From NCBI RefSeq assembly GCF_016918765.2, contig NZ_CP092104.1, positions 2,728,001 to 2,792,000 of the forward strand: a stretch of DNA of 64,000 nt, in the 5' to 3' direction. Below are positions 1-64,000 of the stretch, piece by piece. This DNA is from Flagellatimonas centrodinii (GTDB lineage: Bacteria; Pseudomonadota; Gammaproteobacteria; Nevskiales; Nevskiaceae). The notes beneath the pieces were generated by a model, which made no database searches, had not been told where the DNA came from, and was given only the letters and a program-made list of their open reading frames with translations. The position numbers and the translations under genes were made by a program. How positions within the stretch are numbered: the stretch's first letter is position 1; each line of letters starts with the position of its first letter.

Positions 1-91
1 ATTGATCGAACCACTCCCCGACCCAATCTGCCTTTGCAGGCGCGCTGGCCAGCACAGCGACCACCACCGCGAACATGACGAGCCTTTTCAT
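1..91 (-). CDS. Secreted protein, N-terminal fragment (runs off the left edge)
   Basis: Reading leftward from the ATG at 91-89, the frame stays open to the window edge (30 codons). It encodes a typical signal peptide: MKRL, then a hydrophobic core rich in Val and Ala, then a likely signal-peptidase I site after AKA, followed by the mature start DWVGEWFDQ. A purine-rich stretch (AGGGG) lies about 12 bases upstream. It sits next to plasmid/ICE-like replication and regulatory genes, so it could be a conjugation or envelope component of the element. The visible part is too short to assign a family, and no function is claimed. Confidence 0.5.
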   Translation of the reverse strand, partial: MKRLVMFAVVVAVLASAPAKADWVGEWFDQ

Positions 92-119
92 TTTGCTGGC
101 CCCTGGCGGGTTCCCCGCC

Positions 120-327
120 AACTGTGTTGAACGGATACCGCGGTTATTCACAGTCACCGACTGTCTTAAAGCTTTTTCTTTATCTGAAACATCTAAGGGG
201 GCACGGGGTGGTGCCTCGTACCGCGGTTTACCCCGATCCGCGGCAGCTCCTACCGCGGTCGGCAAACGCACCCCGGTAGGAAACGCCGGGGTGGTTCGGT
301 TATCCACAGGCTCGCTTGTGGATATCT
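120..327. other. Putative replication origin of the mobile element
   Basis: This gene-free stretch lies directly downstream of the Rep-like gene. It holds two DnaA boxes in inverted orientation (TTATCCACA at 300-308 and its complement-type TGTGGATAT at 317-325), a weaker box TTATTCACA at 144-152, and three copies of TACCGCGGT (136-144, 219-227, 251-259) whose core ACCGCGGT is self-complementary. A perfect 8-bp hairpin (CACCCCGG/CCGGGGTG) occupies 269-293. Iteron-like repeats, DnaA boxes and a neighbouring Rep-like gene are the usual parts of a plasmid-type origin. The uneven spacing of the repeats (83 and 32 bases) also fits plain operators. The assignment is inference. Confidence 0.4.
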
Positions 328-957
328 TCATGGCCGCTGTTCTGTTTTGGGCGCAACCAGGATCACGTTGACATTCACGTTGATGTTTCCAACGTTGATC
401 GTTGTCATCCGCTCGGAGTCTCCGCCTGGCAGCGCACTCGCTAGCTCACGCGCCGCAGCATCCACGACCTCTTTGAGCTGCTTTTTCCAGTGAAGGGAGC
501 TGAAGTCCCACGCCGCCTCACCAACGTGCTCGCCGCGCGCGTCAGTGATGGGCAATCTTTCGATTATTTGGAAAGTCTTGTTGCGACCTGGTTTCCACCG
601 AGTGCTCACGAGTCCCTGTTCTTCGAGGCGCTTGAGCGCCTCTCGGGCCGTTTTCTCCGACATCCCGGTCTGTGCAGCGACTGTTCCAGCGGAAACTGCC
701 GTCTGGCCGTTGTGCAGCGAAGCACCCGACTTGAGGGAGATGTAAGCAGCAATCCCGTGCGGTCCGACGCGAGCCAGCACTCCGCTCTGGATGAGAGCCC
801 GGAGAACCGGGAACCAACCTGTTTCCGCATGAAACAGCTCGCGCTGCGGCTGTTCAGCTGGTTCCGGCTCAAACTGCACAATCTCGGTGACTGGCTGCTC
901 TTCCCGGCCATTCAAGTAGCGTTCGAGGGCGGTGCCTACCCGGATTGGTTCAGGCAC
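328..957 (-). CDS. Winged-helix DNA-binding protein, possible replication initiator
   Basis: This 209-residue protein has a central winged-helix region (about residues 50-132). The HTH reads TVAAQTGMSEKTAREALKRL (93-112) and is followed by EEQGLVSTRW, the pattern of plasmid/phage replication and GntR-like wHTH domains. The N-terminus is acidic and the C-terminus ends in an unusual run of alternating Asn/Val (NINVNVNVILV). The start is a GTG at 957 with GGAGGT about 8 bases upstream. It begins two bases after the stop of the AlpA-like gene, so the two are probably co-transcribed. The putative origin lies immediately downstream. A Rep-type role is inferred from this context; it could also be a general regulator. 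Confidence 0.55.
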   Translation of the reverse strand: MPEPIRVGTALERYLNGREEQPVTEIVQFEPEPAEQPQRELFHAETGWFPVLRALIQSGVLARVGPHGIAAYISLKSGASLHNGQTAVSAGTVAAQTGMSEKTAREALKRLEEQGLVSTRWKPGRNKTFQIIERLPITDARGEHVGEAAWDFSSLHWKKQLKEVVDAAARELASALPGGDSERMTTINVGNINVNVNVILVAPKTEQRP

Positions 958-958
958 G

Positions 959-1213
959 TTAGCGACCTCCAGATGCGCTTCGGGAGTGTCGTTGAGGCTC
1001 GAATAGCCGCTGAATCCGAGCCGCTTCGCTTCGCTCGCGTGACTCCATCCACCTCAGGACAACCTCGCGTCGCCATCGAAGTGGACGGGTCAAGAATGGA
1101 GTCGGCAGGGCGGCAGGGTTGCGAGATCGCATCTGCTTAATCGAGTCGGGACTCACGCCCATCAACGCAGCCAGTTCGTCGCGGTCGAGTACGTCTTCGT
1201 GTAGTTTTGTCAT
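959..1213 (-). CDS. AlpA/excisionase-like small HTH protein
   Basis: This 84-residue basic protein has one helix-turn-helix near the N-terminus (residues 11-33: RDELAALMGVSPDSIKQM...), followed by a stretch typical of MerR/AlpA-type domains (LTRPLRWRREVVLRWMES). Proteins of this size and pattern act as excisionases or as activators of integrase genes on genomic islands. It is the first gene of a leftward pair with the Rep-like gene. Its ATG at 1213 lies 58 bases from the divergent repressor-like gene, so both promoters share one short intergenic region. The role in excision is inferred from size and location. Confidence 0.5.
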   Translation of the reverse strand: MTKLHEDVLDRDELAALMGVSPDSIKQMRSRNPAALPTPFLTRPLRWRREVVLRWMESRERSEAARIQRLFEPQRHSRSASGGR

Positions 1214-1271
1214 GGGTCAGGTTTAATCCACTGATACCGACACGAGTCACTGATAGCTACCCGAGTACACC
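1214..1271. promoter_or_regulatory. Shared divergent promoter region with direct repeat
   Basis: The 58 bases between the two divergent HTH genes contain CACTGATA twice (1229-1236 and 1248-1255), spaced 19 bases start to start, about two helical turns. CGAGT is also duplicated nearby. This is the expected layout for an operator bound by the repressor-like product of either neighbour. No experimental support is visible. Confidence 0.4.
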
Positions 1272-1751
1272 ATGGACGCTACACGTCAGCCTTCTGATCT
1301 GTCAAGAGATGACGCTTATCTGGTGCATGCAATGCTTGCCGAAGCCGTCATTCGCGCGGGGGGAGTGCGTGCGCTGGGTCGTCAGCTGGATTGGAGCGTC
1401 GGTGCCATGGGCCGGGTGAGGTCCGGGAAGGAGAAGATCTCTCCATTTCGAGCGGCTCGGCTATGCGAATACCTAGGCCTCGAACCACGTCTGGGCGCAG
1501 TTGCCGCGCTACGCAGCGGTGCAAAAAGCGAAGCTGAACGCCTCTATTGGGACCAGCTCTTTCAGTCTGACCTGATTCAGTTCGAGTTGCTGACCCTTTC
1601 ACGGATCGTGCGGCACGCGGAGACGAAGGCGAACTCAGCAGGCGCAGACGCCGAAAAATACAAACGAGCTGCGAAAGAGGCGCGAGAGGCTATAGCTGAG
1701 GCCGTAGCAGCCGGGGCGAAGCTGCCACCGGCTATGGACGGCAACTACTAA
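1272..1751 (+). CDS. Phage/ICE repressor-like HTH protein
   Basis: The 159-residue product has a Cro/C1-like helix-turn-helix in residues 22-62 (AVIRAGGVRALGRQLDWSVG, then RVRSGKEKISPFRAARLCEYLGL), which resembles Cro-type or YdaS-like repressors. The C-terminal half is a charged helix (residues 110-150) that may be a coiled coil. The gene is divergent from the AlpA-like gene, with a direct repeat between them, and it ends 18 bases before the 3' end of the tRNA-Arg. No clear Shine-Dalgarno precedes the ATG. The likely role is control of the element's lysogeny-like state or excision; this is inference from family and position. Confidence 0.55.
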   Translation: MDATRQPSDLSRDDAYLVHAMLAEAVIRAGGVRALGRQLDWSVGAMGRVRSGKEKISPFRAARLCEYLGLEPRLGAVAALRSGAKSEAERLYWDQLFQSDLIQFELLTLSRIVRHAETKANSAGADAEKYKRAAKEAREAIAEAVAAGAKLPPAMDGNY

Positions 1752-1769
1752 AGGCTGTAGACGGAGAAT

Positions 1770-1846
1770 TGGCGCGCCCGGAGGGACTCGAACCCCCGGC
1801 CGATCGCTTAGAAGGCGATTGCTCTATCCAGCTGAGCTACGGGCGC
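1770..1846 (-). tRNA. tRNA-Arg (anticodon UCU), complete, CCA encoded
   Basis: Read leftward from 1846, the sequence folds as a full cloverleaf. The acceptor stem is GCGCCCG/CGGGCGC, the D arm is GCTC...GAGC, the anticodon stem is ATCGC/GCGAT with loop CTTCTAA (anticodon TCT), the T arm carries GGTTCGAGTCC, and an encoded CCA sits at 1772-1770. Its 5' end lies 13 bases from the stop codon of an integrase remnant. That is the same spacing as in the second integrase-tRNA junction near 11935. This copy may have been rebuilt by integration and could supply tRNA-Arg(UCU) function to a host whose own gene is split at 13097. Confidence 0.93.
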
Positions 1847-1859
1847 GTAGCTCTCTAGT

Positions 1860-1905
1860 TTAGTCCAGCAACGCCGCTACGTCCTCCGCTCGGAGATGCG
1901 TATAG
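1860..1905 (-). pseudogene. Tyrosine integrase, last 15 codons only, cut by the IS
   Basis: Reading leftward, the sequence encodes YTHLRAEDVAALLD and then TAA. This matches the C-terminus of the complete integrase at 11949-13001 (YTHLRAEDVATLLD) and includes the catalytic Tyr region. The rest of the gene is absent because an IS3-family element begins at base 1906. The nucleotide match to the other integrase is clear but not perfect, so this is a related rather than a recently duplicated gene. Like the intact one, it ends 13 bases from the 5' end of a tRNA-Arg. Confidence 0.8.
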
Positions 1906-1931
1906 TGGAGTTCCTAGGATTCTGTGGACAC
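1906..1931 (+). repeat. IS left terminal inverted repeat
   Basis: This begins TGGAGTTCC and continues through AGGATT to GTGGACAC. Its reverse complement is found at 2866-2891 with a few mismatches, and again at the outer end of the IS remnant (11718-11743). Confidence 0.8.
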
Positions 1932-1938
1932 CCGACCA

Positions 1939-2830
1939 CTAGGGCCTTGTTGCGGCTTCAAACTGCTCGGGGCTGACGCCCGCCAAATGCTCATGGCTTC
2001 TGGTTCGATTGTAGAAGCCCTCGATGTAGTCGGCGATTTCATCGGTCGCCTGCTGGCGCGTGTTGTAGACGCGTTTCTCGATGCGCTCTTTTTTCAGGCT
2101 CAAGAAGAAGGACTCTGCGACGGCGTTGTCCCAGCAGTTGCCCCTTCGGCTCATGCTCGGCTTCAGGCCGTTTGTTCTGCAGAATCGGAGCCAGTCATCG
2201 CTGCCGTATTGGGACCCCTGATCTGAATGTACGATGGTTTCGGAGGGTCCGCGTTCCCGGACCGCCATCATCAAGGCGTCCATCACGAGATCTCGATGAA
2301 TGGTATTGCGGGTGGCCCACCCGATGACTTTGCGCGAGAACAGGTCCAGAACAACGGCCAAGTAGAGCCAACCCTCCCAAATCCGGACATAAGTGATGTC
2401 GGTGACCCAGACACGATTGGGCTGTTAGACAGTGAAATTGCGCCTGACGAGATTCGGGATCAGCTCGGCTGGCTTACCACCGGCAACATAGCGGCGGGTA
2501 CGGTAGCCGCCTTTTGCACGCATGCCGTTGACGCGCATCAGCCGGGCCACGCGATGCTTGCTGGACGTTTCGCCGGCCTCTCGAAGGTCGAGAAAGACAC
2601 GCGGGGCACCGTACACGCCCTGGCTCGCGTTGAACGACGCCCGAATCAGGCGGACCAGTCGCTTGTCCTCGCGGGCCCGATCAGAAACTGGCATTTTGAG
2701 CCACGCGTAGTAGCTGCTTGGCCGCAACGTCCAGCAACCGACACATCATCTGGACGCTGTGGGCTTTCTGGTTCGATTTGATGAATTCGCAATTGCGCCG
2801 AATAGCGATAGTCTTCGGCTTCCTGAGCAC
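1939..2830 (-). pseudogene. IS3-family transposase orfB, broken
   Basis: Three pieces of one IS3/IS911-type transposase can be read. The N-terminal part (from about 2830, with CRLLDV near 2750) is in a different frame from the next part (2727-2428, YYAWLKMP... to RRNFTV), which implies a one-base insertion. An in-frame TAA at 2427-2425 then separates that from the rve integrase core (VWVTDITYV..., HSDQGSQYGS, CWDNAVAESFF, ending FEAATRP at 1939). The DDE residues appear intact, with Asp in VTDIT, Asp in HSDQGSQY and Glu in AVAESFF, but the gene cannot make one polypeptide without recoding. Transposition now would need a helper copy. Confidence 0.85.
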
Positions 2831-2865
2831 TTCTCTTCTCCTGCGATTGCATCACCTTCGTTAGA

Positions 2866-2891
2866 GTGTCCACGAAATCCTGGGGACTCCA
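2866..2891 (-). repeat. IS right terminal inverted repeat
   Basis: Read leftward from 2891, this begins TGGAGTCCCC, then AGGATT and GTGGACAC, mirroring the left end at 1906. It marks the exact point where GMC oxidoreductase coding sequence is lost. Confidence 0.8.
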
Positions 2892-3319
2892 AAGGCTGCC
2901 TCCCCCGGGGCCACGTTCGGCTCGAAGTGTTCTGACCTGCGGAAGTACGGCAGCACGTCGGCGTAAGACCAACCCTCGCAACCCAGCCGTGCCCACTCGT
3001 CGTAGTCCCAGGCATGGCCACGGATGTACACCTGCGCGTTCATGCCGCTGGACCCACCGAGCATCTTGCCTCGAGGCTGGAACAATGCACGGTCGTGCAT
3101 GTGCCGCTGCGGTTCGGTATTGAACTGCCAGTTATAGAGACGGCTGAACATTAGCTGCAGAAATCCCAGCGGCATGTTCACGAAAGGATTGCGGCGACTC
3201 TCAGGACCAGCTTCGATCAGCAGCACCGAATGGCGACCGCTCTCGGAGAGGCGGTTGGCGACGGCGCATCCGGCCGAGCCGCCGCCAACAACCACATAAT
3301 CGAATGGTCCGGAGGCCAT
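2892..3319 (-). pseudogene. GMC-family alcohol oxidoreductase, 3' truncated by the IS
   Basis: The first about 143 codons of a glucose-methanol-choline flavoprotein remain. They include the FAD-binding motif YVVVGGGSAGCAVANRL (residues 8-24) and the conserved PRGKMLGGSSGMNAQVYIRG region, after which the sequence enters the IS at 2891. Full-length family members have roughly 530-560 residues, so most of the FAD domain and the whole substrate domain are missing. It follows the CYP153 gene by 18 bases in the same direction. In related alkane clusters a GMC enzyme of the AlkJ type oxidises the alcohol made by the P450. Here that step must come from elsewhere. Confidence 0.85.
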
Positions 3320-3337
3320 ACTGGTTTACACCGCGCC

Positions 3338-4750
3338 TCAACCTTTGGGCGTCAGCTTGACCATCAGTTTGGAGTAGCCTCGCACGAAGTTCGACTGAAC
3401 CCGCTCGGGTTCGCCGACGACTTCGATCTTGTCGAAGCGCTCGAGGAGTTCTTCCCACAGAATGCGCAGCTGCAATTCGGCCAGACGGTTGCCCATGCAA
3501 CGGTGGATGCCATAGCCGAACGAAAGATGGTTGCGCGCGTCCTTGCGGTCGATGATGAAGTCATCAGGGTTGTCGAATTTACGCTCATCCCGATTGCCCG
3601 AGGCGTACCACATCAGAACGCGATCTCCCTTCTTGATGGTCTGGCCACGCAGTTCTACGTCCTGTGTCGCCACCCGGCGCATGTGCGCCAGCGGAGTTTG
3701 CCAGCGGATGATTTCCGAAACCATGTTGGGAATCAGCTCCGGGTTGGCCTTGAGCTTGGCGAATTCTTCGGGGAATTGATTCAGAGCCAGCACGCCGCCA
3801 CTCATCGAGTTACGCGTGGTGTCATTGCCGCCAACGATAAGCAGTGCGAGATTGCCGATAAACTCCATCGGACGATTGATCATGTCCTTGGTATCGTCGC
3901 CGCTCTGCAGCAGGCTGATCAGATCAAAACTGGGCGCTTCACCGGCCGCACGTCGTGCCTTTTTGTCGCGCCACAGCTGGGAAAAAGCCCAGGCCATATC
4001 TGCGGCGGCATCGAACATGTTGTCTTCATCGTCAAACTCGCCACCGGTCGCTGCTGTGGTGCCGGCCATACGATCCGACCAGTCAACCAGCTTCTGACGC
4101 TCCTCGTACGGAAAATCCAGGAGTGTGGCTAGCATGCGGCCCGTCAGCTCCTTCGATACCGCCGAAACCCAGTTGAATGGTTGATCGAGGGGCAGGTTGT
4201 CGAGCACTTCCCCGGTGCGCTGGCGGATGAGCCCTTCCATTTCCTTAAGGTTCTGCGGCGCCACCACGCCCTGCACAGAGCGGCGCTGCACGTCATGCTT
4301 GGGCGGGTCCATGGCGATGAACATTTCTACCGGCATCCCTTCCGGAAAGTCACCCAGCACGATAATCGGTTCGGAGGAGAACAGCCCATGGTTCTTGTCC
4401 ACGAACAGGATGTCCTCGTAGCGCGTCACCGACCAGAAAGGGCCGAAGGGGCTGTTCTTCTGATAATGAACCGGCGCCTCGTCACGCAGGCGCTTGAAGT
4501 AGGCCCGCCATTGGTCCTGCCGGTACAGAAACGGGTTGCTGGTGTCGATGTCCTCAAGCGCCAACGTGTTGACATCGGGAACCGGGGCTTCGACGAAGTG
4601 GACCGGCGGGCGCCGCGGGCCGATCACCTTCTTCTTGGCCCTCACCAGCATCTTCAGCGCCCGGATCTGCAGGTGCATCGGCACCACTCTGGATGTGGCG
4701 TTGACCAGTTTGGTCTGGACTACATCGATCGTCTGCAATTCTGTTGACAT
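3338..4750 (-). CDS. Cytochrome P450 of the CYP153 (terminal alkane hydroxylase) family
   Basis: This 470-residue P450 carries the I-helix oxygen-activation motif GGNDTTRNS (307-315), the ExxR pair EIIR (346-349) and the heme-binding loop FGYGIHRCMG with Cys418. The LIVGGNDTTRNSMSGGV stretch is characteristic of CYP153, which hydroxylates the terminal carbon of medium-chain alkanes, fatty acids or cyclic terpenes. There is no membrane anchor, as expected for this soluble class. It is the middle gene of a leftward operon, 15 bases after a [2Fe-2S] ferredoxin that is its likely electron donor and 18 bases before a truncated GMC oxidoreductase. No ferredoxin reductase gene is present in the window. 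Expression is probably controlled from operator A at 5146-5183. Confidence 0.93.
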   Translation of the reverse strand: MSTELQTIDVVQTKLVNATSRVVPMHLQIRALKMLVRAKKKVIGPRRPPVHFVEAPVPDVNTLALEDIDTSNPFLYRQDQWRAYFKRLRDEAPVHYQKNSPFGPFWSVTRYEDILFVDKNHGLFSSEPIIVLGDFPEGMPVEMFIAMDPPKHDVQRRSVQGVVAPQNLKEMEGLIRQRTGEVLDNLPLDQPFNWVSAVSKELTGRMLATLLDFPYEERQKLVDWSDRMAGTTAATGGEFDDEDNMFDAAADMAWAFSQLWRDKKARRAAGEAPSFDLISLLQSGDDTKDMINRPMEFIGNLALLIVGGNDTTRNSMSGGVLALNQFPEEFAKLKANPELIPNMVSEIIRWQTPLAHMRRVATQDVELRGQTIKKGDRVLMWYASGNRDERKFDNPDDFIIDRKDARNHLSFGYGIHRCMGNRLAELQLRILWEELLERFDKIEVVGEPERVQSNFVRGYSKLMVKLTPKG

Positions 4751-4765
4751 GGCGTCCTCCAGCTC

Positions 4766-5086
4766 TTACATCTGAAATTCGGGCAGGTGAACGGTCATGC
4801 CGTCCATCGCCTCGGTAGTTTGGACTTGGCAGCCCAGGCGAGAGGTTCTTGCCAGCTCCGGGGTCATCGACAGTATCTGCTGTTCGTCGTCACCCGGCGC
4901 ACCGGTCTTGTCGTACCACTCGTCCGCGACGATCACGTGGCAAGTGCCACAGGCACATTCCCCGCCACAGTCCGCATCAATGCCGGGAATGATGTTCTCC
5001 ACGGCGATTTGCATCAGTGAGGCGCCAGCCTTGAATTCAACGACATGTTCGGTGCCGTCGTGCTCGATAAAAGTAATTTTGCCCAC
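4766..5086 (-). CDS. [2Fe-2S] ferredoxin, electron donor to the CYP153
   Basis: The 106-residue adrenodoxin/putidaredoxin-type ferredoxin has cluster ligands Cys40, Cys46, Cys49 and Cys86 in the pattern DCGGECACGTCHV ... RLGC. It is the first gene of the leftward operon, its stop lies 15 bases from the CYP153 start, and GGAG precedes the ATG. Ferredoxins of this type shuttle electrons from an NAD(P)H reductase to P450s. The reductase partner must be encoded elsewhere. Family assignment is firm; the partnership is inferred from gene order. Confidence 0.93.
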   Translation of the reverse strand: MGKITFIEHDGTEHVVEFKAGASLMQIAVENIIPGIDADCGGECACGTCHVIVADEWYDKTGAPGDDEQQILSMTPELARTSRLGCQVQTTEAMDGMTVHLPEFQM

Positions 5087-5145
5087 TGCGCTTCTCCTGT
5101 CGGTTTTGACTGCGACTTAGAGTGACTGTGTGCCAGACCTCCGAG

Positions 5146-5183
5146 GAGGACATTTCTTGCCATCATGGGGGCATTTCAAGACA
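5146..5183. promoter_or_regulatory. Operator A: 38-bp AraC-type site before the ferredoxin-P450 operon
   Basis: This 38-bp block is repeated in reverse complement at 6274-6311 with 34 of 38 bases identical. Inside it, GGACATTTCTTG and GGGCATTTCAAG form an imperfect direct repeat about two helical turns apart, the usual arrangement of AraC-family half-sites. It lies about 60 bases upstream of the ferredoxin start and 25 bases upstream of the AraC gene start, so it could both activate the operon and autoregulate the regulator. Confidence 0.75.
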
Positions 5184-5207
5184 ATAGGGAGGTCCGTGGA
5201 GGGCGTT

Positions 5208-6251
5208 ATGGCAACGACCAGGCAGGTGGCGGGCTTGCAAAATTCCGAGGCTGACATTCCGTCGAGCTACTCACGTCTGATCGCCCGTGAACTGGGGCTT
5301 ACCGCGCGACAACTGGCCAAACTGTTGCGCGGCACCGGGATTGACACTCAACAGTTCCAGACTGGTGACAGCCTGCTTACGAGCGCCCAGCAGGTTCAGA
5401 TTCTGCGCAACGCGCTGGCGCTGTCTGGCCAGCCGGACTTTGGATTACGGCTGGGTGAGCGCCTGACCCCGGCCACGCATGGCGCGATGGGGTTTGCCGT
5501 TTGCAGTAGCCCCGACTTGCTCACCGCTCTACAAACGTTTCACAAATTCCTGCCCACGCGTGCGAGCTTCATCCACCTGCGCTTGCAACAGGTGGAAGAC
5601 CACATGGAGTGCTTGTTGGATTTCCAGGTACAGCTGGATCAGGACGTTGCGCGTTGCTTGGCGGAAACGGCGGTGAAGGCATTTTTTGCAACCGGCGAAT
5701 TTATCGCCGGCCGGCCCTTTGATGAGGCCGAGGCCTGTTTTGTCCACGCGGCGCCGGCTTACCGAGCCAACTACCCGGCGTATTTGCCCGGGCGAGTTTA
5801 CTTCGGCTGCGATCAGTTGAAGCTCAGACTCCCTATGGCGTTGTGCAGGATGCCGAACGTCTCTGCCAATAGTGAGAACTATGGCCTAGCCTTGCAGCAG
5901 TGCGAGTCCATGCTCGCTCGACTTCAGAGCCGTGACCCGGACTATCGGACCCGGCTCAAGAAAATGATGCTGTCCCACCCGCCAGGCACGCTCTGTGAAG
6001 AAGAAGCGGCAGCCGCCCTGTTCATGAGCAAACGTACCCTGGCGCGTAAACTCAAACAGGAAAACAGCGGTTTTCGGGAAATTCGCGAGGAGATTCTGTC
6101 CCGCCAGGCCGCAGGCTATTTGCGTGACAGCCAAATGTCCGTAGAGGCCATTGCCGCGCTGATGAATTACCACGACACCGCGAGTTTCAGGCGTGCCTTC
6201 AAGCGCTGGTTCGCTGTTCCGCCTGAACAATACCGACAAAGCATGGGTTAG
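5208..6251 (+). CDS. AraC-family transcriptional regulator of the P450 cluster
   Basis: The 347-residue regulator has an N-terminal effector domain of the arabinose-binding/OruR type (about residues 30-220, with LRLGERLTPATHGAMGF) and a C-terminal double HTH (AAAALFMSKRTLARKL and SVEAIAALMNYHDTASFRRA). The ATG at 5208 is preferred over an upstream in-frame GTG at 5130 because GGAGGG stands six bases before it. It is divergent from the ferredoxin-CYP153 operon and codirectional with the acyl-CoA operon. Near-identical sites lie on both sides of it, which makes it the probable activator of both operons, responding to an alkane or fatty-acid type inducer. The inducer is not known. Confidence 0.88.
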   Translation: MATTRQVAGLQNSEADIPSSYSRLIARELGLTARQLAKLLRGTGIDTQQFQTGDSLLTSAQQVQILRNALALSGQPDFGLRLGERLTPATHGAMGFAVCSSPDLLTALQTFHKFLPTRASFIHLRLQQVEDHMECLLDFQVQLDQDVARCLAETAVKAFFATGEFIAGRPFDEAEACFVHAAPAYRANYPAYLPGRVYFGCDQLKLRLPMALCRMPNVSANSENYGLALQQCESMLARLQSRDPDYRTRLKKMMLSHPPGTLCEEEAAAALFMSKRTLARKLKQENSGFREIREEILSRQAAGYLRDSQMSVEAIAALMNYHDTASFRRAFKRWFAVPPEQYRQSMG

Positions 6252-6273
6252 CCCTCCTCCAGAACACAGGGCG

Positions 6274-6311
6274 TGTCTTTAAATGCCCCCATGCTGTCAA
6301 AAAATGTCCTC
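6274..6311. promoter_or_regulatory. Operator B: 38-bp AraC-type site before the acyl-CoA operon
   Basis: This is the reverse complement of operator A with four mismatches. It lies 109 bases upstream of the first gene of the rightward operon. Relative to its target it has the same orientation as operator A has relative to the ferredoxin operon. This symmetry argues that one regulator switches on both halves of the cluster. Confidence 0.75.
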
Positions 6312-6419
6312 GTCGGCGTCCCGCCGTCTACCTAACCTGAACTTCTTGAAATCGGCATTCGCTTCGGTCGTTCCCGCTCGGCTGCGAGTGCCCCCGCTCT
6401 GAATCGAAAGAACGCTCAC

Positions 6420-7097
6420 ATGAAGGCAGACACCCGCGAGTACTTGGCCCCCGGCGATTTTATTGACAGCGACCACCCCGACGTCCAAGCCTTCGCCCGC
6501 AACCGCGCCGGGGAAGGCGATGACCGGCAGCGCGCCATCCGGCTTTACTATGCAGTCCGCGATGAAATCCGTTATGACCCCTATGCATTTTCGCTGGAAC
6601 CCGACCTGTTACGCGCCAGTGCAACGTTGGCCGCTGGCCGTGGTTATTGCGTACCCAAGGCCGTGTTGCTGGCGGCCTGCGCCCGGGCGACGGGCATCCC
6701 CGCTCGCATCGGCCTGGCGGATGTAAAAAACCACCTGGCCAGCCAACGCCTGCTGGCATTGATGCAGACGGACATTTTCTATTACCACGGCTATACCGAG
6801 TTTTGGTTGGATGGGTGCTGGGTCAAGGCCACCCCGGCATTCAACATCGAACTGTGCGAACGCTTCGGCGTCAAGGCACTGGAATTCGACGGCCGCGAGC
6901 ATGCGCTCATGCACGAGTTCGACACCGCCGGGCGCCGCCACATGCAGTATCTGACCGATCACGGCCCCCGCGCCGATCTGCCCTACGCCGAACTGGCGGC
7001 GGCTTATCGCAAACATTATCCGCGTCTGTTGGCTGCGCCCGATGCACTTGGCGGCGACATGGCGGCGGAGATGGAACAGGACAGGGCTCGGCGCTGA
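6420..7097 (+). CDS. Transglutaminase-like protein
   Basis: The 225-residue protein has a transglutaminase/protease-like core. The nucleophile Cys77 lies in GRGYCVPKAVLLAACARATG and His123 in YYHGYTEFWLDG, while the position where the family usually has Asp-Pro-Thr reads KATPAFN. Proteins of this group are common next to fatty-acyl and P450 catabolic genes, but their substrate is not established. It may be a hydrolase or acyltransferase rather than a protein crosslinker. It is the first gene of the operon behind operator B, and its stop overlaps the next start (TGATG). Confidence 0.75.
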   Translation: MKADTREYLAPGDFIDSDHPDVQAFARNRAGEGDDRQRAIRLYYAVRDEIRYDPYAFSLEPDLLRASATLAAGRGYCVPKAVLLAACARATGIPARIGLADVKNHLASQRLLALMQTDIFYYHGYTEFWLDGCWVKATPAFNIELCERFGVKALEFDGREHALMHEFDTAGRRHMQYLTDHGPRADLPYAELAAAYRKHYPRLLAAPDALGGDMAAEMEQDRARR

Positions 7098-7582
7098 TGG
7101 CCGGGACAGGCAACCTGGCGGGCCATGATCCAGTTGCTGTGGCGCGGCAGTTCGGCGAGCAGGTGCCCCACAGCCGAGATCTCGGGATGCAGGTGTTGGC
7201 GATGGAAGCAGACCATGTCTGCATGCGACTGGTGCCGGGTCCTGAACTGCGCGCCGAGGATGCAGCTGAGGAACTCTGTACCAGCGTGCTGTATTCGCTG
7301 GTGGACTCGGCCTGCGGGCTGGCGGTGTTCGCCGCGCTTCAGGAATTGAAGCCCATAGCCACGCTGGATTTGCGCATGGATTACCTCCGGCCGGCCGCTA
7401 GCGAACGTGTCCTGGTGGCCACCGCCCGCTGTCATCACTTGACCGATGACGTTGCGTTCGTGCGCTGCGAGGTGTCTTCCGAGGAAGAGGATGGCCCGGT
7501 TGCTATAGGTAATGCCACCTTCATGCGCGGCACCCAGGGCAAGCGCGTCGAGACGAAGGCTTCGCGGGGCGATGCCGTATGA
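7097..7582 (+). CDS. Hotdog-fold (PaaI-like) protein lacking the HGG motif
   Basis: The frame is open further upstream, but the ATG at 7097 overlaps the preceding stop and gives a 161-residue protein of normal thioesterase length. The hotdog pattern is clear (SLVDSACGLAVFAAL, then LDLRMDYLRP). The usual HGG at the start of the central helix is replaced by TSVLYS, although the Asp of LVDS is kept. The next gene is a second hotdog protein that does have HGG. The two may form a heteromer acting on a CoA thioester; the substrate is unknown. The TGATG and ATGA overlaps suggest translational coupling. Confidence 0.7.
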   Translation: MAGTGNLAGHDPVAVARQFGEQVPHSRDLGMQVLAMEADHVCMRLVPGPELRAEDAAEELCTSVLYSLVDSACGLAVFAALQELKPIATLDLRMDYLRPAASERVLVATARCHHLTDDVAFVRCEVSSEEEDGPVAIGNATFMRGTQGKRVETKASRGDAV

Positions 7583-8070
7583 GCGAGACAGCCGGTCCAA
7601 TGTCATCGAGGACACTCGACCAGGATGTGTGCGCCGATACGCGGGCCACTTGGCAGAAGTTGCTGGAACGCATTCCCTACGCGCGGCACCTTGGGCTCGC
7701 AATCCATCAGAGCGGCACCGGTATGGAAGTCCATTTGCCGTATCGCGATGCGCTGATAGGCAACATCATGTTGCCGGCCCTGCATGGCGGCGTGATCGGC
7801 GGGTTGATTGAGATTACGGCGCGCGTAGCCGCGCAAAGCCGCGATGCACAGGCTCGCCGCCCCCGCATCCTCGACTGCAACGTGGACTACCTGCGTTCCG
7901 CGCGGGCGCGGTCCACCTACGCCGCTGCCGAAATCGTCCGCCAGGGCCGGCGTACGACGCTGGTCCATGTCAGCTGCTGGCAGGACCGGGCCAGCACACC
8001 CGTCGCCCATGGGCGCGTACAACTGCTGTTCGAGACCGCCCCCGGCGGTAAAACCAGGGAAGAACAATGA
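7579..8070 (+). CDS. PaaI-family thioesterase-like protein
   Basis: The 163-residue hotdog protein contains LPALHGGVIGGLIEITARV, the HGG motif at the start of the central helix followed by an acidic residue (Glu in place of the commoner Asp), and the second conserved strand CNVDYLRSARAR. It overlaps the preceding hotdog gene by four bases (ATGA) and the next gene by four bases. The likely activity is hydrolysis of an acyl-CoA thioester. The pairing with a partner lacking HGG is unusual and may indicate a two-subunit enzyme. Confidence 0.75.
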   Translation: MSETAGPMSSRTLDQDVCADTRATWQKLLERIPYARHLGLAIHQSGTGMEVHLPYRDALIGNIMLPALHGGVIGGLIEITARVAAQSRDAQARRPRILDCNVDYLRSARARSTYAAAEIVRQGRRTTLVHVSCWQDRASTPVAHGRVQLLFETAPGGKTREEQ

Positions 8071-9569
8071 CGCCTGATAGCAACACGCCGGTGCTGGTCG
8101 GCGCCGGCAAGATCACCGCGCGCGAACCCGATGACCAGCGCACACCGATCGGTCTGATCGCCGAGGCCGCCCGGGCCGCGGCGGCGGACTGCGGCATCGA
8201 CGGCGCCTTGCGCCACATCCAGTCGTTGACCTGTCTCAACATCCTGGCGCCGGCCTATCCCGACGCGCCGGCCAGTCTGGCCCAAACGCTGGGTATCGAC
8301 CCCGGCGAACGCTTCTACACGCCCATCGGCGGCAATATGGGCCAAAGGCTGGTCGGTTACTATGCCGACCGCATCGCCGCCAGCGAACTCGATTGCGCGC
8401 TGATCGCGGGAGGCGAAGCGCTGGCCACCCAGATGCGCGACAAGGGGGCGGGCCTGTCCGGGGTGATCGACACCGAAGCCGGCGAGGGTACCCGGCTGCT
8501 CGGCGACGACCGTGAACCGACCAACGCCGCCGAACAACGGCACGGGCTGAATATGCCCGTGCAGATCTACCCACTGTTCGAGCAGGCCTTGCGCGGCCAA
8601 TACGGGCGCGACCCGGCCGCGCACCGGCAGGCGCTGGGCAAGTTGTATGCCGGTTTCAACGCCGTCGCCATGAACAACCCAAAGGCCTGGCGCCGCGAGC
8701 CCTTGTCCGCAGCTGATATTGCCGAGCGCACGCCGGAAAACCGCATGGTTGGCGCGCCTTACACCAAGCGCATGAACGCCATCATCGCGGTGGACCAGGC
8801 GGCCGCGCTGGTGATGATGTCGGCCGCCAAGGCTCGAGCTCTGGGGATCGACCCTAGGCGTTGGGTGTATCCGTTGGCCGCGGCGGATGCCAGCGATCGC
8901 TGGTTCGTTTCCGAACGGGCGGAGCTATCCCGCTCCCCGGCGATCGCCGCTTGCGCCCGCCGCCTGTTCGAGGCTACTGGGCTGGCCGTAGATGACATCG
9001 ATTATCTCGATCTGTATAGCTGCTTTCCCAGCGCGGTGCAGATGGCGCGCAACGCCCTGGCCATCGCCGAAGATGATCCACGGCCGCTCACCGTCACGGG
9101 CGGTCTCGCGTACCACGGTGGGCCCGGCAGCAACTATTGCACCCACGCCATCGCAGAAACCATGGCCCGTATCCGCGCCGAGCCCGACGCTCACGCACTG
9201 GTCAGCGGCGTGGGGTGGTACATGAGCAAGCATTCGCTGGGGCTGTACGGGTCGCGGCCACCGGCCGGCGGCTGGCGGCGGGTCGACGCGGCGGCCGTGC
9301 AGGCGGAAATCGACGCCGGCCCCGGTGTAGAGGTTGCGGCGCAGCCGGAAGGTGCCGGGCGGATCGAAACCTATACCGTCATGCACGATCGTGACGACCG
9401 GCCCGCCCAGGGCATTGTCCTGGGCCGCCTGGACGACGGCCGCCGATTCATCGCCAACACCCCTACCGACCCGGACCTGCTCAATGCCATGACCGACGAG
9501 GAGTTTCTCAACCGCGCCGGCCACGTGCGCAGCAACGGTCAACGCAATCTGTTCACCCCGAGAGGGTGA
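8067..9569 (+). CDS. Thiolase-like protein (TLP1-type acetyl-CoA acetyltransferase homologue)
   Basis: The 500-residue protein of the thiolase superfamily keeps the overall order of a thiolase, including the C-terminal GGLAYHGGPGSNYCTHA with its His. The segment that should hold the nucleophilic Cys reads YTPIGGNMGQRL (about residues 84-95) and has none. A C-terminal extension after about residue 410 (IETYTVMHDRDDRPAQGIVLG...) looks like the extra domain of type-1 thiolase-like proteins described in mycobacteria. It probably binds acyl-CoA and may act in a non-classical C-C bond step rather than ordinary thiolysis. It is translationally coupled to the hotdog gene before it. Confidence 0.75.
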   Translation: MTPDSNTPVLVGAGKITAREPDDQRTPIGLIAEAARAAAADCGIDGALRHIQSLTCLNILAPAYPDAPASLAQTLGIDPGERFYTPIGGNMGQRLVGYYADRIAASELDCALIAGGEALATQMRDKGAGLSGVIDTEAGEGTRLLGDDREPTNAAEQRHGLNMPVQIYPLFEQALRGQYGRDPAAHRQALGKLYAGFNAVAMNNPKAWRREPLSAADIAERTPENRMVGAPYTKRMNAIIAVDQAAALVMMSAAKARALGIDPRRWVYPLAAADASDRWFVSERAELSRSPAIAACARRLFEATGLAVDDIDYLDLYSCFPSAVQMARNALAIAEDDPRPLTVTGGLAYHGGPGSNYCTHAIAETMARIRAEPDAHALVSGVGWYMSKHSLGLYGSRPPAGGWRRVDAAAVQAEIDAGPGVEVAAQPEGAGRIETYTVMHDRDDRPAQGIVLGRLDDGRRFIANTPTDPDLLNAMTDEEFLNRAGHVRSNGQRNLFTPRG

Positions 9570-9586
9570 GACGAGGAGGATAGACA

Positions 9587-10771
9587 ATGAGTGCAGTGCC
9601 CGAAATTGAGTTCGACCAGGCCAGCGTGGCCCAGCGCATGCGTGACATCCGCGAGGCCGCCCGCGGCGTGAGCGAAGGCTTTAGCAGGGAGTACATGCGC
9701 GAGTGCATCGATAATCACCGCTTTCCACAGGAGGCCTGGGAAGCCCTGGGCGAGTACGGGTTGCTCGGCATCACCATACCGGAGGAATTGGGCGGTTCAG
9801 GCGGTGGACAAGTGGAACTGGTCGCGCTGATGGAGACCTTGGCCGAGGCCGGCATGGTGCTGCCCATGCTCCTACTCACAGGCTTCGCGCGGGTACCCAT
9901 TATCCGCAACGGCACCCCCTGTCAGATCGAACGTTTCGTCAAACCGACGATCAGTGGCGCCGAGAAGTTGTGCTTTGCCATCACCGAACCGGACGCCGGC
10001 ACCAACAGCTTTGCCATGAGTTCGCTGGCGACGCAGGATGGCGATCGCTATCGGCTGACCGGGCGCAAGGTTTTTATCTCCGGCGCTGCGGACGCCGACC
10101 GCATGCTGGTCGTGGCGCGCACCCAGAAGGCCGGCGAGGTCGAGCGCCGCACCGAGGGCATGTCGTTGTTCGTCGTTGATACCAATGCGCCCGGGGTGAA
10201 ACTGCAACCCCTGAATATCGACGTCGGCTGGCCGGAGCGTCAGTACCTGGTTTTCTTCGACGACGTCGAACTCGAGGCGGACCGCTTGATCGGCCATCCG
10301 GGACAGGGGTTGGCCGGCATGTTCGAGGCACTAAACTCTGAACGCTTGCTCGTGACCGCCATGTCCGTGGGACTGGGCAACTACGCGCTTAAAAAAGCCG
10401 TGGCCTACGCCAACGAGCGCAAACCTTTCGGCGTACCCATCGGCAGCTACCAGGCCCTGCAGCATCGGCTGGCCGAGGCCAAGGCCGAACTGGAGGCCGC
10501 GCGGCTGATGATGATCCAGGCCGCCGCGACTTTCGATGCGGGCGGCAATGCCGGCGCCCACGCCAACATGGCCAAGTTGCTAGGCTCGCGCGCCGCGGTC
10601 AAAGCCGTTGAGGCCGCGCTGCAAACCCACGGCGGCTACGGTTTCGACCGGGACTACGACATCATCACGCTGTGGCCCTCCGCTAGGCTGATGGAGATCG
10701 CGCCCATCAACAACGAAATGCTGCTCAACTACATCGGCGAACATGTCCTCGGCCTGCCCAAATCCTACTGA
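9587..10771 (+). CDS. Acyl-CoA dehydrogenase (operon-linked)
   Basis: The 394-residue flavoprotein has the ACAD signatures FAITEPDAGTNSF (FAD/substrate motif) and THGGYGFDRDY. The C-terminal segment that carries the catalytic Glu in medium-chain enzymes reads EIAPINNEML and lacks it. A candidate base of the LCAD/isovaleryl type is the Glu of LNSERLL. GAGGAGG stands just before the ATG. It would introduce a 2,3-double bond in an acyl-CoA, passing electrons to ETF. It follows the thiolase-like gene by 17 bases and overlaps the start of the hydrolase gene, so it belongs to the same operon. Confidence 0.88.
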   Translation: MSAVPEIEFDQASVAQRMRDIREAARGVSEGFSREYMRECIDNHRFPQEAWEALGEYGLLGITIPEELGGSGGGQVELVALMETLAEAGMVLPMLLLTGFARVPIIRNGTPCQIERFVKPTISGAEKLCFAITEPDAGTNSFAMSSLATQDGDRYRLTGRKVFISGAADADRMLVVARTQKAGEVERRTEGMSLFVVDTNAPGVKLQPLNIDVGWPERQYLVFFDDVELEADRLIGHPGQGLAGMFEALNSERLLVTAMSVGLGNYALKKAVAYANERKPFGVPIGSYQALQHRLAEAKAELEAARLMMIQAAATFDAGGNAGAHANMAKLLGSRAAVKAVEAALQTHGGYGFDRDYDIITLWPSARLMEIAPINNEMLLNYIGEHVLGLPKSY

Positions 10772-11666
10772 GACGCCCCGCGTGATCGAGCGCGGCGGAT
10801 TCACGGCCCCTGACGGCCGGGACATCGCCCTGTGGCGCTGGCCGCATTCGCCCGGGCGTCCCACACTCCACTGGGCGCATGCGACGGGCTTCCATGGCCG
10901 CCTGTACAAACCGCTGCTCGACGAGTTGGCGCGCGATTGCAATGTGCTGGCCTGGGACATGCGCGGCCACGGCGCCAGCGCCGGGGCGGCGGACATGGCG
11001 ACATTCCGCGGCTGGGAAACCTACTACCAAGACCTCACCGCCTGGCTGCAAAGCCTGGATGAGCCGGTCTGGCTGGCCGGCCATTCCATCGGCGCCACCA
11101 CCAGCCTCATGGCCGCCGCCCGCCGGCCGGAGATGGTGCGGGGCCTGATTCTGGCGGAACCCGTAATCATGGATCGCTGGCAGGGCTGGCAGTTATGGTT
11201 GGCGAAGTTGCTTCGCCAGTCGTACCGCTTCTCTCTCGCCGCCGGCGCGGCACGTCGGCGCCGGGAGTTCGACTCGTATGCCGCAGCCCTTGACAACTTT
11301 CGTGGCCGCGGAGGTTTCAAAACCTGGCCCGAGGCCTGGCTTGAAGCCTACGTCCAGCATGGCCTTGTGCAAAGTGGTGATCGCGTTCGCCTGGCCTGCG
11401 CGCCAGAATGGGAGAGCACTACCTTCGCCCATACCGAACACAACCCCTGGCCCGGCATCCGTCGGCTGCTGTGTCCTGTGATTGTGCTTGCTGGGGATCG
11501 CGCATCAACCTTCTCGCCCAAGGCGCGCCAACGCTTGAGCACCATGCTACCTATGGCTCAGGTGGACGCCCTCGCCGAAACCACTCATTTCCTGCCCATG
11601 GAGCAACCGGGCGCGGTTCGCGATGCCGTCCTGCAGGCGATGTCGCCCAAATACAACCGAATGTGA
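10743..11666 (+). CDS. Alpha/beta-hydrolase
   Basis: The 307-residue hydrolase has the oxyanion region HWAHATGFHG, the nucleophile elbow GHSIG, and a C-terminal catalytic His in ETTHFLPMEQPG. The ATG at 10743 overlaps the dehydrogenase gene by 29 bases, and a downstream GTG at 10782 is an alternative start. It is the last gene of the operon behind operator B and ends 20 bases before the IS remnant. It could hydrolyse an ester, lactone or ring-cleavage product in the pathway. The substrate is unknown. Confidence 0.8.
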   Translation: MSSACPNPTETPRVIERGGFTAPDGRDIALWRWPHSPGRPTLHWAHATGFHGRLYKPLLDELARDCNVLAWDMRGHGASAGAADMATFRGWETYYQDLTAWLQSLDEPVWLAGHSIGATTSLMAAARRPEMVRGLILAEPVIMDRWQGWQLWLAKLLRQSYRFSLAAGAARRRREFDSYAAALDNFRGRGGFKTWPEAWLEAYVQHGLVQSGDRVRLACAPEWESTTFAHTEHNPWPGIRRLLCPVIVLAGDRASTFSPKARQRLSTMLPMAQVDALAETTHFLPMEQPGAVRDAVLQAMSPKYNRM

Positions 11667-11686
11667 TGTTGCTACGCGTTGTGCGC

Positions 11687-11743
11687 CTCGTCAGCCCTGA
11701 GCAGTTTGAGTCCGCAACAAGGCCCTAATGGCCGGGTGTTCAC
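11687..11743 (+). mobile_element. IS3-family remnant (orfB 3' end and terminal repeat)
   Basis: The sequence encodes VSPEQFESATRP then stop, matching the C-terminus of the transposase at 1939 (VSPEQFEAATRP). It then runs through AGGGCC and the terminal repeat, ending ACTCCA at 11743. It is inverted relative to the IS at 1906-2891, so the two outer ends of the cluster carry the same terminal repeat facing outward, as in a composite transposon. The rest of this IS copy is gone. Bases 11744-11894 beyond it show nothing recognisable. Confidence 0.85.
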
Positions 11744-11894
11744 AGAATCGTGGGAACTCCAGTTTTCTCATCCGCACTAAGAGGATCACTTCGGCTCACT
11801 TGGCCGCATCGGCCGTCACCGAGCGTCACTTCTGAATTTTAAGGCAATCAATAAGTTGCATTAAGATCATGGAGTGGTAAAGGGAACTCGGTCA

Positions 11895-11935
11895 GCTTAG
11901 AGGGCGATTGCTCTATCCAGCTGAGCTACGGGAGC
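11895..11935 (-). pseudogene. tRNA-Arg 5' half, integration remnant
   Basis: Read leftward, it begins GCTCCCGTAGCTCAGCTGG and continues to CCTCTAAGC at the end of the anticodon loop, after which all similarity to a tRNA ends. The 3' side of the anticodon stem (GCTGA) does not pair with its 5' side, and position 33 is C, so it is not functional. The break falls at the anticodon loop, which is therefore the probable crossover core of the neighbouring integrase. The 5' end lies 13 bases from the integrase stop, as at 1846/1860. Confidence 0.8.
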
Positions 11936-11948
11936 GTAGCCCTACAGT

Positions 11949-13001
11949 TTAGTCCAGCAGTGTCGCTACGTCCTCCGCACGGAGGTGGGTATAACGCTGC
12001 AGCATTGAAAGGGTCTTGTGCCCCGTTACCTTGGCGAGCGCCATGGTGTTGCCGTTGAGCTTCTTCGCGATCCTGGAGGTGCCTTCATGGCGAAGGTCAT
12101 GCAGCCGCAGGTCGTGAAGGCCGAGCCGATCAATCACGCGGTTGAACGCTTGCGTGTAGCTGCCGGGCTTCATTCCAAAGATCAGCTCTTCGTGGTCCCC
12201 GTCACGCCTTGGGAGTGATTGCAACACAGCGGTGGCTCTGGCCGAGAGGGGGGCGTCGCGAGGATCACCGTTTTTCGTATCGCGACACCGGGCAATCCTC
12301 CGCTCGAAGTTGATGTCCTTCCACCTCAGATTGCAGACTTCGGCGCGGCGCATCGTTGTTTCGACGGAAAACTCGATTGCGGCGGCCAGCTTCGGGGATT
12401 TCGAGCTGCGGGCTCCCGCGAGGATGCGTTCGAACTCGTCGCCCTCGGTCCTTCGCTCCCGCCCCTTACTTTGCGGGGGTAGACGGACATGCTGGACCGG
12501 GTCGCCGCCTGGAAGCACTAGCCCCCACTCGCGAAGAGCGTGTCGGATCGCCGCTCGAATCAGCGCAAGGTCGTGCCGGACCGTCTGACCGGAGATCTGT
12601 CGCGTGGTCTTACCCTTAGGACCACCCAGCCGCACCGTACTTTTCAGCCGCAAGTCGCGGAACTGCGCAAGATGTTCGGGCGACAGCGAAATCAAAGGTA
12701 GCTTTGCAATGTCGTGCTTGAGGATCCGCCGTGCTCGATTCTGGAGGTCGCGGGCCGACTTCTTCGTCGGAGCCACTTCAGTTGAGTACCTTTCAAGGAG
12801 TTGGCCGAGGGTTGTGTTCTCGGCCATCGCCGTGCCTCGCCAAGCACCTCGCTCGATGTCTCGCTCCGTCTCGCGAGCCCAGGTCATAGCGTGGTTCTTC
12901 ACGTCGAACGACTGGTACAGTCGTGGTGCGCCTCGCTTGGTTACGGTCACGTCGTAACGGACCTTTCCGGAGGGAAGTACGCGCTTGCGGATGGAGGCCA
13001 T
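11949..13001 (-). CDS. Tyrosine-type site-specific integrase
   Basis: The 350-residue recombinase has an N-terminal arm-binding domain, a SAM-like core-binding domain and a catalytic domain. Numbered from an upstream TTG at 13052, the catalytic residues are Arg235/236 (TMRRAEV), His318-x-x-Arg321 (LHDLRHEGTSR), His345 (GHKT) and the nucleophile Tyr354 (RYTH). The ATG at 13001 (MASIRKRVLPSGK) is the likelier start. It ends 13 bases from a tRNA-Arg 5' half and starts about 95 bases from a tRNA-Arg 3' half at 13097. It presumably integrated the island into a tRNA-Arg(UCU) gene at the anticodon loop. Confidence 0.93.
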   Translation of the reverse strand: MASIRKRVLPSGKVRYDVTVTKRGAPRLYQSFDVKNHAMTWARETERDIERGAWRGTAMAENTTLGQLLERYSTEVAPTKKSARDLQNRARRILKHDIAKLPLISLSPEHLAQFRDLRLKSTVRLGGPKGKTTRQISGQTVRHDLALIRAAIRHALREWGLVLPGGDPVQHVRLPPQSKGRERRTEGDEFERILAGARSSKSPKLAAAIEFSVETTMRRAEVCNLRWKDINFERRIARCRDTKNGDPRDAPLSARATAVLQSLPRRDGDHEELIFGMKPGSYTQAFNRVIDRLGLHDLRLHDLRHEGTSRIAKKLNGNTMALAKVTGHKTLSMLQRYTHLRAEDVATLLD

Positions 13002-13096
13002 AGGTCGATGCTCGCTGCGGATGGAGTGCGTATAGGCAGTTTTGCACTCCAATAAAACACAACGTTATCATATAGAAGCGCCTGAAAGGCCAGCAG

Positions 13097-13142
13097 CCTT
13101 CTAAGCGGACGGTCGCAGGTTCGAATCCTGCCGGGCGCACCA
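13097..13142 (+). pseudogene. tRNA-Arg(UCU) 3' half: right attachment site of the island
   Basis: From CCTTCTAAGC (anticodon loop, TCT) the sequence continues through the T arm GCAGGTTCGAATCCTGC, the acceptor CGGGCGC, discriminator A and encoded CCA. The upstream bases do not supply a D arm or a matching anticodon stem, so the gene is split exactly at the anticodon loop. The 5' half should lie at the other end of the island, outside the window, unless the island was rearranged. This marks the boundary between island and chromosome. The tRNA end is continued by 178-bp repeats. Confidence 0.85.
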
Positions 13143-13666
13143 CACGATCTCGCGGCAGTGCGCTTTTCGAGGTATTCAGACCTTGATGTGGCAGCATTCG
13201 AATCTGCGACAGACCCACTTCAGGTTCGACAACCTGACATCGTCAGGTTGCGCCGTCGCCGTCAGGCGACGCCCGCAGGGCGAGGTGCCAGGCACCTCGG
13301 CCATCCTGCCGGGCGCACCACACGATCTCGCGGCAGTGCGCTTTTCGAGGTATTCAGACCTTGATGTGGCAGCATTCGAATCTGCGACAGACCCACTTCA
13401 GGTTCGACAACCTGACATCGTCAGGTTGCGCCGTCGCCGCCAGGCGACGCCCGCAGGGCGAGGTGCCAGGCACCTCGGCCATCCTGCCGGGCGCACCACA
13501 CGATCTCGCGGCAGTGCGCTTTTCGAGGTATTCAGACCTTGATGTGGCAGCATTCGAATCTGCGACAGACCCACTTCAGGTTCGACAACCTGACATCGTC
13601 AGGTTGCGCCGTCGCCGTCAGGCGACGACCGCAGTGCGAGGTGCCAGGCCCCTCGGCCATCCTGCC
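13125..13666 (+). repeat. Three tandem 178-bp tRNA-derived repeats (rtT-like locus)
   Basis: Units start at 13125, 13303 and 13481, and the first 8 bases of a fourth start at 13659 (3.04 copies). Each unit opens with the last 18 nt of the tRNA-Arg (ATCCTGCCGGGCGCACCA), and units differ at only a few bases. In unit 1 three strong hairpins can be drawn: 13230-13250 (9-bp stem), 13254-13271 (7-bp stem, 4-nt loop) and 13281-13299 (9-bp stem, 1-nt centre). The E. coli tyrT locus is known to carry a 178-bp unit repeated 3.14 times, each with the tRNA 3' end, from which rtT RNA is released. The sequence here is not obviously homologous to it. Confidence 0.9.
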
Positions 13667-13744
13667 GAAGTTCGGCGCGCTTGAGCGCCACGTAGATCGA
13701 GTGGCTGCGATACTCTGCTCAACCAGGTCACCCAAGGTCCCGAC

Positions 13745-14716
13745 ATGAATGCTCCCGACAAGCCGGCGGATGAACACAAGCGTCTGGAAACCCTTCGGTC
13801 GCTCAAGATTCTCGATACCTCGCCGGAGGAGCGGTTCGACCGCCTGACCCGGTTGGCGAAGCGGCTATTCGGCGTGCCAATTTCGCTCATCAGTCTGGTC
13901 GACGATGATCGTCAGTGGTTCAAGTCGAACATGGGACTCTCCGCGTCCGAGACGCCGCGTGACATCTCGTTCTGTGGGCATGCCATTCTCGGCGATGAGG
14001 CTTTCATCGTGCCTGATGCAGCGCTGGATGCGCGGTTCAGCGACAACCCGCTGGTGACGGGTGACCCCAATATCCGCTTCTATGCCGGATGTCCGTTGAC
14101 CGTCTCGAATGGCAGCAAGATCGGAACCCTGTGCCTGCTGGATCGACAGCCGCGCGTCTTGAGCGACGACGACCGTGACCTGCTCGCCGATCTCGCGGCC
14201 ATGGCCGAGCAGGAGATTGCCGCCGTACAGCTGGCGACCATGGACGAGCTGACCATGCTCTCCAACCGACGGGGATTCGTTGCCCTGGCGCAGCACGCGA
14301 TCAATGTCTGCAAACGCCAAGGCAAGGCGGTCGCATTGCATTTCTTTGACCTCAACAAGTTCAAGCAGATCAACGACCAGTTCGGCCATGCGGAGGGGGA
14401 CCGGGCGCTGACCGTTTTCGGTGCGGTGCTCCGCAAGGTCTTCCGCGACTCGGATGTGGTCGGACGTCTGGGGGGTGACGAGTTTGTCGTGTTGCTCACC
14501 GACGTTGATAACGACGGTTCGGCGCAGGTATTGGATCGGTTGCGGGACGAACTGGAACAGATCAACGCCCGCGATCAACGGGGTTACCGAATCCAGTTCA
14601 GCGTTGGCACGGCCATGTTTGACCCCGACAAGCATGCGTCGATCGAGGACCTGATGGGTGAAGCCGATGATGTGATGTACCGGGCCAAGCGCAATCAGGC
14701 ACCCGGCACCCCGTAG
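13745..14716 (+). CDS. GAF-GGDEF diguanylate cyclase
   Basis: The 323-residue soluble protein has a GAF sensor (about residues 25-160, with MGLSASETPRDISFCGHAI) followed by a GGDEF domain (165-318). The active-site motif GGDEF is at 243-247, and an RxxD inhibitory site (RDSD, 234-237) sits five residues upstream, so it should make c-di-GMP and be product-inhibited. The usual DxLT motif appears as MDELTMLSNRRGF. It is convergent with the Pycsar-like membrane protein gene. A short GC hairpin (14708-14722) holds its stop codon in the loop but has no T-run. The signal sensed by the GAF domain is unknown. Confidence 0.93.
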   Translation: MNAPDKPADEHKRLETLRSLKILDTSPEERFDRLTRLAKRLFGVPISLISLVDDDRQWFKSNMGLSASETPRDISFCGHAILGDEAFIVPDAALDARFSDNPLVTGDPNIRFYAGCPLTVSNGSKIGTLCLLDRQPRVLSDDDRDLLADLAAMAEQEIAAVQLATMDELTMLSNRRGFVALAQHAINVCKRQGKAVALHFFDLNKFKQINDQFGHAEGDRALTVFGAVLRKVFRDSDVVGRLGGDEFVVLLTDVDNDGSAQVLDRLRDELEQINARDQRGYRIQFSVGTAMFDPDKHASIEDLMGEADDVMYRAKRNQAPGTP

Positions 14717-14791
14717 CGGGGTTCTGCGTCAGCGCGGCCGCCGGCCGGTCGCGGCAGCATTGGCGGCGCTGAAGCGCGGGATTGCAGCCAT

Positions 14792-15370
14792 TCAACCCAA
14801 TGCGATCAGCACGCCGAGACAAACCAGTGTGGTGATGAAGGCGCCGACGGTACAGCCGATGCCGAGGCGGACATGGCGGAACTTTACCTGCAAGATGGAC
14901 GCTTTGGCGTGCAGGCCGCACAGCACCTCGCGTTTGACCTCGTCAAGCTCGGCATTGAGCACGCGGTCAACGTAGGCACTCTGAGAGGTTGCTGCAATTG
15001 CTGCGGACTGGAACATGCGCCCGGGATCACGTGCCGGGAAGATCATGCGCGGATAGGCGACGGACAGCGCGAAATAGGAGGCCAGCAGAGAAAACGCCAA
15101 GGCCGGTGTCAGGGTCAGCAGCAACTGCACGATCTCGAAGCTGTGCTCGGCCCCGCGCACCCGCCAGGCGATGAAGCTGGCCAGCGCCGCCAGCAAAATG
15201 GAATTGGCGGTGAGGATGAGGTTGGCCTTGACGTCCGCGCGGGTCAGTTGCTGCTCGGTGTCCATGTAGAACATCGAGAGCAGACGGGTGAGGTCGAGTC
15301 GGTAGTCCGCGACGATGTCGCTTGGACCGACCATGGGTGTGTCGGACGCATCGCGTTTGAAGCCATCCAT
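14792..15370 (-). CDS. Pycsar-effector-like membrane protein (DUF5706/PycTM type)
   Basis: The 192-residue protein has three predicted membrane segments (about 49-69, 81-105, 169-191). The first is preceded by ADVKANLILTANSILLAAL (45-63), the signature I associate with DUF5706/Pycsar TM effectors. In Pycsar anti-phage systems such a protein damages the membrane after a dedicated cyclase makes cCMP or cUMP. No pyrimidine cyclase or CBASS nucleotidyltransferase is adjacent; the only nearby nucleotide cyclase is the convergent GAF-GGDEF gene. The ATG at 15370 is preferred over an upstream TTG. It could be an orphan effector or a housekeeping relative. Confidence 0.6.
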   Translation of the reverse strand: MDGFKRDASDTPMVGPSDIVADYRLDLTRLLSMFYMDTEQQLTRADVKANLILTANSILLAALASFIAWRVRGAEHSFEIVQLLLTLTPALAFSLLASYFALSVAYPRMIFPARDPGRMFQSAAIAATSQSAYVDRVLNAELDEVKREVLCGLHAKASILQVKFRHVRLGIGCTVGAFITTLVCLGVLIALG

Positions 15371-15605
15371 AGGGAGCCCTGCATCGCACAAGAGGTGGAG
15401 CGCGCCGGCCGGCGCGGGGGCCGATGGCTACAGTGTCATTCGGCGACGTCCAGTGTTTGACATTGCGGCCTCGGGCGCAAGTGACCAGTGGCGTCTGAAA
15501 GCGTCAGTGCCGTGTCTCGGGGATCACCGCGCACGGTACGCACAGCGCCAAATCGGGTGGCACGCGAGTAAGCTCTTGCGACGTCAGTGCCCTCAGGAGC
15601 GTGTC

Positions 15606-16385
15606 ATGTCGCACATCGAAGTCAGCGTTGAAGGCCATGTTCTCGAAATTCGCGTCAACCGGCCGGAAAAGCTCAACGCCTTGTCTCCCGAGATGTATCT
15701 CGACCTCGCGCAGGCATTGGGCCGGCTCGATCGCGAGCCTGATCTGCGGGTCGGGCTGTTGCATGCCGAGGGCCCGCACTTCTCCGCCGGCGTCGAACTC
15801 GACAAGTGGGCGCCGATCTTCGCCAAGGCGCAGGGCTTCCCGGTGCCGGACGGGGGCATCGATCCGTTCGCGTTGGCCGGTCCGCGCTGCCGCAAGCCGG
15901 TGGTCATGGCGGTTCAGGGCTACTGCTTTACCTGGGGAGTGGAGGTGATGCTGACCACCGATGTGCGGGTGGCGGCCGACGACACCCGCTTCGCCATGCT
16001 CGAGGTCAAGCGCGGCATCTACCCCTGCGGTGGCGCCACCCTGCGGTTGCCGGAGCAGATGGGCTGGGCCAATGCCCAGCGGTACTTGTTGACCGGCGAG
16101 CAGTGGAGCGCGGCCGAAGCGCTGCGGACCGGTCTGGTGCAGGAGGTGGTGGCACCCGGTGAGCAGTATGCGGTGGCGCGACAACTGGCCGACAGCATTG
16201 CCGCCGCCGCGCCGTTGGGGGTGGAGGCGATCCTGCGGTCCTCGCGACTGACCCGCTCCCACGGCGAGCAGCACGCGGCGGATCATGTCTTTGACGATAT
16301 GGTCACGGTGATGCAAAGCGATGATGCCCGTGAGGGCGTGCTGTCGTTCAAGGAACGTCGCAGCGCCGTCTTCAGCGGTCGCTGA
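15606..16385 (+). CDS. Enoyl-CoA hydratase/isomerase family protein
   Basis: The 259-residue crotonase-fold protein has the oxyanion-hole segments HFSAGVELDKWAP and GYCFTWGVEVMLTTDVRVAA. In the second catalytic loop the usual Glu pair is only partly kept (FAMLEVKRGIYPCGG). AGGAG stands 7 bases before the ATG at 15606. The frame is open further upstream, but no supported start lies there. It is followed at 38 bases by a kinase-like gene on the same strand. The substrate is not predictable from sequence alone. Confidence 0.85.
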   Translation: MSHIEVSVEGHVLEIRVNRPEKLNALSPEMYLDLAQALGRLDREPDLRVGLLHAEGPHFSAGVELDKWAPIFAKAQGFPVPDGGIDPFALAGPRCRKPVVMAVQGYCFTWGVEVMLTTDVRVAADDTRFAMLEVKRGIYPCGGATLRLPEQMGWANAQRYLLTGEQWSAAEALRTGLVQEVVAPGEQYAVARQLADSIAAAAPLGVEAILRSSRLTRSHGEQHAADHVFDDMVTVMQSDDAREGVLSFKERRSAVFSGR

Positions 16386-16422
16386 AAGACCGCCTGCGTA
16401 AAGTGGACTGGTGAGAAATCGG

Positions 16423-17454
16423 ATGGATGCGCGCACACAATTCGCGGTGGCAGTGCCAGGGGGTTACTTCGTTGACGCAGGCGACCTTGCCGGCCTGCAG
16501 ACGTATCTGCACCAGCAGGGCTGGCTATCGCCGCAACGGCGACTGCACTCGGCGGCAAAGGCCGGAGACGGCAACATGAATCTGGTGCTGCGGCTGTTGC
16601 TGGACGATGGCAGCACCTCGATCCTCAAGCAGGCACGGCCGTGGGTGGAAAAATTTCCTCAGGTGCCCGCACCGGCCCATCGCGCCGAGATGGAGTCGAG
16701 CTTCTATCAGCGCACTGCCGGGATTTCCGCTGTGGCGCTGGCCTCGCCCACGCTGTTGCAGGCCGATCAGCGGTCGCACATCGTGCTGCTGGAAGATCTG
16801 GGCGCCGGTGGCGATCTGTCGACGCTATACCAGGGTGCGGTCATTGCCGATGAAGACCACGCCGCGGTGCTGCGCTATATGTCGGCATTGCATGGCGCCT
16901 CCGACCGCGTCGGCAGCGAGCGCATCGTCAATTCTGAGATGCGCGCACTGAACGCCGAGCACATGTTCCGGTTCCCGTTTTCCGACGACAACGGGTTCGA
17001 CCTTGATGCGGTGATGCCGGGCATGGCGACGCTGGCACAGCAGTGTCGCGACGATGCCGGGTTGATGCAGCGGGTGGCGGCACTGGAGGCTCGGTACCTG
17101 GCGGGCGGCAACACCCTGCTGCATGGTGATCTGTTCCCCGGCAGTGTGTTACGAACACCCCGGGGCATTCGGGTGATCGACCCGGAGTTCTGTTTCCATG
17201 GCGATGCCGAATTTGACGTCGGGGTCTGGTTGGCACACATGCACCTGGCCGGGCAGCCAGACAGGGTCATGACGCGGGTGCTGGCCGACTACATGGCACC
17301 ACCGGGTTTCTCGGTTGCGCGATGTCATCAGTATGCCGGGGTCGAGATACTGCGACGCTTGCTGGGCCTGGCGCAGTTGCCCCTGCAGTCCGACCTGGCC
17401 GCCCGGCAGGGGTTGGTCGCGCACGCGCGCGACCTGTTGCGGGACGACGACTGA
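16423..17454 (+). CDS. Phosphotransferase related to methylthioribose kinase
   Basis: The about 343-residue protein of the aminoglycoside phosphotransferase fold has features of 5-methylthioribose kinase: the ATP-loop GDGNMNLVLRLLL, the catalytic loop HGDLFPGSVL and the metal-binding segment VIDPEFCFHGDAEFDVGVWL. No other methionine-salvage genes are in the window, so a true MtnK role is uncertain and another sugar or small alcohol could be the substrate. An in-frame GTG at 16411 is an alternative start. It lies downstream of the enoyl-CoA hydratase gene and is convergent with the DUF547 gene. Confidence 0.75.
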   Translation: MDARTQFAVAVPGGYFVDAGDLAGLQTYLHQQGWLSPQRRLHSAAKAGDGNMNLVLRLLLDDGSTSILKQARPWVEKFPQVPAPAHRAEMESSFYQRTAGISAVALASPTLLQADQRSHIVLLEDLGAGGDLSTLYQGAVIADEDHAAVLRYMSALHGASDRVGSERIVNSEMRALNAEHMFRFPFSDDNGFDLDAVMPGMATLAQQCRDDAGLMQRVAALEARYLAGGNTLLHGDLFPGSVLRTPRGIRVIDPEFCFHGDAEFDVGVWLAHMHLAGQPDRVMTRVLADYMAPPGFSVARCHQYAGVEILRRLLGLAQLPLQSDLAARQGLVAHARDLLRDDD

Positions 17455-17467
17455 GGGCGATCGCCGG

Positions 17468-18331
17468 TCAGCGGCCGCTATCAGCCTGATAGTAGGCGTA
17501 GTGGCGGATGACCATTGTCCAGTCGTACTCGCGATAGTCGAGTGCCGGTTCGACTCCTTTCGGGATCACACCGTAGCGTTGCAGGATGGCGCGCTTGGCG
17601 GCGTCACTGCCACCGTCGAAGTCAGCCGAGAACCAGCGCAGCAGACGGGGCACAGCCACCCGGTCTGTGTCGGCATCATGGCGGGATTCCTGTTGCAGGT
17701 AGAACTTCGATACGGCATCGAGCTGGTCATCCACCGCAGTGCCGGTATAGGGCATGACCGGCGGACAGCTGCGGGCTCCGCAGTTGAGGGCGAAGTGAAT
17801 CCGGTAGTCAACCGTGTCCACCGCGAAACGCTGAATGAACGCGCGCCGCAGAAACAGCGTGCGAACATGCCCCAGCGTGTAGGTGGTGGCGCCGCGTCGC
17901 AATACACCGTGCTCGATGTCTTCGAGGCTCACCAGGTCGTTGGCAATGGCCACTTGATCGAGACCGAAGTAGGCCGATCGGTCCTCCAGGTACAGCGAGG
18001 GATCTGTTTTGAGGAAGTGCTGGGTGTAGCCGTTGTAGATATTGATCCAGAAGGCGAGCCGACGCTCACGAGTGTCCAGCGCCGCGTCAAGGGCGGTGGC
18101 ATCGAGGTCGCGAAACCGGTCGAGATGTGCCGCGACCGGCAGGTCGTGGATCACGCGATCCACGAAGTTGGCAGACAAGGTCACCGGATCGAGCTGTTCC
18201 AGGGTGGCCTGATCCACCTCGACGGCGCGCGGAAGTGGGTCGGGCAGGGTGATCTGGCCAGCGGACGCGGCCTGGCCCGTCAGCACCAGCAGTAGGCCGG
18301 TCAAGGGTGCGCGCAGCGATCTGAGCCTCAT
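17468..18331 (-). CDS. DUF547 secreted protein
   Basis: The 287-residue protein begins with a signal peptide (MRLRSLRAPLTGLLLVLTG then QAASA). The DUF547 core follows, with RRLAFWINIYNGYTQHFL and the Cys pair FALNCGARSCPP. DUF547 proteins are periplasmic or outer-membrane-associated and of unknown activity. The ATG at 18331 overlaps the stop of the nucleoside hydrolase gene (ATGA), so it is the third gene of an operon with a TonB-dependent receptor and that hydrolase. Its role is probably connected with uptake or processing of the same substrate. Confidence 0.85.
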   Translation of the reverse strand: MRLRSLRAPLTGLLLVLTGQAASAGQITLPDPLPRAVEVDQATLEQLDPVTLSANFVDRVIHDLPVAAHLDRFRDLDATALDAALDTRERRLAFWINIYNGYTQHFLKTDPSLYLEDRSAYFGLDQVAIANDLVSLEDIEHGVLRRGATTYTLGHVRTLFLRRAFIQRFAVDTVDYRIHFALNCGARSCPPVMPYTGTAVDDQLDAVSKFYLQQESRHDADTDRVAVPRLLRWFSADFDGGSDAAKRAILQRYGVIPKGVEPALDYREYDWTMVIRHYAYYQADSGR

Positions 18332-19257
18332 TGTCGGGTTCCCAGCAGGTGGTTCATCAGGAGCGGCTTGAAGCACGGGTCAATCCGCCAGGCATAGTCG
18401 ACCCGCCAGCGGGGCGGGAGTTCAGTGCCGACCTCGAGATAGTCCTTTTCGGCACCTTTTTTCCAGCGTCGGGCGTCGTTGGCGCGCCGGTTGATGGTCG
18501 CCGGCACCTGGCGTAGATAGTGAAAGCACTCGGGATACAGCAGGTGCCCCAGGGTGCAGGCATCGAACGGGATGAAACGATCCAGCCCCAGGCCAAGGCG
18601 CCAGATCAGTCGCCACAGGGCCAGTCGTCGCGCAACCCAACGGTCGCCCGGTCGTCCGTTTCGGCGGATACGGTCGATATCGTTGCCATCGAGCGTGATG
18701 CTGGCTGCCGCCTCAAAACCCGCCAGGGTGACCGGCACACCGGCGTCCAGCACTCGTTGCATTGATGCCGGATCATTGTCGAAGTTGGCGTCGGGCAGGG
18801 CGATGGTTCGCCCGCCGGGGGCGAGGAACGACTGGCCGTGTTGGCGTCCGGCGCAGAACACGACCTCATCGATCCGTTCTGCAAGCGCCGGATGAAACAG
18901 CAGCAGGTTGGCCAGATTGGTGGCGGCGCCAATGGCGACGATGGTCAGGCGCTCACGGCGCAACGCAGCCGCCAGCGCCTCCACCGCCGCGCTGTTCTCG
19001 CCGAAGCTGGCAAAGATGTCGTCGGCACCGCGGACCACCGGGATCGGATAGCGACCGTACAGCGCCAGCAGCTGCCGCGTGACCGATTCGCCGTTGTCGA
19101 CATCGCGATTGAGGCTGATCCCCCGCACCTGCACGCGGTCGCTGTCGAGTGCCAGCATCAGCGCCAGACCATCATCCACATCACCACCGAAGCGGTTGAA
19201 GATGATGTCGGTGTCGATCCAGATGGCCCGGGATGTCAGCGGGGTAGGGGTGCGCAT
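18328..19257 (-). CDS. Inosine-uridine preferring nucleoside hydrolase family protein
   Basis: The 309-residue protein belongs to the IUNH family. The calcium-binding N-terminal motif is DTD...DVDDGLALMLAL (Asp15, Asp17, Asp28, Asp29), with a six-residue insertion between the two halves compared with classical enzymes. VAIGAATNLANLLLFHP matches the conserved core. No signal peptide is seen, so it should act in the cytoplasm, cleaving N-glycosidic bonds of nucleosides or related ribosides. It starts three bases after the stop of the TonB receptor gene and overlaps the DUF547 gene. The receptor-hydrolase coupling suggests uptake of a nucleoside-like compound. Confidence 0.85.
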   Translation of the reverse strand: MRTPTPLTSRAIWIDTDIIFNRFGGDVDDGLALMLALDSDRVQVRGISLNRDVDNGESVTRQLLALYGRYPIPVVRGADDIFASFGENSAAVEALAAALRRERLTIVAIGAATNLANLLLFHPALAERIDEVVFCAGRQHGQSFLAPGGRTIALPDANFDNDPASMQRVLDAGVPVTLAGFEAAASITLDGNDIDRIRRNGRPGDRWVARRLALWRLIWRLGLGLDRFIPFDACTLGHLLYPECFHYLRQVPATINRRANDARRWKKGAEKDYLEVGTELPPRWRVDYAWRIDPCFKPLLMNHLLGTRQ

Positions 19258-19259
19258 GC

Positions 19260-21665
19260 TCAGAAACGGTAGCCGATCTCGGCTGCCAGGCTGCGCGGCG
19301 GAAACAGCCCGACCGAGTGGGCGCCGACGATCGCGACATCAGCTGCTTCGCGACGCACCACCTTGTCGGTCAAGTTGCGACCGATCAGTCGCAAGCTGAA
19401 GCGCTCGCTGCGGTCGGCGATGCCGACGAAGGCGTTATAGCGAACGTAGCCAGGCTGGGCGTCGATGGGGTCGAGGTCGATGTTGAGGAACTGATGGCTG
19501 GCCCCTTCCGCGACCAGGCCCAGGCCGACCGGTAGCCCCAGCCATGGCAGGGTGACGCGGGCATCGGCCTGGAGGCTGCCTGACCAGCGCGGCGCCCGCT
19601 GCAGCACCCGGCCACTGAGATCCTGGCTGTCGGCATTGGCATCGGCGGTGGCCGGCGCGTTCTCGTAGCGGTCGTATCGGGCGTCGAGATAGCCGAGATC
19701 TGCTGACAGGGCCAGGCCGATCGGCGTGATCCAGCGGGCCTCCAGTTCGACCCCCTGCGTGTGTGCGCGTGCGGCGTTGCCGACGAAGAATTCGGTGCCG
19801 TCCAGTGCTGCGACCTGCAGGTTTTCGAAATCAGTGCGGAACAGCTTGAGCGCGCCACGAAGGTTGTTGTCAGTCTGCAGGCGCAGTCCGGCTTCGTAGG
19901 TCCGTGACTGCTCGTCGCCGAACTCTGCCCGGTCGGCGACCGCAGCGAGATTGTTGAAGCCGCCGGACTTGAACCCCTGTGCCACCGTGACATAGCCCCG
20001 GAGGTTGTCGCGCAGTCGATAGAGCAGCGAGATCGTGGGTGATACATCGAACTCGGAGCGCCGGGCCTGCAGTGCGTACTCTTCCTCGCCGACCAGCGTG
20101 CCCAGCAACGGGCCGGTGACGCCGCTGAAGACAATGCTCTGATTGGCGCGACGTGTTTCACGGCTGAGCCGGCCATCCACCCGCAGGTCGAGCCGATCGG
20201 TCAACGCCCATTGCACGGAGCCGAACAGCGAGGCCGTCTCCTGACGCTGGATCAGATGATGGCGGCTCTGGCCAAAGCCGAGCGATTGCAGGTTGCCATT
20301 GCCCAGCAGGGTTGCCAGACGGTCGTCCAGCAGCTCGCCCAAGGCGGGGCCCAGAACACCGCCCGCGAGTGGCCCGAGGAGCGCATCGACACCGCCTTCG
20401 AACGCGCGGATATCCACCTGCAGGTCCAGATCGGCGCGGAACAGATAGACGCCGACGCTATAGGTGCCCCAGGCCCGATCGCCATCAAAGCGCAGTTCGG
20501 TGCTGCGCTGGCGGTAGGCCTCCTGCGACGGGAAGTTCAGCAGGGGGACCGGACTGACATCGAGGTCGAAGTCGGCGAGGGTGTCTTGCTGGGCAGCATT
20601 GATCAGCAGCCGCCAGCGGCCGACTGCGGTGGTCCATTCTCCTCCGAGGGCGACATCCTCGCCCTCGATGTGCGCACCCGAGGGGGCATGGTCGGTGTGC
20701 GTGCGGCCGTCGGTGACGTCGGCGCGGGTCTCGGGATCGAACCGCCGATACAGGCTCAGCAAGGCATCGCTGGCCTGGCTGAGTTCGAAGCCGTCACCGG
20801 TTTGCCGCAGACGGGCGGCTTGTAGCGATACGTCGAATGTCAGGTCGGCACGCGGCTCCCATCGCAGCTTGAGACGGCCGGCGCGGCCTGGCCGCCCCAG
20901 GTCATCGCGCTGCTGGGTGGTGTTGAACAGCACTCCGTCTTCGTCGGTCTGGCTGTACGCGACCCGGGCGGCCAGGGTATCCGACAGCGCCGTCGAGTAC
21001 GCGCCGCGTGCGCGGCGCTGGCCATCCGATCCGGTCAGCAGGTCGAGGTAGCCCTCGGGGACGAAGGTGACCGGCGCTGTCTGGATGTTGATGGCGCCGG
21101 CCACCGTGTTCTTGCCCAGCAGGGCTCCCTGCGGTCCGCGCAGCAGCTCCACCTGTTCGACATCGAGAAAGTCGAACAGCGCCCCCTGTGGCCGGCCGAG
21201 GAACACGTTGTCGACGAAGAAGCCCACCGATTGCTCGGCACTGCGGACGCTGCCGGTGCCGAGCCCGCGGACGAAAAAGAAGGTGTTGGTGGGGGTGACC
21301 GCCACCTGTGCGTTCGGCAGTCGGTCCGACAGGCTCTCGGTATCGGTGATATTGGTCTCCCGCAGCGCTTCATCCGAGGTGATGCTGACCGACACCGGGG
21401 TGTCCTCAAGCCGGCTGACACGGCGGCCGGCGGTGACCACCAGGGTCTCCATGGCCGCCGGCGGCGCACTGCGGGGCGCCGGTTCTGCGGCCGCTGTCAG
21501 CGGCTGCACCGGAATGGTGTCGAGCGGTGGCGACGGGTCTTCGGGCTGGGCCAGCGCCAGCAGCGGCAACAGTCCGAACACGGCGGACCAAACGATCCGT
21601 CCGGTGAGGCGCCCATCGCTGGAACACGGGCGTCGGCGTCGGTACAGAGGGCTTGCGAGCATCAT
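19260..21665 (-). CDS. TonB-dependent outer-membrane receptor
   Basis: The 801-residue receptor has a signal sequence (FGLLPLLALAQ), a TonB box-like METLVVTAGRR, a plug domain (DTPVSVSITSDEALRE ... VEQVELLRGPQGALLGKNTVAGAINI) and a long beta-barrel ending in Phe (AEIGYRF), as expected for BAM recognition. It is the first gene of a leftward operon with a nucleoside hydrolase and a DUF547 protein. The family imports siderophores, vitamins or other scarce solutes; the hydrolase suggests a nucleoside or modified nucleoside ligand. It is divergent from the DUF305 gene with about 124 bases between them. Confidence 0.92.
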   Translation of the reverse strand: MMLASPLYRRRRPCSSDGRLTGRIVWSAVFGLLPLLALAQPEDPSPPLDTIPVQPLTAAAEPAPRSAPPAAMETLVVTAGRRVSRLEDTPVSVSITSDEALRETNITDTESLSDRLPNAQVAVTPTNTFFFVRGLGTGSVRSAEQSVGFFVDNVFLGRPQGALFDFLDVEQVELLRGPQGALLGKNTVAGAINIQTAPVTFVPEGYLDLLTGSDGQRRARGAYSTALSDTLAARVAYSQTDEDGVLFNTTQQRDDLGRPGRAGRLKLRWEPRADLTFDVSLQAARLRQTGDGFELSQASDALLSLYRRFDPETRADVTDGRTHTDHAPSGAHIEGEDVALGGEWTTAVGRWRLLINAAQQDTLADFDLDVSPVPLLNFPSQEAYRQRSTELRFDGDRAWGTYSVGVYLFRADLDLQVDIRAFEGGVDALLGPLAGGVLGPALGELLDDRLATLLGNGNLQSLGFGQSRHHLIQRQETASLFGSVQWALTDRLDLRVDGRLSRETRRANQSIVFSGVTGPLLGTLVGEEEYALQARRSEFDVSPTISLLYRLRDNLRGYVTVAQGFKSGGFNNLAAVADRAEFGDEQSRTYEAGLRLQTDNNLRGALKLFRTDFENLQVAALDGTEFFVGNAARAHTQGVELEARWITPIGLALSADLGYLDARYDRYENAPATADANADSQDLSGRVLQRAPRWSGSLQADARVTLPWLGLPVGLGLVAEGASHQFLNIDLDPIDAQPGYVRYNAFVGIADRSERFSLRLIGRNLTDKVVRREAADVAIVGAHSVGLFPPRSLAAEIGYRF

Positions 21666-21789
21666 GGTGTCGGCGCGCGGCCCGGTCTCGATTGAGCGGG
21701 GTCACCCGCGAGGAGGCTGAAGTATAGGGGGCGCCAGCCGACGCAGGTGGCGCCGGCGATACCCCAGCCAAAGTCTCTACACTGATGCC

Positions 21790-22500
21790 ATGACGCGATT
21801 GCATGCCTTGTGGCTCGGAGGGCTGGCCGGACTGGCGCTCGGGCTTGCGCTGGTCGTGGGCGGTCGACTCGCCGGTCTGCCTGCCCTGACGTCGACCCCC
21901 ACGCCGGCCGTACCCGGGCCGATCGACATCGGCTTCGCCCAGTCGATGATGCTGCATCACCAGCAGGCCATCGGCATGGCGATGCTGATACTTGATGCGT
22001 CGCCACCGTCACCGCTGGCGACGCTGGCACGGCAGATCGCCACCGCGCAGTTGGTCGAACTGGGCGAGATGCGCGGATGGCTGCGTCTGTGGGATGCCCC
22101 CTGGGTCGCCGAGCGGCCGGGCATGGACTGGATGCGCCTCGGTCGAACGCCGCCGGACGCCGCGCTGTTGAAGTATCTGTTGGACTGTCAGCAGACGCCG
22201 ACCGGCATGGTGGGGCTGGCGACACCCGAGGCCGTAGACCGCTTGCGGCAGCTTGAGGGACGCGAGCGCGACGCTCATTTCCTGCGGTTGATGCAGGCCC
22301 ATCACGAGGGCGGGTTGCCGATGGCCCGATTTGCGGCCACCGAAGCGAAAGTACCGGTGGTGCGGGAACTGGCGGCCCGTATCGTGCTGGAACAGTCCGA
22401 GGAGCTCTACCGCATTCAGCGCACCTTATGGGCGATCACGGCAACCCACGCCGAGGCGGCGTCCATGCCCTCTGATATCGTGGCGACAGATCAAGAATGA
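21790..22500 (+). CDS. DUF305 family protein
   Basis: The 236-residue protein has an N-terminal hydrophobic segment (LWLGGLAGLALGLALVVGG), which is a signal anchor. Two His-rich repeats typical of DUF305 follow: FAQSMMLHHQQAIGMAM and LRLMQAHHEGGLPMA. DUF305 proteins form four-helix bundles, are periplasmic and often occur beside metal-related genes. The paired His suggests metal binding, but the function is not established. Its stop overlaps a possible ATG of the next gene, and the two are likely co-transcribed. Confidence 0.85.
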   Translation: MTRLHALWLGGLAGLALGLALVVGGRLAGLPALTSTPTPAVPGPIDIGFAQSMMLHHQQAIGMAMLILDASPPSPLATLARQIATAQLVELGEMRGWLRLWDAPWVAERPGMDWMRLGRTPPDAALLKYLLDCQQTPTGMVGLATPEAVDRLRQLEGRERDAHFLRLMQAHHEGGLPMARFAATEAKVPVVRELAARIVLEQSEELYRIQRTLWAITATHAEAASMPSDIVATDQE

Positions 22501-22511
22501 GGGGAGCGCGC

Positions 22512-23915
22512 ATGAGGGGAGAAATCGTTTTCGTGGTCGGCGTCGGCTTGCTGGCTCTGGGGCTCGGAGGCTGCGGTGGCGGCGACGATGCACTGTCGGT
22601 TCGCGGCGGGGCGACGCCCGCGGCCAAATGCGGGCCGGGGTCGCGTCCGGAGACCGGGCTGCAGGGGCGGGTCAGCCGTGCCGAGCACGACAGTGGCCGG
22701 GCCGCCGAGGGATACACCTGCAATACCGAGCTGGTGGGCGAATACACCGTGCCCAATCCCATTGGCACCGTGGGCGGGTTCAAGGTCGAACGGTATACCG
22801 ATGCCTCGGGGCGCGACTGCGCCTACTACGACACCACCCTGTTGTACCCGACCAACCTGCTCGACCTCGAAGCCGGGGTCAACGTGCTGGACATGAGTGA
22901 CCCCACCAATCCGGTGCGCACCGCACGTCTGGTGACCCCGGCCATGCTGTCGCCGCACGAGTCGCTGGTGGTCTCGCAGGAAGGGGGCGTGCTGGCAGCG
23001 GTGTTGGGCAACCCGGCGTTCTACCCCGGGGTTGTCGATGTCTACGACCTGTCGGCGGACTGCCGCTTTCCGCAGCTGCGGTCGACGGCGCCGGTCGGGT
23101 TTCTCGGCCACGAGAGCGGGATGGCGCCCGACGGCAAGACTTTTTATTCAGCCTCCCCCGGCACACCGACGCTGACTGCGGTGAACATCGAGAACCCGCT
23201 GCTGCCGTTGCCGATCTGGACCGGCCCCTACACCTCACACGGGTTGTCGCTGAGCGCTGACGGCAACCGTGCCTACCTGGCTGCTGGCGACGGTCACGGT
23301 GTGCTGATTCTGGATGTCTCGGAGATCCAGGCACGCAAGGCCAATCCGCAGGTGCGGGAGGTCGGCAGCCTGTCCTGGGACAACCAGACGATTCCGCAGA
23401 ACGCGATTCCCTTCATCCGAGATGGCCATCCCTACCTGCTGGAGATCGACGAATACTCGTCGAACGGCGGCGGCGTCGCCGCCCATGGCGACATCGTCGG
23501 CGCCGGACGCATCATCGACATCGGCGATGAGACCCAGCCCAAGGTGGTGTCGAATCTGCGGCTGGAAGTGCACGAGCCCGGGAACCGCGCCGCCATCGCC
23601 GATGACCCGGGCGCCTTTCTGCCCATCCAGGGCTACGCCGGCCACTACTGCAACGTGCCGACGCGGGTGAACCCGGAGATCGCTGCCTGCAGCATGATCG
23701 TGTCGGGCCTGCGTATCTTCGACATCCGCGACCCGCACAACCCGCGGGAAGTCGCCTACTTCAACGCGCCAGTGAATCCGCGGATCACCCCGATCTTCGA
23801 GGCCAGCAACTGGGCCATGTCGAGCCCGTCGTTCGTGCCGGAGCGCAAGGAAATCTGGTACTCCGATGGCTATGGCGGCTTCTATGTGGTGCGGGTGACC
23901 AACGGCGCCTGGTAG
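22512..23915 (+). CDS. LVIVD-repeat lipoprotein (beta-propeller)
   Basis: The 467-residue lipoprotein has the signal peptide MRGEIVFVVGVGLLALGLGGC with lipobox Cys near residue 21. The rest shows repeated beta-propeller blades of the LVIVD kind (VNVLDMSDPTNPVRTARL, GVVDVYDLS, GVLILDVSEIQ, LRIFDIRDPHNPREVAYF). GGGGAG four bases before the ATG at 22512 favours this start over the overlapping ATG at 22497. It is probably anchored to the outer membrane. It pairs with the DUF305 protein upstream, but no biochemical role is known for either. Confidence 0.82.
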   Translation: MRGEIVFVVGVGLLALGLGGCGGGDDALSVRGGATPAAKCGPGSRPETGLQGRVSRAEHDSGRAAEGYTCNTELVGEYTVPNPIGTVGGFKVERYTDASGRDCAYYDTTLLYPTNLLDLEAGVNVLDMSDPTNPVRTARLVTPAMLSPHESLVVSQEGGVLAAVLGNPAFYPGVVDVYDLSADCRFPQLRSTAPVGFLGHESGMAPDGKTFYSASPGTPTLTAVNIENPLLPLPIWTGPYTSHGLSLSADGNRAYLAAGDGHGVLILDVSEIQARKANPQVREVGSLSWDNQTIPQNAIPFIRDGHPYLLEIDEYSSNGGGVAAHGDIVGAGRIIDIGDETQPKVVSNLRLEVHEPGNRAAIADDPGAFLPIQGYAGHYCNVPTRVNPEIAACSMIVSGLRIFDIRDPHNPREVAYFNAPVNPRITPIFEASNWAMSSPSFVPERKEIWYSDGYGGFYVVRVTNGAW

Positions 23916-24037
23916 TCGGCCGCAGTCCGGGGCAGGGCGGGCCGCCGGCGGTCGCGGCTGGTCAGCCGCGAAGGCAGTCCGGATTTCCGGCCCGCACGAT
24001 AGCGCGACTGGCGGTTGCCCTGCCGTGCCCGCGTTGA

Positions 24038-24748
24038 CTACTGCAGTCGTGGTGAATCGGCGCGCTGGATTTGCCGGTGCTGCAACCAGAGTCGTTCCAG
24101 CTCGGTAATGGCGCGACTGAGCGGGGGCTCATCGCAGGCGGCGAGCGGTGTCACCGTGCCGCCGAAATAGAGCTGATGCCGGACCTGGCGTCGATAGCCG
24201 GCTTCGAAGCGCAGCCGGAAGCGGTTGAGGCCGGAGCCGGCCTCGCAGATGAACAGGGTCTCCTCGGTCGGCAGCAACAAGGCTGATCCCCCGAGTTCGA
24301 GACCGATCCCGATACGGCTGATGTCGACCACGGTTGCCGGCAATGGCGCCTGTGCGCTGATCAGCACCGCATGGCGACACGGGTGCTGCGACGGCACCGG
24401 CACGCGGTGGGCGCGCCGCCGCTGTTGATAGTCGACCTCGTCCGGCCAGTCGAGGTGCAACAGCCATTCGTCGTCGCGCCGACTCCAGGCCTGCAGACGA
24501 CTGGCAAACCGGATCGGTGCCGCCCGCAGCCGACCGCTCAGATAGACCGGTATTCCGGGGCGCTGCATCACGATCGAGGGTGGCAGCGACAACAGCGTGA
24601 CGGCGGTGAAGCCACGGTCGGACAGGGTGTCCGGGAGGATGACGACCTGCTGTGGACGATGGCCTGCGATATTCACCGTCAGGCGCTCGCCGTCGGCCGC
24701 CAAGTGGCGGATCAGGGGTGGGATGCTGGATAGCGTCGAGGTGGACAT
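24038..24748 (-). CDS. PilZ-domain protein, YcgR-like
   Basis: The 236-residue protein has an N-terminal YcgR-type domain (about 1-105) and a C-terminal PilZ domain. Both c-di-GMP binding motifs are present: the basic motif QQRRRAHR (108-115) and DISRIG (142-147, D/NxSxxG). It should therefore bind c-di-GMP and may act as a flagellar brake or similar effector. A paralogue with weakened motifs lies 183 bases upstream on the same strand. Two diguanylate cyclases are encoded within 11 kb. No flagellar genes are in the window. Confidence 0.78.
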   Translation of the reverse strand: MSTSTLSSIPPLIRHLAADGERLTVNIAGHRPQQVVILPDTLSDRGFTAVTLLSLPPSIVMQRPGIPVYLSGRLRAAPIRFASRLQAWSRRDDEWLLHLDWPDEVDYQQRRRAHRVPVPSQHPCRHAVLISAQAPLPATVVDISRIGIGLELGGSALLLPTEETLFICEAGSGLNRFRLRFEAGYRRQVRHQLYFGGTVTPLAACDEPPLSRAITELERLWLQHRQIQRADSPRLQ

Positions 24749-24931
24749 GCGCGAGCTCGGGCGAGGCGGACCTCAGATGTTGCGAACGACGCTGCAAGCG
24801 CGGTGCCCCGAGCGATATCCGGCGTCGTTGGCGGGACGGACGGCGGAAACCATCGAGGGGTCGGGTCAGGGTCATTGAGGCGGGGCGACGGCACTGCAGC
24901 AGCAGCGTGACGTTGAAGGTCTGCGGCGGGT

Positions 24932-25762
24932 CTAGCGAGGCATCGTGTCGCGGCGGCTTCGGAGCCAAAGCCGTTCAAGCTCTGCCACGAGATGATCCAG
25001 ACGAACCTCGTCGGCCCCGGTCATCGGCACGATGCGACCGCCGAGGCGGAGACGCCGGTGATCCATCCGTTGATGTCCGATTCGCAGGTGCAAGCGGATG
25101 CGGGCATCGTCCCGCCCGATCTCACACCGATACTCGGATCCGGCTTCGGCGAGCATCACGTCGTCGGCGCGCAATTGCAGCCCGGCGCCTTCCCGGTGCA
25201 GATCGGTCACCGTGGCCAGCAGTACTTCCTCCGGGCCGATGACGACCGCGTCTGCCGCCGGGTGGCCAACCGGCACCGGGATACGGGGGCGGACACGACG
25301 TTGCGGGTAGTCCAGCGCGGTTGGCCAGGCGAGGTCGAAACGCCACTCGTCGCCCCGTGCCACCAGTTTGCGCAAGGTCGTCTGGAAGGTGATCGGAACA
25401 TCATGCAGCTGCCCGTGCAGCGTCACCCGGCTATGGGCGGCCGGCTGTGGCAATGCGGTGCTCTGGGGCAGCAGGGTCACCACACTGAAGCCGTCGCCAT
25501 CGGTCGGTGGTGGTAGCACCAGGGTGGGTTGCGCCGGCAACGCGGGTCCACTCAGCTGCAGGCGTTCACCTTCCTGCGCGAGGCTGCGAATCAAGTGGGC
25601 GATCGGTGGGGGCGAAGGGGTGTGCATCGTATCGTCGACGGTAGACGCCGCAGCTATACCAGCCGGTTGGGGGCCTGGTTTCAGTCGGGCGACCGATGGG
25701 CCGACCGGCGAGACAGACGGAGTCGGCAGAAATCCGCCGGTGCTGGCATCGTGACGTCCCAT
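24932..25762 (-). CDS. PilZ-like protein with degenerate binding motif
   Basis: The protein is 276 residues from the ATG at 25762, which has GGAGAAAG upstream. An internal ATG at 25627 would align with the start of the neighbouring paralogue. The domain order is the same (IAHLIRSLAQEGERLQL..., then PQRRVRPRIPV and VTDLHREGAGLQL). The basic motif is kept in part, but the D/NxSxxG motif has His in place of Ser (DLHREG), so c-di-GMP binding may be lost. The start codon physically overlaps the start codon of the divergent nuclease gene at 25761. It is likely a tandem duplicate of the gene at 24038. Confidence 0.72.
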   Translation of the reverse strand: MGRHDASTGGFLPTPSVSPVGPSVARLKPGPQPAGIAAASTVDDTMHTPSPPPIAHLIRSLAQEGERLQLSGPALPAQPTLVLPPPTDGDGFSVVTLLPQSTALPQPAAHSRVTLHGQLHDVPITFQTTLRKLVARGDEWRFDLAWPTALDYPQRRVRPRIPVPVGHPAADAVVIGPEEVLLATVTDLHREGAGLQLRADDVMLAEAGSEYRCEIGRDDARIRLHLRIGHQRMDHRRLRLGGRIVPMTGADEVRLDHLVAELERLWLRSRRDTMPR

Positions 25763-26453
25763 GACGCTTTCTCCGACCTACCCGACCCTCAAACGTGTCC
25801 ACTGGACACGGCTGCGACAGATGTATCGGTCCGCGGGTTGGCCGTGTCTGGATACCGTCGAGATCGAGCTACTGGCGGCGGGTCTGCTGGAACGGGTGCT
25901 GGTCACCGGAGCGCCGGACCGTCTGCGCCTGACCGATGCCGGTATCCGCGCCCTGGCGGCGACCATCGAGGGGAATCGCGAAACCCGCGATGCGCATGAG
26001 CAATTGGTGCGCCGAGTGGCCGAGCACCTGCTCGGTCTGGACCGCGTGGCCTATCTCGGGCTCACCTTGATGGCCCGGCCTGACCAGCAGTGGCAATACA
26101 CCTGCCCGGACGTGTTCTCGATTCGCCGGACCTCGGTGGCCGAGTACCTCGACCCCGTCATCCACGAGATCAAGGTGCGTCGTGCCGATCTGCTGGCCGA
26201 CCTGAAGAAGCCGGAAAAGCGATCGGCGTATCTCGCCGCGTCAGGGCAGTGTGTCTACGTGATCGCCGAGGGGATCGCCGCGCCTGACGAAATTCCCCCC
26301 GAATGTGGAGTGATGGTGGCAACCGAGGCCGACCTGCGGGTCGTGCGGCAGGTGCCGCGCGAGGTCCCGTTCGTCCCCGGCACCCACACCTGGATGACCC
26401 TGGCGCGCGCGTGCCCTTACCGTCCCCTGCGCGAACCGGCACCGCGGCTATGA
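25761..26453 (+). CDS. Nuclease-like protein (PD-(D/E)XK, MmcB-like)
   Basis: The 230-residue protein has a winged-helix-like N-terminus (residues 15-65) and a C-terminal restriction-endonuclease-like region. Asp117 (CPDVFSI), Glu136-Ile-Lys138 (HEIKVRRADLLADLKKPEKR) and a conserved Tyr/Leu segment after it resemble MmcB and related DNA-repair nucleases. The stop overlaps the ATG of the helicase gene (ATGA), so the two are translationally coupled and may act together on damaged DNA. Another start (Met21) is possible. The catalytic assignment rests on the D...E-x-K pattern alone. Confidence 0.6.
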   Translation: MTLSPTYPTLKRVHWTRLRQMYRSAGWPCLDTVEIELLAAGLLERVLVTGAPDRLRLTDAGIRALAATIEGNRETRDAHEQLVRRVAEHLLGLDRVAYLGLTLMARPDQQWQYTCPDVFSIRRTSVAEYLDPVIHEIKVRRADLLADLKKPEKRSAYLAASGQCVYVIAEGIAAPDEIPPECGVMVATEADLRVVRQVPREVPFVPGTHTWMTLARACPYRPLREPAPRL

Positions 26454-28768
26454 CCGGCGCGACCGTGCCACCGCCCGCCGAGGCGACGCCGACCCTGCAC
26501 CGTGTGGCCATCAAGCCCTTCTGTGCTTTCGTCGCCAAGACCGGTGATCTCGATCTGCGCTTTACCCCGGTACCGACCGCCGAGGAGGGCATGGCGGGTC
26601 ACCGGGCAGTGGTGTTTTCGCGGTCCGGGGACTACCGGGCAGAAGTACGCATCGATGGCGTGGTCGACGGCTTGCAGTTGGGCGGTCGTATCGACGGTTT
26701 GCAGGTGGACCCGCTGATCCTCGACGAGATCAAGACCCATCGCGGCCCGGTTGACCGGATTCCCGCCAACCATACAGCGCTGCACTGGGCCCAGCTGCGG
26801 ACCTATGGCGCGCTGTACGGCCGCGCCCACGGGCTCGACAGCCTCACCCTGCGCCTCTGCTACTACGATGTCGACGCCCGCGAGGAAACCCAGTTCACGA
26901 TCACCGAGCCGGTGTCGACGCTGCTCGACGAACTGACCGGCCGGGTGACGCGCTTCAAGCAGTGGATGGCCCAGCAGCGTGCACACTGGCAGCGGCGTGA
27001 CACGGCGCTGCATGCGATGACGTTTCCGCACACCGAGGTGCCGCCGGGCCAGGCGCAGTTGATGCAGTCGGTGGACGCAGCCCTGGCGCAGGGGCTGAGC
27101 CTGATGGCGCAGGCCCCCACCGGTGTCGGCAAGACCATCGGCGTGTTGTACCCGGCCCTCAAGGCGCTGGGCGCCGGCACCGTGGATCGGGTGTTCTATC
27201 TCACCGCCAAGACCGCCACCCAGACCGAGGCACGCAAGGCACTGCGGGGGCTGTCGACCCCGGGGCGACCGCTGCCGTTGCGGGTGCTGGTGCTGTCGGC
27301 CAAGGAGCGCGCCTGCGTCTTCCCGGACCGCGCCTGCCACGGCGAGTCCTGTCCTCGCGCCCGCGGCTTCTACGACCGCTTGCCGGCGGCGCGCGCGGCG
27401 GCGCAGCAGGTGACACGGTTGGGGCCGGTCGAGCTCAAGTCGGTGGCGCAGACCCATCAGATCTGCCCCTACTTTCTGGGGCAGGAAATGGCGCAATGGG
27501 CCGACCTGATCATCGGCGACGTCAACTATTACTTTGATACCCACGCCGTGCTCCATGCACTGACGGCGCAACTGGACTGGCGGGTGGCGGTGCTGGTCGA
27601 CGAGGCCCACAACCTGGTTGATCGCGCGCGCGCGATGTACTCGGCCAGCCTGTCCCAGGCCGCGCTGCGCGCGGTCGGCCGCAGCGCCGACCGCAACCTG
27701 CGGCCGGCACTGGCAACCCTGGATCGCGCGTTCACCGCCGTCGGCGGACGTCACGGAGCCGAGGGCGAGCCGCAGCCCGAGGCCCCACCGCGCGAGCTGC
27801 GGGACGCGCTGACGCCGGCGATCAGCCGCATCGGCCGATGGTTTGCCGAAGATCCCGGTCGCAGCGATGCGCCACTGTTGGCGTTGTACTTCGATCTGCT
27901 GGCGATGCAGCGGCTGATGGAGCGCTACGGCGCCCATTCGCTGTGCGAAGTCGATCACGAGCAGGGGCAGGACCTGCTGGCGGAATCGCTGACGCGCTTC
28001 TCCATTCACAACGTGGTGCCGGCGCCCCACTTGCAGCCGCGGTTGCAGGCGGCTCACAGCGTGGTCTGCTTCTCCGCCACGCTGACCCCGCCCGACTATC
28101 ACCGGCGCATGCTCGGCCTGCCGGATGCGTGTCGCTGGTGCGATGTCCCCAGCGCCTTCCGTCCGCAACAGCTGCGGGTTCGCTGTGTCACCGCCATTCC
28201 CACCGAGTACCGGCGCCGCCATCTTGCCGCGGTGCCGATCGCCCGGCTGATTGCCCGGGTCTATCAGCAGACCCCCGGCAACTATCTCGCCTTCTTCAGC
28301 AGCTTCGCCTACCTGCGGCAGGTGGCCGACACCTTCGAGCGGCTGTACCCCGAGATACCCTGTCAGCAGCAGTCGCCACAGATGCCGCATGACGGCCGCG
28401 AAGCCTTTATCGGCGCCTTCACGGCGGGCAGTCGGCAAGTCGGGTTCGCGGTGCTGGGGGGCAGCTTCTCCGAGGGGATCGACCTGCCGGGTCGGCGACT
28501 GATCGGTGCCTTCGTTTGCAACCTGGGTCTGACCCCGTTCACCGACCACAACGCGAGGATGGCGGCACAGGTGGAGGCCGTGTTCGGTCCCGGTACCGGG
28601 CATGACTATGTCTATCTGTATCCCGCCGTACAGCGGGTGGTGCAGGCGGTGGGCCGGGTGGTGCGCTCGCGCAGCGACGAGGGCACCGTCTATCTTATCG
28701 ATCGCCGTTTTGCCGAACCCCGCATACGCGCCCTGTTGCCACCGGCCTGGCGGCAGACCGAGAACTGA
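26450..28768 (+). CDS. Nuclease-helicase fusion of the DinG/Rad3 family
   Basis: The 772-residue protein has an N-terminal RecB/Cas4-like nuclease domain (Asp82 in GGRIDGL, Glu93-Ile-Lys95 in LDEIKTH, and QLRTY at 115-119) fused to a superfamily 2 helicase. The helicase part has Walker A APTGVGKT (222-229), DEAH in VLVDEAHNLVD, C-terminal motifs GSFSEGIDLPG and VQAVGRVVRS, and four Cys (RACVFPDRACHGESC ... HQICPY) that suit an iron-sulfur cluster as in XPD and DinG. It is likely a 5'-3' DNA helicase with an attached nuclease. It is coupled by an ATGA overlap to a second nuclease-like gene. Confidence 0.85.
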   Translation: MTGATVPPPAEATPTLHRVAIKPFCAFVAKTGDLDLRFTPVPTAEEGMAGHRAVVFSRSGDYRAEVRIDGVVDGLQLGGRIDGLQVDPLILDEIKTHRGPVDRIPANHTALHWAQLRTYGALYGRAHGLDSLTLRLCYYDVDAREETQFTITEPVSTLLDELTGRVTRFKQWMAQQRAHWQRRDTALHAMTFPHTEVPPGQAQLMQSVDAALAQGLSLMAQAPTGVGKTIGVLYPALKALGAGTVDRVFYLTAKTATQTEARKALRGLSTPGRPLPLRVLVLSAKERACVFPDRACHGESCPRARGFYDRLPAARAAAQQVTRLGPVELKSVAQTHQICPYFLGQEMAQWADLIIGDVNYYFDTHAVLHALTAQLDWRVAVLVDEAHNLVDRARAMYSASLSQAALRAVGRSADRNLRPALATLDRAFTAVGGRHGAEGEPQPEAPPRELRDALTPAISRIGRWFAEDPGRSDAPLLALYFDLLAMQRLMERYGAHSLCEVDHEQGQDLLAESLTRFSIHNVVPAPHLQPRLQAAHSVVCFSATLTPPDYHRRMLGLPDACRWCDVPSAFRPQQLRVRCVTAIPTEYRRRHLAAVPIARLIARVYQQTPGNYLAFFSSFAYLRQVADTFERLYPEIPCQQQSPQMPHDGREAFIGAFTAGSRQVGFAVLGGSFSEGIDLPGRRLIGAFVCNLGLTPFTDHNARMAAQVEAVFGPGTGHDYVYLYPAVQRVVQAVGRVVRSRSDEGTVYLIDRRFAEPRIRALLPPAWRQTEN

Positions 28769-28850
28769 CCCGCCCATCTCGTCCGAACCGGGGATCACCG
28801 CCGGCACTGAAGCGCATAGCGTGTCGGAATAACAATTCCGGGGAGGCTGC

Positions 28851-31220
28851 ATGAGGCTTTACAGAGGGCGTGGCAGTGGTCGCGTGGCGGTCGCGTTGGT
28901 GGTCGCGATGGTGGCGGGCTGCGGCGGCGATACGCCCCTGACGATGGGCGATGCGGTGTCACTGGGGCATTGCGGCGATATCGAGACCCGCCCCTGGTGC
29001 GATACCGCGCTGACGCCCGCCGAACGTAGCGAGCGGCTGCTGGCAGCGATGACGCTGATGCAGAAGATCGCGCTGCTGTCGGGTGATGACCCCCTGTCGG
29101 TGGCTTCGGGCGATCCCTATGTGGGCATCTCCGAAGGGATCCCGGAACTCGGCATTCCCGACCTGCGGATGTCGGACGGCCCGGTCGGGGTGCGCGGTAG
29201 CCCCACCACCGCAATGCCGATTCCGCTGGCGCTGGGTGCCACCTTCAATCCGGCACTGGCCTGGCGGACCGGCGCCACCATCGCCAATGAAGTGCGTCAC
29301 AAGGGGAATGACGTGCTGCACGGTCCGGTCGGTGATCTGGTGCGCAACCCGCTGGCCGGGCGGACCTTCGAGACGTTTGGTGAAGATCCCTGGCTGGCGA
29401 CCCGGATGACGGTCGAATGGGTGCGCGGGGCGCAGTCCGAGGGCGTGCTGGCCAATGCCAAGCACTTTCTGATGAACACCCAGGAAGGCATCGTCGGCGT
29501 GCCGCCGCTGCTGTCGCTGGTCGGCGGGCGGCAGACAGTGAATGCGGTGGTCGACGAGCGGACCCTGCACGAGCTGTACCTGCTGCCATTCGAAGCCGCC
29601 GTTCGCGAAGCCGATGTGGCGAGCCTGATGTGCGCCTACAACTACGTCAACGGGGAATCGGCCTGCGGAAGCCCGGCCCTGCTGCAGGGGGTGCTGCGGG
29701 ACCAGTGGCAGTTCGACGGCTTTCTGATCTCCGACTACGTGCTGGCAGTGAAGGATACCGTGCAGTCGGTCAATGCCGGCGCCGTGATCGAGATGCCGTT
29801 TCCACTGTTCTACCAGCCGCTGCTGCTGCAGTCGGCGGTGCTGACCGGCTTGATCGGGGTCGACACCTTGGACGCCCGGGTCGGCGATATCCTGCGCACG
29901 CTGTTTCGCTTTGGCTTCTTTGACCGTGCCCGCTACGTCCGCAACGACGACCTGATTGATCAGGCGGCGCACGCCGCGGTGGCGCGCGAGGTGGTGGAGC
30001 AGGGTGCGGTGCTGTTGCGCAACGATGGCGTATTGCCGATTGACCCGGCGGTACGGCGGATTGCGGTGATCGGGGTGTCGGCGACCGAGCGGCCCAGCGG
30101 CGGCGGTTCCTCCAGCGTGACGCCGTTCGTCTTCGTCGCGCCGCTGGATGCCATCCGCGAACGTGCGGGCCCGGATGTCGAGGTGATGTACGACCCTGGC
30201 GACGACCCGGCGGCAGCCGCCGCACTGGCGGCGACCGCCGAGGTGGTACTACTTTTCGCGGCGGACGTCGCCACCGAAGGGGTCGACAAGCTGTGCCTTT
30301 CGCTCGACTGCACCCTCGCGGATGTGCCCGACAGCCTGTTGCTGAACACGCTGCAGGGGGGCGCGCCGGATCTGCTCGACCTGTTGCTCGACCCGGTCGT
30401 CACCACGTCGCCGGTGGCGCCGATCCTCGACCGGCTGTTCGGTCCCATCGTGCTGGGTGCGCCGGTGCTTCCGGTATCGCACCGCGATCAGGATGGGCTG
30501 ATCCGAGCGGTGGTGGCGGCCAATCCGGCGACCGTGCTGGTCCTGCAGACCTCGGGTGCGGTGCTGACCCCGTGGCGCGACCAGGTGGCAGCCCTGCTGG
30601 CCGCCTGGTACTCGGGGCAGGAAGCCGGTGCCGGTCTGGCGCGCGTGGTGTTTGGTGACACCGACCCCGGCGGGCGGCTGCCGGTCAGCTTCCCCGATCG
30701 CGAGCTCGACACGCCGGTGGCCGGGCAGCCCTCCCGCTATCCCGGCATCGCCAACCAGGCGCGCCATGACGAGGGTGTCTTCATCGGCTATCGCTGGTTC
30801 GATGCCAACGGCGTGGCGCCTGCCTTCCCCTTCGGCTTCGGGCTGTCCTACACCGATTTTGCGCTGAGTGACCTCGAGCTCGCCGTCGATGGCGATGCGG
30901 TGGCGGTCGCGGTCACCGCGACCAATGTCGGCGGCCGCGCCGGCTGGGCGGTGCCGCAGGTCTATGTTGGTGCGCCGACACCGGCAGCGCCGGTGCCACA
31001 GCCGCCGCTGGCACTGAAGGCCTTCGACAAACAGTGGCTGGCGCCGGGTGAGGCAGTGCGGATCTCGATGTCGCTGCCGTCACGGGCCTTCGCCTATTGG
31101 GCGGTGGACGCGGCCGACTGGCAGGTGGCGCCGGGCTGTTACCCGATCCGGGTCGGCTGGTCGTCACGGGATCTACCGTTGTCGTCGGCGATTTCCCGTG
31201 GTGCCGGCAGTTGCGACTGA
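28851..31220 (+). CDS. Glycoside hydrolase family 3 lipoprotein
   Basis: The 789-residue protein starts with a lipoprotein signal (VAMVAGC, Cys24). It has the GH3 N-terminal barrel (MSDGPVGVRG, ANAKHFLMN), a nucleophile Asp295 in FLISDYVLAVKD (SDY instead of the usual SDW), a C-terminal alpha/beta sandwich (GAVLLRNDGVLPI, WYSGQEAGAGLARVVFG) and a fibronectin-III-like end (TNVGGRAGWAVPQVYV). It should release terminal beta-glucose or related sugars in the periplasm or at the cell surface. GGGGAGG precedes the ATG. A 6-bp inverted repeat (28825-28840) upstream could be an operator. It stands alone, without transport genes nearby. Confidence 0.88.
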   Translation: MRLYRGRGSGRVAVALVVAMVAGCGGDTPLTMGDAVSLGHCGDIETRPWCDTALTPAERSERLLAAMTLMQKIALLSGDDPLSVASGDPYVGISEGIPELGIPDLRMSDGPVGVRGSPTTAMPIPLALGATFNPALAWRTGATIANEVRHKGNDVLHGPVGDLVRNPLAGRTFETFGEDPWLATRMTVEWVRGAQSEGVLANAKHFLMNTQEGIVGVPPLLSLVGGRQTVNAVVDERTLHELYLLPFEAAVREADVASLMCAYNYVNGESACGSPALLQGVLRDQWQFDGFLISDYVLAVKDTVQSVNAGAVIEMPFPLFYQPLLLQSAVLTGLIGVDTLDARVGDILRTLFRFGFFDRARYVRNDDLIDQAAHAAVAREVVEQGAVLLRNDGVLPIDPAVRRIAVIGVSATERPSGGGSSSVTPFVFVAPLDAIRERAGPDVEVMYDPGDDPAAAAALAATAEVVLLFAADVATEGVDKLCLSLDCTLADVPDSLLLNTLQGGAPDLLDLLLDPVVTTSPVAPILDRLFGPIVLGAPVLPVSHRDQDGLIRAVVAANPATVLVLQTSGAVLTPWRDQVAALLAAWYSGQEAGAGLARVVFGDTDPGGRLPVSFPDRELDTPVAGQPSRYPGIANQARHDEGVFIGYRWFDANGVAPAFPFGFGLSYTDFALSDLELAVDGDAVAVAVTATNVGGRAGWAVPQVYVGAPTPAAPVPQPPLALKAFDKQWLAPGEAVRISMSLPSRAFAYWAVDAADWQVAPGCYPIRVGWSSRDLPLSSAISRGAGSCD

Positions 31221-31373
31221 CGGCTTGCCGACGCTGACCCTCCGTCGGGATTCAGACACCGCCGAGCGCTCCGGGGCGCTGACTGGCGGTGTTTCTCCGA
31301 TATAAGGAAGGCGTTTCCGGAACTGACGGCGTAGGGCTTGCAGGGGAGGGAACAGGTCCCAGGGAGAACACCG

Positions 31374-32492
31374 ATGCCTGCACCCAGCGCCATGATGCCC
31401 GCACTGCCATTCGCCCTGCCGAAGTCCGTTCCGACCCACTGGCTGGCGGCGTTTCGTGCAGCCTATCTGTCGGTGGCGTGGTGGGGGGCTGTGGTCGCGC
31501 TGCTGATGGCGCAGACACCGTTCAACAGTCCGCTGGTGCTGACGCTGGCCGGGTGTGGACTGTTGTCACTGGTTGGTCTGCTGACGGTCTCCGAAGCTGT
31601 CCGCTCACGCCTGTTCCTGTGGTCGCTGCTGGCATTGGCCGCGGTGGGGACCCTGGCCCGGACCACGCTCAGCGCCGAGGCCTCCGGGCTGGCGGTGGAC
31701 CTGATCGGGATTCTGGTGGTGGCCGGTGTCGTACTGGGCGATCTGCGGGCGACCGAAGCCGGCACCCGGACCATGCTGGCGCTCGCCGCAGGATTGGTGA
31801 CGCTGGCGGCGGTGACTGCGGACTCCCAGGTGTTGGCCCTGCAGGCCGGATTGTGGGCGTCAACACTGATGCTGGTGGTGGCGCTGGTGATGCGGTTGCA
31901 GCGCCGGACCGACGCGAGCACCCATGCCCTGTTCGATGCGACTCGTCAGGCGGCCATCACCGACCCGCTCAGCGGCTTGATGAACCGCCGCGGTTGGGAG
32001 GAGCACGCAACCCGTGCCTATGCCCAGGCATTGCGCGAACGCCGCCCCTTGACCGTGGCGATGATTGACGCCGATCACTTCAAGGCCATCAATGACCGTT
32101 ATGGACACGCGGCAGGGGATGCGGCCATCCAGTGGCTGGCCGAGCATGTGCGAATGCTGACCCGACGCCCGCTGGACCTCTCCAGTCGCTTCGGTGGCGA
32201 GGAGTTTGCGGTGCTGTGGTACGACTGCGGAGCTGACGAGGGGCAGCATCTGGCATCGCAATTGCGCGAGCAGGTCGCGCTGCGACCGATGCCGTTCGGC
32301 CACTTCAACATTCCGGTGACCGTCAGTATCGGCTTGTGCCAACTGACCCCTGATGCCGGGCAGTCGTTGACGCTGGCCCTGGCCTCTGCCGATGCCGCGC
32401 TTTACGCCGCCAAGGCGTCCGGGCGTAATCGCGTCGCCAGCAAGTGTTATTTGCCACGCGAGATGCCGACCACCGCCTCCGCGACCGTCTGA
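31374..32492 (+). CDS. Membrane-bound GGDEF diguanylate cyclase
   Basis: The 372-residue protein has about five to six transmembrane helices in residues 25-175 (a 7TM-like or MASE-like sensor) and a C-terminal GGDEF domain. The active site is GGEEF (274-278), with an RxxD inhibitory site RPLD (265-268) five residues before it and ITDPLSGLMNRRG at the domain start, so it is probably active and product-inhibited. GGGAGAA stands before the ATG at 31374, which is preferred over upstream in-frame starts. It is a second c-di-GMP source in the window, near two PilZ proteins. Confidence 0.9.
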   Translation: MPAPSAMMPALPFALPKSVPTHWLAAFRAAYLSVAWWGAVVALLMAQTPFNSPLVLTLAGCGLLSLVGLLTVSEAVRSRLFLWSLLALAAVGTLARTTLSAEASGLAVDLIGILVVAGVVLGDLRATEAGTRTMLALAAGLVTLAAVTADSQVLALQAGLWASTLMLVVALVMRLQRRTDASTHALFDATRQAAITDPLSGLMNRRGWEEHATRAYAQALRERRPLTVAMIDADHFKAINDRYGHAAGDAAIQWLAEHVRMLTRRPLDLSSRFGGEEFAVLWYDCGADEGQHLASQLREQVALRPMPFGHFNIPVTVSIGLCQLTPDAGQSLTLALASADAALYAAKASGRNRVASKCYLPREMPTTASATV

Positions 32493-32535
32493 AGTCCTCG
32501 CGTAAACTCGCCCGAAGCATCGGGGAGAGCGAAGC

Positions 32536-34368
32536 ATGGCAGTGGAAGCGCAGGGAGGGGATTTGCTGCGGGTGGTGGCGCTGCTGGGCGCCGGGGTGGT
32601 GGCAGTGCCCCTGTTTCGGCGTCTCGGTCTGGGTTCGGTACTCGGGTATCTCGCCGGCGGTCTGGTGATCGGTCCGTTCGGGCTGGGCCTGTTCTCTGAC
32701 CCGGAAGCGATCCTGCACATCGCCGAAATCGGCGTCGTGATGTTCCTGTTCATCATCGGGCTGGAGATGCAGCCGGGGCGACTGTGGAACCTGCGCCGAC
32801 AGATTTTCGGCCTTGGGGTGATGCAGGTCTCGCTGTGTGGCGCCCTGCTGACGGCAGTCGGCATCGGCATCCTCGGGTTGCCGCCTCCGACTGCTTTCGT
32901 AGCGGCCCTCGGCCTGACACTGTCATCCACCGCGATGGTGATGCAGTTGCTCGATGAGCGCGGCGAGAGCGCCACGCCGCCTGGTCAGAAAGTGGTGTCC
33001 ATCCTGTTGCTGGAAGACCTCGCGATCGTGCCCCTGTTGGCCCTGGTGGCATTTCTGGCGCCAGCCGGTGATGCCGATGCCGGCGCCTCGCGCTGGGGGG
33101 GCGTGCTGATCGGACTGGGCGCGGTGGCTGGGCTGGTGGTCGCCGGCCGTTGGTTGTTGAGCCCGATGTTCCGCGTTCTGGCGGCCGCGCGCGCGCGCGA
33201 AGTGATGACCGCTGCGGCGCTGCTGGTGGTGCTGGGGTCGGCCTTGCTGATGCAGTGGGGCGGTCTGTCGATGGCGATGGGTGCGTTTCTTGCCGGCGTA
33301 CTGTTGTCGGAGTCCAGTTTCCGTCATCAACTTGAAGCCGATATCGAGCCATTCCGCGGGATCCTGCTGGGCCTGTTCTTCCTGGGGGTCGGCATGTCGC
33401 TGGACCTGGGTGTGTTTGCCCGCCACTGGCCCTTGTTGCTGGGCGGCGTGCTGGCATTCAAGCTGCTGAAGGGCGCGGCGGTCTATGTCGTGGCGCGCCT
33501 GACGCGCGCACAGCATCGCGATGCGATGCATCGCGCGCTCACCATGTCGCAGGGGGGCGAGTTTGCATTCGTGTTGTTTGCCGCCGCCGCCGCCGCCGGC
33601 CTGTTCAATGTCGAGCTCCACGCCCTGCTGACCGCCATCGTGATTCTGTCGATGGCATTGACGCCACTTGGCATGCTGGCCCTGCGCTGGCTGGCGCCCG
33701 AGCCGGATGACAGTCCGTCAATGGACGGTGTCGACGTCGCCAATGATCTCCACGGGGACGTGTTGATCGTCGGATTTGGCCGCTTTGGTCAGGTCGCCAG
33801 CCAGTCGCTGTTGGCTCGCGGGATTGATGTCACCATCATCGACATCGATACCGAGCGGATCCGTAATGCAGCCCGCTTCGGTTTCAAGGTGTATTTCGGC
33901 GATGGCACCCGTCTGGACGTGCTGCATGCCTGTGGTGCCGATCGGGCCAGTGCCGTGGCGGTTTGTGTCAATGATCAAGCGGCAGCCAGCCAGATCAGCC
34001 AACTGGTGCGTCACAGTTTTCCGCAGGCCAAGGTGCTGGTGCGGGCCTTTGATCGCCAGCACGCGCTGACCTTGATCCAGGCCGGTGTTGACTTCCAGAT
34101 TCGGGAAACCCTGGGCTCGGCCATGACCCTCGGTGAGGCTACCCTGAAGGCCGTCGGGGTTCCGGCAGCCGAGGCAGCCGAGATTGTCGACGACGTCCGT
34201 CGTCGTGATGCCGAGCGGCTCACACTGGAGGTTGCGGGGGGTATCGGCGCCGGGCGCGATCTGCTGCATGGCAATGCGCCGGTGCCGGCGCCGCTGACGA
34301 CACCCCGTCGCAGCGCCAAGGCACTCAACGATGCCGCAGCGCAGGCCACCGGTGACGCGACGTCCTAG
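32536..34368 (+). CDS. Kef-type monovalent cation:proton antiporter
   Basis: The 610-residue CPA2-family transporter has twelve or so membrane helices in residues 10-385 (FLFIIGLEMQPGRLW, SSTAMVMQLLDERGE). They are followed by an RCK/TrkA-N domain with the NAD-binding motif VLIVGFGRFGQVASQSLL and the acidic IDIDTERI. This layout matches KefB/KefC potassium efflux systems, which protect against electrophiles. A long polar C-terminus (after about 555) is specific to this protein. No ancillary KefF/KefG gene is adjacent; gloB lies 1.1 kb away, which may matter because both respond to methylglyoxal in E. coli. The gene is convergent with mltD. Confidence 0.88.
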   Translation: MAVEAQGGDLLRVVALLGAGVVAVPLFRRLGLGSVLGYLAGGLVIGPFGLGLFSDPEAILHIAEIGVVMFLFIIGLEMQPGRLWNLRRQIFGLGVMQVSLCGALLTAVGIGILGLPPPTAFVAALGLTLSSTAMVMQLLDERGESATPPGQKVVSILLLEDLAIVPLLALVAFLAPAGDADAGASRWGGVLIGLGAVAGLVVAGRWLLSPMFRVLAAARAREVMTAAALLVVLGSALLMQWGGLSMAMGAFLAGVLLSESSFRHQLEADIEPFRGILLGLFFLGVGMSLDLGVFARHWPLLLGGVLAFKLLKGAAVYVVARLTRAQHRDAMHRALTMSQGGEFAFVLFAAAAAAGLFNVELHALLTAIVILSMALTPLGMLALRWLAPEPDDSPSMDGVDVANDLHGDVLIVGFGRFGQVASQSLLARGIDVTIIDIDTERIRNAARFGFKVYFGDGTRLDVLHACGADRASAVAVCVNDQAAASQISQLVRHSFPQAKVLVRAFDRQHALTLIQAGVDFQIRETLGSAMTLGEATLKAVGVPAAEAAEIVDDVRRRDAERLTLEVAGGIGAGRDLLHGNAPVPAPLTTPRRSAKALNDAAAQATGDATS

Positions 34369-34388
34369 GGCCCGGTATCGGGCGGGGG

Positions 34389-35444
34389 TCAGCTGGCGCC
34401 GTGTTCGATCAGCAGACGCCGGCCGGGTCGCAGCACACTGTCGGGCCGAATGCGGTTCCAGGCGCAGAGCGCCCGAACACTGACCTGATGGCGACGGGCG
34501 ATCAGCCACAGCGAGTCGCCCGGCGCCACCACCACCACCTTCTGACCGGGTGTCGGGCGGGCGGGAAAGTGACTCTTCGCCAATGTCGTGCGCAGTCGCT
34601 CAGCTTCGGCCTCCGGCAGTAGCACGAAGGGCTTGCCGGTGGTATTTCCGAGATCGAGCAGGCCCGGGTTGTATTCACGGACCAGTCCGCGGTCCACACC
34701 CGCGGCATCAGCGGCGGCGGCCAGGTTTACCGGCTGTCGCAGCGTCACGATCTGTCCAGCTTGGTGATTGGCGATGGGGGGGAGCGTGATGCCGAAGCGT
34801 TCCGGCTGCTTGACCAGCAGGGCGAGGCCCAACAGGCGCGGTACATGCTCGCGGGTCTCGCGGGGCAGCGTCAGGTCCCAGAAATTCCGGCTGTCGGCCG
34901 CACGCAGGGCCTGTCGGAGCTTGCCGCGGCCGACGTTGTACGCCGCCAGCGCCAACAGCCAGTTGTCGAAGCTATCGTGCAGATTATGCAGGTAGGTCAA
35001 AGCAGCACGGGTGCTCGCGACGACGTCGCCACGGGCGTCGTAGTTGGATGCGGCCGACAGCCCCATTGCCGAACCTGTGCCCGGAACGAACTGCCAGAGC
35101 CCGCCAGCGCCACGCTGCGACCGCGCCTGGGCGTCGAAACCGGATTCGACGGCGGGTAGCAGCGCGATCTCCAGTGGCATGTCCCGGAGCTCCACGGCTT
35201 CGACGATGTACCAGAGAAACGGCTCGGCGCGCGCCATCATCTGTTCGAATTGCAGCGGGTGCTGGGCATAGTGGCGTGCCCAGGTCACGGTCTCCGGTTG
35301 TTCCGGATCGACCATGCGCATGCCGGCCGCGATCCGCGGCCAGATACTCTCATCGGTCGAGCCGTCGGCACGTGCCACCCCACCGTAAAGACACGTCAGT
35401 GCCAGGGCCAGCATGGCGCCGACCCACCCCAGTCTTGTTGTCAT
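34389..35444 (-). CDS. mltD: Membrane-bound lytic murein transglycosylase D
   Basis: The 351-residue protein has a signal peptide (MLALALTCLYGGVARA), the lytic transglycosylase domain with catalytic Glu in LLPAVESGFDAQARSQRGAG, the family motif LWQFVPGTGSAMGL, and AYNVGRGKL. One C-terminal LysM domain follows (VVVVAPGDSLWLIARRHQVS). It cleaves the peptidoglycan glycan strand to 1,6-anhydro products in the periplasm. E. coli MltD has two LysM repeats; here only the last is well conserved. The ATG at 35444 is chosen because it directly precedes the signal peptide. It lies beside gloB, the classical neighbour. Confidence 0.88.
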   Translation of the reverse strand: MTTRLGWVGAMLALALTCLYGGVARADGSTDESIWPRIAAGMRMVDPEQPETVTWARHYAQHPLQFEQMMARAEPFLWYIVEAVELRDMPLEIALLPAVESGFDAQARSQRGAGGLWQFVPGTGSAMGLSAASNYDARGDVVASTRAALTYLHNLHDSFDNWLLALAAYNVGRGKLRQALRAADSRNFWDLTLPRETREHVPRLLGLALLVKQPERFGITLPPIANHQAGQIVTLRQPVNLAAAADAAGVDRGLVREYNPGLLDLGNTTGKPFVLLPEAEAERLRTTLAKSHFPARPTPGQKVVVVAPGDSLWLIARRHQVSVRALCAWNRIRPDSVLRPGRRLLIEHGAS

Positions 35445-35481
35445 GCCGGTACGGTACCCAAGCGCTTGCTGGCGGGCAATC

Positions 35482-36261
35482 TCAGTTCGGGCGAAAGCCG
35501 TCCTTCCAGTGGCGCAAGGCGGCGAAGGCGCTGATGCTGTCGGTGACCGTTCGCCCGGTTGCAGCTGCGGCTGCAGCGCGGACAGCCGGCTGATCACATC
35601 GCAGGAAGGGGTTTATGGCGCGTTCGCGGGCTAGCGTTGTCGGCAGGCTCGGTTCGCCGCGCGCCCGCCGACGTATCACTTCGGTCTGCCAGTCAGCGAC
35701 ATCGGTATTGTCCGGCTCGACGGCGCGAGCGAATTGCAGGTTGGCGAGGGTGTACTCGTGGGTGCAGGCGATGCGGGTGGCGGCGGGATAGGCATCGAGT
35801 CGCTGCAGCGATGCGTGCATCTGCGCCGGTGTGCCCTCGAACAGGCGACCGCAGCCGGCCGAGAACAGGGTGTCACCGCAGATCAACCAGCCGTCGATGG
35901 CATACCCGATATGCCCTAGTGTGTGGCCGGGCAGGGCGATCACGTCGGCAGTACCGACGACCAATGGCAGGCGCTCGCCGCCCGCCAGGGGCTGCGTCAG
36001 CATCGGAATGCGCGCAGCTTCCGAGGCCGGGCCGTAGACCGGAATCTCGTGATCGTCACGCAGGGCGTCGACGCCGGCGATATGGTCCGGGTGCCAATGG
36101 GTGATGAGGATGGCGTGCAGTTTCAGTCTTTGTGCGGCCAGTGCAGCCGCCACCGGCGCGGCATCCCCCGGGTCGACGATGACCGCATCATGGCTGTCGT
36201 CGTTGCGGCGCAAGCACCAGACGTAGTTGTCGCTGAGAATCGGGATCGGTTCGGCAATCAT
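35482..36261 (-). CDS. gloB: Hydroxyacylglutathione hydrolase (glyoxalase II)
   Basis: The 259-residue metallo-beta-lactamase-fold enzyme has the metal motif THWHPDH, then LPGHTLGHIGY, the bridging Asp in GDTLFSAGCGRLFEG and the final His in THEYTLANLQFA. It hydrolyses S-D-lactoylglutathione to D-lactate, completing methylglyoxal detoxification. The ATG at 36261 (MIAEPIPILSDNYVW) is the normal family start; the longer frame has no support. It is divergent from the methyltransferase-rnhA-dnaQ group with 41 bases between, and mltD follows it downstream. This gene order is conserved widely in gammaproteobacteria. Confidence 0.93.
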   Translation of the reverse strand: MIAEPIPILSDNYVWCLRRNDDSHDAVIVDPGDAAPVAAALAAQRLKLHAILITHWHPDHIAGVDALRDDHEIPVYGPASEAARIPMLTQPLAGGERLPLVVGTADVIALPGHTLGHIGYAIDGWLICGDTLFSAGCGRLFEGTPAQMHASLQRLDAYPAATRIACTHEYTLANLQFARAVEPDNTDVADWQTEVIRRRARGEPSLPTTLARERAINPFLRCDQPAVRAAAAAATGRTVTDSISAFAALRHWKDGFRPN

Positions 36262-36302
36262 GGCGGTATCATGGGCCGAAGCCCCCGAGCGTCTCAAGCC
36301 GC

Positions 36303-37070
36303 ATGCCCCGTCAACCCGTCCGTCCCCTGCATCGGATTACCCGTGCCGCCCACGCGCGCTGGTGGGCCACCCCTCGGGCGCAGCGCCTGGTCGGGCTGTC
36401 CCGGACGGCGCTGGCAGAGCGGTTGCCCGATGTCTTCGGGCGGGAGTTGCTGCAGATCGGGTGCTGGGGTGGACACGTGATGGTCGACGCGGCGGCGACC
36501 CTGCACCGGGCGGTATTGGGTGCGCCGCTGTCGGCCGGCGCCCAGGCCTGGATGGAGCCGGAGGCGTTGCCGTTGCCGGCCGACAGCATTGACGGGGTGC
36601 TGTTGCCGCACACCCTCGAGTTCTGTGGCTCCCCGCACCAGGTTCTGCGCGAGGTTGATCGGGTGCTGAATGATCGTGGCCAGCTGTTCATTCTGGGTTT
36701 CAATCCGTGGGGTTCCAGCGCTTGGCGCAGTCGTTTTCGCTGGCCGCGCCAGCGGCCGCCTGACGGTATCCGCCTGACCCGGGTCGGACAGCTCGAGGAC
36801 TGGCTGGCACTGCTCGATTTCGAGGTGACCGAAGTGCATCGATTCAGTGCCGGTTTCCCGTGGTTGCTGCCGTCCAGTGATGGCGTCACCGTCTGGTGGC
36901 GCTGGCTGCTGCAGCCGTTTCAGGAGGTTTATCTGCTCAGTGCCCGCAAGCGAAAGCTGCCGATGAATTTGCTGCCGCGCCCGCAGCGGGCGCAGCCGCG
37001 GTCCCTGATCGGTGCGCCGGTGGCCCGCCGTGACGCCAACTTTTCCCGTGGGGACGATTCAGCTGCATGA
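36303..37070 (+). CDS. Class I SAM-dependent methyltransferase
   Basis: The 255-residue protein has a methyltransferase type 11 domain. Its glycine-rich first motif is weak (LLQIGCWGG), but [21 protein letters not shown] and [26 protein letters not shown] are characteristic. The family regularly sits between gloB and rnhA in proteobacteria; the substrate is not established. It overlaps the rnhA start by four bases (ATGA). No membrane segment is seen. Confidence 0.82.
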
Positions 37071-37513
37071 ACAAGACCGTGGTGATACATACCGATGGCG
37101 CCTGCAAGGGCAACCCCGGCCCTGGGGGCTGGGGCGTGCAACTGCGCTACGGCGAGCATCAGCGCACGCTCAGCGGCGGCGAGGCGGCAACCACCAATAA
37201 CCGGATGGAGCTGATGGCCGCGATTCAGGCGCTGGAGTCGCTGCGCGAGCCGTGCACGGTAGAGCTGCATACCGATTCCACTTACGTGATGAAGGGTATT
37301 ACCGAGTGGCTGCCCGGCTGGAAGGCCCGCGGTTGGCGCACCGCCGGCAAGCAGGCGGTGAAGAATCAGGACCTGTGGCAGCGACTCGATTCGGCCCGCC
37401 TGCGGCACCGGGTCGATTGGCGCTGGGTCAAAGGACACGCTGGCGATCCCGGCAACGAGGCAGCGGATCGTCTCGCCAACGAGGGCCTTCTCAAGGCCCG
37501 TAACGGCGCCTGA
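37067..37513 (+). CDS. rnhA: Ribonuclease HI
   Basis: The 148-residue enzyme has the four catalytic acidic residues at the same positions as in E. coli RNase HI: Asp10 (HTDGACKGN), Glu48 (NNRMELMA), Asp70 (LHTDSTYV) and the Asp of GNEAADRLA near 134. It degrades the RNA strand of RNA-DNA hybrids. It overlaps the methyltransferase gene and is followed 31 bases later by dnaQ, the conserved order in gammaproteobacteria. Confidence 0.97.
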
Positions 37514-37544
37514 GCCGCCGCCACTTCCCAGCGGACTTCGCACC

Positions 37545-38279
37545 ATGCCCGTCCCCCAGCATCGCCAGATCGTGCTTGACACCGAAACCACCGGCCTGGA
37601 GGTGGAGCAGGGACATCGGGTAATCGAGATTGGCTGCGTCGAACTGCACCGTCGGCGGCTGACCCGCAACGACTTTCACCGGTACGTGAACCCTGAACGC
37701 GAGATCGAGGCGGGCGCGGTGGATGTTCACGGCCTGACCAATGCGTTTCTCGGCGACAAGCCCCGGTTCAGCGAGATGGCGGACGAGCTGTGGCGGTATC
37801 TCGAAGGTGCCGAACTGATCATCCACAACGCGCCCTTCGATGTCGGTTTTCTCAACATCGAGTTTGCCCGCGCCGGGCGCGAACAGAAGCTGGAAGACAT
37901 CTGCACCATTACCGACACCGTGGCGATGGCGCGCAAACTGCTGCCGGGGCAGCGCGTCAGCCTGGATGCCCTGTGCAAACGCTACGGCGTTGACAATTCG
38001 ACACGCGACTTCCATGGCGCCCTGCTGGATGCCCGGTTGTTGGCCGACGTCTACCTGGCGATGACCGGGGGGCAGTCGCGGTTGGCACTGGATGATCAGG
38101 GCGGCGACGGGCGGCAGCGCTCGCGGTTCGTCGAGCTGCTCGACCCGCCAGCGCGACCGTTGCCGGTGCATCGCGCCACCGACCAAGAGTGGGTGGCGCA
38201 TCGGGCTCGGCTGCAGGCGATCCACCAGAAAGGTGGCTGTCGCTGGGCGGACGACCTGGGGGAAGCAGTCGAGGATTAA
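37545..38279 (+). CDS. dnaQ: DNA polymerase III epsilon subunit (proofreading exonuclease)
   Basis: The 244-residue DEDDh exonuclease has the motifs LDTETTGLE (Asp12, Glu14), IHNAPFDVGFLN and HGALLDARLLADVYL (His and Asp of motif III). It removes mismatched bases during replication. The C-terminal tail, after about residue 185, contains the segment that binds the alpha subunit. It lies downstream of rnhA, and the intergenic space is short. The convergent ArsR-methyltransferase gene ends three bases after it. Confidence 0.96.
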   Translation: MPVPQHRQIVLDTETTGLEVEQGHRVIEIGCVELHRRRLTRNDFHRYVNPEREIEAGAVDVHGLTNAFLGDKPRFSEMADELWRYLEGAELIIHNAPFDVGFLNIEFARAGREQKLEDICTITDTVAMARKLLPGQRVSLDALCKRYGVDNSTRDFHGALLDARLLADVYLAMTGGQSRLALDDQGGDGRQRSRFVELLDPPARPLPVHRATDQEWVAHRARLQAIHQKGGCRWADDLGEAVED

Positions 38280-38282
38280 GCG

Positions 38283-39221
38283 TCAGCGTTTCCGCGCCAC
38301 CTGTATCGCCTGAGCCGTGATGACCTCGAAGTAGGGTGGGCGCGTCTCGCGCGAGGTGACCCGGCAGCTTTCCACTTTCAATCCGGTTGCGCCCAGTTGC
38401 TTGCGAAGGGTTTCGACGCCGACACCGAGGTTGAGGTGATCGTAGGCCGCCATCGCTGCTTCATGGCGATGCGACTTCAGCGCCGCCACCACCAGCCGGC
38501 CACCCGGCGCCAACAGACGCGCCGCTTCGCCAAGGACGCGCTCAGGGGTCTCGGTATAGGCCAGGGCGTGGAGCGCAAACACGGTGTCGAAACTGCCGTC
38601 ATCGAAGGGCAACGCATGCATGTCGCCCTGATGGAACGTCACGTGAGGAAACCCGCTGAGGCGACGCTCGCCGGCCGCGATGACGGTCGGGCTGATGTCG
38701 ACACACGTCACCATGTCGGCCTGCTCGGCCAACAGTTCAGCAAGCACGCCGTCGCCGGAGGCCAGGTCCAGCACCCGGCCGGGACGGATCAGGCCGATCA
38801 TGGCGCGAGCGGTGGCCTCCCAGGTGCGGCCTGGCGAATAGTGCAGATCCATTCGGCCGGCCACCGACTCGGCCCAGGTCTGGCCGTGCTTTCGGGCCCG
38901 GATACATTCTTCCGCGCGCTCGCGATCGAGCCGGGTCTGACCGTCATCCAGATCGGCGCGCAGGAGTTCCCAGACCGGTAATGCTTCGCCGGCCCGGCTG
39001 GCACAGAACATGGCGGCACCGCCGGTGCGCTGGTCTTGCACCAACCCCGCCTTTCGCAGCCGTGACAGATGGGTGGAGATGCGCGACTGGGCAAGGCCGG
39101 TGATGTCCGTGAGTTCGGCCATGGTGAGCTCGAACTGCTCCAGCAACAGCAGCAGCCGCAGCCGACTGGTATCGCCCAGGAGCTGGCAGAGGTCAGTACT
39201 TTGTTGAAGGGACAGGGTCAT
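38283..39221 (-). CDS. ArsR-type regulator fused to a methyltransferase
   Basis: The 312-residue protein has an N-terminal ArsR winged helix (LLGDTSRLRLLLLLEQFELT, QSRISTHLSRLRKAGLV) joined to a class I SAM methyltransferase domain (VLDLASGDGVLAELLAEQADMV; ALPFDDGSFDTVFALHAL). Similar fusions are often found near methionine-cycle genes and may sense SAM or SAH, but none of those genes is here. The ATG at 39221 matches the usual family start. The Cys pairs of arsenic-sensing ArsR proteins are absent. The function is inferred from domains only. Confidence 0.85.
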   Translation of the reverse strand: MTLSLQQSTDLCQLLGDTSRLRLLLLLEQFELTMAELTDITGLAQSRISTHLSRLRKAGLVQDQRTGGAAMFCASRAGEALPVWELLRADLDDGQTRLDRERAEECIRARKHGQTWAESVAGRMDLHYSPGRTWEATARAMIGLIRPGRVLDLASGDGVLAELLAEQADMVTCVDISPTVIAAGERRLSGFPHVTFHQGDMHALPFDDGSFDTVFALHALAYTETPERVLGEAARLLAPGGRLVVAALKSHRHEAAMAAYDHLNLGVGVETLRKQLGATGLKVESCRVTSRETRPPYFEVITAQAIQVARKR

Positions 39222-39314
39222 GGCGGCGGCGATTGTCCCCGGCCGCCACGGCCAGCGCAAACGGTCAGGGATCCGGGTGCCATGCCGCTCGATAGCGGCG
39301 TGGCACGTCGGGGT

Positions 39315-40226
39315 TCAGGTGTTGCCGTCTGTCGGTGGCGGTGCGGGCGGGGCTTCGGCAGCCCGCTTGCGCTTGCCGCGACTGGTGGCGAGAAAGGCAC
39401 GCGATTCCAGATTGGGCCGCAGCGATTGCACTGCGGTGACGGTTTCGCGGGCTCGGGTGCGCATGGCGGCCGCGACCTGGCGTGCCTGCGTCTGCGCCGC
39501 AGTGGTCTCGCGTTTGACCGTCGATTGGGCGCTGGCGACCCGATTCTGCACCGAGGTGCGGGCGCGGTCTGCTGTGGCCTTGGCCTGGGTGCGGGCCTGA
39601 GCCAGCGTCGTTTTCGCCTGGGTTCGGGCCGCTTCGGCGCGCGCCTTCACGTGGGTGGCGGCCCGGCTGGCGGGAGAGGCAGCCTTGGCGGCGGCAGCCG
39701 GCTTCGCGGCTGCGGCGGCAGGTTTGGCGGCGGGTGCGTTGGCCTTGGCCGCCGGCTTTGCGGCGGGCTTCGCGGCCTTGGCCGGTGCCTTCGGCGCGGG
39801 CTTCGCCTTCGATTTGGCGGATGCAGCCGGCTTCGCTGCGGGCGTTTTGGCCGTCGGCCTGGCCTTGGCAGCCTTCGGCGCGGCCTTGGCAGGCGCCTTC
39901 TTGGCCTTGGGGGCGGCCTTCGGCTTTGCCTTGGCAGCAGCCGTCTTTGGCTTTGCTGCCGGTTTGGTCTTCTTGGCCGGTTTGGCGGCGGTCTTCACTT
40001 TGGCGGCGGCCTTGGGTTTTGCGGCCACCGGTTTGGCCGCAGCCTTGCGAGCGGTTGCGGGCTTGCTGGCCTTGGCCGGGCTGGCCGATTTCGGCTTGCT
40101 CGCAGGCTTGTTCGCTGCGGATGGGGCAGGGGACATGCCGCGAGCGCGCTTGGCGACGGACTCCGCGGCCTTGCGGATGGCAGCCAGCGGGCTACGGCTC
40201 TTTGAAGCGGTTTTTGCGGCAGGCAT
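39315..40226 (-). CDS. Histone H1-like Ala/Lys/Pro-rich protein
   Basis: The 303-residue protein is made almost wholly of Ala, Lys and Pro in imperfect repeats of the type KPAAKPKAAAK across residues 40-190. A helical Ala/Arg/Thr/Gln segment follows (about 190-275), and the tail is short and proline-rich. The composition is like eukaryotic H1 tails and Pseudomonas AlgP/AlgR3, which bind DNA non-specifically. It probably compacts or organises the nucleoid, possibly also as a phasin-like helix. The repetitive coding sequence is prone to length change. It stands alone, upstream of fadBA on the opposite strand. Confidence 0.75.
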   Translation of the reverse strand: MPAAKTASKSRSPLAAIRKAAESVAKRARGMSPAPSAANKPASKPKSASPAKASKPATARKAAAKPVAAKPKAAAKVKTAAKPAKKTKPAAKPKTAAAKAKPKAAPKAKKAPAKAAPKAAKARPTAKTPAAKPAASAKSKAKPAPKAPAKAAKPAAKPAAKANAPAAKPAAAAAKPAAAAKAASPASRAATHVKARAEAARTQAKTTLAQARTQAKATADRARTSVQNRVASAQSTVKRETTAAQTQARQVAAAMRTRARETVTAVQSLRPNLESRAFLATSRGKRKRAAEAPPAPPPTDGNT

Positions 40227-40618
40227 GGTGTTGGGTCTCCCTGATCAGGTGGCGCTCACGCAGAAATCATTCAGCAACGGCAGCGGACAGCTCACGACGG
40301 GGGCGGAAGACGGGAGGAGACACCACTGCGCCGGGCGACGGCGATGGCAGCCGTCGTCCCAAGGTCGTGCGCGGGTTCCCCTAGCCTGCAACCCCTTGAC
40401 TTTCTCCCTGTCAATATTGCAGGAGCATAGGAAGCTGCCTTCCCCCTGTCAAAGGGATACGGGTAGTGGGCTTTTGGCGGGGGCTGGCAGCCACGGGTAT
40501 CATCGACAGGCTATGCACTTTCTGGTGGCGCGGTGGACCGAGGGCCTTCGACGGCACCCCGGTCAGATCCTGGCGCTGAATTTCGCTATTCCCACATCCC
40601 CAATCCCGAGGTGATTCC
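40227..40618. other. Gene-free region between the H1-like gene and fadB
   Basis: This 392-bp divergent intergenic region holds no convincing gene. CCCTGTCAA occurs twice in the same direction (40406-40414 and 40444-40452, 38 bases apart), and a TTGACT that could serve as a -35 element lies just upstream of the first copy. The promoters of both flanking genes must lie here. A fatty-acid-responsive operator is possible, but no known consensus could be matched by eye. Confidence 0.35.
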
Positions 40619-42769
40619 ATGTACGAAGGAAAATCCATCCGTGTGACGAAGCACGACGGCGGCATCGCCGAACTGTGCTTCGACCGCAAGGACGAGTCCG
40701 TCAACAAGTTCGACCAGCAGACGCTGGGCGAGCTACGTGACGTCGCGGCGGCCCTCGCCGCAGACAGCAACCTGAAGGGGCTGGTGGTGACGTCGGCCAA
40801 GAGCGTCTTCATCGTCGGCGCCGACATCATGGAGTTCGGTGCCAACTTCCAGCGCCCGGAGGACGAGATTGCCGCCTGGGGGCTGAAGGCCAACGAAATC
40901 TTCAATGCCATCGAGGATCTGCCGTTCCCGACCGTGAGCGCGGTCAACGGCATTGCCCTTGGCGGCGGCTTCGAGATGGCGCTGTCCACTGATTACCGGG
41001 TGATGAGCGAAACCGCCATGGTCGGTCTGCCGGAAACCAAGCTGGGCATCATCCCCGGCTTTGGCGGCACCGTGCGTCTGCCGCGGCTGATTGGTGCCGA
41101 CAACGCCATCGAATGGATCGCCGGTGCCAGCCAGAACAAGCCCGCAGCGGCGCTGGCGGTCGGCGCCGTCGATGCCGTGGTGAAGCCCGAGAAGCTGTTT
41201 GACGCCGCTGTCAGCCTGGTCAATCAGGCCAATGCAGGCCAGTACGACTGGAAGGCGCGCCGCGCCCAGAAGACTGGCCCGCTGAAGCTCGACATGATCG
41301 AGCAGATGATGGTGTTTTCCACCTCGGAAGCCTTTATCGCCGGCAAGGCCGGCAAGAACTATCCGGCCCCGGTTGCGGCCGTCAAGGCGATCCAGAAAGC
41401 GGCCGGCAAGGGCCGTGACGATGCACTGAAGATCGAGGCCGCGGCCTTTGCCAAGCTGGCCAAGACCACGGTGGCCGACGCCCTGATCGGGCTGTTCCTC
41501 AACGACCAGTTCCTCAAGAAGACGGCCAAGGCGCAGATGAAGGGCGCCATCGAGATCAAGCAGGCGGCAGTGCTGGGCGCCGGCATCATGGGCGGTGGCA
41601 TCGCCTACCAGAGCGCGGTCAAAGGCACGCCGATCATCATGAAGGACATCGCCGATGCGGCGCTGGACCTGGGCATGGGCGAGGCCAACAAGCTGTTGTC
41701 GAAGCAGGTGGCACGCAAGAAGCTGACGCCCGAGAAGGCCGGCGCGATCCTGTCGACCATCCGTCCGACGCTGAACTATGGTGATTTTGGCAACGTCGAC
41801 ATCGTCATCGAAGCGGTGGTCGAGAACCCCAAGATCAAGAAATCGGTGCTGGCCGAGACCGAAAGCCTGGTCAAGCCCGGCACCATCATCGCCTCCAACA
41901 CCTCCTCGATTTCGATCCAGGAGCTGTCCACCGCGATGAAACACCCCGAAAACTTCCTCGGCATGCACTTCTTCAACCCGGTGCACCGGATGCCGCTGGT
42001 AGAGGTGATCTACGCCGACAAGACGTCGAAGGAGGCCATCGCCGCCACCGTGTCGCTGGCCACCAAGATGGGCAAGACACCGATCGTGGTGAAGAACTGC
42101 CCGGGCTTCCTGGTCAACCGCATCCTGTTCCCGTACTTCGGTGGCTGGCTGGCACTGATCCGCGACGGTGCCGATTTCGTCGCCGTCGACAAGATCATGG
42201 AAAAGTTCGGCTGGCCGATGGGCCCGGCCTATCTGCAGGACGTGGTCGGCATCGACACCTCTCACCATGTCGGTGACGTGCTTGCCGAAGGCTACCCGGA
42301 CCGCATGGGCAAGACCTTCGAGACCGCGCTGGATGTGATGTACGAGGCCAAGCGCTATGGCCAGAAGAACGGCATCGGCTTCTTCAAGTATTCGACCGAC
42401 CCCAAGGGCAAGCCGAAGAAGGAAGTGGCGCCGGATACCTATGAGCTGATCGGCAAAGTGCAGCCCAACGGCAAGCAGGACATCAGCGAGGAGGACGTGA
42501 TCGACCGCCTGATGCTGCCGATGATCATCGAAACCGTGCGCTGTCTTGACGAGGGTATTGTCGGCTCGCCGCAGGAAGCCGACATGGGTCTGATCCTCGG
42601 CATCGGCTTCCCGCCGTTCCGCGGTGGCGCACTCAAGTACGCCGACACCCTGGGCATGAAGACCGTGCTTGAAAAAGCCGCCAAGTTCGCGCATCTCGGC
42701 AAGCTCTATGAGCCCACCGAGTCGATGAAGAAAATGGCCGCCGACGGCACGACTTACTACACCAAGTAA
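40619..42769 (+). CDS. fadB: Fatty-acid oxidation complex alpha subunit
   Basis: The 716-residue multifunctional protein has an enoyl-CoA hydratase/isomerase N-terminus ([43 protein letters not shown]). Its 3-hydroxyacyl-CoA dehydrogenase domain contains [16 protein letters not shown] (NAD-binding) and [19 protein letters not shown]. It hydrates enoyl-CoA and oxidises the 3-hydroxyacyl-CoA in beta-oxidation, in an alpha2beta2 complex with FadA. The length is the same as E. coli FadB. fadA follows after a 120-bp spacer containing an inverted repeat. Confidence 0.95.
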
Positions 42770-44053
<1,284 letters not shown>

Positions 44054-44076
44054 ACCGGGATCACGCTCGGTACACG

Positions 44077-44105
44077 GGGCGGCCTGCAAAGGCCGCCCTT
44101 TTTTT
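44077..44105 (+). terminator. Rho-independent terminator after fadA
   Basis: A perfect 8-bp stem GGGCGGCC/GGCCGCCC with a 6-nt loop (TGCAAA) is followed by seven T. It lies 24 bases after the fadA stop. Confidence 0.92.
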
Positions 44106-44335
44106 GTGCCAACAGGGTTCGGGTATCGGCGCCGAGCGGTTCAGAGAGGGCATCGGGCGCGAGCTCGGTGTGCGCGGACTGACGACCACCTGAGTCGACC
44201 GCGTGTTCATCCGCCATCGCATTTCGATCGGTCGGGGTAGGTCGGATTTACCGATGTCACGGGAACGTAATCGCACTATCGTCCGCGCTTCATTTCGACC
44301 GTGGACGTCGCGGACTCGCTCGCGACCCGTCATCT

Positions 44336-46729
44336 ATGCCTGCAGCCCGCTTCGCCGTTCGTTCCCTGATGGCCGCCTCCCTGGTGATGCTTGCCGCCTG
44401 TGACACCTCGTCACCGCTGTCCTTTGGTGGTGACGCTGCGGGCGTCCAGCCGCGCAGCATCTATGCCCCGGCCAATGGCTGCTACAGCCTGAAGTCGGAT
44501 GCTGGTGTAGTGGCACTGACACCGGGTGGTGACGGCTACACGCTCAGTGATGCCACGGGCGACGCCGTCGGCTTCTACTTCAAGCCGACGCGCCTGGGCG
44601 CGTACGTGCTGATGTCCGACTACCAGCGTGCGGCGGGCGAGTACGGGCGGAAGTCGGTGCTGGGCATTACCGACCCGGCCGGCGAGTTTCTCGACACACT
44701 CGGCAATTTCGTCGGCGAAGTCGGCCTGCTGGTGGCGGGTGTCGGCGACATGAGTGAGTTCCTGCTGGATCTTGTCGAGCCCGGTCCCGGCCCGATCCGT
44801 GATATCGGCGACAGCGTCGGCGGCATCGGCGGGGGACTCGGCGACATCAATGTACGACCGCGGCTCGGCATGGTCGACGATGCCAACGATCTTGCCGAAT
44901 GGAACCTGCTGCCGGCGGATGACGGCCGCTTTTCGCTGACCTCGGCGGTCACCGGCCAGCGGTTGGCGGCGGCACAGGGGATGCTCGGTTTGACCGATGC
45001 CGTGACCGCCGGCATCGAGACCGCGTTCGCACTGATCCCCGCCGAGGGGTGCGTGGAGTACCCGGAAGTCAGCCTCAATGCCGAGGTGGTGGATGCCCGT
45101 GGCCCGGCAACGCGCTTGCTCGAGGTGCCGTTGTTCCGCGATGGCCCGGGCGCCGACCAGCTCGACGACGACGACGTGTTCGGCTACATCGACGCCCACT
45201 CGCACATCACTGCGTACGAGTTCATCGGTGGTCGCGTCAACTATGGCGATCCGTTCCACAAGTTCGGTGTCGACCATGCCTTGCACAACTGTGCTGAAAA
45301 CCATGGTCCGCAGGGGCTGCTCGGCGTGGTTGAAACGGTGACCACCGGGGGCTCACCGGTGCATGAGACCGAGGGCTGGCCGAGCTTTCCGTACTGGCCG
45401 CGCCACAACTCGCTGCAGCATCACCAGAGCTATTACCGCTGGATTGAGCGTGCCTACCTCGGCGGACTGCGGCTGCTGGTGAACCACTACACCGGCAACG
45501 AGGTGCTGTGCCAGCTGAACCCGCAGAAGCAGAATGCCTGCGACTTCGAGGAGAATTGGCGGTTGCAGTCGCAACGCATCAACGAAATGCAGGACTACAT
45601 CGACGCCCAGCACGGTGGCCCGGGCGAAGGCTGGTTCCGCATCGTTGAAAGCCCTGCCGAGGCACGTCGGGTGATCGCCGACGGCAAGATGGCCGTGGTG
45701 CTCGGGATCGAGATCTCCAAGCTCTTCAATTGCGGCGAATTCCTCGGCGTTGCCGAATGTTCACGCGAGGAGCTGGTAGAGCGACTGGATGCTGCCTACG
45801 ACCTCGGGGTGCGTCATATTTTCCCCATCCACAAGTTCGACAATGCGTTCGGTGGCGTGGTGCCGGATGAGGGCCTGGGGATCGGCACCGTGCTCTACGT
45901 CGGCAATCTGGCTGAGACCGGCACGCCGCTGCTCTATGAACAATGCCCGGAAAGCTTCGCCGACGATTCCGCCGGTTCGCCGGATGCCGCCAACCCGCTG
46001 GGGATCGTCGATCAGCTGATCCGCCAGCTGGAGTACGTCAATGGTCAGTTGAGCCAGGCGCTGCCGGTGCCGCCACTGGTGCCGACCTCCGAGCATGGAC
46101 TGTGCAATCTGAAGGGGATCACCGAACTCGGCCAGTTCCTGGTGCAGGAGCTGATGCGCCGCAACATGATCATCGAAGTGGACCACAGCGCTCGCGCCGT
46201 GATCGACCGGATTCTCGAAACGGCCGCCAGCAATGGCTATCCCGGTATCACCAGCAGCCATGACTGGCTGTATTCGGAGGCGCTGCTCGATCGCGTGGTG
46301 GCCCAGGGCGGCACCATCAGCCGCTTCGCCAGCGCCCGTGCCAACTGGGTCGACAAGCTGTTGAAAGCCGAAGCGCGGCCCGCTGCGCATCAGGTGGGCG
46401 GGCTGGTGACCACCGGCATGGCCTCGGATGTCAACGGCATCGCCTCGTTGCCCGGCAACAGTGGCGATGCCGAAACGCCGCTGTATCCCTTCACCTCGGT
46501 GGACGGTCGGGTGACCTTCGACCAGCAGGTGACCGGCGATCATGCCTTCAACCTCTACGATGGCCGCGGCGTCGCTCACTACGGGCTCTACCCCGACCAG
46601 ATCGCCGACATGCAGCGTTTCACCGACGACCGCACGCCGGCGGAGATCAACACGGCGCTGCGGTCGCTGTTCTCCTCGGTCGAGAGTTATCTGCGCATGT
46701 GGGAGGCCACGGAAGCCTGGGGGCGCTGA
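44336..46729 (+). CDS. Large lipoprotein with an amidohydrolase/M19-like dipeptidase domain
   Basis: The 797-residue protein has a lipoprotein signal (LMAASLVMLAAC), then about 250 residues without recognised domains (including a Gly-rich GDSVGGIGGGLGDI). A metal-dependent hydrolase domain follows from about residue 280: YIDAHSHITAYEF supplies the first His-x-His, Glu in VLGIEISKLFNCG and EVDHSARAVIDRIL and SSHDWLYS the later ligands. The order is like that of membrane dipeptidase (peptidase M19). It is larger than typical M19 enzymes (about 400 residues). It abuts the convergent helical-repeat gene within a 20-bp perfect palindrome. The substrate is unknown. Confidence 0.7.
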   Translation: MPAARFAVRSLMAASLVMLAACDTSSPLSFGGDAAGVQPRSIYAPANGCYSLKSDAGVVALTPGGDGYTLSDATGDAVGFYFKPTRLGAYVLMSDYQRAAGEYGRKSVLGITDPAGEFLDTLGNFVGEVGLLVAGVGDMSEFLLDLVEPGPGPIRDIGDSVGGIGGGLGDINVRPRLGMVDDANDLAEWNLLPADDGRFSLTSAVTGQRLAAAQGMLGLTDAVTAGIETAFALIPAEGCVEYPEVSLNAEVVDARGPATRLLEVPLFRDGPGADQLDDDDVFGYIDAHSHITAYEFIGGRVNYGDPFHKFGVDHALHNCAENHGPQGLLGVVETVTTGGSPVHETEGWPSFPYWPRHNSLQHHQSYYRWIERAYLGGLRLLVNHYTGNEVLCQLNPQKQNACDFEENWRLQSQRINEMQDYIDAQHGGPGEGWFRIVESPAEARRVIADGKMAVVLGIEISKLFNCGEFLGVAECSREELVERLDAAYDLGVRHIFPIHKFDNAFGGVVPDEGLGIGTVLYVGNLAETGTPLLYEQCPESFADDSAGSPDAANPLGIVDQLIRQLEYVNGQLSQALPVPPLVPTSEHGLCNLKGITELGQFLVQELMRRNMIIEVDHSARAVIDRILETAASNGYPGITSSHDWLYSEALLDRVVAQGGTISRFASARANWVDKLLKAEARPAAHQVGGLVTTGMASDVNGIASLPGNSGDAETPLYPFTSVDGRVTFDQQVTGDHAFNLYDGRGVAHYGLYPDQIADMQRFTDDRTPAEINTALRSLFSSVESYLRMWEATEAWGR

Positions 46730-46739
46730 TCAGCGCCCC
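46720..46739. terminator. Perfect palindrome carrying two convergent stop codons
   Basis: The 20 bases GGGGCGCTGATCAGCGCCCC are fully self-complementary. The central TGATCA contains the stop of the M19-like gene (46727-46729) and, on the other strand, the stop of the helical-repeat gene (46732-46730). It can form a hairpin in either transcript and may end or protect both, although there is no T-run on either side. Confidence 0.6.
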
Positions 46740-48001
46740 GCGGGGGGCGCCACCAGTGCGCTGATGCGTTCGCCGAGGCCCTGTGCGTCGGCCGCCGACT
46801 GCAGCCGCGTTCGCGCGCCCTGGCTCATGCGTCCCCAGGCCGGCGTCAGCAAGGTCCAGGCATCGGCGGCCTCCAGTGCCGGCACCAGCGACTCGATCAC
46901 CGCTGGCGGCGCCAGGCCGAGCAGGGCGATCATGTCGATGCGAATGTCGCTCGGCATTCGCTGGATCAGGTCGATCAGTTCCGGCCAGCATTGGTGATCG
47001 GCCGCCGCGTGGGCCACCTGCAGCAGCTGTTCGCCGTCCAGCCGTGAGGCCACCGCGGCGCAACGGGCGCGCCCGTCTTCTTCCATCAGCCGGACCAGCG
47101 GCAGCAGGTCGCCCCACACCTCATCGCGGCTTGCGGCCCGCAACACGTCGGACAGCATCTCCGGCGTCTGCACCGCAGGCAGATTGGCGAAACGCGCTCG
47201 CGAAGTTTCATTCATGTCGGCCAGCAGCGGCAGCACATCCCCCCAGAGATCGTGCGCCTGCACCGAGCTCACCATGCTGGTAAGGATGGTGGCGTCCTGG
47301 CTGGCCGCGAGGTCGGCCAGGCGGCCCCGAACCTCCGGGCTGAGGTGCTGCATCAGCCCGAGGGTTTCCGGCCACAGGTCATCAGCGGACGCCGCAGTGC
47401 GGATCACCGACAGGATGCGGTCTTCCGGCAGGTGCTCGACGATGGCGTCGAGCCGCGCTTTGTTCTCGGCGAGAAAGGCGGTGTGCAGCAGATCGGCGTC
47501 GTCTTCCAGCGATGCCACCACCGCAGCGATCGCCTCGTCGGTGATGATGTCGACGAAGCGCCCCATGGTGACGTGTTCGTCGCGCTCGGCCAGATGGATG
47601 GCGACCTCGACAATGAGATCGACATCGATCGCCCGGATCAGCGCCCGCGAGCGTTGCGGGTCCAGATGCAGGCAGACCTCGGTGAGGAACTCGGCCGGCA
47701 GCCGCTGGGCAATGCCGACGCCGCGTTTGACGTCCATCTGCCCCGCGACGCGGGCCGCCAGCAGCGGCCCCAGCGCATGTTCCGCCACCAACGCCAGCAC
47801 CGGCACCGGCAGCAGTCGGGAGGCTGCCACCACCCGCTTGAAGAAGGCCTCGTCGTCGGCAAAGGCGGCGTGGGTGGCCTGCTCGCGCAGTGCACGGATG
47901 GCCTCGGGTGTGGTCTTGGCGAGCATCGACAGTTGGGCTGGATCGACATCCAGCAGTCGGGCCAGCTTCAGTGTCTCCGCCTGATGCGCCAGCCGGCTCA
48001 T
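46730..48001 (-). CDS. Helical-repeat protein of unknown function
   Basis: The 423-residue soluble protein is built of degenerate alpha-helical repeats of about 35-37 residues. They are clearest in the second half, where units have the shape LW..LLPLL..M....RAR.A.LPAVQ (about residues 200-370). It resembles HEAT- or MgtE-N-like solenoids, and I do not recognise the family. There is no signal peptide or catalytic motif. The start overlaps the stop of an 80-residue gene (ATGA), so the two are translationally coupled. They may form a scaffold and partner. The acyl-CoA dehydrogenase gene lies divergent upstream. Confidence 0.6.
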   Translation of the reverse strand: MSRLAHQAETLKLARLLDVDPAQLSMLAKTTPEAIRALREQATHAAFADDEAFFKRVVAASRLLPVPVLALVAEHALGPLLAARVAGQMDVKRGVGIAQRLPAEFLTEVCLHLDPQRSRALIRAIDVDLIVEVAIHLAERDEHVTMGRFVDIITDEAIAAVVASLEDDADLLHTAFLAENKARLDAIVEHLPEDRILSVIRTAASADDLWPETLGLMQHLSPEVRGRLADLAASQDATILTSMVSSVQAHDLWGDVLPLLADMNETSRARFANLPAVQTPEMLSDVLRAASRDEVWGDLLPLVRLMEEDGRARCAAVASRLDGEQLLQVAHAAADHQCWPELIDLIQRMPSDIRIDMIALLGLAPPAVIESLVPALEAADAWTLLTPAWGRMSQGARTRLQSAADAQGLGERISALVAPPAGR

Positions 48002-48240
48002 GACAGCCCCTCGGGAAACAGCATGCGCCGCACCGTACCCCGGGCCAATCCCGGCACATGGCGCAGGGCGCGTTCCAATGCCTGTTTGAGCTGGGTCTGC
48101 TGCTGCTGACGGGCCGTCTTGATGAGGGCGGCAAGTTGCCGCAGTTGATCGCCGTCGAGGTCGTACAGTGCCTCCGGCGGGGTGTCGCGCAGCACCGATG
48201 TCAGGTCTTGCCAGCCGGCATTGTGTTCAGCCTGGCTCAT
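47998..48240 (-). CDS. Small hypothetical protein coupled to the helical-repeat gene
   Basis: The 80-residue protein, MSQAEHNAGWQDLTSVL..., has a Gln-rich helical middle (KTARQQQQTQLKQALERAL) and a basic end (ARGTVRRMLFPEG). The ATG at 48240 is chosen because the longer frame upstream lacks a supported start. It overlaps the helical-repeat gene by four bases. No family is recognised. Coupling suggests the two proteins act together. Confidence 0.6.
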   Translation of the reverse strand: MSQAEHNAGWQDLTSVLRDTPPEALYDLDGDQLRQLAALIKTARQQQQTQLKQALERALRHVPGLARGTVRRMLFPEGLS

Positions 48241-48423
48241 GCGAACCCCCGGACGTTCAGGGCCTGTCCGGTCTCGGCCAGAGGCGTGGATGACATCGGG
48301 TACTCTCCCTGTTGTGTGTTGTGCCCAGAGCATAGACCACCGACGTCACCCTGCGGTTGGACGAGGTCGCCGGGCGACCGGGCTGCCAGACTGCCGTCAC
48401 CGAACCTCATTGAGCCTGCCCCC

Positions 48424-49572
48424 ATGTTTGACGTGACCGATTCCGAGCTCGCCGACTGGCGCGCCACCGTTCGCCGCTTTCTCGCCGACGAAGTGACCCC
48501 GCACTACAACGACTGGGAACGCGAGGCCCTGGTGCCGCGCGAACTCTATCGCCGCATGGGCACAGCCGGGTTGTTGTGTGCCGACGCGCCCGCGGCTTTT
48601 GGCGGTGCCGAGGCGCCCATCGCGTTCTCGTTTGCGGTGGCCGAAGAGGCCGCGCGTCTGGGCTACATGGCCCTGGTCACCAACCTGATGATGCACTCCG
48701 ACATCGTCGCCCCCTACATCGCCCATTTGGGGACAGAGGCACAGCAGCAGCGCTATCTGCCGCGCATGATCAGCGGTGACTGCTTCGGCGCTCTGGCGAT
48801 GACCGAACCCGGCACCGGTTCCGACCTGCAGGCGATTCGCACCCACGCCTTGTCGGACGGCGAGGGCGGTTACCGCCTCAATGGCGCCAAGACCTTCATC
48901 ACCAACGGACAGCATGCCGATGTGGTGATCGTCGCCACCAAGACCGACCCCAAGGCCGGCGGCAAGGGCATGACCCTGTTCCTGGTCGACACTGACCTCC
49001 CGGGCTTCCGCCGTGGGCGCAAGCTGGACAAGATCGGCATGCATGCCGCCGACACCTCGGAGCTGTTCTTTGACGATGTCCCCCTGAAGGCGGACGCGGT
49101 GCTCGGCCGCATCGGCGGCGGCTTCGGTCACCTCATCGACGAGCTGCCGCGTGAACGTCTGATGCTGGCGGTGGCGGCGGTCGGCCACGCCGAGGGCGCC
49201 CTGCAGCGCACCATCGACTACGTCACCCAGCGCAAGGCCTTCGGCCAGCCCATCGCCCGTTTCCAGAACACCCGTTTTGAACTGGCCAAGGTGAAGACCG
49301 ACATCGAAGTCACCCGTGCGTACTACGAGAAGTGCTGCCGTCTGTACACCGAGGGCAAGCTCAACGTTGAAGCGGCCGCCATGATCAAACTGGCCACCAG
49401 TGAAATGGAGAACCGGGTCATGGATGCCTGCCTGCAACTGTTCGGCGGCTACGGTTACATGAGCGAATACCCGATCTCCCGCGACTGGGTCGATGCCCGG
49501 GTGCAACGCATCTATGGCGGCACCAACGAGATCATGAAGGAAGTGATTGCGCGGGGGCTGGTCGGACGATAG
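48424..49572 (+). CDS. Acyl-CoA dehydrogenase
   Basis: The 382-residue ACAD has ALAMTEPGTGSDLQAI, TFITNGQHADVVIV, QRKAFGQPIARFQNTRF and GGYGYMSEYPISRDWVDARV. At the C-terminal catalytic position it has IYGGTNEI rather than YEGT. The base is therefore likely the Glu of LPRERLMLA, as in long-chain and isovaleryl-CoA enzymes. It introduces a trans-2 double bond, feeding electrons to ETF. It belongs with fadBA and the enoyl-CoA hydratases of this region but is not in an obvious operon. The start is the ATG at 48424. Confidence 0.92.
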   Translation: MFDVTDSELADWRATVRRFLADEVTPHYNDWEREALVPRELYRRMGTAGLLCADAPAAFGGAEAPIAFSFAVAEEAARLGYMALVTNLMMHSDIVAPYIAHLGTEAQQQRYLPRMISGDCFGALAMTEPGTGSDLQAIRTHALSDGEGGYRLNGAKTFITNGQHADVVIVATKTDPKAGGKGMTLFLVDTDLPGFRRGRKLDKIGMHAADTSELFFDDVPLKADAVLGRIGGGFGHLIDELPRERLMLAVAAVGHAEGALQRTIDYVTQRKAFGQPIARFQNTRFELAKVKTDIEVTRAYYEKCCRLYTEGKLNVEAAAMIKLATSEMENRVMDACLQLFGGYGYMSEYPISRDWVDARVQRIYGGTNEIMKEVIARGLVGR

Positions 49573-49601
49573 GTAGGGCGGGCCGATCGCGAATCGTGCC
49601 T

Positions 49602-50225
49602 TCAGGGGCCGGCCAGCCCCAGCAACAGAACGTGCGCTGGCAGGTACAGCACCACTGGAAAGCCGATCAGCGTCACCGCCAACCATAGGTGCGGATGCAT
49701 CCAGGTCTGGGGCGCTTCGTCGGAGAGTCCATGCACGTAGTTGATGTTGACGGGGCGGCGATCATCACGTGGCGGCGGTCCCGGGAGCCAGCGGTAACTC
49801 ACCAGCAGCAACACGGTGGCGATGGCAATCCACAGAGGCAGTGCGCGGGGGTCGTAGCCCATCCGCAGCACCAGTGCCAGCAGCAGCAGGGGCAGCCAGC
49901 CGTGAAACAGGGACAGGCCGCGCAGGAAGCGTGATTGGCGGCTGTCGAACATGTAGTCGGTCATGCCGGTGAGACGGCGGCCCAGCAGGTGGGCACTGAA
50001 GTCCAGCAGCCAGAAGGCCTGGGCGACGAGGATGCCGACCGCGGCGATGGAAATTGGCAGTGGGTGCTCGGTCCACAGTCCCACCCAGGTGAGTATCAGG
50101 GCAACGTCACAGAAATAGAGGAAGTTGGTCCAGCCGTAGGCGCGCCAGTACACCGGGACCAGCACCAGCATGAAGGCACTGTAGGCCAGCTTGAGCCAGA
50201 GCGGCAGTAAGGGGTCGGTCAACAT
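49602..50225 (-). CDS. Integral membrane protein of unknown function
   Basis: The 207-residue protein has about five or six membrane helices (LKLAYSAFMLVLVPVYW, FLYFCDVALILTWVGLW, SIAAVGILVAQAFWLLDF, LPLLLLALVLRMGY, LPLWIAIATVLLLVSY, and LWLAVTLIGFPVVLYLPAHV at the end). A conserved-looking loop, RPVNINYVHGLSD, lies near residue 160. I recognise no family with confidence. It is convergent with the acyl-CoA dehydrogenase gene and upstream of a gap of about 117 bases before the carbonic anhydrase gene. Confidence 0.65.
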   Translation of the reverse strand: MLTDPLLPLWLKLAYSAFMLVLVPVYWRAYGWTNFLYFCDVALILTWVGLWTEHPLPISIAAVGILVAQAFWLLDFSAHLLGRRLTGMTDYMFDSRQSRFLRGLSLFHGWLPLLLLALVLRMGYDPRALPLWIAIATVLLLVSYRWLPGPPPRDDRRPVNINYVHGLSDEAPQTWMHPHLWLAVTLIGFPVVLYLPAHVLLLGLAGP

Positions 50226-50342
50226 GACCGCATGATACGTGCGCCATCACCCCGAGCGGTGCATGGCCGGACACGGAAAAGCGGCGCCGGCCGGGTGGCC
50301 GGGCGCCGCGTTGTCGCTGCCAGACAGTAGCGATCTGAGCCC

Positions 50343-51056
50343 CTACAGGCTGCTCTTGTCGATCTTCTTGTCGTCGAAGAAGGTGACTTCGCCGGTTTGC
50401 ACGTCATGCATCGCACCGATGACGATCAGTTTGCCGTCGTCGACAAGCTGGCGAAGGATCGGGCTGCGCTCGACGATATTCCTGACGGTCAGGTCGACAT
50501 TGGCGTGCGTCACGTCGTCGACGAATGCCTTGTTCTTCGAGTTGCGCACGTCGTGACGGTGGCCCACCGAATAGACCGCTGGTGCGATATTCGACAGGGT
50601 GCTGGTGAGGTTGCCCATTTCGACGTTGTCGCAGGCACCCTTCACCGCACCGCACTCGGTATGGCCGAGTACGACGATGACCTTGGAGCCGGCCACCGCG
50701 GTGGCGAATTCCATGCTGCCGAGGATGTCGGAGTTGATGAAGTTGCCGGCGATGCGCACCGAGAAGATGTCACCAACGCCCTTGTCGAAGATGATCTCGT
50801 GGGGGACTCGCGAATCGATACAGCCGAGCACCGTGGCCATCGGATATTGGCCGGTGGAGGTGGTCTTGATCTGTTCGAGGAAATTCCGTTCCACCGGCGT
50901 GTTCGCCAGAAAGCGCTGATTGCCCTCTTTCATCAGTTGAACTACTTCGGCGGGGGTCAGCTTGGCTTGTGCTTCGGCATCCAGGGGTACCGTCAGGTCG
51001 CGCGCGGTGGAAGCGGTCGAGAATGCCAGGAGAAACGCCAGAAAACAGGTTTTCAT
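50343..51056 (-). CDS. Periplasmic beta-class carbonic anhydrase
   Basis: The 237-residue protein has a signal peptide (MKTCFLAFLLAFSTASTA). The beta-carbonic anhydrase zinc site is Cys79-x-Asp81-x-Arg83 (GCIDSRVP), His132 and Cys135 (LGHTECGAVKGA). It interconverts CO2 and bicarbonate; with a signal peptide it should act in the periplasm, which is less usual for this class. The ATG at 51056 is chosen because it begins the signal peptide. It stands alone, and no bicarbonate transporter is adjacent. Confidence 0.9.
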   Translation of the reverse strand: MKTCFLAFLLAFSTASTARDLTVPLDAEAQAKLTPAEVVQLMKEGNQRFLANTPVERNFLEQIKTTSTGQYPMATVLGCIDSRVPHEIIFDKGVGDIFSVRIAGNFINSDILGSMEFATAVAGSKVIVVLGHTECGAVKGACDNVEMGNLTSTLSNIAPAVYSVGHRHDVRNSKNKAFVDDVTHANVDLTVRNIVERSPILRQLVDDGKLIVIGAMHDVQTGEVTFFDDKKIDKSSL

Positions 51057-51083
51057 GTTGGAGGCCGAGAGTGGGTTCGGCAA

Positions 51084-51409
51084 CCACGGTAGGGGCGGCC
51101 CCCGGAGTGAGCAATCAAATTAATGTGGTGTTCATGAAGCCTTCATTCGGGGTTTATTCGAAGCCCGCCCGTGGCAGGAATGGACGCGGCTGGCAGCCGG
51201 TTGATTGACAGTTCCGGGACACGGACCGATGATCCTGGAATGCGCTCTCGTAAATGCCCTCCTCTTCTGCAACGGCCCCGCGGCCCTGTCATCGCAGAGT
51301 TCTGAGCCCCGCGTCTGACCCCGGTCGGCGTCGGGGCGGTTTCCTGATACCACGCTGATCCGGCTCGCCTCTCGGCCGCCGGCCACCGGTTCCCTTTTCG
51401 AGAATTGCC
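51084..51409. other. Gene-free region between the carbonic anhydrase gene and rnk
   Basis: These 326 bases separate divergent genes and presumably contain both promoters. No RNA gene, repeat or clear operator is visible. Confidence 0.4.
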
Positions 51410-51829
51410 ATGACTCCGAAGTTCGCGTCACGCGACGGCTTGCCGTCGCTCATCCTCAACGACACCCATTACGAACGCCTGGTGGCGTTGGCGGAGCAAG
51501 CGCGACAGCAGGCGCCCGACGTGGCGTCCTACCTGTTGGCTGAACTGCATCGTGCCCGGCTCTGCCAGCAGGCGGAGATGCCTGATGACGTGGTTGACCT
51601 GCATCGGCAGGTTGACTACCAGGATCTCGGCACCGGCGAACGGCACTCGCTGCAGTTGGTGTGGCCGGCGGATGCCCAGTCTTCAGCCCGGCGCGTGTCG
51701 GTGATCAGCCCCATCGGCGCTGCCCTGATCGGGTTGTCTGTGGGGCAGGTGATCCACTGGCAGCTTCGCGATGGGGGTGCCCGGCAACTGAAGGTGTTGG
51801 CAGTGCGGTCGGCGGCCGCAGTGGCCTGA
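51410..51829 (+). CDS. rnk: Rnk-type nucleoside diphosphate kinase regulator
   Basis: The 139-residue protein has an N-terminal helical pair (HYERLVALAEQARQQAPDVASYLLAELHRA) and a C-terminal GreA/GreB-like domain (VSVISPIGAALIGLSVGQVIHW), the layout of Rnk. Rnk binds RNA polymerase near the secondary channel and affects nucleotide pools. The initial pair of residues and the length match the family. It is followed convergently by an enoyl-CoA hydratase gene. Confidence 0.85.
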   Translation: MTPKFASRDGLPSLILNDTHYERLVALAEQARQQAPDVASYLLAELHRARLCQQAEMPDDVVDLHRQVDYQDLGTGERHSLQLVWPADAQSSARRVSVISPIGAALIGLSVGQVIHWQLRDGGARQLKVLAVRSAAAVA

Positions 51830-51877
51830 CACCACCGCGATCCGCCGGCCCGGTTGCCGTCGCCCCACAGCCGCCCG

Positions 51878-52642
51878 CTAGAACGTTGAAAAGTCGGGCT
51901 TGCGCTTCTCGGCGAAGGCGGTGAAGGCCTCGCGGGCTTCCGGCATTTTCAGCATCGGCATGAAGTAGCTGCCTTCGACGTCAATGGCGTCCTTGACAGT
52001 GTCATGCCGCCATTTGCGCATCAGCATCTTCGTGACTTTCATTGCATTGGGCGGCAGGGCAGCCATCTGCAGGGCTTTGGCGCGGGCATGGGCTTCGACC
52101 TCGGCGTTCGGCAGCACCGCATTGACCAGGCCAACCTCATGGGCATGCTGGGCAGTGAACGGCTCGCCCAGCATCACCAGTTCGGCGGCGCGCTGGTGGC
52201 CCATGATGCGCGGCAGCAGGTAGGTGGCGCCGTACTCGGGACAGAAGCCGAGCGCGGCAAAGGGCATGCTGAACTTGGTCTTGTCGCCGGCATAAACCAG
52301 TTCGCAGTGCAGTAGCAGGGTGACACCGACGCCGACGGCGATGCCGCAGGGTGCGGCCACCACCGGCTTTTCGAACGCGAACAGGGCGCGCATGAAGCGC
52401 GATACCGGGGTGTCGGTGCTGGTCGGCGGGTTGTTCAGGAAGTCGCCCATGTCGTTTCCGGCGCAGAAGCAGTCGACCTGACCGGCCAGTAGCAGGACCC
52501 GCACCTGCGGGTCTTCATTGGCGGCATTGATGGCATTGGCGAGGGTGTCGTACATCGGCCCGGTGAGGGCGTTTTTCTTGTCGGGACGGTTGAAGCGCAG
52601 GGTGGTCACGCGGTCGGCGTGTTCGATCAGGATGTCGCTCAT
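51878..52642 (-). CDS. Enoyl-CoA hydratase family protein
   Basis: The 254-residue crotonase has the oxyanion segments CFCAGNDMGDFLNN and GIAVGVGVTLLLHCELVYAG. Its catalytic loop, PFAALGFCPEYGATYLLPRIMG, has one of the two usual Glu residues. The ATG at 52642 has GAGAGA upstream and gives a normal family length. It might also act as an isomerase. It is followed divergently by no obvious partner. The next gene on the same strand, an alpha/beta hydrolase, lies 96 bases upstream and may be co-transcribed. Confidence 0.87.
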   Translation of the reverse strand: MSDILIEHADRVTTLRFNRPDKKNALTGPMYDTLANAINAANEDPQVRVLLLAGQVDCFCAGNDMGDFLNNPPTSTDTPVSRFMRALFAFEKPVVAAPCGIAVGVGVTLLLHCELVYAGDKTKFSMPFAALGFCPEYGATYLLPRIMGHQRAAELVMLGEPFTAQHAHEVGLVNAVLPNAEVEAHARAKALQMAALPPNAMKVTKMLMRKWRHDTVKDAIDVEGSYFMPMLKMPEAREAFTAFAEKRKPDFSTF

Positions 52643-52738
52643 GGACAGGTCTCTCATGGGGAAGTCGGCAGCGCCCGCGGCGCGAGGCGCAAGCGTGCCA
52701 CAGCGCCGGGTGTACTGCTGATTACCGTGGTGGCGGCC

Positions 52739-53674
52739 TCATGCGGCGAGCAGGAAGTCCAGCGGCATCCGCCACAGGCGTTCGGGCATGCGTGCGGTAA
52801 AGAAGTGCAGGTGACCGATACGGCGAAGGCCGACATCCCGGGGTTGCACTGTGATGCGGGTCAGTGCCACCCGCGGGTAGCGCTGCAGCTGTGCGCTGAC
52901 GTTGGCGGTGGTGGCGATCGGATCATCGCTGAACGACAGCGAGAGCACTCGCTGGGTGCAGTCATCGAAGCGGGTGATCCCGCGGTCCGCCAACAACTCG
53001 GCGTAGTAATCGGGGCGCTGGCACCAGGCGAACCAATCCGCGGCGACACCTTGCGGCAGGTCTTCTCCCCAGCCGATGCGGCGATTGGGGGCATAGCCGA
53101 GCAGCCGGTACAGGACCGGGCCGAGGCCGCTGATCAGGGCGCGCACCATGCTGCCGTACGCGGGCGCCATGTTGCCCCAGTACCCGAAGCCACTGGCGAT
53201 CATCACGGCGCGGCGGATGCGTGACTGGTTGGGCATCAGACCCAGCATTTGACCGCCGACGCTGTGGCCGATGAAGTCGATCGGTAGCCCGGGTGCCAGC
53301 CGGTCGAGATGGTCGAGCGCTGCCGGAAGGTCTCGCTGACCCCAGTCGCGCATGCGGGCCGGGTCCTGCTTCAGTGGCTTCATACGCGAGGCGCCGATGC
53401 CGCGGTAGTCGAAGGTCAGCGTGAGCAGGCCGTGACTGGCCAGCCAACGGGCATAGGCAGCGTAGAAGCGTTGCGGCACGCCGGTGGCGCCGCCGATGAG
53501 GACGGCACCGCGCAGGGCGCCGAGCGGGCGGTAGATGCGGGCATCGAGTCGTCGGCCATCAGTACAGACGATGGTGTCGCTGGCGATCTGCCGCTCGGGC
53601 ACCGTGCGCCGTTCGATGGCGTCGTGCAGCAGCGGGAGATCGGGGGAGGCGGGGCATTCAAGGACGTTCTGCAT
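52739..53674 (-). CDS. Alpha/beta-hydrolase (serine)
   Basis: The 311-residue protein has a typical alpha/beta-hydrolase core: LTFDYRGIGASR, nucleophile elbow GHSVGGQ, and C-terminal His near RRIGHLHFF. It aligns with the group that often annotates as uncharacterised hydrolases near acyl-CoA genes. The ATG at 53674 follows GGAG and a short spacer, which is why it is preferred over the ORF's first Met. It precedes the enoyl-CoA hydratase on the same strand. The LysR gene lies beyond it, also on the same strand. The substrate is unknown. Confidence 0.78.
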   Translation of the reverse strand: MQNVLECPASPDLPLLHDAIERRTVPERQIASDTIVCTDGRRLDARIYRPLGALRGAVLIGGATGVPQRFYAAYARWLASHGLLTLTFDYRGIGASRMKPLKQDPARMRDWGQRDLPAALDHLDRLAPGLPIDFIGHSVGGQMLGLMPNQSRIRRAVMIASGFGYWGNMAPAYGSMVRALISGLGPVLYRLLGYAPNRRIGWGEDLPQGVAADWFAWCQRPDYYAELLADRGITRFDDCTQRVLSLSFSDDPIATTANVSAQLQRYPRVALTRITVQPRDVGLRRIGHLHFFTARMPERLWRMPLDFLLAA

Positions 53675-53767
53675 GACATCACTCCATCCACATGGGGATG
53701 ACGGGATGCTAGGAACCGCCGGGGGCGCCGACAAACGATGATTGGTCCCGCGACAGATGAGGAGAAT

Positions 53768-54652
53768 TCATCTGTTGTGCGGGAGAATGTCCTGCAGCCA
53801 AGCCAGCAGCGCGCTGATCGCCGGCCGCGCAAGCTCGCCGGGCCGGTGTGCCAGCCAATAGCCGGCCGCCGGGCGCGGGGTGCCCGCCCACGGCGTGATC
53901 AGCCGCCCGTCGGCCAGCCAGGCGTCAATCAGGGGCCGCAGCCCCAGCGCGACGCCGACCCCCCGATGGGCCCCCTGCAGCAGCGCCAGGTAGCTGTCGA
54001 CCCACACCTCACTGGCGGCTGCCGGCAGGGTGAGATTCATGGCCTTCGCCCACTGCGACCAGGCGTCGGGCACTGCCGTCGACTGCAGCCTTGGCAGTGC
54101 AGCGAGACTGGCGAGATCGCTGCCGCCCCGATAGAGCGTCGGGCTGACCACCGGTACCGCATAGACGTCGAGCAGGTGCACAGCGTCGATTCCGGGCCAG
54201 CGGCCCCGGCCAAAGCGCAATGCGACGTCGACATCCTCACGCAGCAGGTCGCGAGATTTTTGCGCCGTGTCCAGTCGCAGGTCGATCTCGGGATGCGCCG
54301 TGGTGAAGCCGGCGAGGTGGGGTAGCACCCACTCGTCGGCGACAAAACTGCCGAGCGTCAGCGCCAGTCGCTGGTGCGCCTGTTGGCCGCGAACCGCCTG
54401 GGTGCCGTCGGCAATCAGGCCGAAGGCGCGATCCAGAACGGCAGCATAGTCGCGACCGGCGACGGTTAGCGACAGCTGACGCACGCGACGTTCAAACAGC
54501 GCGGTGCCGAGGTCCTGTTCAAGTGCGCGGATCTGATGGCTCACCGCTGACGGCGTCAGGCTCAGGATTTCGGCGGCGGCCTTGAAACTGCCTGTCGCAG
54601 CCGCTACCCGAAACGTGTCGAGAGTGGAAAGCTTGGGCAGCCGCCTTTGCAT
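53768..54652 (-). CDS. LysR-family transcriptional regulator
   Basis: The 294-residue regulator has an N-terminal HTH (TFRVAAATGSFKAAAEILSLTPSAVSHQ in two pieces, LEQDLGTALFERR) and a substrate-binding domain of the GcvA-like group. Its start lies 16 bases after the ilvB stop on the same strand, so it may be read from the ilvB transcript, which is unusual for a LysR gene. It may control the downstream hydrolase and hydratase genes. The effector is unknown. Confidence 0.88.
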   Translation of the reverse strand: MQRRLPKLSTLDTFRVAAATGSFKAAAEILSLTPSAVSHQIRALEQDLGTALFERRVRQLSLTVAGRDYAAVLDRAFGLIADGTQAVRGQQAHQRLALTLGSFVADEWVLPHLAGFTTAHPEIDLRLDTAQKSRDLLREDVDVALRFGRGRWPGIDAVHLLDVYAVPVVSPTLYRGGSDLASLAALPRLQSTAVPDAWSQWAKAMNLTLPAAASEVWVDSYLALLQGAHRGVGVALGLRPLIDAWLADGRLITPWAGTPRPAAGYWLAHRPGELARPAISALLAWLQDILPHNR

Positions 54653-54668
54653 TCCGGGCGAGCCCGAC

Positions 54669-56510
54669 CTAGAACAGGTCGGCCTTGTCGACCTTTTCGG
54701 CGACGACGGTGCTGTCGCGGGCGGGAATCCAGTCGCCGGTGATCATCTGCGCGTAGCTCATGCCCGGGCCCACCATCGGGTAGACGCCAGCATCGGTGTC
54801 GATGATCACTTCCAGGAAGGCCGGGCCGGGGAAGGCGATGAACTCTGCGATCACCCGGTCAAGGTCGTCCTTGTTGTCGACGCGCACGGCGAACTTGTAG
54901 CCGTCGGCCTCGGCAGCCTTGATGAAGTCCTTCTGGTGCAGGCTCTTGTCGGAGCCGGCATAGCGGCTGTCGAAGAACAGACGCTGCCACTGCTTCACCA
55001 TGCCGTCGCCGAAATTGTTCAGAACCACCACTTTCACCGGCAGGTTATAGGTGGTGACGGTTTCCAGCTCGCCGAGATTCATGCGGATGGAGGCGTCACC
55101 ATCGATGTCGATGACGACCTTCTGCGGCTGCGCGAACTGAGCACCGATGGCGGCCGGCAGGCCGAAGCCCATGGTGCCCATCGACCCGGAGGTGAGCCAC
55201 TGGCGCGGGTGCTTGAAGTCGAAGTACTGCGCGGCCCACATCTGGTGCTGGCCGACGCCGGTGGCAACCACCGCTTCACCGCGGGTAATGCGGTTGATGG
55301 CCTCAATCACCGCATAGGGCTGGATCGCGGCCGAGTTACGATCGTAGGCGAGCGGGTGGGTGGCCTTGAGTGCTGCGATATGGGCATGCCACTCCTGGTA
55401 GTCCGGCGTGAAGCCCCGCTGATCGAGGTACTCTCGCAGGCGGTCGAGTGCCCGGTCCATCTGACCCAGGTGATGCCAGTGCACCTGCTTGACCTTGTTG
55501 ATCTCGCTGGCGTCGATGTCGAAATGGGCTATGGCCTTGGCCCGCGGTGCGAACTTGGCGGGCACGCCGGCCACACGGTCATCGAAGCGTGCGCCGACGG
55601 CGATCAGGAAGTCGCAGTCATCGGTGGCGTAGTTGGCATAGGCAGTGCCGTGCATCCCCAGCATGTTCAGGCACAAGGGAGCGGTGGTGTCGACGCAGCC
55701 GATACCCATCAGGGTGGTGGTCACCGGAATGCCGTAGGCATCGGCGAAGGCGCGCAGCGAGCCGGCGGCGTCGCCGTGGATCACCCCACCGCCGGCGTAG
55801 ATCAGCGGGCGGCGCGACTGCGCCAGCAGGGCTTCGAAGCGGGCGCAGTCGTCATCACTGAGCACGCGGCGTTCGGTTTCACGGAGGCGGGCGCGGTAGC
55901 CGGGGATCGGCAGGCGCCCTTCGCCCGCGAACGTCAATGCGGCGTTCTGGACGTCCTTCGGGATGTCGACCACCACCGGGCCGGGTCGGCCGGTACGGGC
56001 GATCTCGAAGGCGGTGCGCATGGTGGCCTCGAGCATGGCCGGGTCGGTCACCAGGAATACGTGTTTGGCGCAGGGCCCCATGATCGAACTGATCGGCGCT
56101 TCCTGGAAGCCGTCGGTACCGATGGCGGCAGTGGGCACCTGACCACAGATCACCACGATGGGGATGGAGTCGGCCATGCAGTCACGCACCGGCGTCACGG
56201 TGTTGGTGGCACCCGGACCGGAGGTCACCATGCACACGCCGACCTTGCCGGAGGCGCGGGCATAGCCGGCGGCCATGAAGCCGGCGGCCTGCTCGTTGGC
56301 CGGCACGATCAGCGGCATCTGGTCGGTGCCATCGGCGCGCTTGTTGTCATGGTTGAAGCGGAAGATGGCGTCGTAGGTCGGCAGGATGGCGCCGCCGGAG
56401 TAGCCGAAGACCACATCCGTGCCCTCTTCCGCGAGGATGCGGACCACCATTTCGGCGCCGGTGAGCTGGGTGCCGGAAAGGGGATGAGAAGCTTTCTTGG
56501 AGGGAGTCAT
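54669..56510 (-). CDS. ilvB: Acetolactate synthase large subunit
   Basis: The 613-residue thiamine-diphosphate enzyme has PANEQAAGFMAAGYARASG (catalytic Glu region), MVTSGPGATN, and the TPP motif IDIDGDASIRMNLGELET ... NNFGDGMVKQWQ. It condenses two pyruvates to acetolactate, or pyruvate with 2-ketobutyrate, in valine, leucine and isoleucine synthesis. The ATG at 56510 is chosen over an upstream TTG. In most proteobacteria ilvN follows ilvB directly; here ilvN is 5 kb away on the other strand, beyond two DUF1329 genes and an alkylsulfatase gene. Confidence 0.95.
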   Translation of the reverse strand: MTPSKKASHPLSGTQLTGAEMVVRILAEEGTDVVFGYSGGAILPTYDAIFRFNHDNKRADGTDQMPLIVPANEQAAGFMAAGYARASGKVGVCMVTSGPGATNTVTPVRDCMADSIPIVVICGQVPTAAIGTDGFQEAPISSIMGPCAKHVFLVTDPAMLEATMRTAFEIARTGRPGPVVVDIPKDVQNAALTFAGEGRLPIPGYRARLRETERRVLSDDDCARFEALLAQSRRPLIYAGGGVIHGDAAGSLRAFADAYGIPVTTTLMGIGCVDTTAPLCLNMLGMHGTAYANYATDDCDFLIAVGARFDDRVAGVPAKFAPRAKAIAHFDIDASEINKVKQVHWHHLGQMDRALDRLREYLDQRGFTPDYQEWHAHIAALKATHPLAYDRNSAAIQPYAVIEAINRITRGEAVVATGVGQHQMWAAQYFDFKHPRQWLTSGSMGTMGFGLPAAIGAQFAQPQKVVIDIDGDASIRMNLGELETVTTYNLPVKVVVLNNFGDGMVKQWQRLFFDSRYAGSDKSLHQKDFIKAAEADGYKFAVRVDNKDDLDRVIAEFIAFPGPAFLEVIIDTDAGVYPMVGPGMSYAQMITGDWIPARDSTVVAEKVDKADLF

Positions 56511-56710
56511 GGCAGCTGGCGTCAAACGCGATCGTAAAACGGCGCTTTATACCATGTGAGGCCGTCCAGACCAATGACCGGCATGGCCGAATTTACCTGT
56601 CGGAACGGCGTTTTCGGGGTGGTGGGGAATCCGGGCATCTGGAATACTGAACGCCGAAGCGGCCAACATGGTCGAAAACAACAAACTCACGACTTTTCCG
56701 GGAGGAAAAC

Positions 56711-58066
56711 ATGTACAAGCGACTGTGGACGTTGTCCCTCGCGCTGGTCATCGCGGCCCCAGTACACGCCAAGGTATCGACCGACGAGGCCGCCAAGCTG
56801 GGTGGCAGCCTGACGCCACTGGGCGCTGAGCGCGGGGCCAATGCCGACGGCAGCATTCCGGCCTGGGACGGCGGGCTGCAGATGTCACGTCCTGCTGAGG
56901 GCAAGGAGCGGTTGCCCGCCAGCTATCCGACCATCACCGGTGACAAGCCGTTGTTCACCATCAACAAGGGCAACCTGGCGGAGCACCGCGACAAACTCAC
57001 CCCCGGGCAGATCACGCTGATCGAGAAGTTTCCCGATTCCTACAAGATGCCGGTCTATCCGACCCGGCGGACCGGCAACGCACCTGACTTCGTTTACGAG
57101 GCAACCCGGAAGAACGCCACGCAGGCGACGCTGGAAAACGATGGAGAGTCACTGACGAACGCCGCTGTCGGCATTCCCTTCCCGATTCCGAAATCGGGCA
57201 AAGAGGTGATCTGGAACCACAAGGTCCGCTTCCGCGGCGAAGGGCTGCGGCGCTACAACATCCAGCTGGCAGTGCAGACCAATGGCGCGTTCCAGCCTTA
57301 CAAGATCCGGGAAGACGTGCGGTTTCACTACAATTTCCGCACGGCCACGGCCGAGAACCTGAATAACGTCATCATCTATTTCCTGCAGTTCACCACGGCG
57401 CCGGCGCGGCAAACCGGCAACGTGACCCTGGTGCACGAAACCATGGACCAGGTGAAGGAAGCCCGGCGTGCCTGGCTGTACAACCCTGGCCAGCGTCGCA
57501 TCCGGCGCGCTCCCAGCGTCGCCTACGACAATCCCGGCACCGGTGCCGACGGCCTGCGCACCAACGACCAGCTGGATTCGTTCAACGGCGCCTCCGACCG
57601 CTACACCTGGAACATCGTCGGCAAGCGTGAGATGTACATGCCGTACAACGCCTACAAGCTGGTCGATAGCACGTTGAAGTACGAGGACATCGCTCAGCGC
57701 GGCCACCTTAATCAGGATTTGACCCGCTATGAGCGCCGCCGGGTCTGGGTGCTGGACTCGACCCTCAAGGAGGGCACCACCCACCAGTACAAGCGGCGCA
57801 CCTTTTACATCGACGAGGACACCTGGACGATTCTCGCGGTGGATATCTATGACGGCCGTGACCAGCTTTGGCGGGTGCAGGAATATCACCCGATCATGCT
57901 GCCGTGGCTGAAGGCGGTCGGCCCGGCTGGCGCGACGGTTTATGACCTGCAAGCCAACCGCTATCTGGTCATGGAGCTTTCCAACGAAGAGCCGATGATC
58001 GAGGAAGTGGAGTGGGATATCGAACACTTCAGCACCGGCTCGGTGCAGCGCATGGCGATCAAGTAG
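56711..58066 (+). CDS. DUF1329 periplasmic protein
   Basis: The 451-residue protein has a signal peptide (LWTLSLALVIAAPVHAK). The DUF1329 body is thought to be related to LolA/LolB-like lipoprotein-binding folds and is often found in operons of lipid or polymer degradation. Conserved blocks include LTPLGAERGANADGSIPAWDGGL, VYPTRRTGNAPDFVYEAT and YDNPGTGADGLRTNDQLD. GGGAGGAAAAC precedes the ATG. A closely similar paralogue follows 128 bases later, after a terminator. Its exact role is unknown; possibly it carries a hydrophobic substrate across the periplasm. Confidence 0.88.
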   Translation: MYKRLWTLSLALVIAAPVHAKVSTDEAAKLGGSLTPLGAERGANADGSIPAWDGGLQMSRPAEGKERLPASYPTITGDKPLFTINKGNLAEHRDKLTPGQITLIEKFPDSYKMPVYPTRRTGNAPDFVYEATRKNATQATLENDGESLTNAAVGIPFPIPKSGKEVIWNHKVRFRGEGLRRYNIQLAVQTNGAFQPYKIREDVRFHYNFRTATAENLNNVIIYFLQFTTAPARQTGNVTLVHETMDQVKEARRAWLYNPGQRRIRRAPSVAYDNPGTGADGLRTNDQLDSFNGASDRYTWNIVGKREMYMPYNAYKLVDSTLKYEDIAQRGHLNQDLTRYERRRVWVLDSTLKEGTTHQYKRRTFYIDEDTWTILAVDIYDGRDQLWRVQEYHPIMLPWLKAVGPAGATVYDLQANRYLVMELSNEEPMIEEVEWDIEHFSTGSVQRMAIK

Positions 58067-58084
58067 GCCACGGTTCGGTTTGGA

Positions 58085-58112
58085 GCCCCGGCAACCGCCG
58101 GGGCTTTTTTTT
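58085..58112 (+). terminator. Rho-independent terminator between the DUF1329 genes
   Basis: An 8-bp stem GCCCCGGC/GCCGGGGC with loop AACC is followed by eight T, 18 bases after the first DUF1329 stop. The second DUF1329 gene must therefore have its own promoter or depend on read-through. Confidence 0.93.
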
Positions 58113-58194
58113 GGCTGGCGGTCCTGGCGGATGGCGCTTGCGCGCGGCGGCAGCAGTGCTACGCTGGGACCATAACGATATGAGGAGAAAGCGC

Positions 58195-59556
58195 ATGATG
58201 CTGCGACTTGCGAGCATGACTGGCCTGCTGCTGGGCTTGACTTCGGCGACGGCGATGGCCGCGGTGACGCCGGAACAGGCCGCCAGCCTCGGGGATCGCC
58301 TGACCCCGTTGGGCGCCGAGCGCGCCGCCAACGCTGATGGCAGCATCCCGGCCTGGGAGGGCGGTCTCATCTTCGAGCGGCCAGCCGACGGCGAGGAGCG
58401 CAACCCGGCGCGGTACGGCGAACTGAACGGCGACAGCCCCTTGTTCACCATTACCCGGGCCAATCTGGCCGAGCATGCCGACATGTTGACGGTGGGGCAG
58501 AAGGCCCTGTTCGAGAAGTTCGGCGACAGCTATGCCATGCCGGTATACCCGACGAGACGCACCGCCAATGCACCAGACTTCATCTATGAGGCAACGGCAA
58601 AGAACGCCCTCAGCGCGCGCCTGGAGAACGACGGCGAATCGCTGGTCGATGCGGTCACCGGTATCCCGTTCCCGTTGCCGGCGTCCGGCAAGGAGCTGAT
58701 CTGGAACCACAAACTGCGCTATCGCGGCACCAGCCTGCGGCGCTACAACACCCAGCTGGCGGTGCAGAGCAACGGCGCGTTCCAGCCCTACAAGCTGCGG
58801 GAGGACGTGCGCTTCCACTACAACCAGCCGGGCGCCACGGCGGCCGGGCTGGAGAACGTCATCATCTACTTCCTGCAGTTCACCTATGCGCCGGCGCGCC
58901 AGTCCGGCAACGTGCTGCTGGTACACGAAACCATGGATCAGGTCTCCGAAGCCCGCCGGGCCTGGCTCTACAACCCGGGGCAGCGGCGCATCCGACGGGC
59001 GCCCAACGTGGCCTACGACAATCCCGGCACCGGCTCCGACGGACTGCGTACCAACGATCAGCTCGACCAGTTCAACGGCGCCACCGACCGCTACACCTGG
59101 AAGATCGTCGGCAAGCGCGAAATGTTCATGCCGTACAACGCCATCAAGCTCGCCGACGCCGCGCTGCGCTACGACGACATGGCGCTGCGATCACACCTTG
59201 ACCCGCAACTGACCCGCTACGAGCGCCGTCGTGTCTGGGTGCTCGAAAGCACGCTGCGTGAGGGCACCTCGCACCAGTACAAGCGGCGGACCTACTACAT
59301 CGACGAGGACAGCTGGAGCATTCTCGCCGTCGATGTCTATGACGGCCGCGACGCCCTGTGGCGGGTGCAGGAAGGCCACCTGATCACGGTGCCGTGGATG
59401 CGCTCGGTGGGCTATGCCGCCAGCACCGTCTATGACCTGCAGGCGAACCGGTATCTGGTGATGGACCTGTCGAATGAGGAACCGTTGTTCGAAGAGACCG
59501 ATTGGCCACTGGAGCACTTCACCACCGGGTCCGTGCAGCGGATGGCGACAAAGTGA
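58195..59556 (+). CDS. DUF1329 periplasmic protein (paralogue)
   Basis: The 453-residue protein is closely similar to the gene at 56711 along its whole length (LTPLGAERAANADGSIPAWEGGL, VYPTRRTANAPDFIYEAT, YDNPGTGSDGLRTNDQLD). Its signal peptide is different (MTGLLLGLTSATAMAA). The ATG at 58195 has AGGAGAAAG before it. Its TGA overlaps the GTG start of the alkylsulfatase gene, so those two are coupled. The tandem duplication with retained near-identity suggests two related substrates or a heteromer. Confidence 0.88.
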   Translation: MMLRLASMTGLLLGLTSATAMAAVTPEQAASLGDRLTPLGAERAANADGSIPAWEGGLIFERPADGEERNPARYGELNGDSPLFTITRANLAEHADMLTVGQKALFEKFGDSYAMPVYPTRRTANAPDFIYEATAKNALSARLENDGESLVDAVTGIPFPLPASGKELIWNHKLRYRGTSLRRYNTQLAVQSNGAFQPYKLREDVRFHYNQPGATAAGLENVIIYFLQFTYAPARQSGNVLLVHETMDQVSEARRAWLYNPGQRRIRRAPNVAYDNPGTGSDGLRTNDQLDQFNGATDRYTWKIVGKREMFMPYNAIKLADAALRYDDMALRSHLDPQLTRYERRRVWVLESTLREGTSHQYKRRTYYIDEDSWSILAVDVYDGRDALWRVQEGHLITVPWMRSVGYAASTVYDLQANRYLVMDLSNEEPLFEETDWPLEHFTTGSVQRMATK

Positions 59557-61283
59557 GGTCTGCGCTAGTGGCGCTGGCGCTGGCGGTGGTCGGGCTGGCG
59601 GCCTGCGGCAGCGCACCGGCACCGGCGCCGGTGGTGGCCACGCCCGAGGCCCTGCACGCGCATGACGAGGAGTTCCGCCGCGAGGTGATCACCGTCGCCG
59701 ACGGCATTCATGTCGCGGTCGGCTTCGGCATCGCCAACTCGATCCTGATCGAGGGCGAGGGTGGGGCGGTGGTGGTCGACACCATGGAGTCGCTGGGCTC
59801 GGCAGGCGAGGTGCTGGAGGCCTTCCGCGAGCGGACCGACCTGCCGGTGGTGGCGATCATCTACACCCATTCGCATCCGGACCACGTGCAGGGGGCAGCG
59901 GCTTTTGTCGCCGCAGACGCGACGGTCCCCATCTATGCCCATGCTGACGTGGCGGCCAACATGGACCGTATTGCCAGTGAGCTGCAGCCGGTGATCACCC
60001 GCCGCTCGCTGCGAATGTATGGCAGCCTGTTGCCGGCCGATGAGCGAACCAACATCGGCATCGGCTCGCACTTGGCTTTGGGCGATGGCTCCACCATCAG
60101 CATTCTGCGGCCCACCGACACCTTCGAGGACCGACTATCGGTCACCCTGGCGGGACGCCGGTTCGAGCTGGTACACGCACCGGGCGAGACCGAGGACCAG
60201 ATCTTCGTCTGGTTGCCCGACAGCGGGGTGCTGTTGCCGGGCGACAATCTCTACAAGGCGTTTCCGAACCTTTACACCCTGCGCGGAACGGCCTTCCGTG
60301 ACCCCAAGCAGTGGGCCGACAGCCTTGATCGCATGCGGCGGCTGAAACCCTCGGTATTGGTGCCCAGCCACGGCCGGCCGCTCACCGGTGCCGACGAGAT
60401 CGCCGAGGTGATGACTGACTACCGCGATGCCATCCGCTATGTGCATGACCAGACCATCCGGCGGATGAATGTCGGCGAGACCGCCGACGAGATCGCGGCC
60501 GACCTGACGCTGCCCCCGCATCTGGCGGCGTCGCCCTACCTGCAGACCTTCTACGGCAAGCCCGGTTGGTCAGCCCGAAGCCTGTTCCAGGGGCGCCTGG
60601 GCTGGTACTCCGGCGATCCCGCGGAGTTGGCGCCGCTGGCCCCCGACGAGCAGGCCCGGCGCTGGGTGCGCCTGGCGGGCGGCGTGGAGGTCTTGACCGA
60701 CGCCGCCCACGAGGCGCTTGAGGCGGGCGACCCGCAGTGGGCGCTTGAGCTCAGCAGTACATTGTGGCGGGTTGCCCCTGATGCCCAAGCGGTCCGGGAG
60801 ATCCGAGTCGCCGCACTGCGGGGGCTGGCTGCGGTCGAGGCCAACCCCAATGCCCGGCACTGGTATCTGACGCATGCGCGTGAGGTGGCGGGGGAAATCA
60901 CCGTGCCCAGCCGCTTCGTTACGCCAAGCCCCGACATGCTGGCGGCGATGCCGCTGTCGACCTTTTTCGACGGATTGACGGTCAACCTCGACGCAGCTGC
61001 AGCGGCCGAGGTGGACAAGGCGATGGTGTTCGAGTTTCCCGACCTCGGCCAGTCGGTGACGCTGGTGGTGCGCCGCGGTGTCGCGGAGGTGGTGCCGAGC
61101 GCGGTGGCGGATGCCGAACTGCAGGTGCGGGTGTCGTCCCAGGTGTTCAAGGAGATGCTGGCGCAGTTGCGGGCGCCGGCGGTGACGCTGGTACGCGACT
61201 TTGAACTGGTGGCCGGCGGGCGCCTGGAGCTGATCAACTTCATGCGGCTGTTCGTGCCGGTGGAGGCGGAGGCCGGCAGCTAG
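59553..61283 (+). CDS. Alkyl-sulfatase-like metallo-hydrolase, lipoprotein
   Basis: The 576-residue protein starts at a GTG (59553) overlapping the previous stop and begins with a lipoprotein signal (LALAVVGLAAC). A metallo-beta-lactamase domain follows, with metal motif THSHPDH, then HAPGETEDQIFVWLP and LLPGDNLYKAFPNLYTLRG. The middle is an alkyl-sulfatase dimerisation domain (about 300-430), and the C-terminus is an SCP2-like domain (ending ELINFMRLFVPV). The architecture is that of SdsA1-type sulfatases, which cleave primary alkyl sulfates. Anchoring as a lipoprotein and coupling to DUF1329 suggest action at the cell envelope on a hydrophobic ester. Confidence 0.82.
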   Translation: MRSALVALALAVVGLAACGSAPAPAPVVATPEALHAHDEEFRREVITVADGIHVAVGFGIANSILIEGEGGAVVVDTMESLGSAGEVLEAFRERTDLPVVAIIYTHSHPDHVQGAAAFVAADATVPIYAHADVAANMDRIASELQPVITRRSLRMYGSLLPADERTNIGIGSHLALGDGSTISILRPTDTFEDRLSVTLAGRRFELVHAPGETEDQIFVWLPDSGVLLPGDNLYKAFPNLYTLRGTAFRDPKQWADSLDRMRRLKPSVLVPSHGRPLTGADEIAEVMTDYRDAIRYVHDQTIRRMNVGETADEIAADLTLPPHLAASPYLQTFYGKPGWSARSLFQGRLGWYSGDPAELAPLAPDEQARRWVRLAGGVEVLTDAAHEALEAGDPQWALELSSTLWRVAPDAQAVREIRVAALRGLAAVEANPNARHWYLTHAREVAGEITVPSRFVTPSPDMLAAMPLSTFFDGLTVNLDAAAAAEVDKAMVFEFPDLGQSVTLVVRRGVAEVVPSAVADAELQVRVSSQVFKEMLAQLRAPAVTLVRDFELVAGGRLELINFMRLFVPVEAEAGS

Positions 61284-61382
61284 GGTTTCGGCGCGCGGCC
61301 TGAAGGGCCGGGGGCCGGAACGGCCCGCCAGGGCGCACGGCTATTGCGCCGGGGGGTAAAGCCCCTTAATGTGCGCGCCCTT

Positions 61383-61898
61383 ATGCGTCATATCATCGCC
61401 ATTCTGCTGCAAAACGAAGCCGGCGCACTGTCCCGTGTGGCGGGCATGTTCTCGTCGCGGGGCTACAACATCGACTCATTGTCGGTGGCGCCCACCCACG
61501 ATCCCGCGGTCTCGCGCCTGACGCTGGTGACCAGCGGTTCGGATGCTGTGATTCACCAGATCATTCAGCAGACCCGCAAGCTGGTGGATGTGGTCGAAAT
61601 CACCGACCTGTCGGCACGCGACCACATCGAGTACGAGCTGGTGCTGCTGAAAGTGGCGGTCAGTGATGCCCAGGCGCGCGCAGTGGTCGATTGCGTCCGC
61701 CGTCACCATGGCGAGATTCTCGACGAGACCGACGATACCCGTACCGTGCAAAACACTGGCACCGTGGCGGAAAATGACGCCTTCGTTACCGATCTGACCG
61801 CCATCGCGCCGGTCATTGAACTGGTTCGCAGCGGTGTCGCCGCGCTTGAACGGGGCCCGGCCGCGCTGGCCGTCCCGGCCGATCCCATCCTTGAATGA
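61383..61898 (+). CDS. ilvN: Acetolactate synthase small subunit
   Basis: The 171-residue protein has the ACT domain of IlvH/IlvN (LQNEAGALSRVAGMFSSRGYNIDSLSVAPT) and the C-terminal domain with RARAVVDCVRRHHGEI-like features. It activates the large subunit and mediates feedback inhibition by valine. The ATG at 61383 gives the canonical start MRHIIAILL. No leader peptide or classic ilv attenuator is seen in the 99 bases upstream. It is followed 31 bases later by ilvC. Confidence 0.95.
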   Translation: MRHIIAILLQNEAGALSRVAGMFSSRGYNIDSLSVAPTHDPAVSRLTLVTSGSDAVIHQIIQQTRKLVDVVEITDLSARDHIEYELVLLKVAVSDAQARAVVDCVRRHHGEILDETDDTRTVQNTGTVAENDAFVTDLTAIAPVIELVRSGVAALERGPAALAVPADPILE

Positions 61899-61914
61899 GC
61901 CTATTTGGGCCTAA

Positions 61915-62952
<1,038 letters not shown>

Positions 62953-63021
62953 ACCCCGACTAGCGACCTGCCCCGTGCATCGCATGGGGCAGGTAGCGTC
63001 AGGGTCGCTTGCGTGGCCCGA

Positions 63022-63047
63022 AAATCGCCCTCTCCGGAGGGCGATTT
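63022..63047 (+). terminator. Terminator-like hairpin between ilvC and pssA
   Basis: An 11-bp stem AAATCGCCCTC/GAGGGCGATTT with a 4-nt loop lies 69 bases after the ilvC stop. The downstream T-run is weak (CCGTTTC), so it may attenuate rather than fully stop transcription. Confidence 0.6.
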
Positions 63048-63094
63048 CCGTTTCTGACTGGGGTGCGCGTGTCCGGCTGCGCTACCATGCACGC

Positions 63095-63859
63095 ATGAAC
63101 GAACACGATCAGCCGCGGCGCCAGCGCAAGGGAATCTACCTGCTGCCCAACCTGTTCACCACCGGCACCCTGTTCGGTGGCTTCTTCGCCATTGTCTCGG
63201 CGATGAACGGTCATTTCAGCATGGCCGCGGCCGGCATCCTGGCGGCGATGATCGCGGATGCCCTGGATGGACGCATTGCCCGCCTCACCAATACCCAGAG
63301 CGATTTCGGCAAGGAATACGATTCGCTTTGCGACATGGTGGCCTTCGGCGTTGCCGCCTCGGTGGTGATGTACGCCTTCAGCCTGCACCACCTGGCCGAC
63401 TACAAGTGGCTGGGGGGCAAGCTGGGTTGGGTGGTCGCGTTCCTGTTCACCGCCTGCACGGCGTTGCGGTTGGCGCGCTTCAACGTTCTGGCGGCCATCG
63501 CCGGCAGCAACAAGGACTTTTTCGGCCTGCCCAGCCCGGCAGCTGCGGCGGTCATCACCTTCTTTGTCTGGACCGCGCACAGCAACGGTCTCGACGGCGC
63601 CACCCTGCTGGTGCCGGCCACAGTACTGACGGTGGTGATTGCCTTGCTGATGGTGAGCAATTTCCGCTACTCCAGTTTCAAGCAGATCAAGCTGGCGGAG
63701 CGGGTGCCCTTCTTCAAACTGCTGGTGGCGGTCGGGTTGATCGTGCTGGTCGCCACCAATCCGCCACTGGTCCTGTTCCTGACCTTCTTCGGTTATGCCT
63801 TGTCAGCGCCGTTGGCGGCCGCCTGGCGGCGCTATCGGGGCCGACCGACGGCGGTTTGA
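63095..63859 (+). CDS. pssA: CDP-diacylglycerol-serine O-phosphatidyltransferase
   Basis: The 254-residue membrane enzyme has the CDP-alcohol phosphotransferase motif DALDGRIARLTNTQSDFGKEYDSLCD (read as DG...AR...G...D...D, positions about 49-74). It has several membrane helices and the conserved N-terminal LLPNLFTTGTLFGGFFAI. It makes phosphatidylserine from CDP-diacylglycerol and serine. The ATG at 63095 is the family start; the longer frame upstream is not supported. It lies between ilvC and a putative leuA leader. Confidence 0.93.
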   Translation: MNEHDQPRRQRKGIYLLPNLFTTGTLFGGFFAIVSAMNGHFSMAAAGILAAMIADALDGRIARLTNTQSDFGKEYDSLCDMVAFGVAASVVMYAFSLHHLADYKWLGGKLGWVVAFLFTACTALRLARFNVLAAIAGSNKDFFGLPSPAAAAVITFFVWTAHSNGLDGATLLVPATVLTVVIALLMVSNFRYSSFKQIKLAERVPFFKLLVAVGLIVLVATNPPLVLFLTFFGYALSAPLAAAWRRYRGRPTAV

Positions 63860-63891
63860 ACGCTGGCGGGTTTGGAGTATCATCCAAGGCC

Positions 63892-63981
63892 ATGATCATG
63901 TCGTATGCCAAGCAGGTCTTCCCGGTGGCCCCCGGCCGCTGTGGTGCGCTGCGACTTCCGGGCCTGCGCCTTCTGCCGTAA
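63892..63981 (+). CDS. Leucine-rich leader peptide (probable leuA attenuator)
   Basis: This 29-codon reading frame begins MIMSYAKQVFPVAPG and ends CGALRLPGLRLLP, with five Leu codons in the last 11 positions, just before its TAA. A second ATG at 63898 is possible. Leucine-rich leaders of this size precede leuA in many gammaproteobacteria and control it by ribosome stalling. The stop codon lies in the loop of a hairpin at 63971-63988. The expected downstream gene is beyond the window, so the assignment is inference. Confidence 0.65.
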   Translation: MIMSYAKQVFPVAPGRCGALRLPGLRLLP

Positions 63982-63988
63982 GGCAGAA
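63971..63988 (+). promoter_or_regulatory. Attenuator-type hairpin overlapping the leader stop
   Basis: A perfect 7-bp stem TTCTGCC/GGCAGAA is closed by the tetraloop GTAA, which contains the leader's TAA stop codon (63979-63981). A stalled or terminating ribosome would prevent this hairpin from forming, as expected for a transcription attenuator. The rest of the structure is cut off by the window edge. Confidence 0.55.
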
Positions 63989-64000
63989 CGACGATCAGCG

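Follow-up and report, generated by a model that had tools for sequence, protein, structure and literature searches.

Homology of a 178-nt repeat array behind a degenerate tRNA-Arg gene of Flagellatimonas centrodinii to the tRNA-linked repeats of Escherichia coli

Three 178-nt repeats behind a degenerate tRNA-Arg(TCT) gene of Flagellatimonas centrodinii very probably form an array of tRNA-linked repeats (TLR or RtT), the family that in E. coli includes the RtT units of tyrT (RF00391). The array lies in the window analysed here, a stretch of 64,000 nt, and adds a member to a family that is known but unexplained. The E. coli TLRs have been on record since 1978; published passages of the study that named the family tRNA-linked repeats count 22 copies at ten loci in this species, state that the function was unknown in 2021 and report the later retraction of a claim made for tyrT in 1991 (Stenum et al., 2021; PMC8144298). 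As the window shows, TLRs are not confined to enteric bacteria. They also carry an antisense segment that follows the sequence of their own tRNA, a concrete and testable feature for the old question of their function.

TRF placed a tandem array at 13125–13667, with a period of 178, about 3.1 copies, 98% matches and a score of 1058, which upholds the preliminary description of three near-identical 178-bp units repeating the last 18 nt of the tRNA. The units start immediately behind the CCA end of the tRNA-Arg(TCT) remnant, on the same strand, and their copy number falls within the range of one to five seen at TLR loci. Units 1 and 2 differ by one base, and units 1 and 3 by three bases over the 169 nt present in unit 3. 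The 18 nt of the tRNA 3' end return unchanged (18/18) as the ends of units 1 and 2; the last copy, at 13659–13667, stops after 9 nt. The array and its surroundings comprise the following features:

13078..13142, + strand: tRNA-Arg(TCT) remnant, the host gene, with acceptor, anticodon loop and T-arm kept and the D-arm missing
13125..13142, + strand: tRNA 3' end repeated in the array (18 nt, ATCCTGCCGGGCGCACCA)
13143..13320, + strand: TLR unit 1, ending with the 3'-end copy at 13303–13320; core 13188–13320
13321..13498, + strand: TLR unit 2, ending with the 3'-end copy at 13481–13498; core 13366–13498
13499..13667, + strand: TLR unit 3, incomplete, with 9 nt of the 3'-end copy left
11949..13052, − strand: tyrosine integrase gene (PF00589, E 6.3e-25), context outside the repeats, abutting the remnant

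At the DNA level the array is the only place in its own genome where the unit occurs. At the model level, the genome holds one diverged relative behind tRNA-Ser(GGA) (L161; G000:C1:3422521-3422644, − strand) and one further match that is not significant (E 0.3). TRF also found short tandem repeats with periods of 18–33 at 39687–40025 of the window, perhaps a repetitive coding region.

The host tRNA is degenerate rather than intact, because ARAGORN calls no tRNA at this gene and the Rfam tRNA model matches 13078–13139 at 33.8 bits. The absence of the D-arm and the state of the other parts were read by eye, by comparing the remnant with the intact tRNA-Arg(TCT) genes of two related genomes (G012 and G050). 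It had been claimed that the 5' half of the tRNA was lost to an integrated island. An integrase gene does adjoin the remnant, but the latter keeps a 5' start, GCGCCTG, that by eye may form pairs with CGGGCGC on the 3' side of the acceptor; plain loss of the 5' half is therefore not shown. As for the other end of the island, the window outside the array holds no match longer than 12 nt to 13050–13145. The single 12-nt match sits in an inverted, intact tRNA-Arg(TCT) gene at 1770–1846 (− strand). This gene differs in sequence from the remnant, adjoins an rve-type transposase gene (1939–2361) and may substitute for the function of the remnant; in the 120 kb adjoining the window on its left side, ARAGORN found no tRNA-Arg gene. 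A group of catabolic genes at 3338–11666, left of the integrase, encodes a cytochrome P450, an AraC-type regulator, a thiolase-like protein, an acyl-CoA dehydrogenase and a hydrolase.

The Rfam RtT model, suggested earlier as a check on the units, gave a divided answer. RF00391 matches the window units neither at its gathering cut-off (45 bits) nor at E 1, but reaches 43.6 bits (E 2.5e-5, below the cut-off) with related units behind tRNA-Arg genes. Used alone it is too narrow for the window units, and we therefore built three covariance models. R1 was made from 57 units of many genomes, the window being one row; R2 from 34 hits, none of them from the window (33 from other genomes, two of these fetched twice, and one from a tRNA-Ser locus of the same genome); and R3 from 13 E. 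coli units, whose alignment was fitted with R1 (window 1/57 rows). With E-values that are rough for all three models, R3 ranked the two full window units first in the 64 kb (unit 2, 46.8 bits, E 1.7e-10; unit 1, 45.5 bits, E 3.9e-10), gave unit 3 24.6 bits (E 1.8e-4) and reached at best E 0.035 outside the array. R2, which is free of window sequence, scored units 1, 2 and 3 at 56.4, 57.3 and 34.1 bits (the two full units having E-values of 1e-13 at the lower and 1.8e-13 at the higher), found nothing below E 0.15 elsewhere in the window and had a best match of E 0.02 in the 120 kb leftward on the same chromosome. R1 gave the core of unit 1, itself in the training set, 66.3 bits. When R3 was run on loci from other genomes and from the genome of the window, 33 places in 20 loci matched at E 0.1, with a best E of 2.5e-19. 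Homology to the E. coli TLRs is shown by these matches, and the earlier impression that the sequence looks unrelated to tyrT is refuted by the R3 match to the window units.

Relatives can also be seen without a model. A blastn search with one unit at E 0.01 gave matches, many of them short, in 27 of 100 related genomes, its own included. The strong matches immediately follow intact tRNA-Arg genes in G035 (5.8e-18), G012 (8.6e-10), G050 (1.2e-7) and G027 (2.7e-7), and tRNA-associated repeats, which had been proposed as something to look for in related genomes, do exist there.

The unit RNA is predicted to fold at −85.3 kcal/mol, compared with −64.2 ± 4.4 kcal/mol for 200 shuffles (z −4.78), in line with the strong folding first claimed for it. 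Within each unit the following parts can be told apart:

13190..13210, + strand: antisense of the tRNA V-loop/T-arm in unit 1, 21 nt of complementarity with two mismatches
13368–13388 and 13546–13566, + strand: antisense in units 2 and 3, placed by the 178 period
13223..13229, + strand: GGTTCGA, the 5' half of the T-arm in sense orientation, ahead of the body; invariant or almost invariant across the 57 aligned units
13230..13298, + strand: body of unit 1, its hairpins taken from family covariation
13230–13250, + strand: hairpin H2, which the minimum-energy fold of the unit core contains too
13254–13271, + strand: hairpin H3, also in that fold
13272–13280, + strand: hairpin H4, CCCGCAGGG, absent from that fold
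13282–13298, + strand: hairpin H5, also in that fold

Across the family, the 3' end most often repeats A58 to A76 of the host tRNA, and it does so exactly over 19 nt in 88 of 176 units. The copy measures 17–20 nt in 112 of them, and 128 have at most two mismatches in the last 19 positions. The body is preceded by GGTTCGA and followed by AATCC; these make up both sides of a T-loop, into which the body therefore looks set. Upstream of the body lies the T-arm antisense, to which many Gln and Tyr units add antisense of the acceptor 3' strand.

Covariation was assessed on 57 aligned units, leaving out one with N, one without GGTTCGA and one with a deleted body (L050). RNAalifold on a MAFFT alignment yielded just 6 pairs and was rejected as a source of structure; the structure was instead written by hand from single folds, and a control was run against the bias that this brings. 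In the aligned units 83.1% of cells were paired and 28 of 37 pairs had changed on both sides, with a covariation score of 0.310 against 0.116 for shuffled and at most 0.080 for slid structures. The closing helix, formed by the antisense and the 3' copy, had changed on both sides in 9 of its 11 pairs. The covarying helices of the family are thereby shown. In the minimum-energy fold of the window unit the closing helix is absent and the 3' copy pairs with the H4 region; the helix is present in the minimum-energy folds of two other loci (L102 and L047) and of E. coli tyrT.

Mismatches in the body helices are strongly asymmetric, 273 being G-A/A-G and 13 C-T/T-C, and speak for folding of the + strand. 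Those in the closing helix lean the opposite way (C-T/T-C 135 against G-A/A-G 80). Other strand tests were weak and were set aside: fold energy was lower on the + strand in 43 of 57 units, G-U pairs were fewer on the + strand (95/2335) than on the − strand (140/2357), and G-U pairs stood at 89/4725 against 52 A-C in the body helices and at 200 against 165 in the closing helix, the body count being lower than expected of an RNA and the alignments having been fitted to an RNA model.

The antisense follows the host. We compared it with tRNAs of all isotypes, taking, per tRNA gene, the first unit whose 3' copy was exact over 15 nt or more (59 units), together with the window unit; the search region was truncated for some short units (L105, L106). 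In 48 of these 60 units the antisense scored its own tRNA above every other-isotype tRNA. The summed score was 764, and none of 5000 permutations reached it (maximum 563). For Arg, Ser and Pro units the match extends into the V-loop, where 148 of 230 letters agree against at most 140 in 5000 permutations, a small margin that partly reflects isotype differences (53 of 90 host genes were placed and 46, those of Arg, Ser and Pro, permuted). In the six Gln units placed, the V-loop match was not above that to other isotypes (1.00 against 1.06). None of the units inspected showed a partner for the V-loop antisense inside the unit itself. Host-matched sense and antisense copies are thus shown across the family. 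The antisense is not universal, because by eye a 5S-linked E. coli TLR has no clear copy.

Because the antisense tracks its host tRNA, it may act on that tRNA, either in cis or in trans. A speculative extension, in our estimate unlikely to hold as a whole, is that TLRs are host-matched anti-tRNA RNAs in more than one class of the phylum, in which a switch between pairing with itself and pairing with the tRNA would control tRNA maturation or fate, the bodies having moved among tRNA genes, the flanks having been refitted to each host and upstream copies having brought a body into the T-loop of entire tRNA 5' parts. Under this reading the unit could also close into a tRNA-acceptor-like minihelix with CCA.

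The distribution of the family is broad. Among 370 sampled genomes of the class, RF00391 finds 75 at E 0.01, with 25 above its cut-off; R1 finds 153 at E 0.001, 138 of them with a best E of at most 1e-6. In a phylum sample R1 finds 60 of 299 genomes at E 0.001, of which 28 belong to other classes (23 of these to one family, f192), a few of the matches being weak (E above 1e-4). For numbers of units these surveys give lower bounds, with 8 to 11 candidates scored per genome. As a positive control, R1 found 13 places in six regions of E. coli, at tyrT/V, argVYZQ, the lysT group and rrnB. With 153 of 370 class genomes matched, function can be sought by comparison as well as in E. coli, and the wide distribution and the host-tracking antisense together make it more testable.

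The fetched loci gave 217 model hits, which collapsed to 214 units. A same-strand tRNA lies at most 1.2 kb upstream of 176 of them, at 110 distinct host tRNA genes. Assigned to the nearest tRNA, which can be wrong, these units belong to Arg (64), Gln (45), Ser (35), Tyr (22), Pro (4), Glu (3), Val (2) and Thr (1); matches in later loci are positioned behind Trp, Asn, Gly and Lys tRNA genes. The association with tRNA is partly built in, because loci were fetched by hits and the models carry tRNA 3'-end letters, and some weak matches are real tRNA genes (L135 and L116, E about 4e-4). The 38 units without such a tRNA include the three window units, several at contig starts, chimeras upstream of a tRNA gene, cases of tRNAs that are degenerate or were missed, and a small number of weak or false matches. 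In one genome of another class (G509), two equal-scoring matches (L181 and L182, E about 1e-7) lie on separate contigs with no tRNA in the fetched DNA around them, possibly a dispersed relative or a false match.

A TLR unit may be pictured as an RNA module with a multi-hairpin body in a copy of the host tRNA 3' end and T-arm antisense upstream. The antisense and the 3'-end copy could close the RNA into a helix like a tRNA acceptor, with an NCCA tail. At a usual locus, polymerase would read through the terminator behind the tRNA and make the TLR RNA, from which tRNA 3'-end processing at each CCA copy would cut out small RNAs. We infer such transcription and processing, as well as an antisense action on the tRNA, and lean, by analogy, towards read-through with processing as the mechanism of the family, because it is described for E. 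coli RrB in published passages (PMC8144298). The order at the tRNA-Ser locus of the same genome supports it: by eye, the tRNA is followed by a terminator-like hairpin, the unit and a second terminator-like hairpin. In the window, normal tRNA-driven transcription and processing may be lost because the tRNA is degenerate. A simple consensus scan found no promoter-like or terminator-like site at 12950–13800. Given the degenerate tRNA and the lack of a promoter-like site in the scan, the array may be a silent relic whose units are kept similar by recent duplication or conversion.

A different origin for the family's layout is possible, if rather unlikely: the unit could be a mobile mini-element whose body recombines into the T-loop of tRNA copies, with repeated insertion and excision leaving arrays and with the RNA as a by-product. 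The body does stand between TTCGA58 and AATCC, followed by a 3' copy that is most often of 19 nt. In one genome (G099), Gln and Val bodies are 94% identical, with flanks that match different tRNAs. We compared bodies among 113 of the 214 units, then among 82, one per host tRNA, from 40 genomes. Bodies at different tRNAs of the same genome have a mean identity of 0.698, which 3 of 2000 permutations within amino acid reach, although gene conversion or shared genome base composition could explain some of this likeness.

Chimeras fit the mobile reading as well. Thirteen tRNA genes were flagged, of which two are ordinary neighbouring tRNA genes (L032, L034) and one is doubtful (L116). This leaves 10 of 173 tRNA genes (L120, L126, L146, L106, L084, L075, L067, L068, L049 and L055) at which the real gene is preceded by a copy of its 5' portion as far as TTCGA, which runs on into a TLR body in the T-loop and then AATCC. 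Some copy the preceding 60 nt too, the CCA end is missing in the six loci read out, and L067 holds three tandem copies. In the published passages available, such chimeras are not mentioned.

Against a mobile element, however, no recombinase or long ORF was seen as part of the unit, and published passages place an E. coli member behind 5S rRNA, which has no T-loop (PMC8144298). The tree of the 82 bodies follows tRNA identity, needing 26 changes where shuffles of amino acids within families need 34.8 on average (0/300), so the history is partly vertical. It follows the bacterial family as well, with 31 changes, compared with an average of 43.1 for shuffles within amino acid (0/300). Transposition as the sole history was rejected, as the tree follows both. 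The bodies seem to have been inherited in part at their own tRNA and in part exchanged or converted from one tRNA to another.

That the RNAs titrate CsrA, as proposed for RrA, RrB and RrF in E. coli, is quite improbable for the family. CsrA and Hfq are published to bind RrB (PMC8144298, in the passages available), and csrA genes occur in all nine genomes searched, with four matches in the genome of the window. However, the three window cores contain no GGA motif (3' copy excluded). Among 128 of the 176 family units, those with at most two mismatches in the 3' copy, GGA is below expectation (mean 2.13 against 3.14 in shuffles); 108 of the 128 carry the motif at least once, compared with 97.5% of shuffles, and of 48 Arg-linked units roughly one in three lacks it. 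These family counts argue against a general CsrA role, and we set aside CsrA titration as a general TLR function. The position of some csrA genes was recorded separately: in E. coli (L192) csrA lies beside the serV-argV tRNA group, where R1 finds TLRs; in the genome of the window one csrA match (G000:C1:2167488) adjoins tRNA-Arg and tRNA-Ser genes (L034); and G001 has a csrA match not far from its weak TLR match.

A chance tandem duplication of the tRNA 3' end and trailer, functionless and unrelated to tyrT, is very improbable: tandem duplications form readily, the three units hardly differ and the tRNA is a remnant, but the R3 homology, the host-matched antisense and the compensatory changes contradict it. 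A coding repeat like E. coli tpr is hardly credible even though ORFs of 119 and 107 aa cross the array and tpr is annotated inside an E. coli unit, since 178 is not a multiple of 3, which puts successive units in different frames, and the family conserves helices (57 units).

The array in the window can be set beside the named members of the family and their relatives. With the RtT units of tyrT/tyrV (rttR, RF00391) it shares the place behind a tRNA, the 178-nt period and the tandem copies, and the preliminary description was right that the architecture is that of tyrT/rtT: the K-12 units have a 178-nt period and a 19-nt copy of the tRNA 3' end, so that a copy of 18–19 nt occurs in both. The T-arm antisense spans 21 nt in the window and 22 nt at tyrT. 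Common to the window and the E. coli RtT units are GGTTCGAC and a hairpin series with CCCGNAGGG, and in K-12 tyrT the parts have the same order and the body letters are similar. The window array differs in its host, a degenerate tRNA-Arg(TCT) rather than tRNA-Tyr, and in the letters of its body hairpins.

RrA, RrB and RrF of E. coli, behind 5S rRNA, have a homologous body (rrB matched by R1 at a rough E of 3.1e-9), which by eye sits in a split copy of the host 3' end, as in the window. Their host is rRNA and by eye they have no clear antisense copy, whereas the window array has a tRNA host and antisense; published passages give them GGA motifs and binding by CsrA and Hfq, unlike the window units, which lack GGA. 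They are described there as transcribed by read-through of the first terminator, processed and bound by Hfq and CsrA, with rrB conserved within Enterobacteriales (PMC8144298). The open literature gave us no TLR survey beyond Enterobacteriales and Pasteurellaceae, though one may exist. Parts of other reports list RtT in Pectobacterium RNA-seq tables (PMC4710047), note a tandem G-A motif in RtT (PMC7657543) and liken some enterobacterial attenuator-like elements to rtT (PMC2965389). Arrc20 and Arrc21 of Actinobacillus, likened here by description, are Rfam RtT members at tRNA genes and positive on northern blots; they differ from the window array in having Asn and Lys tRNA hosts and in being reported, in the passages available, to lie or begin upstream of the tRNA genes (PMC4986893).
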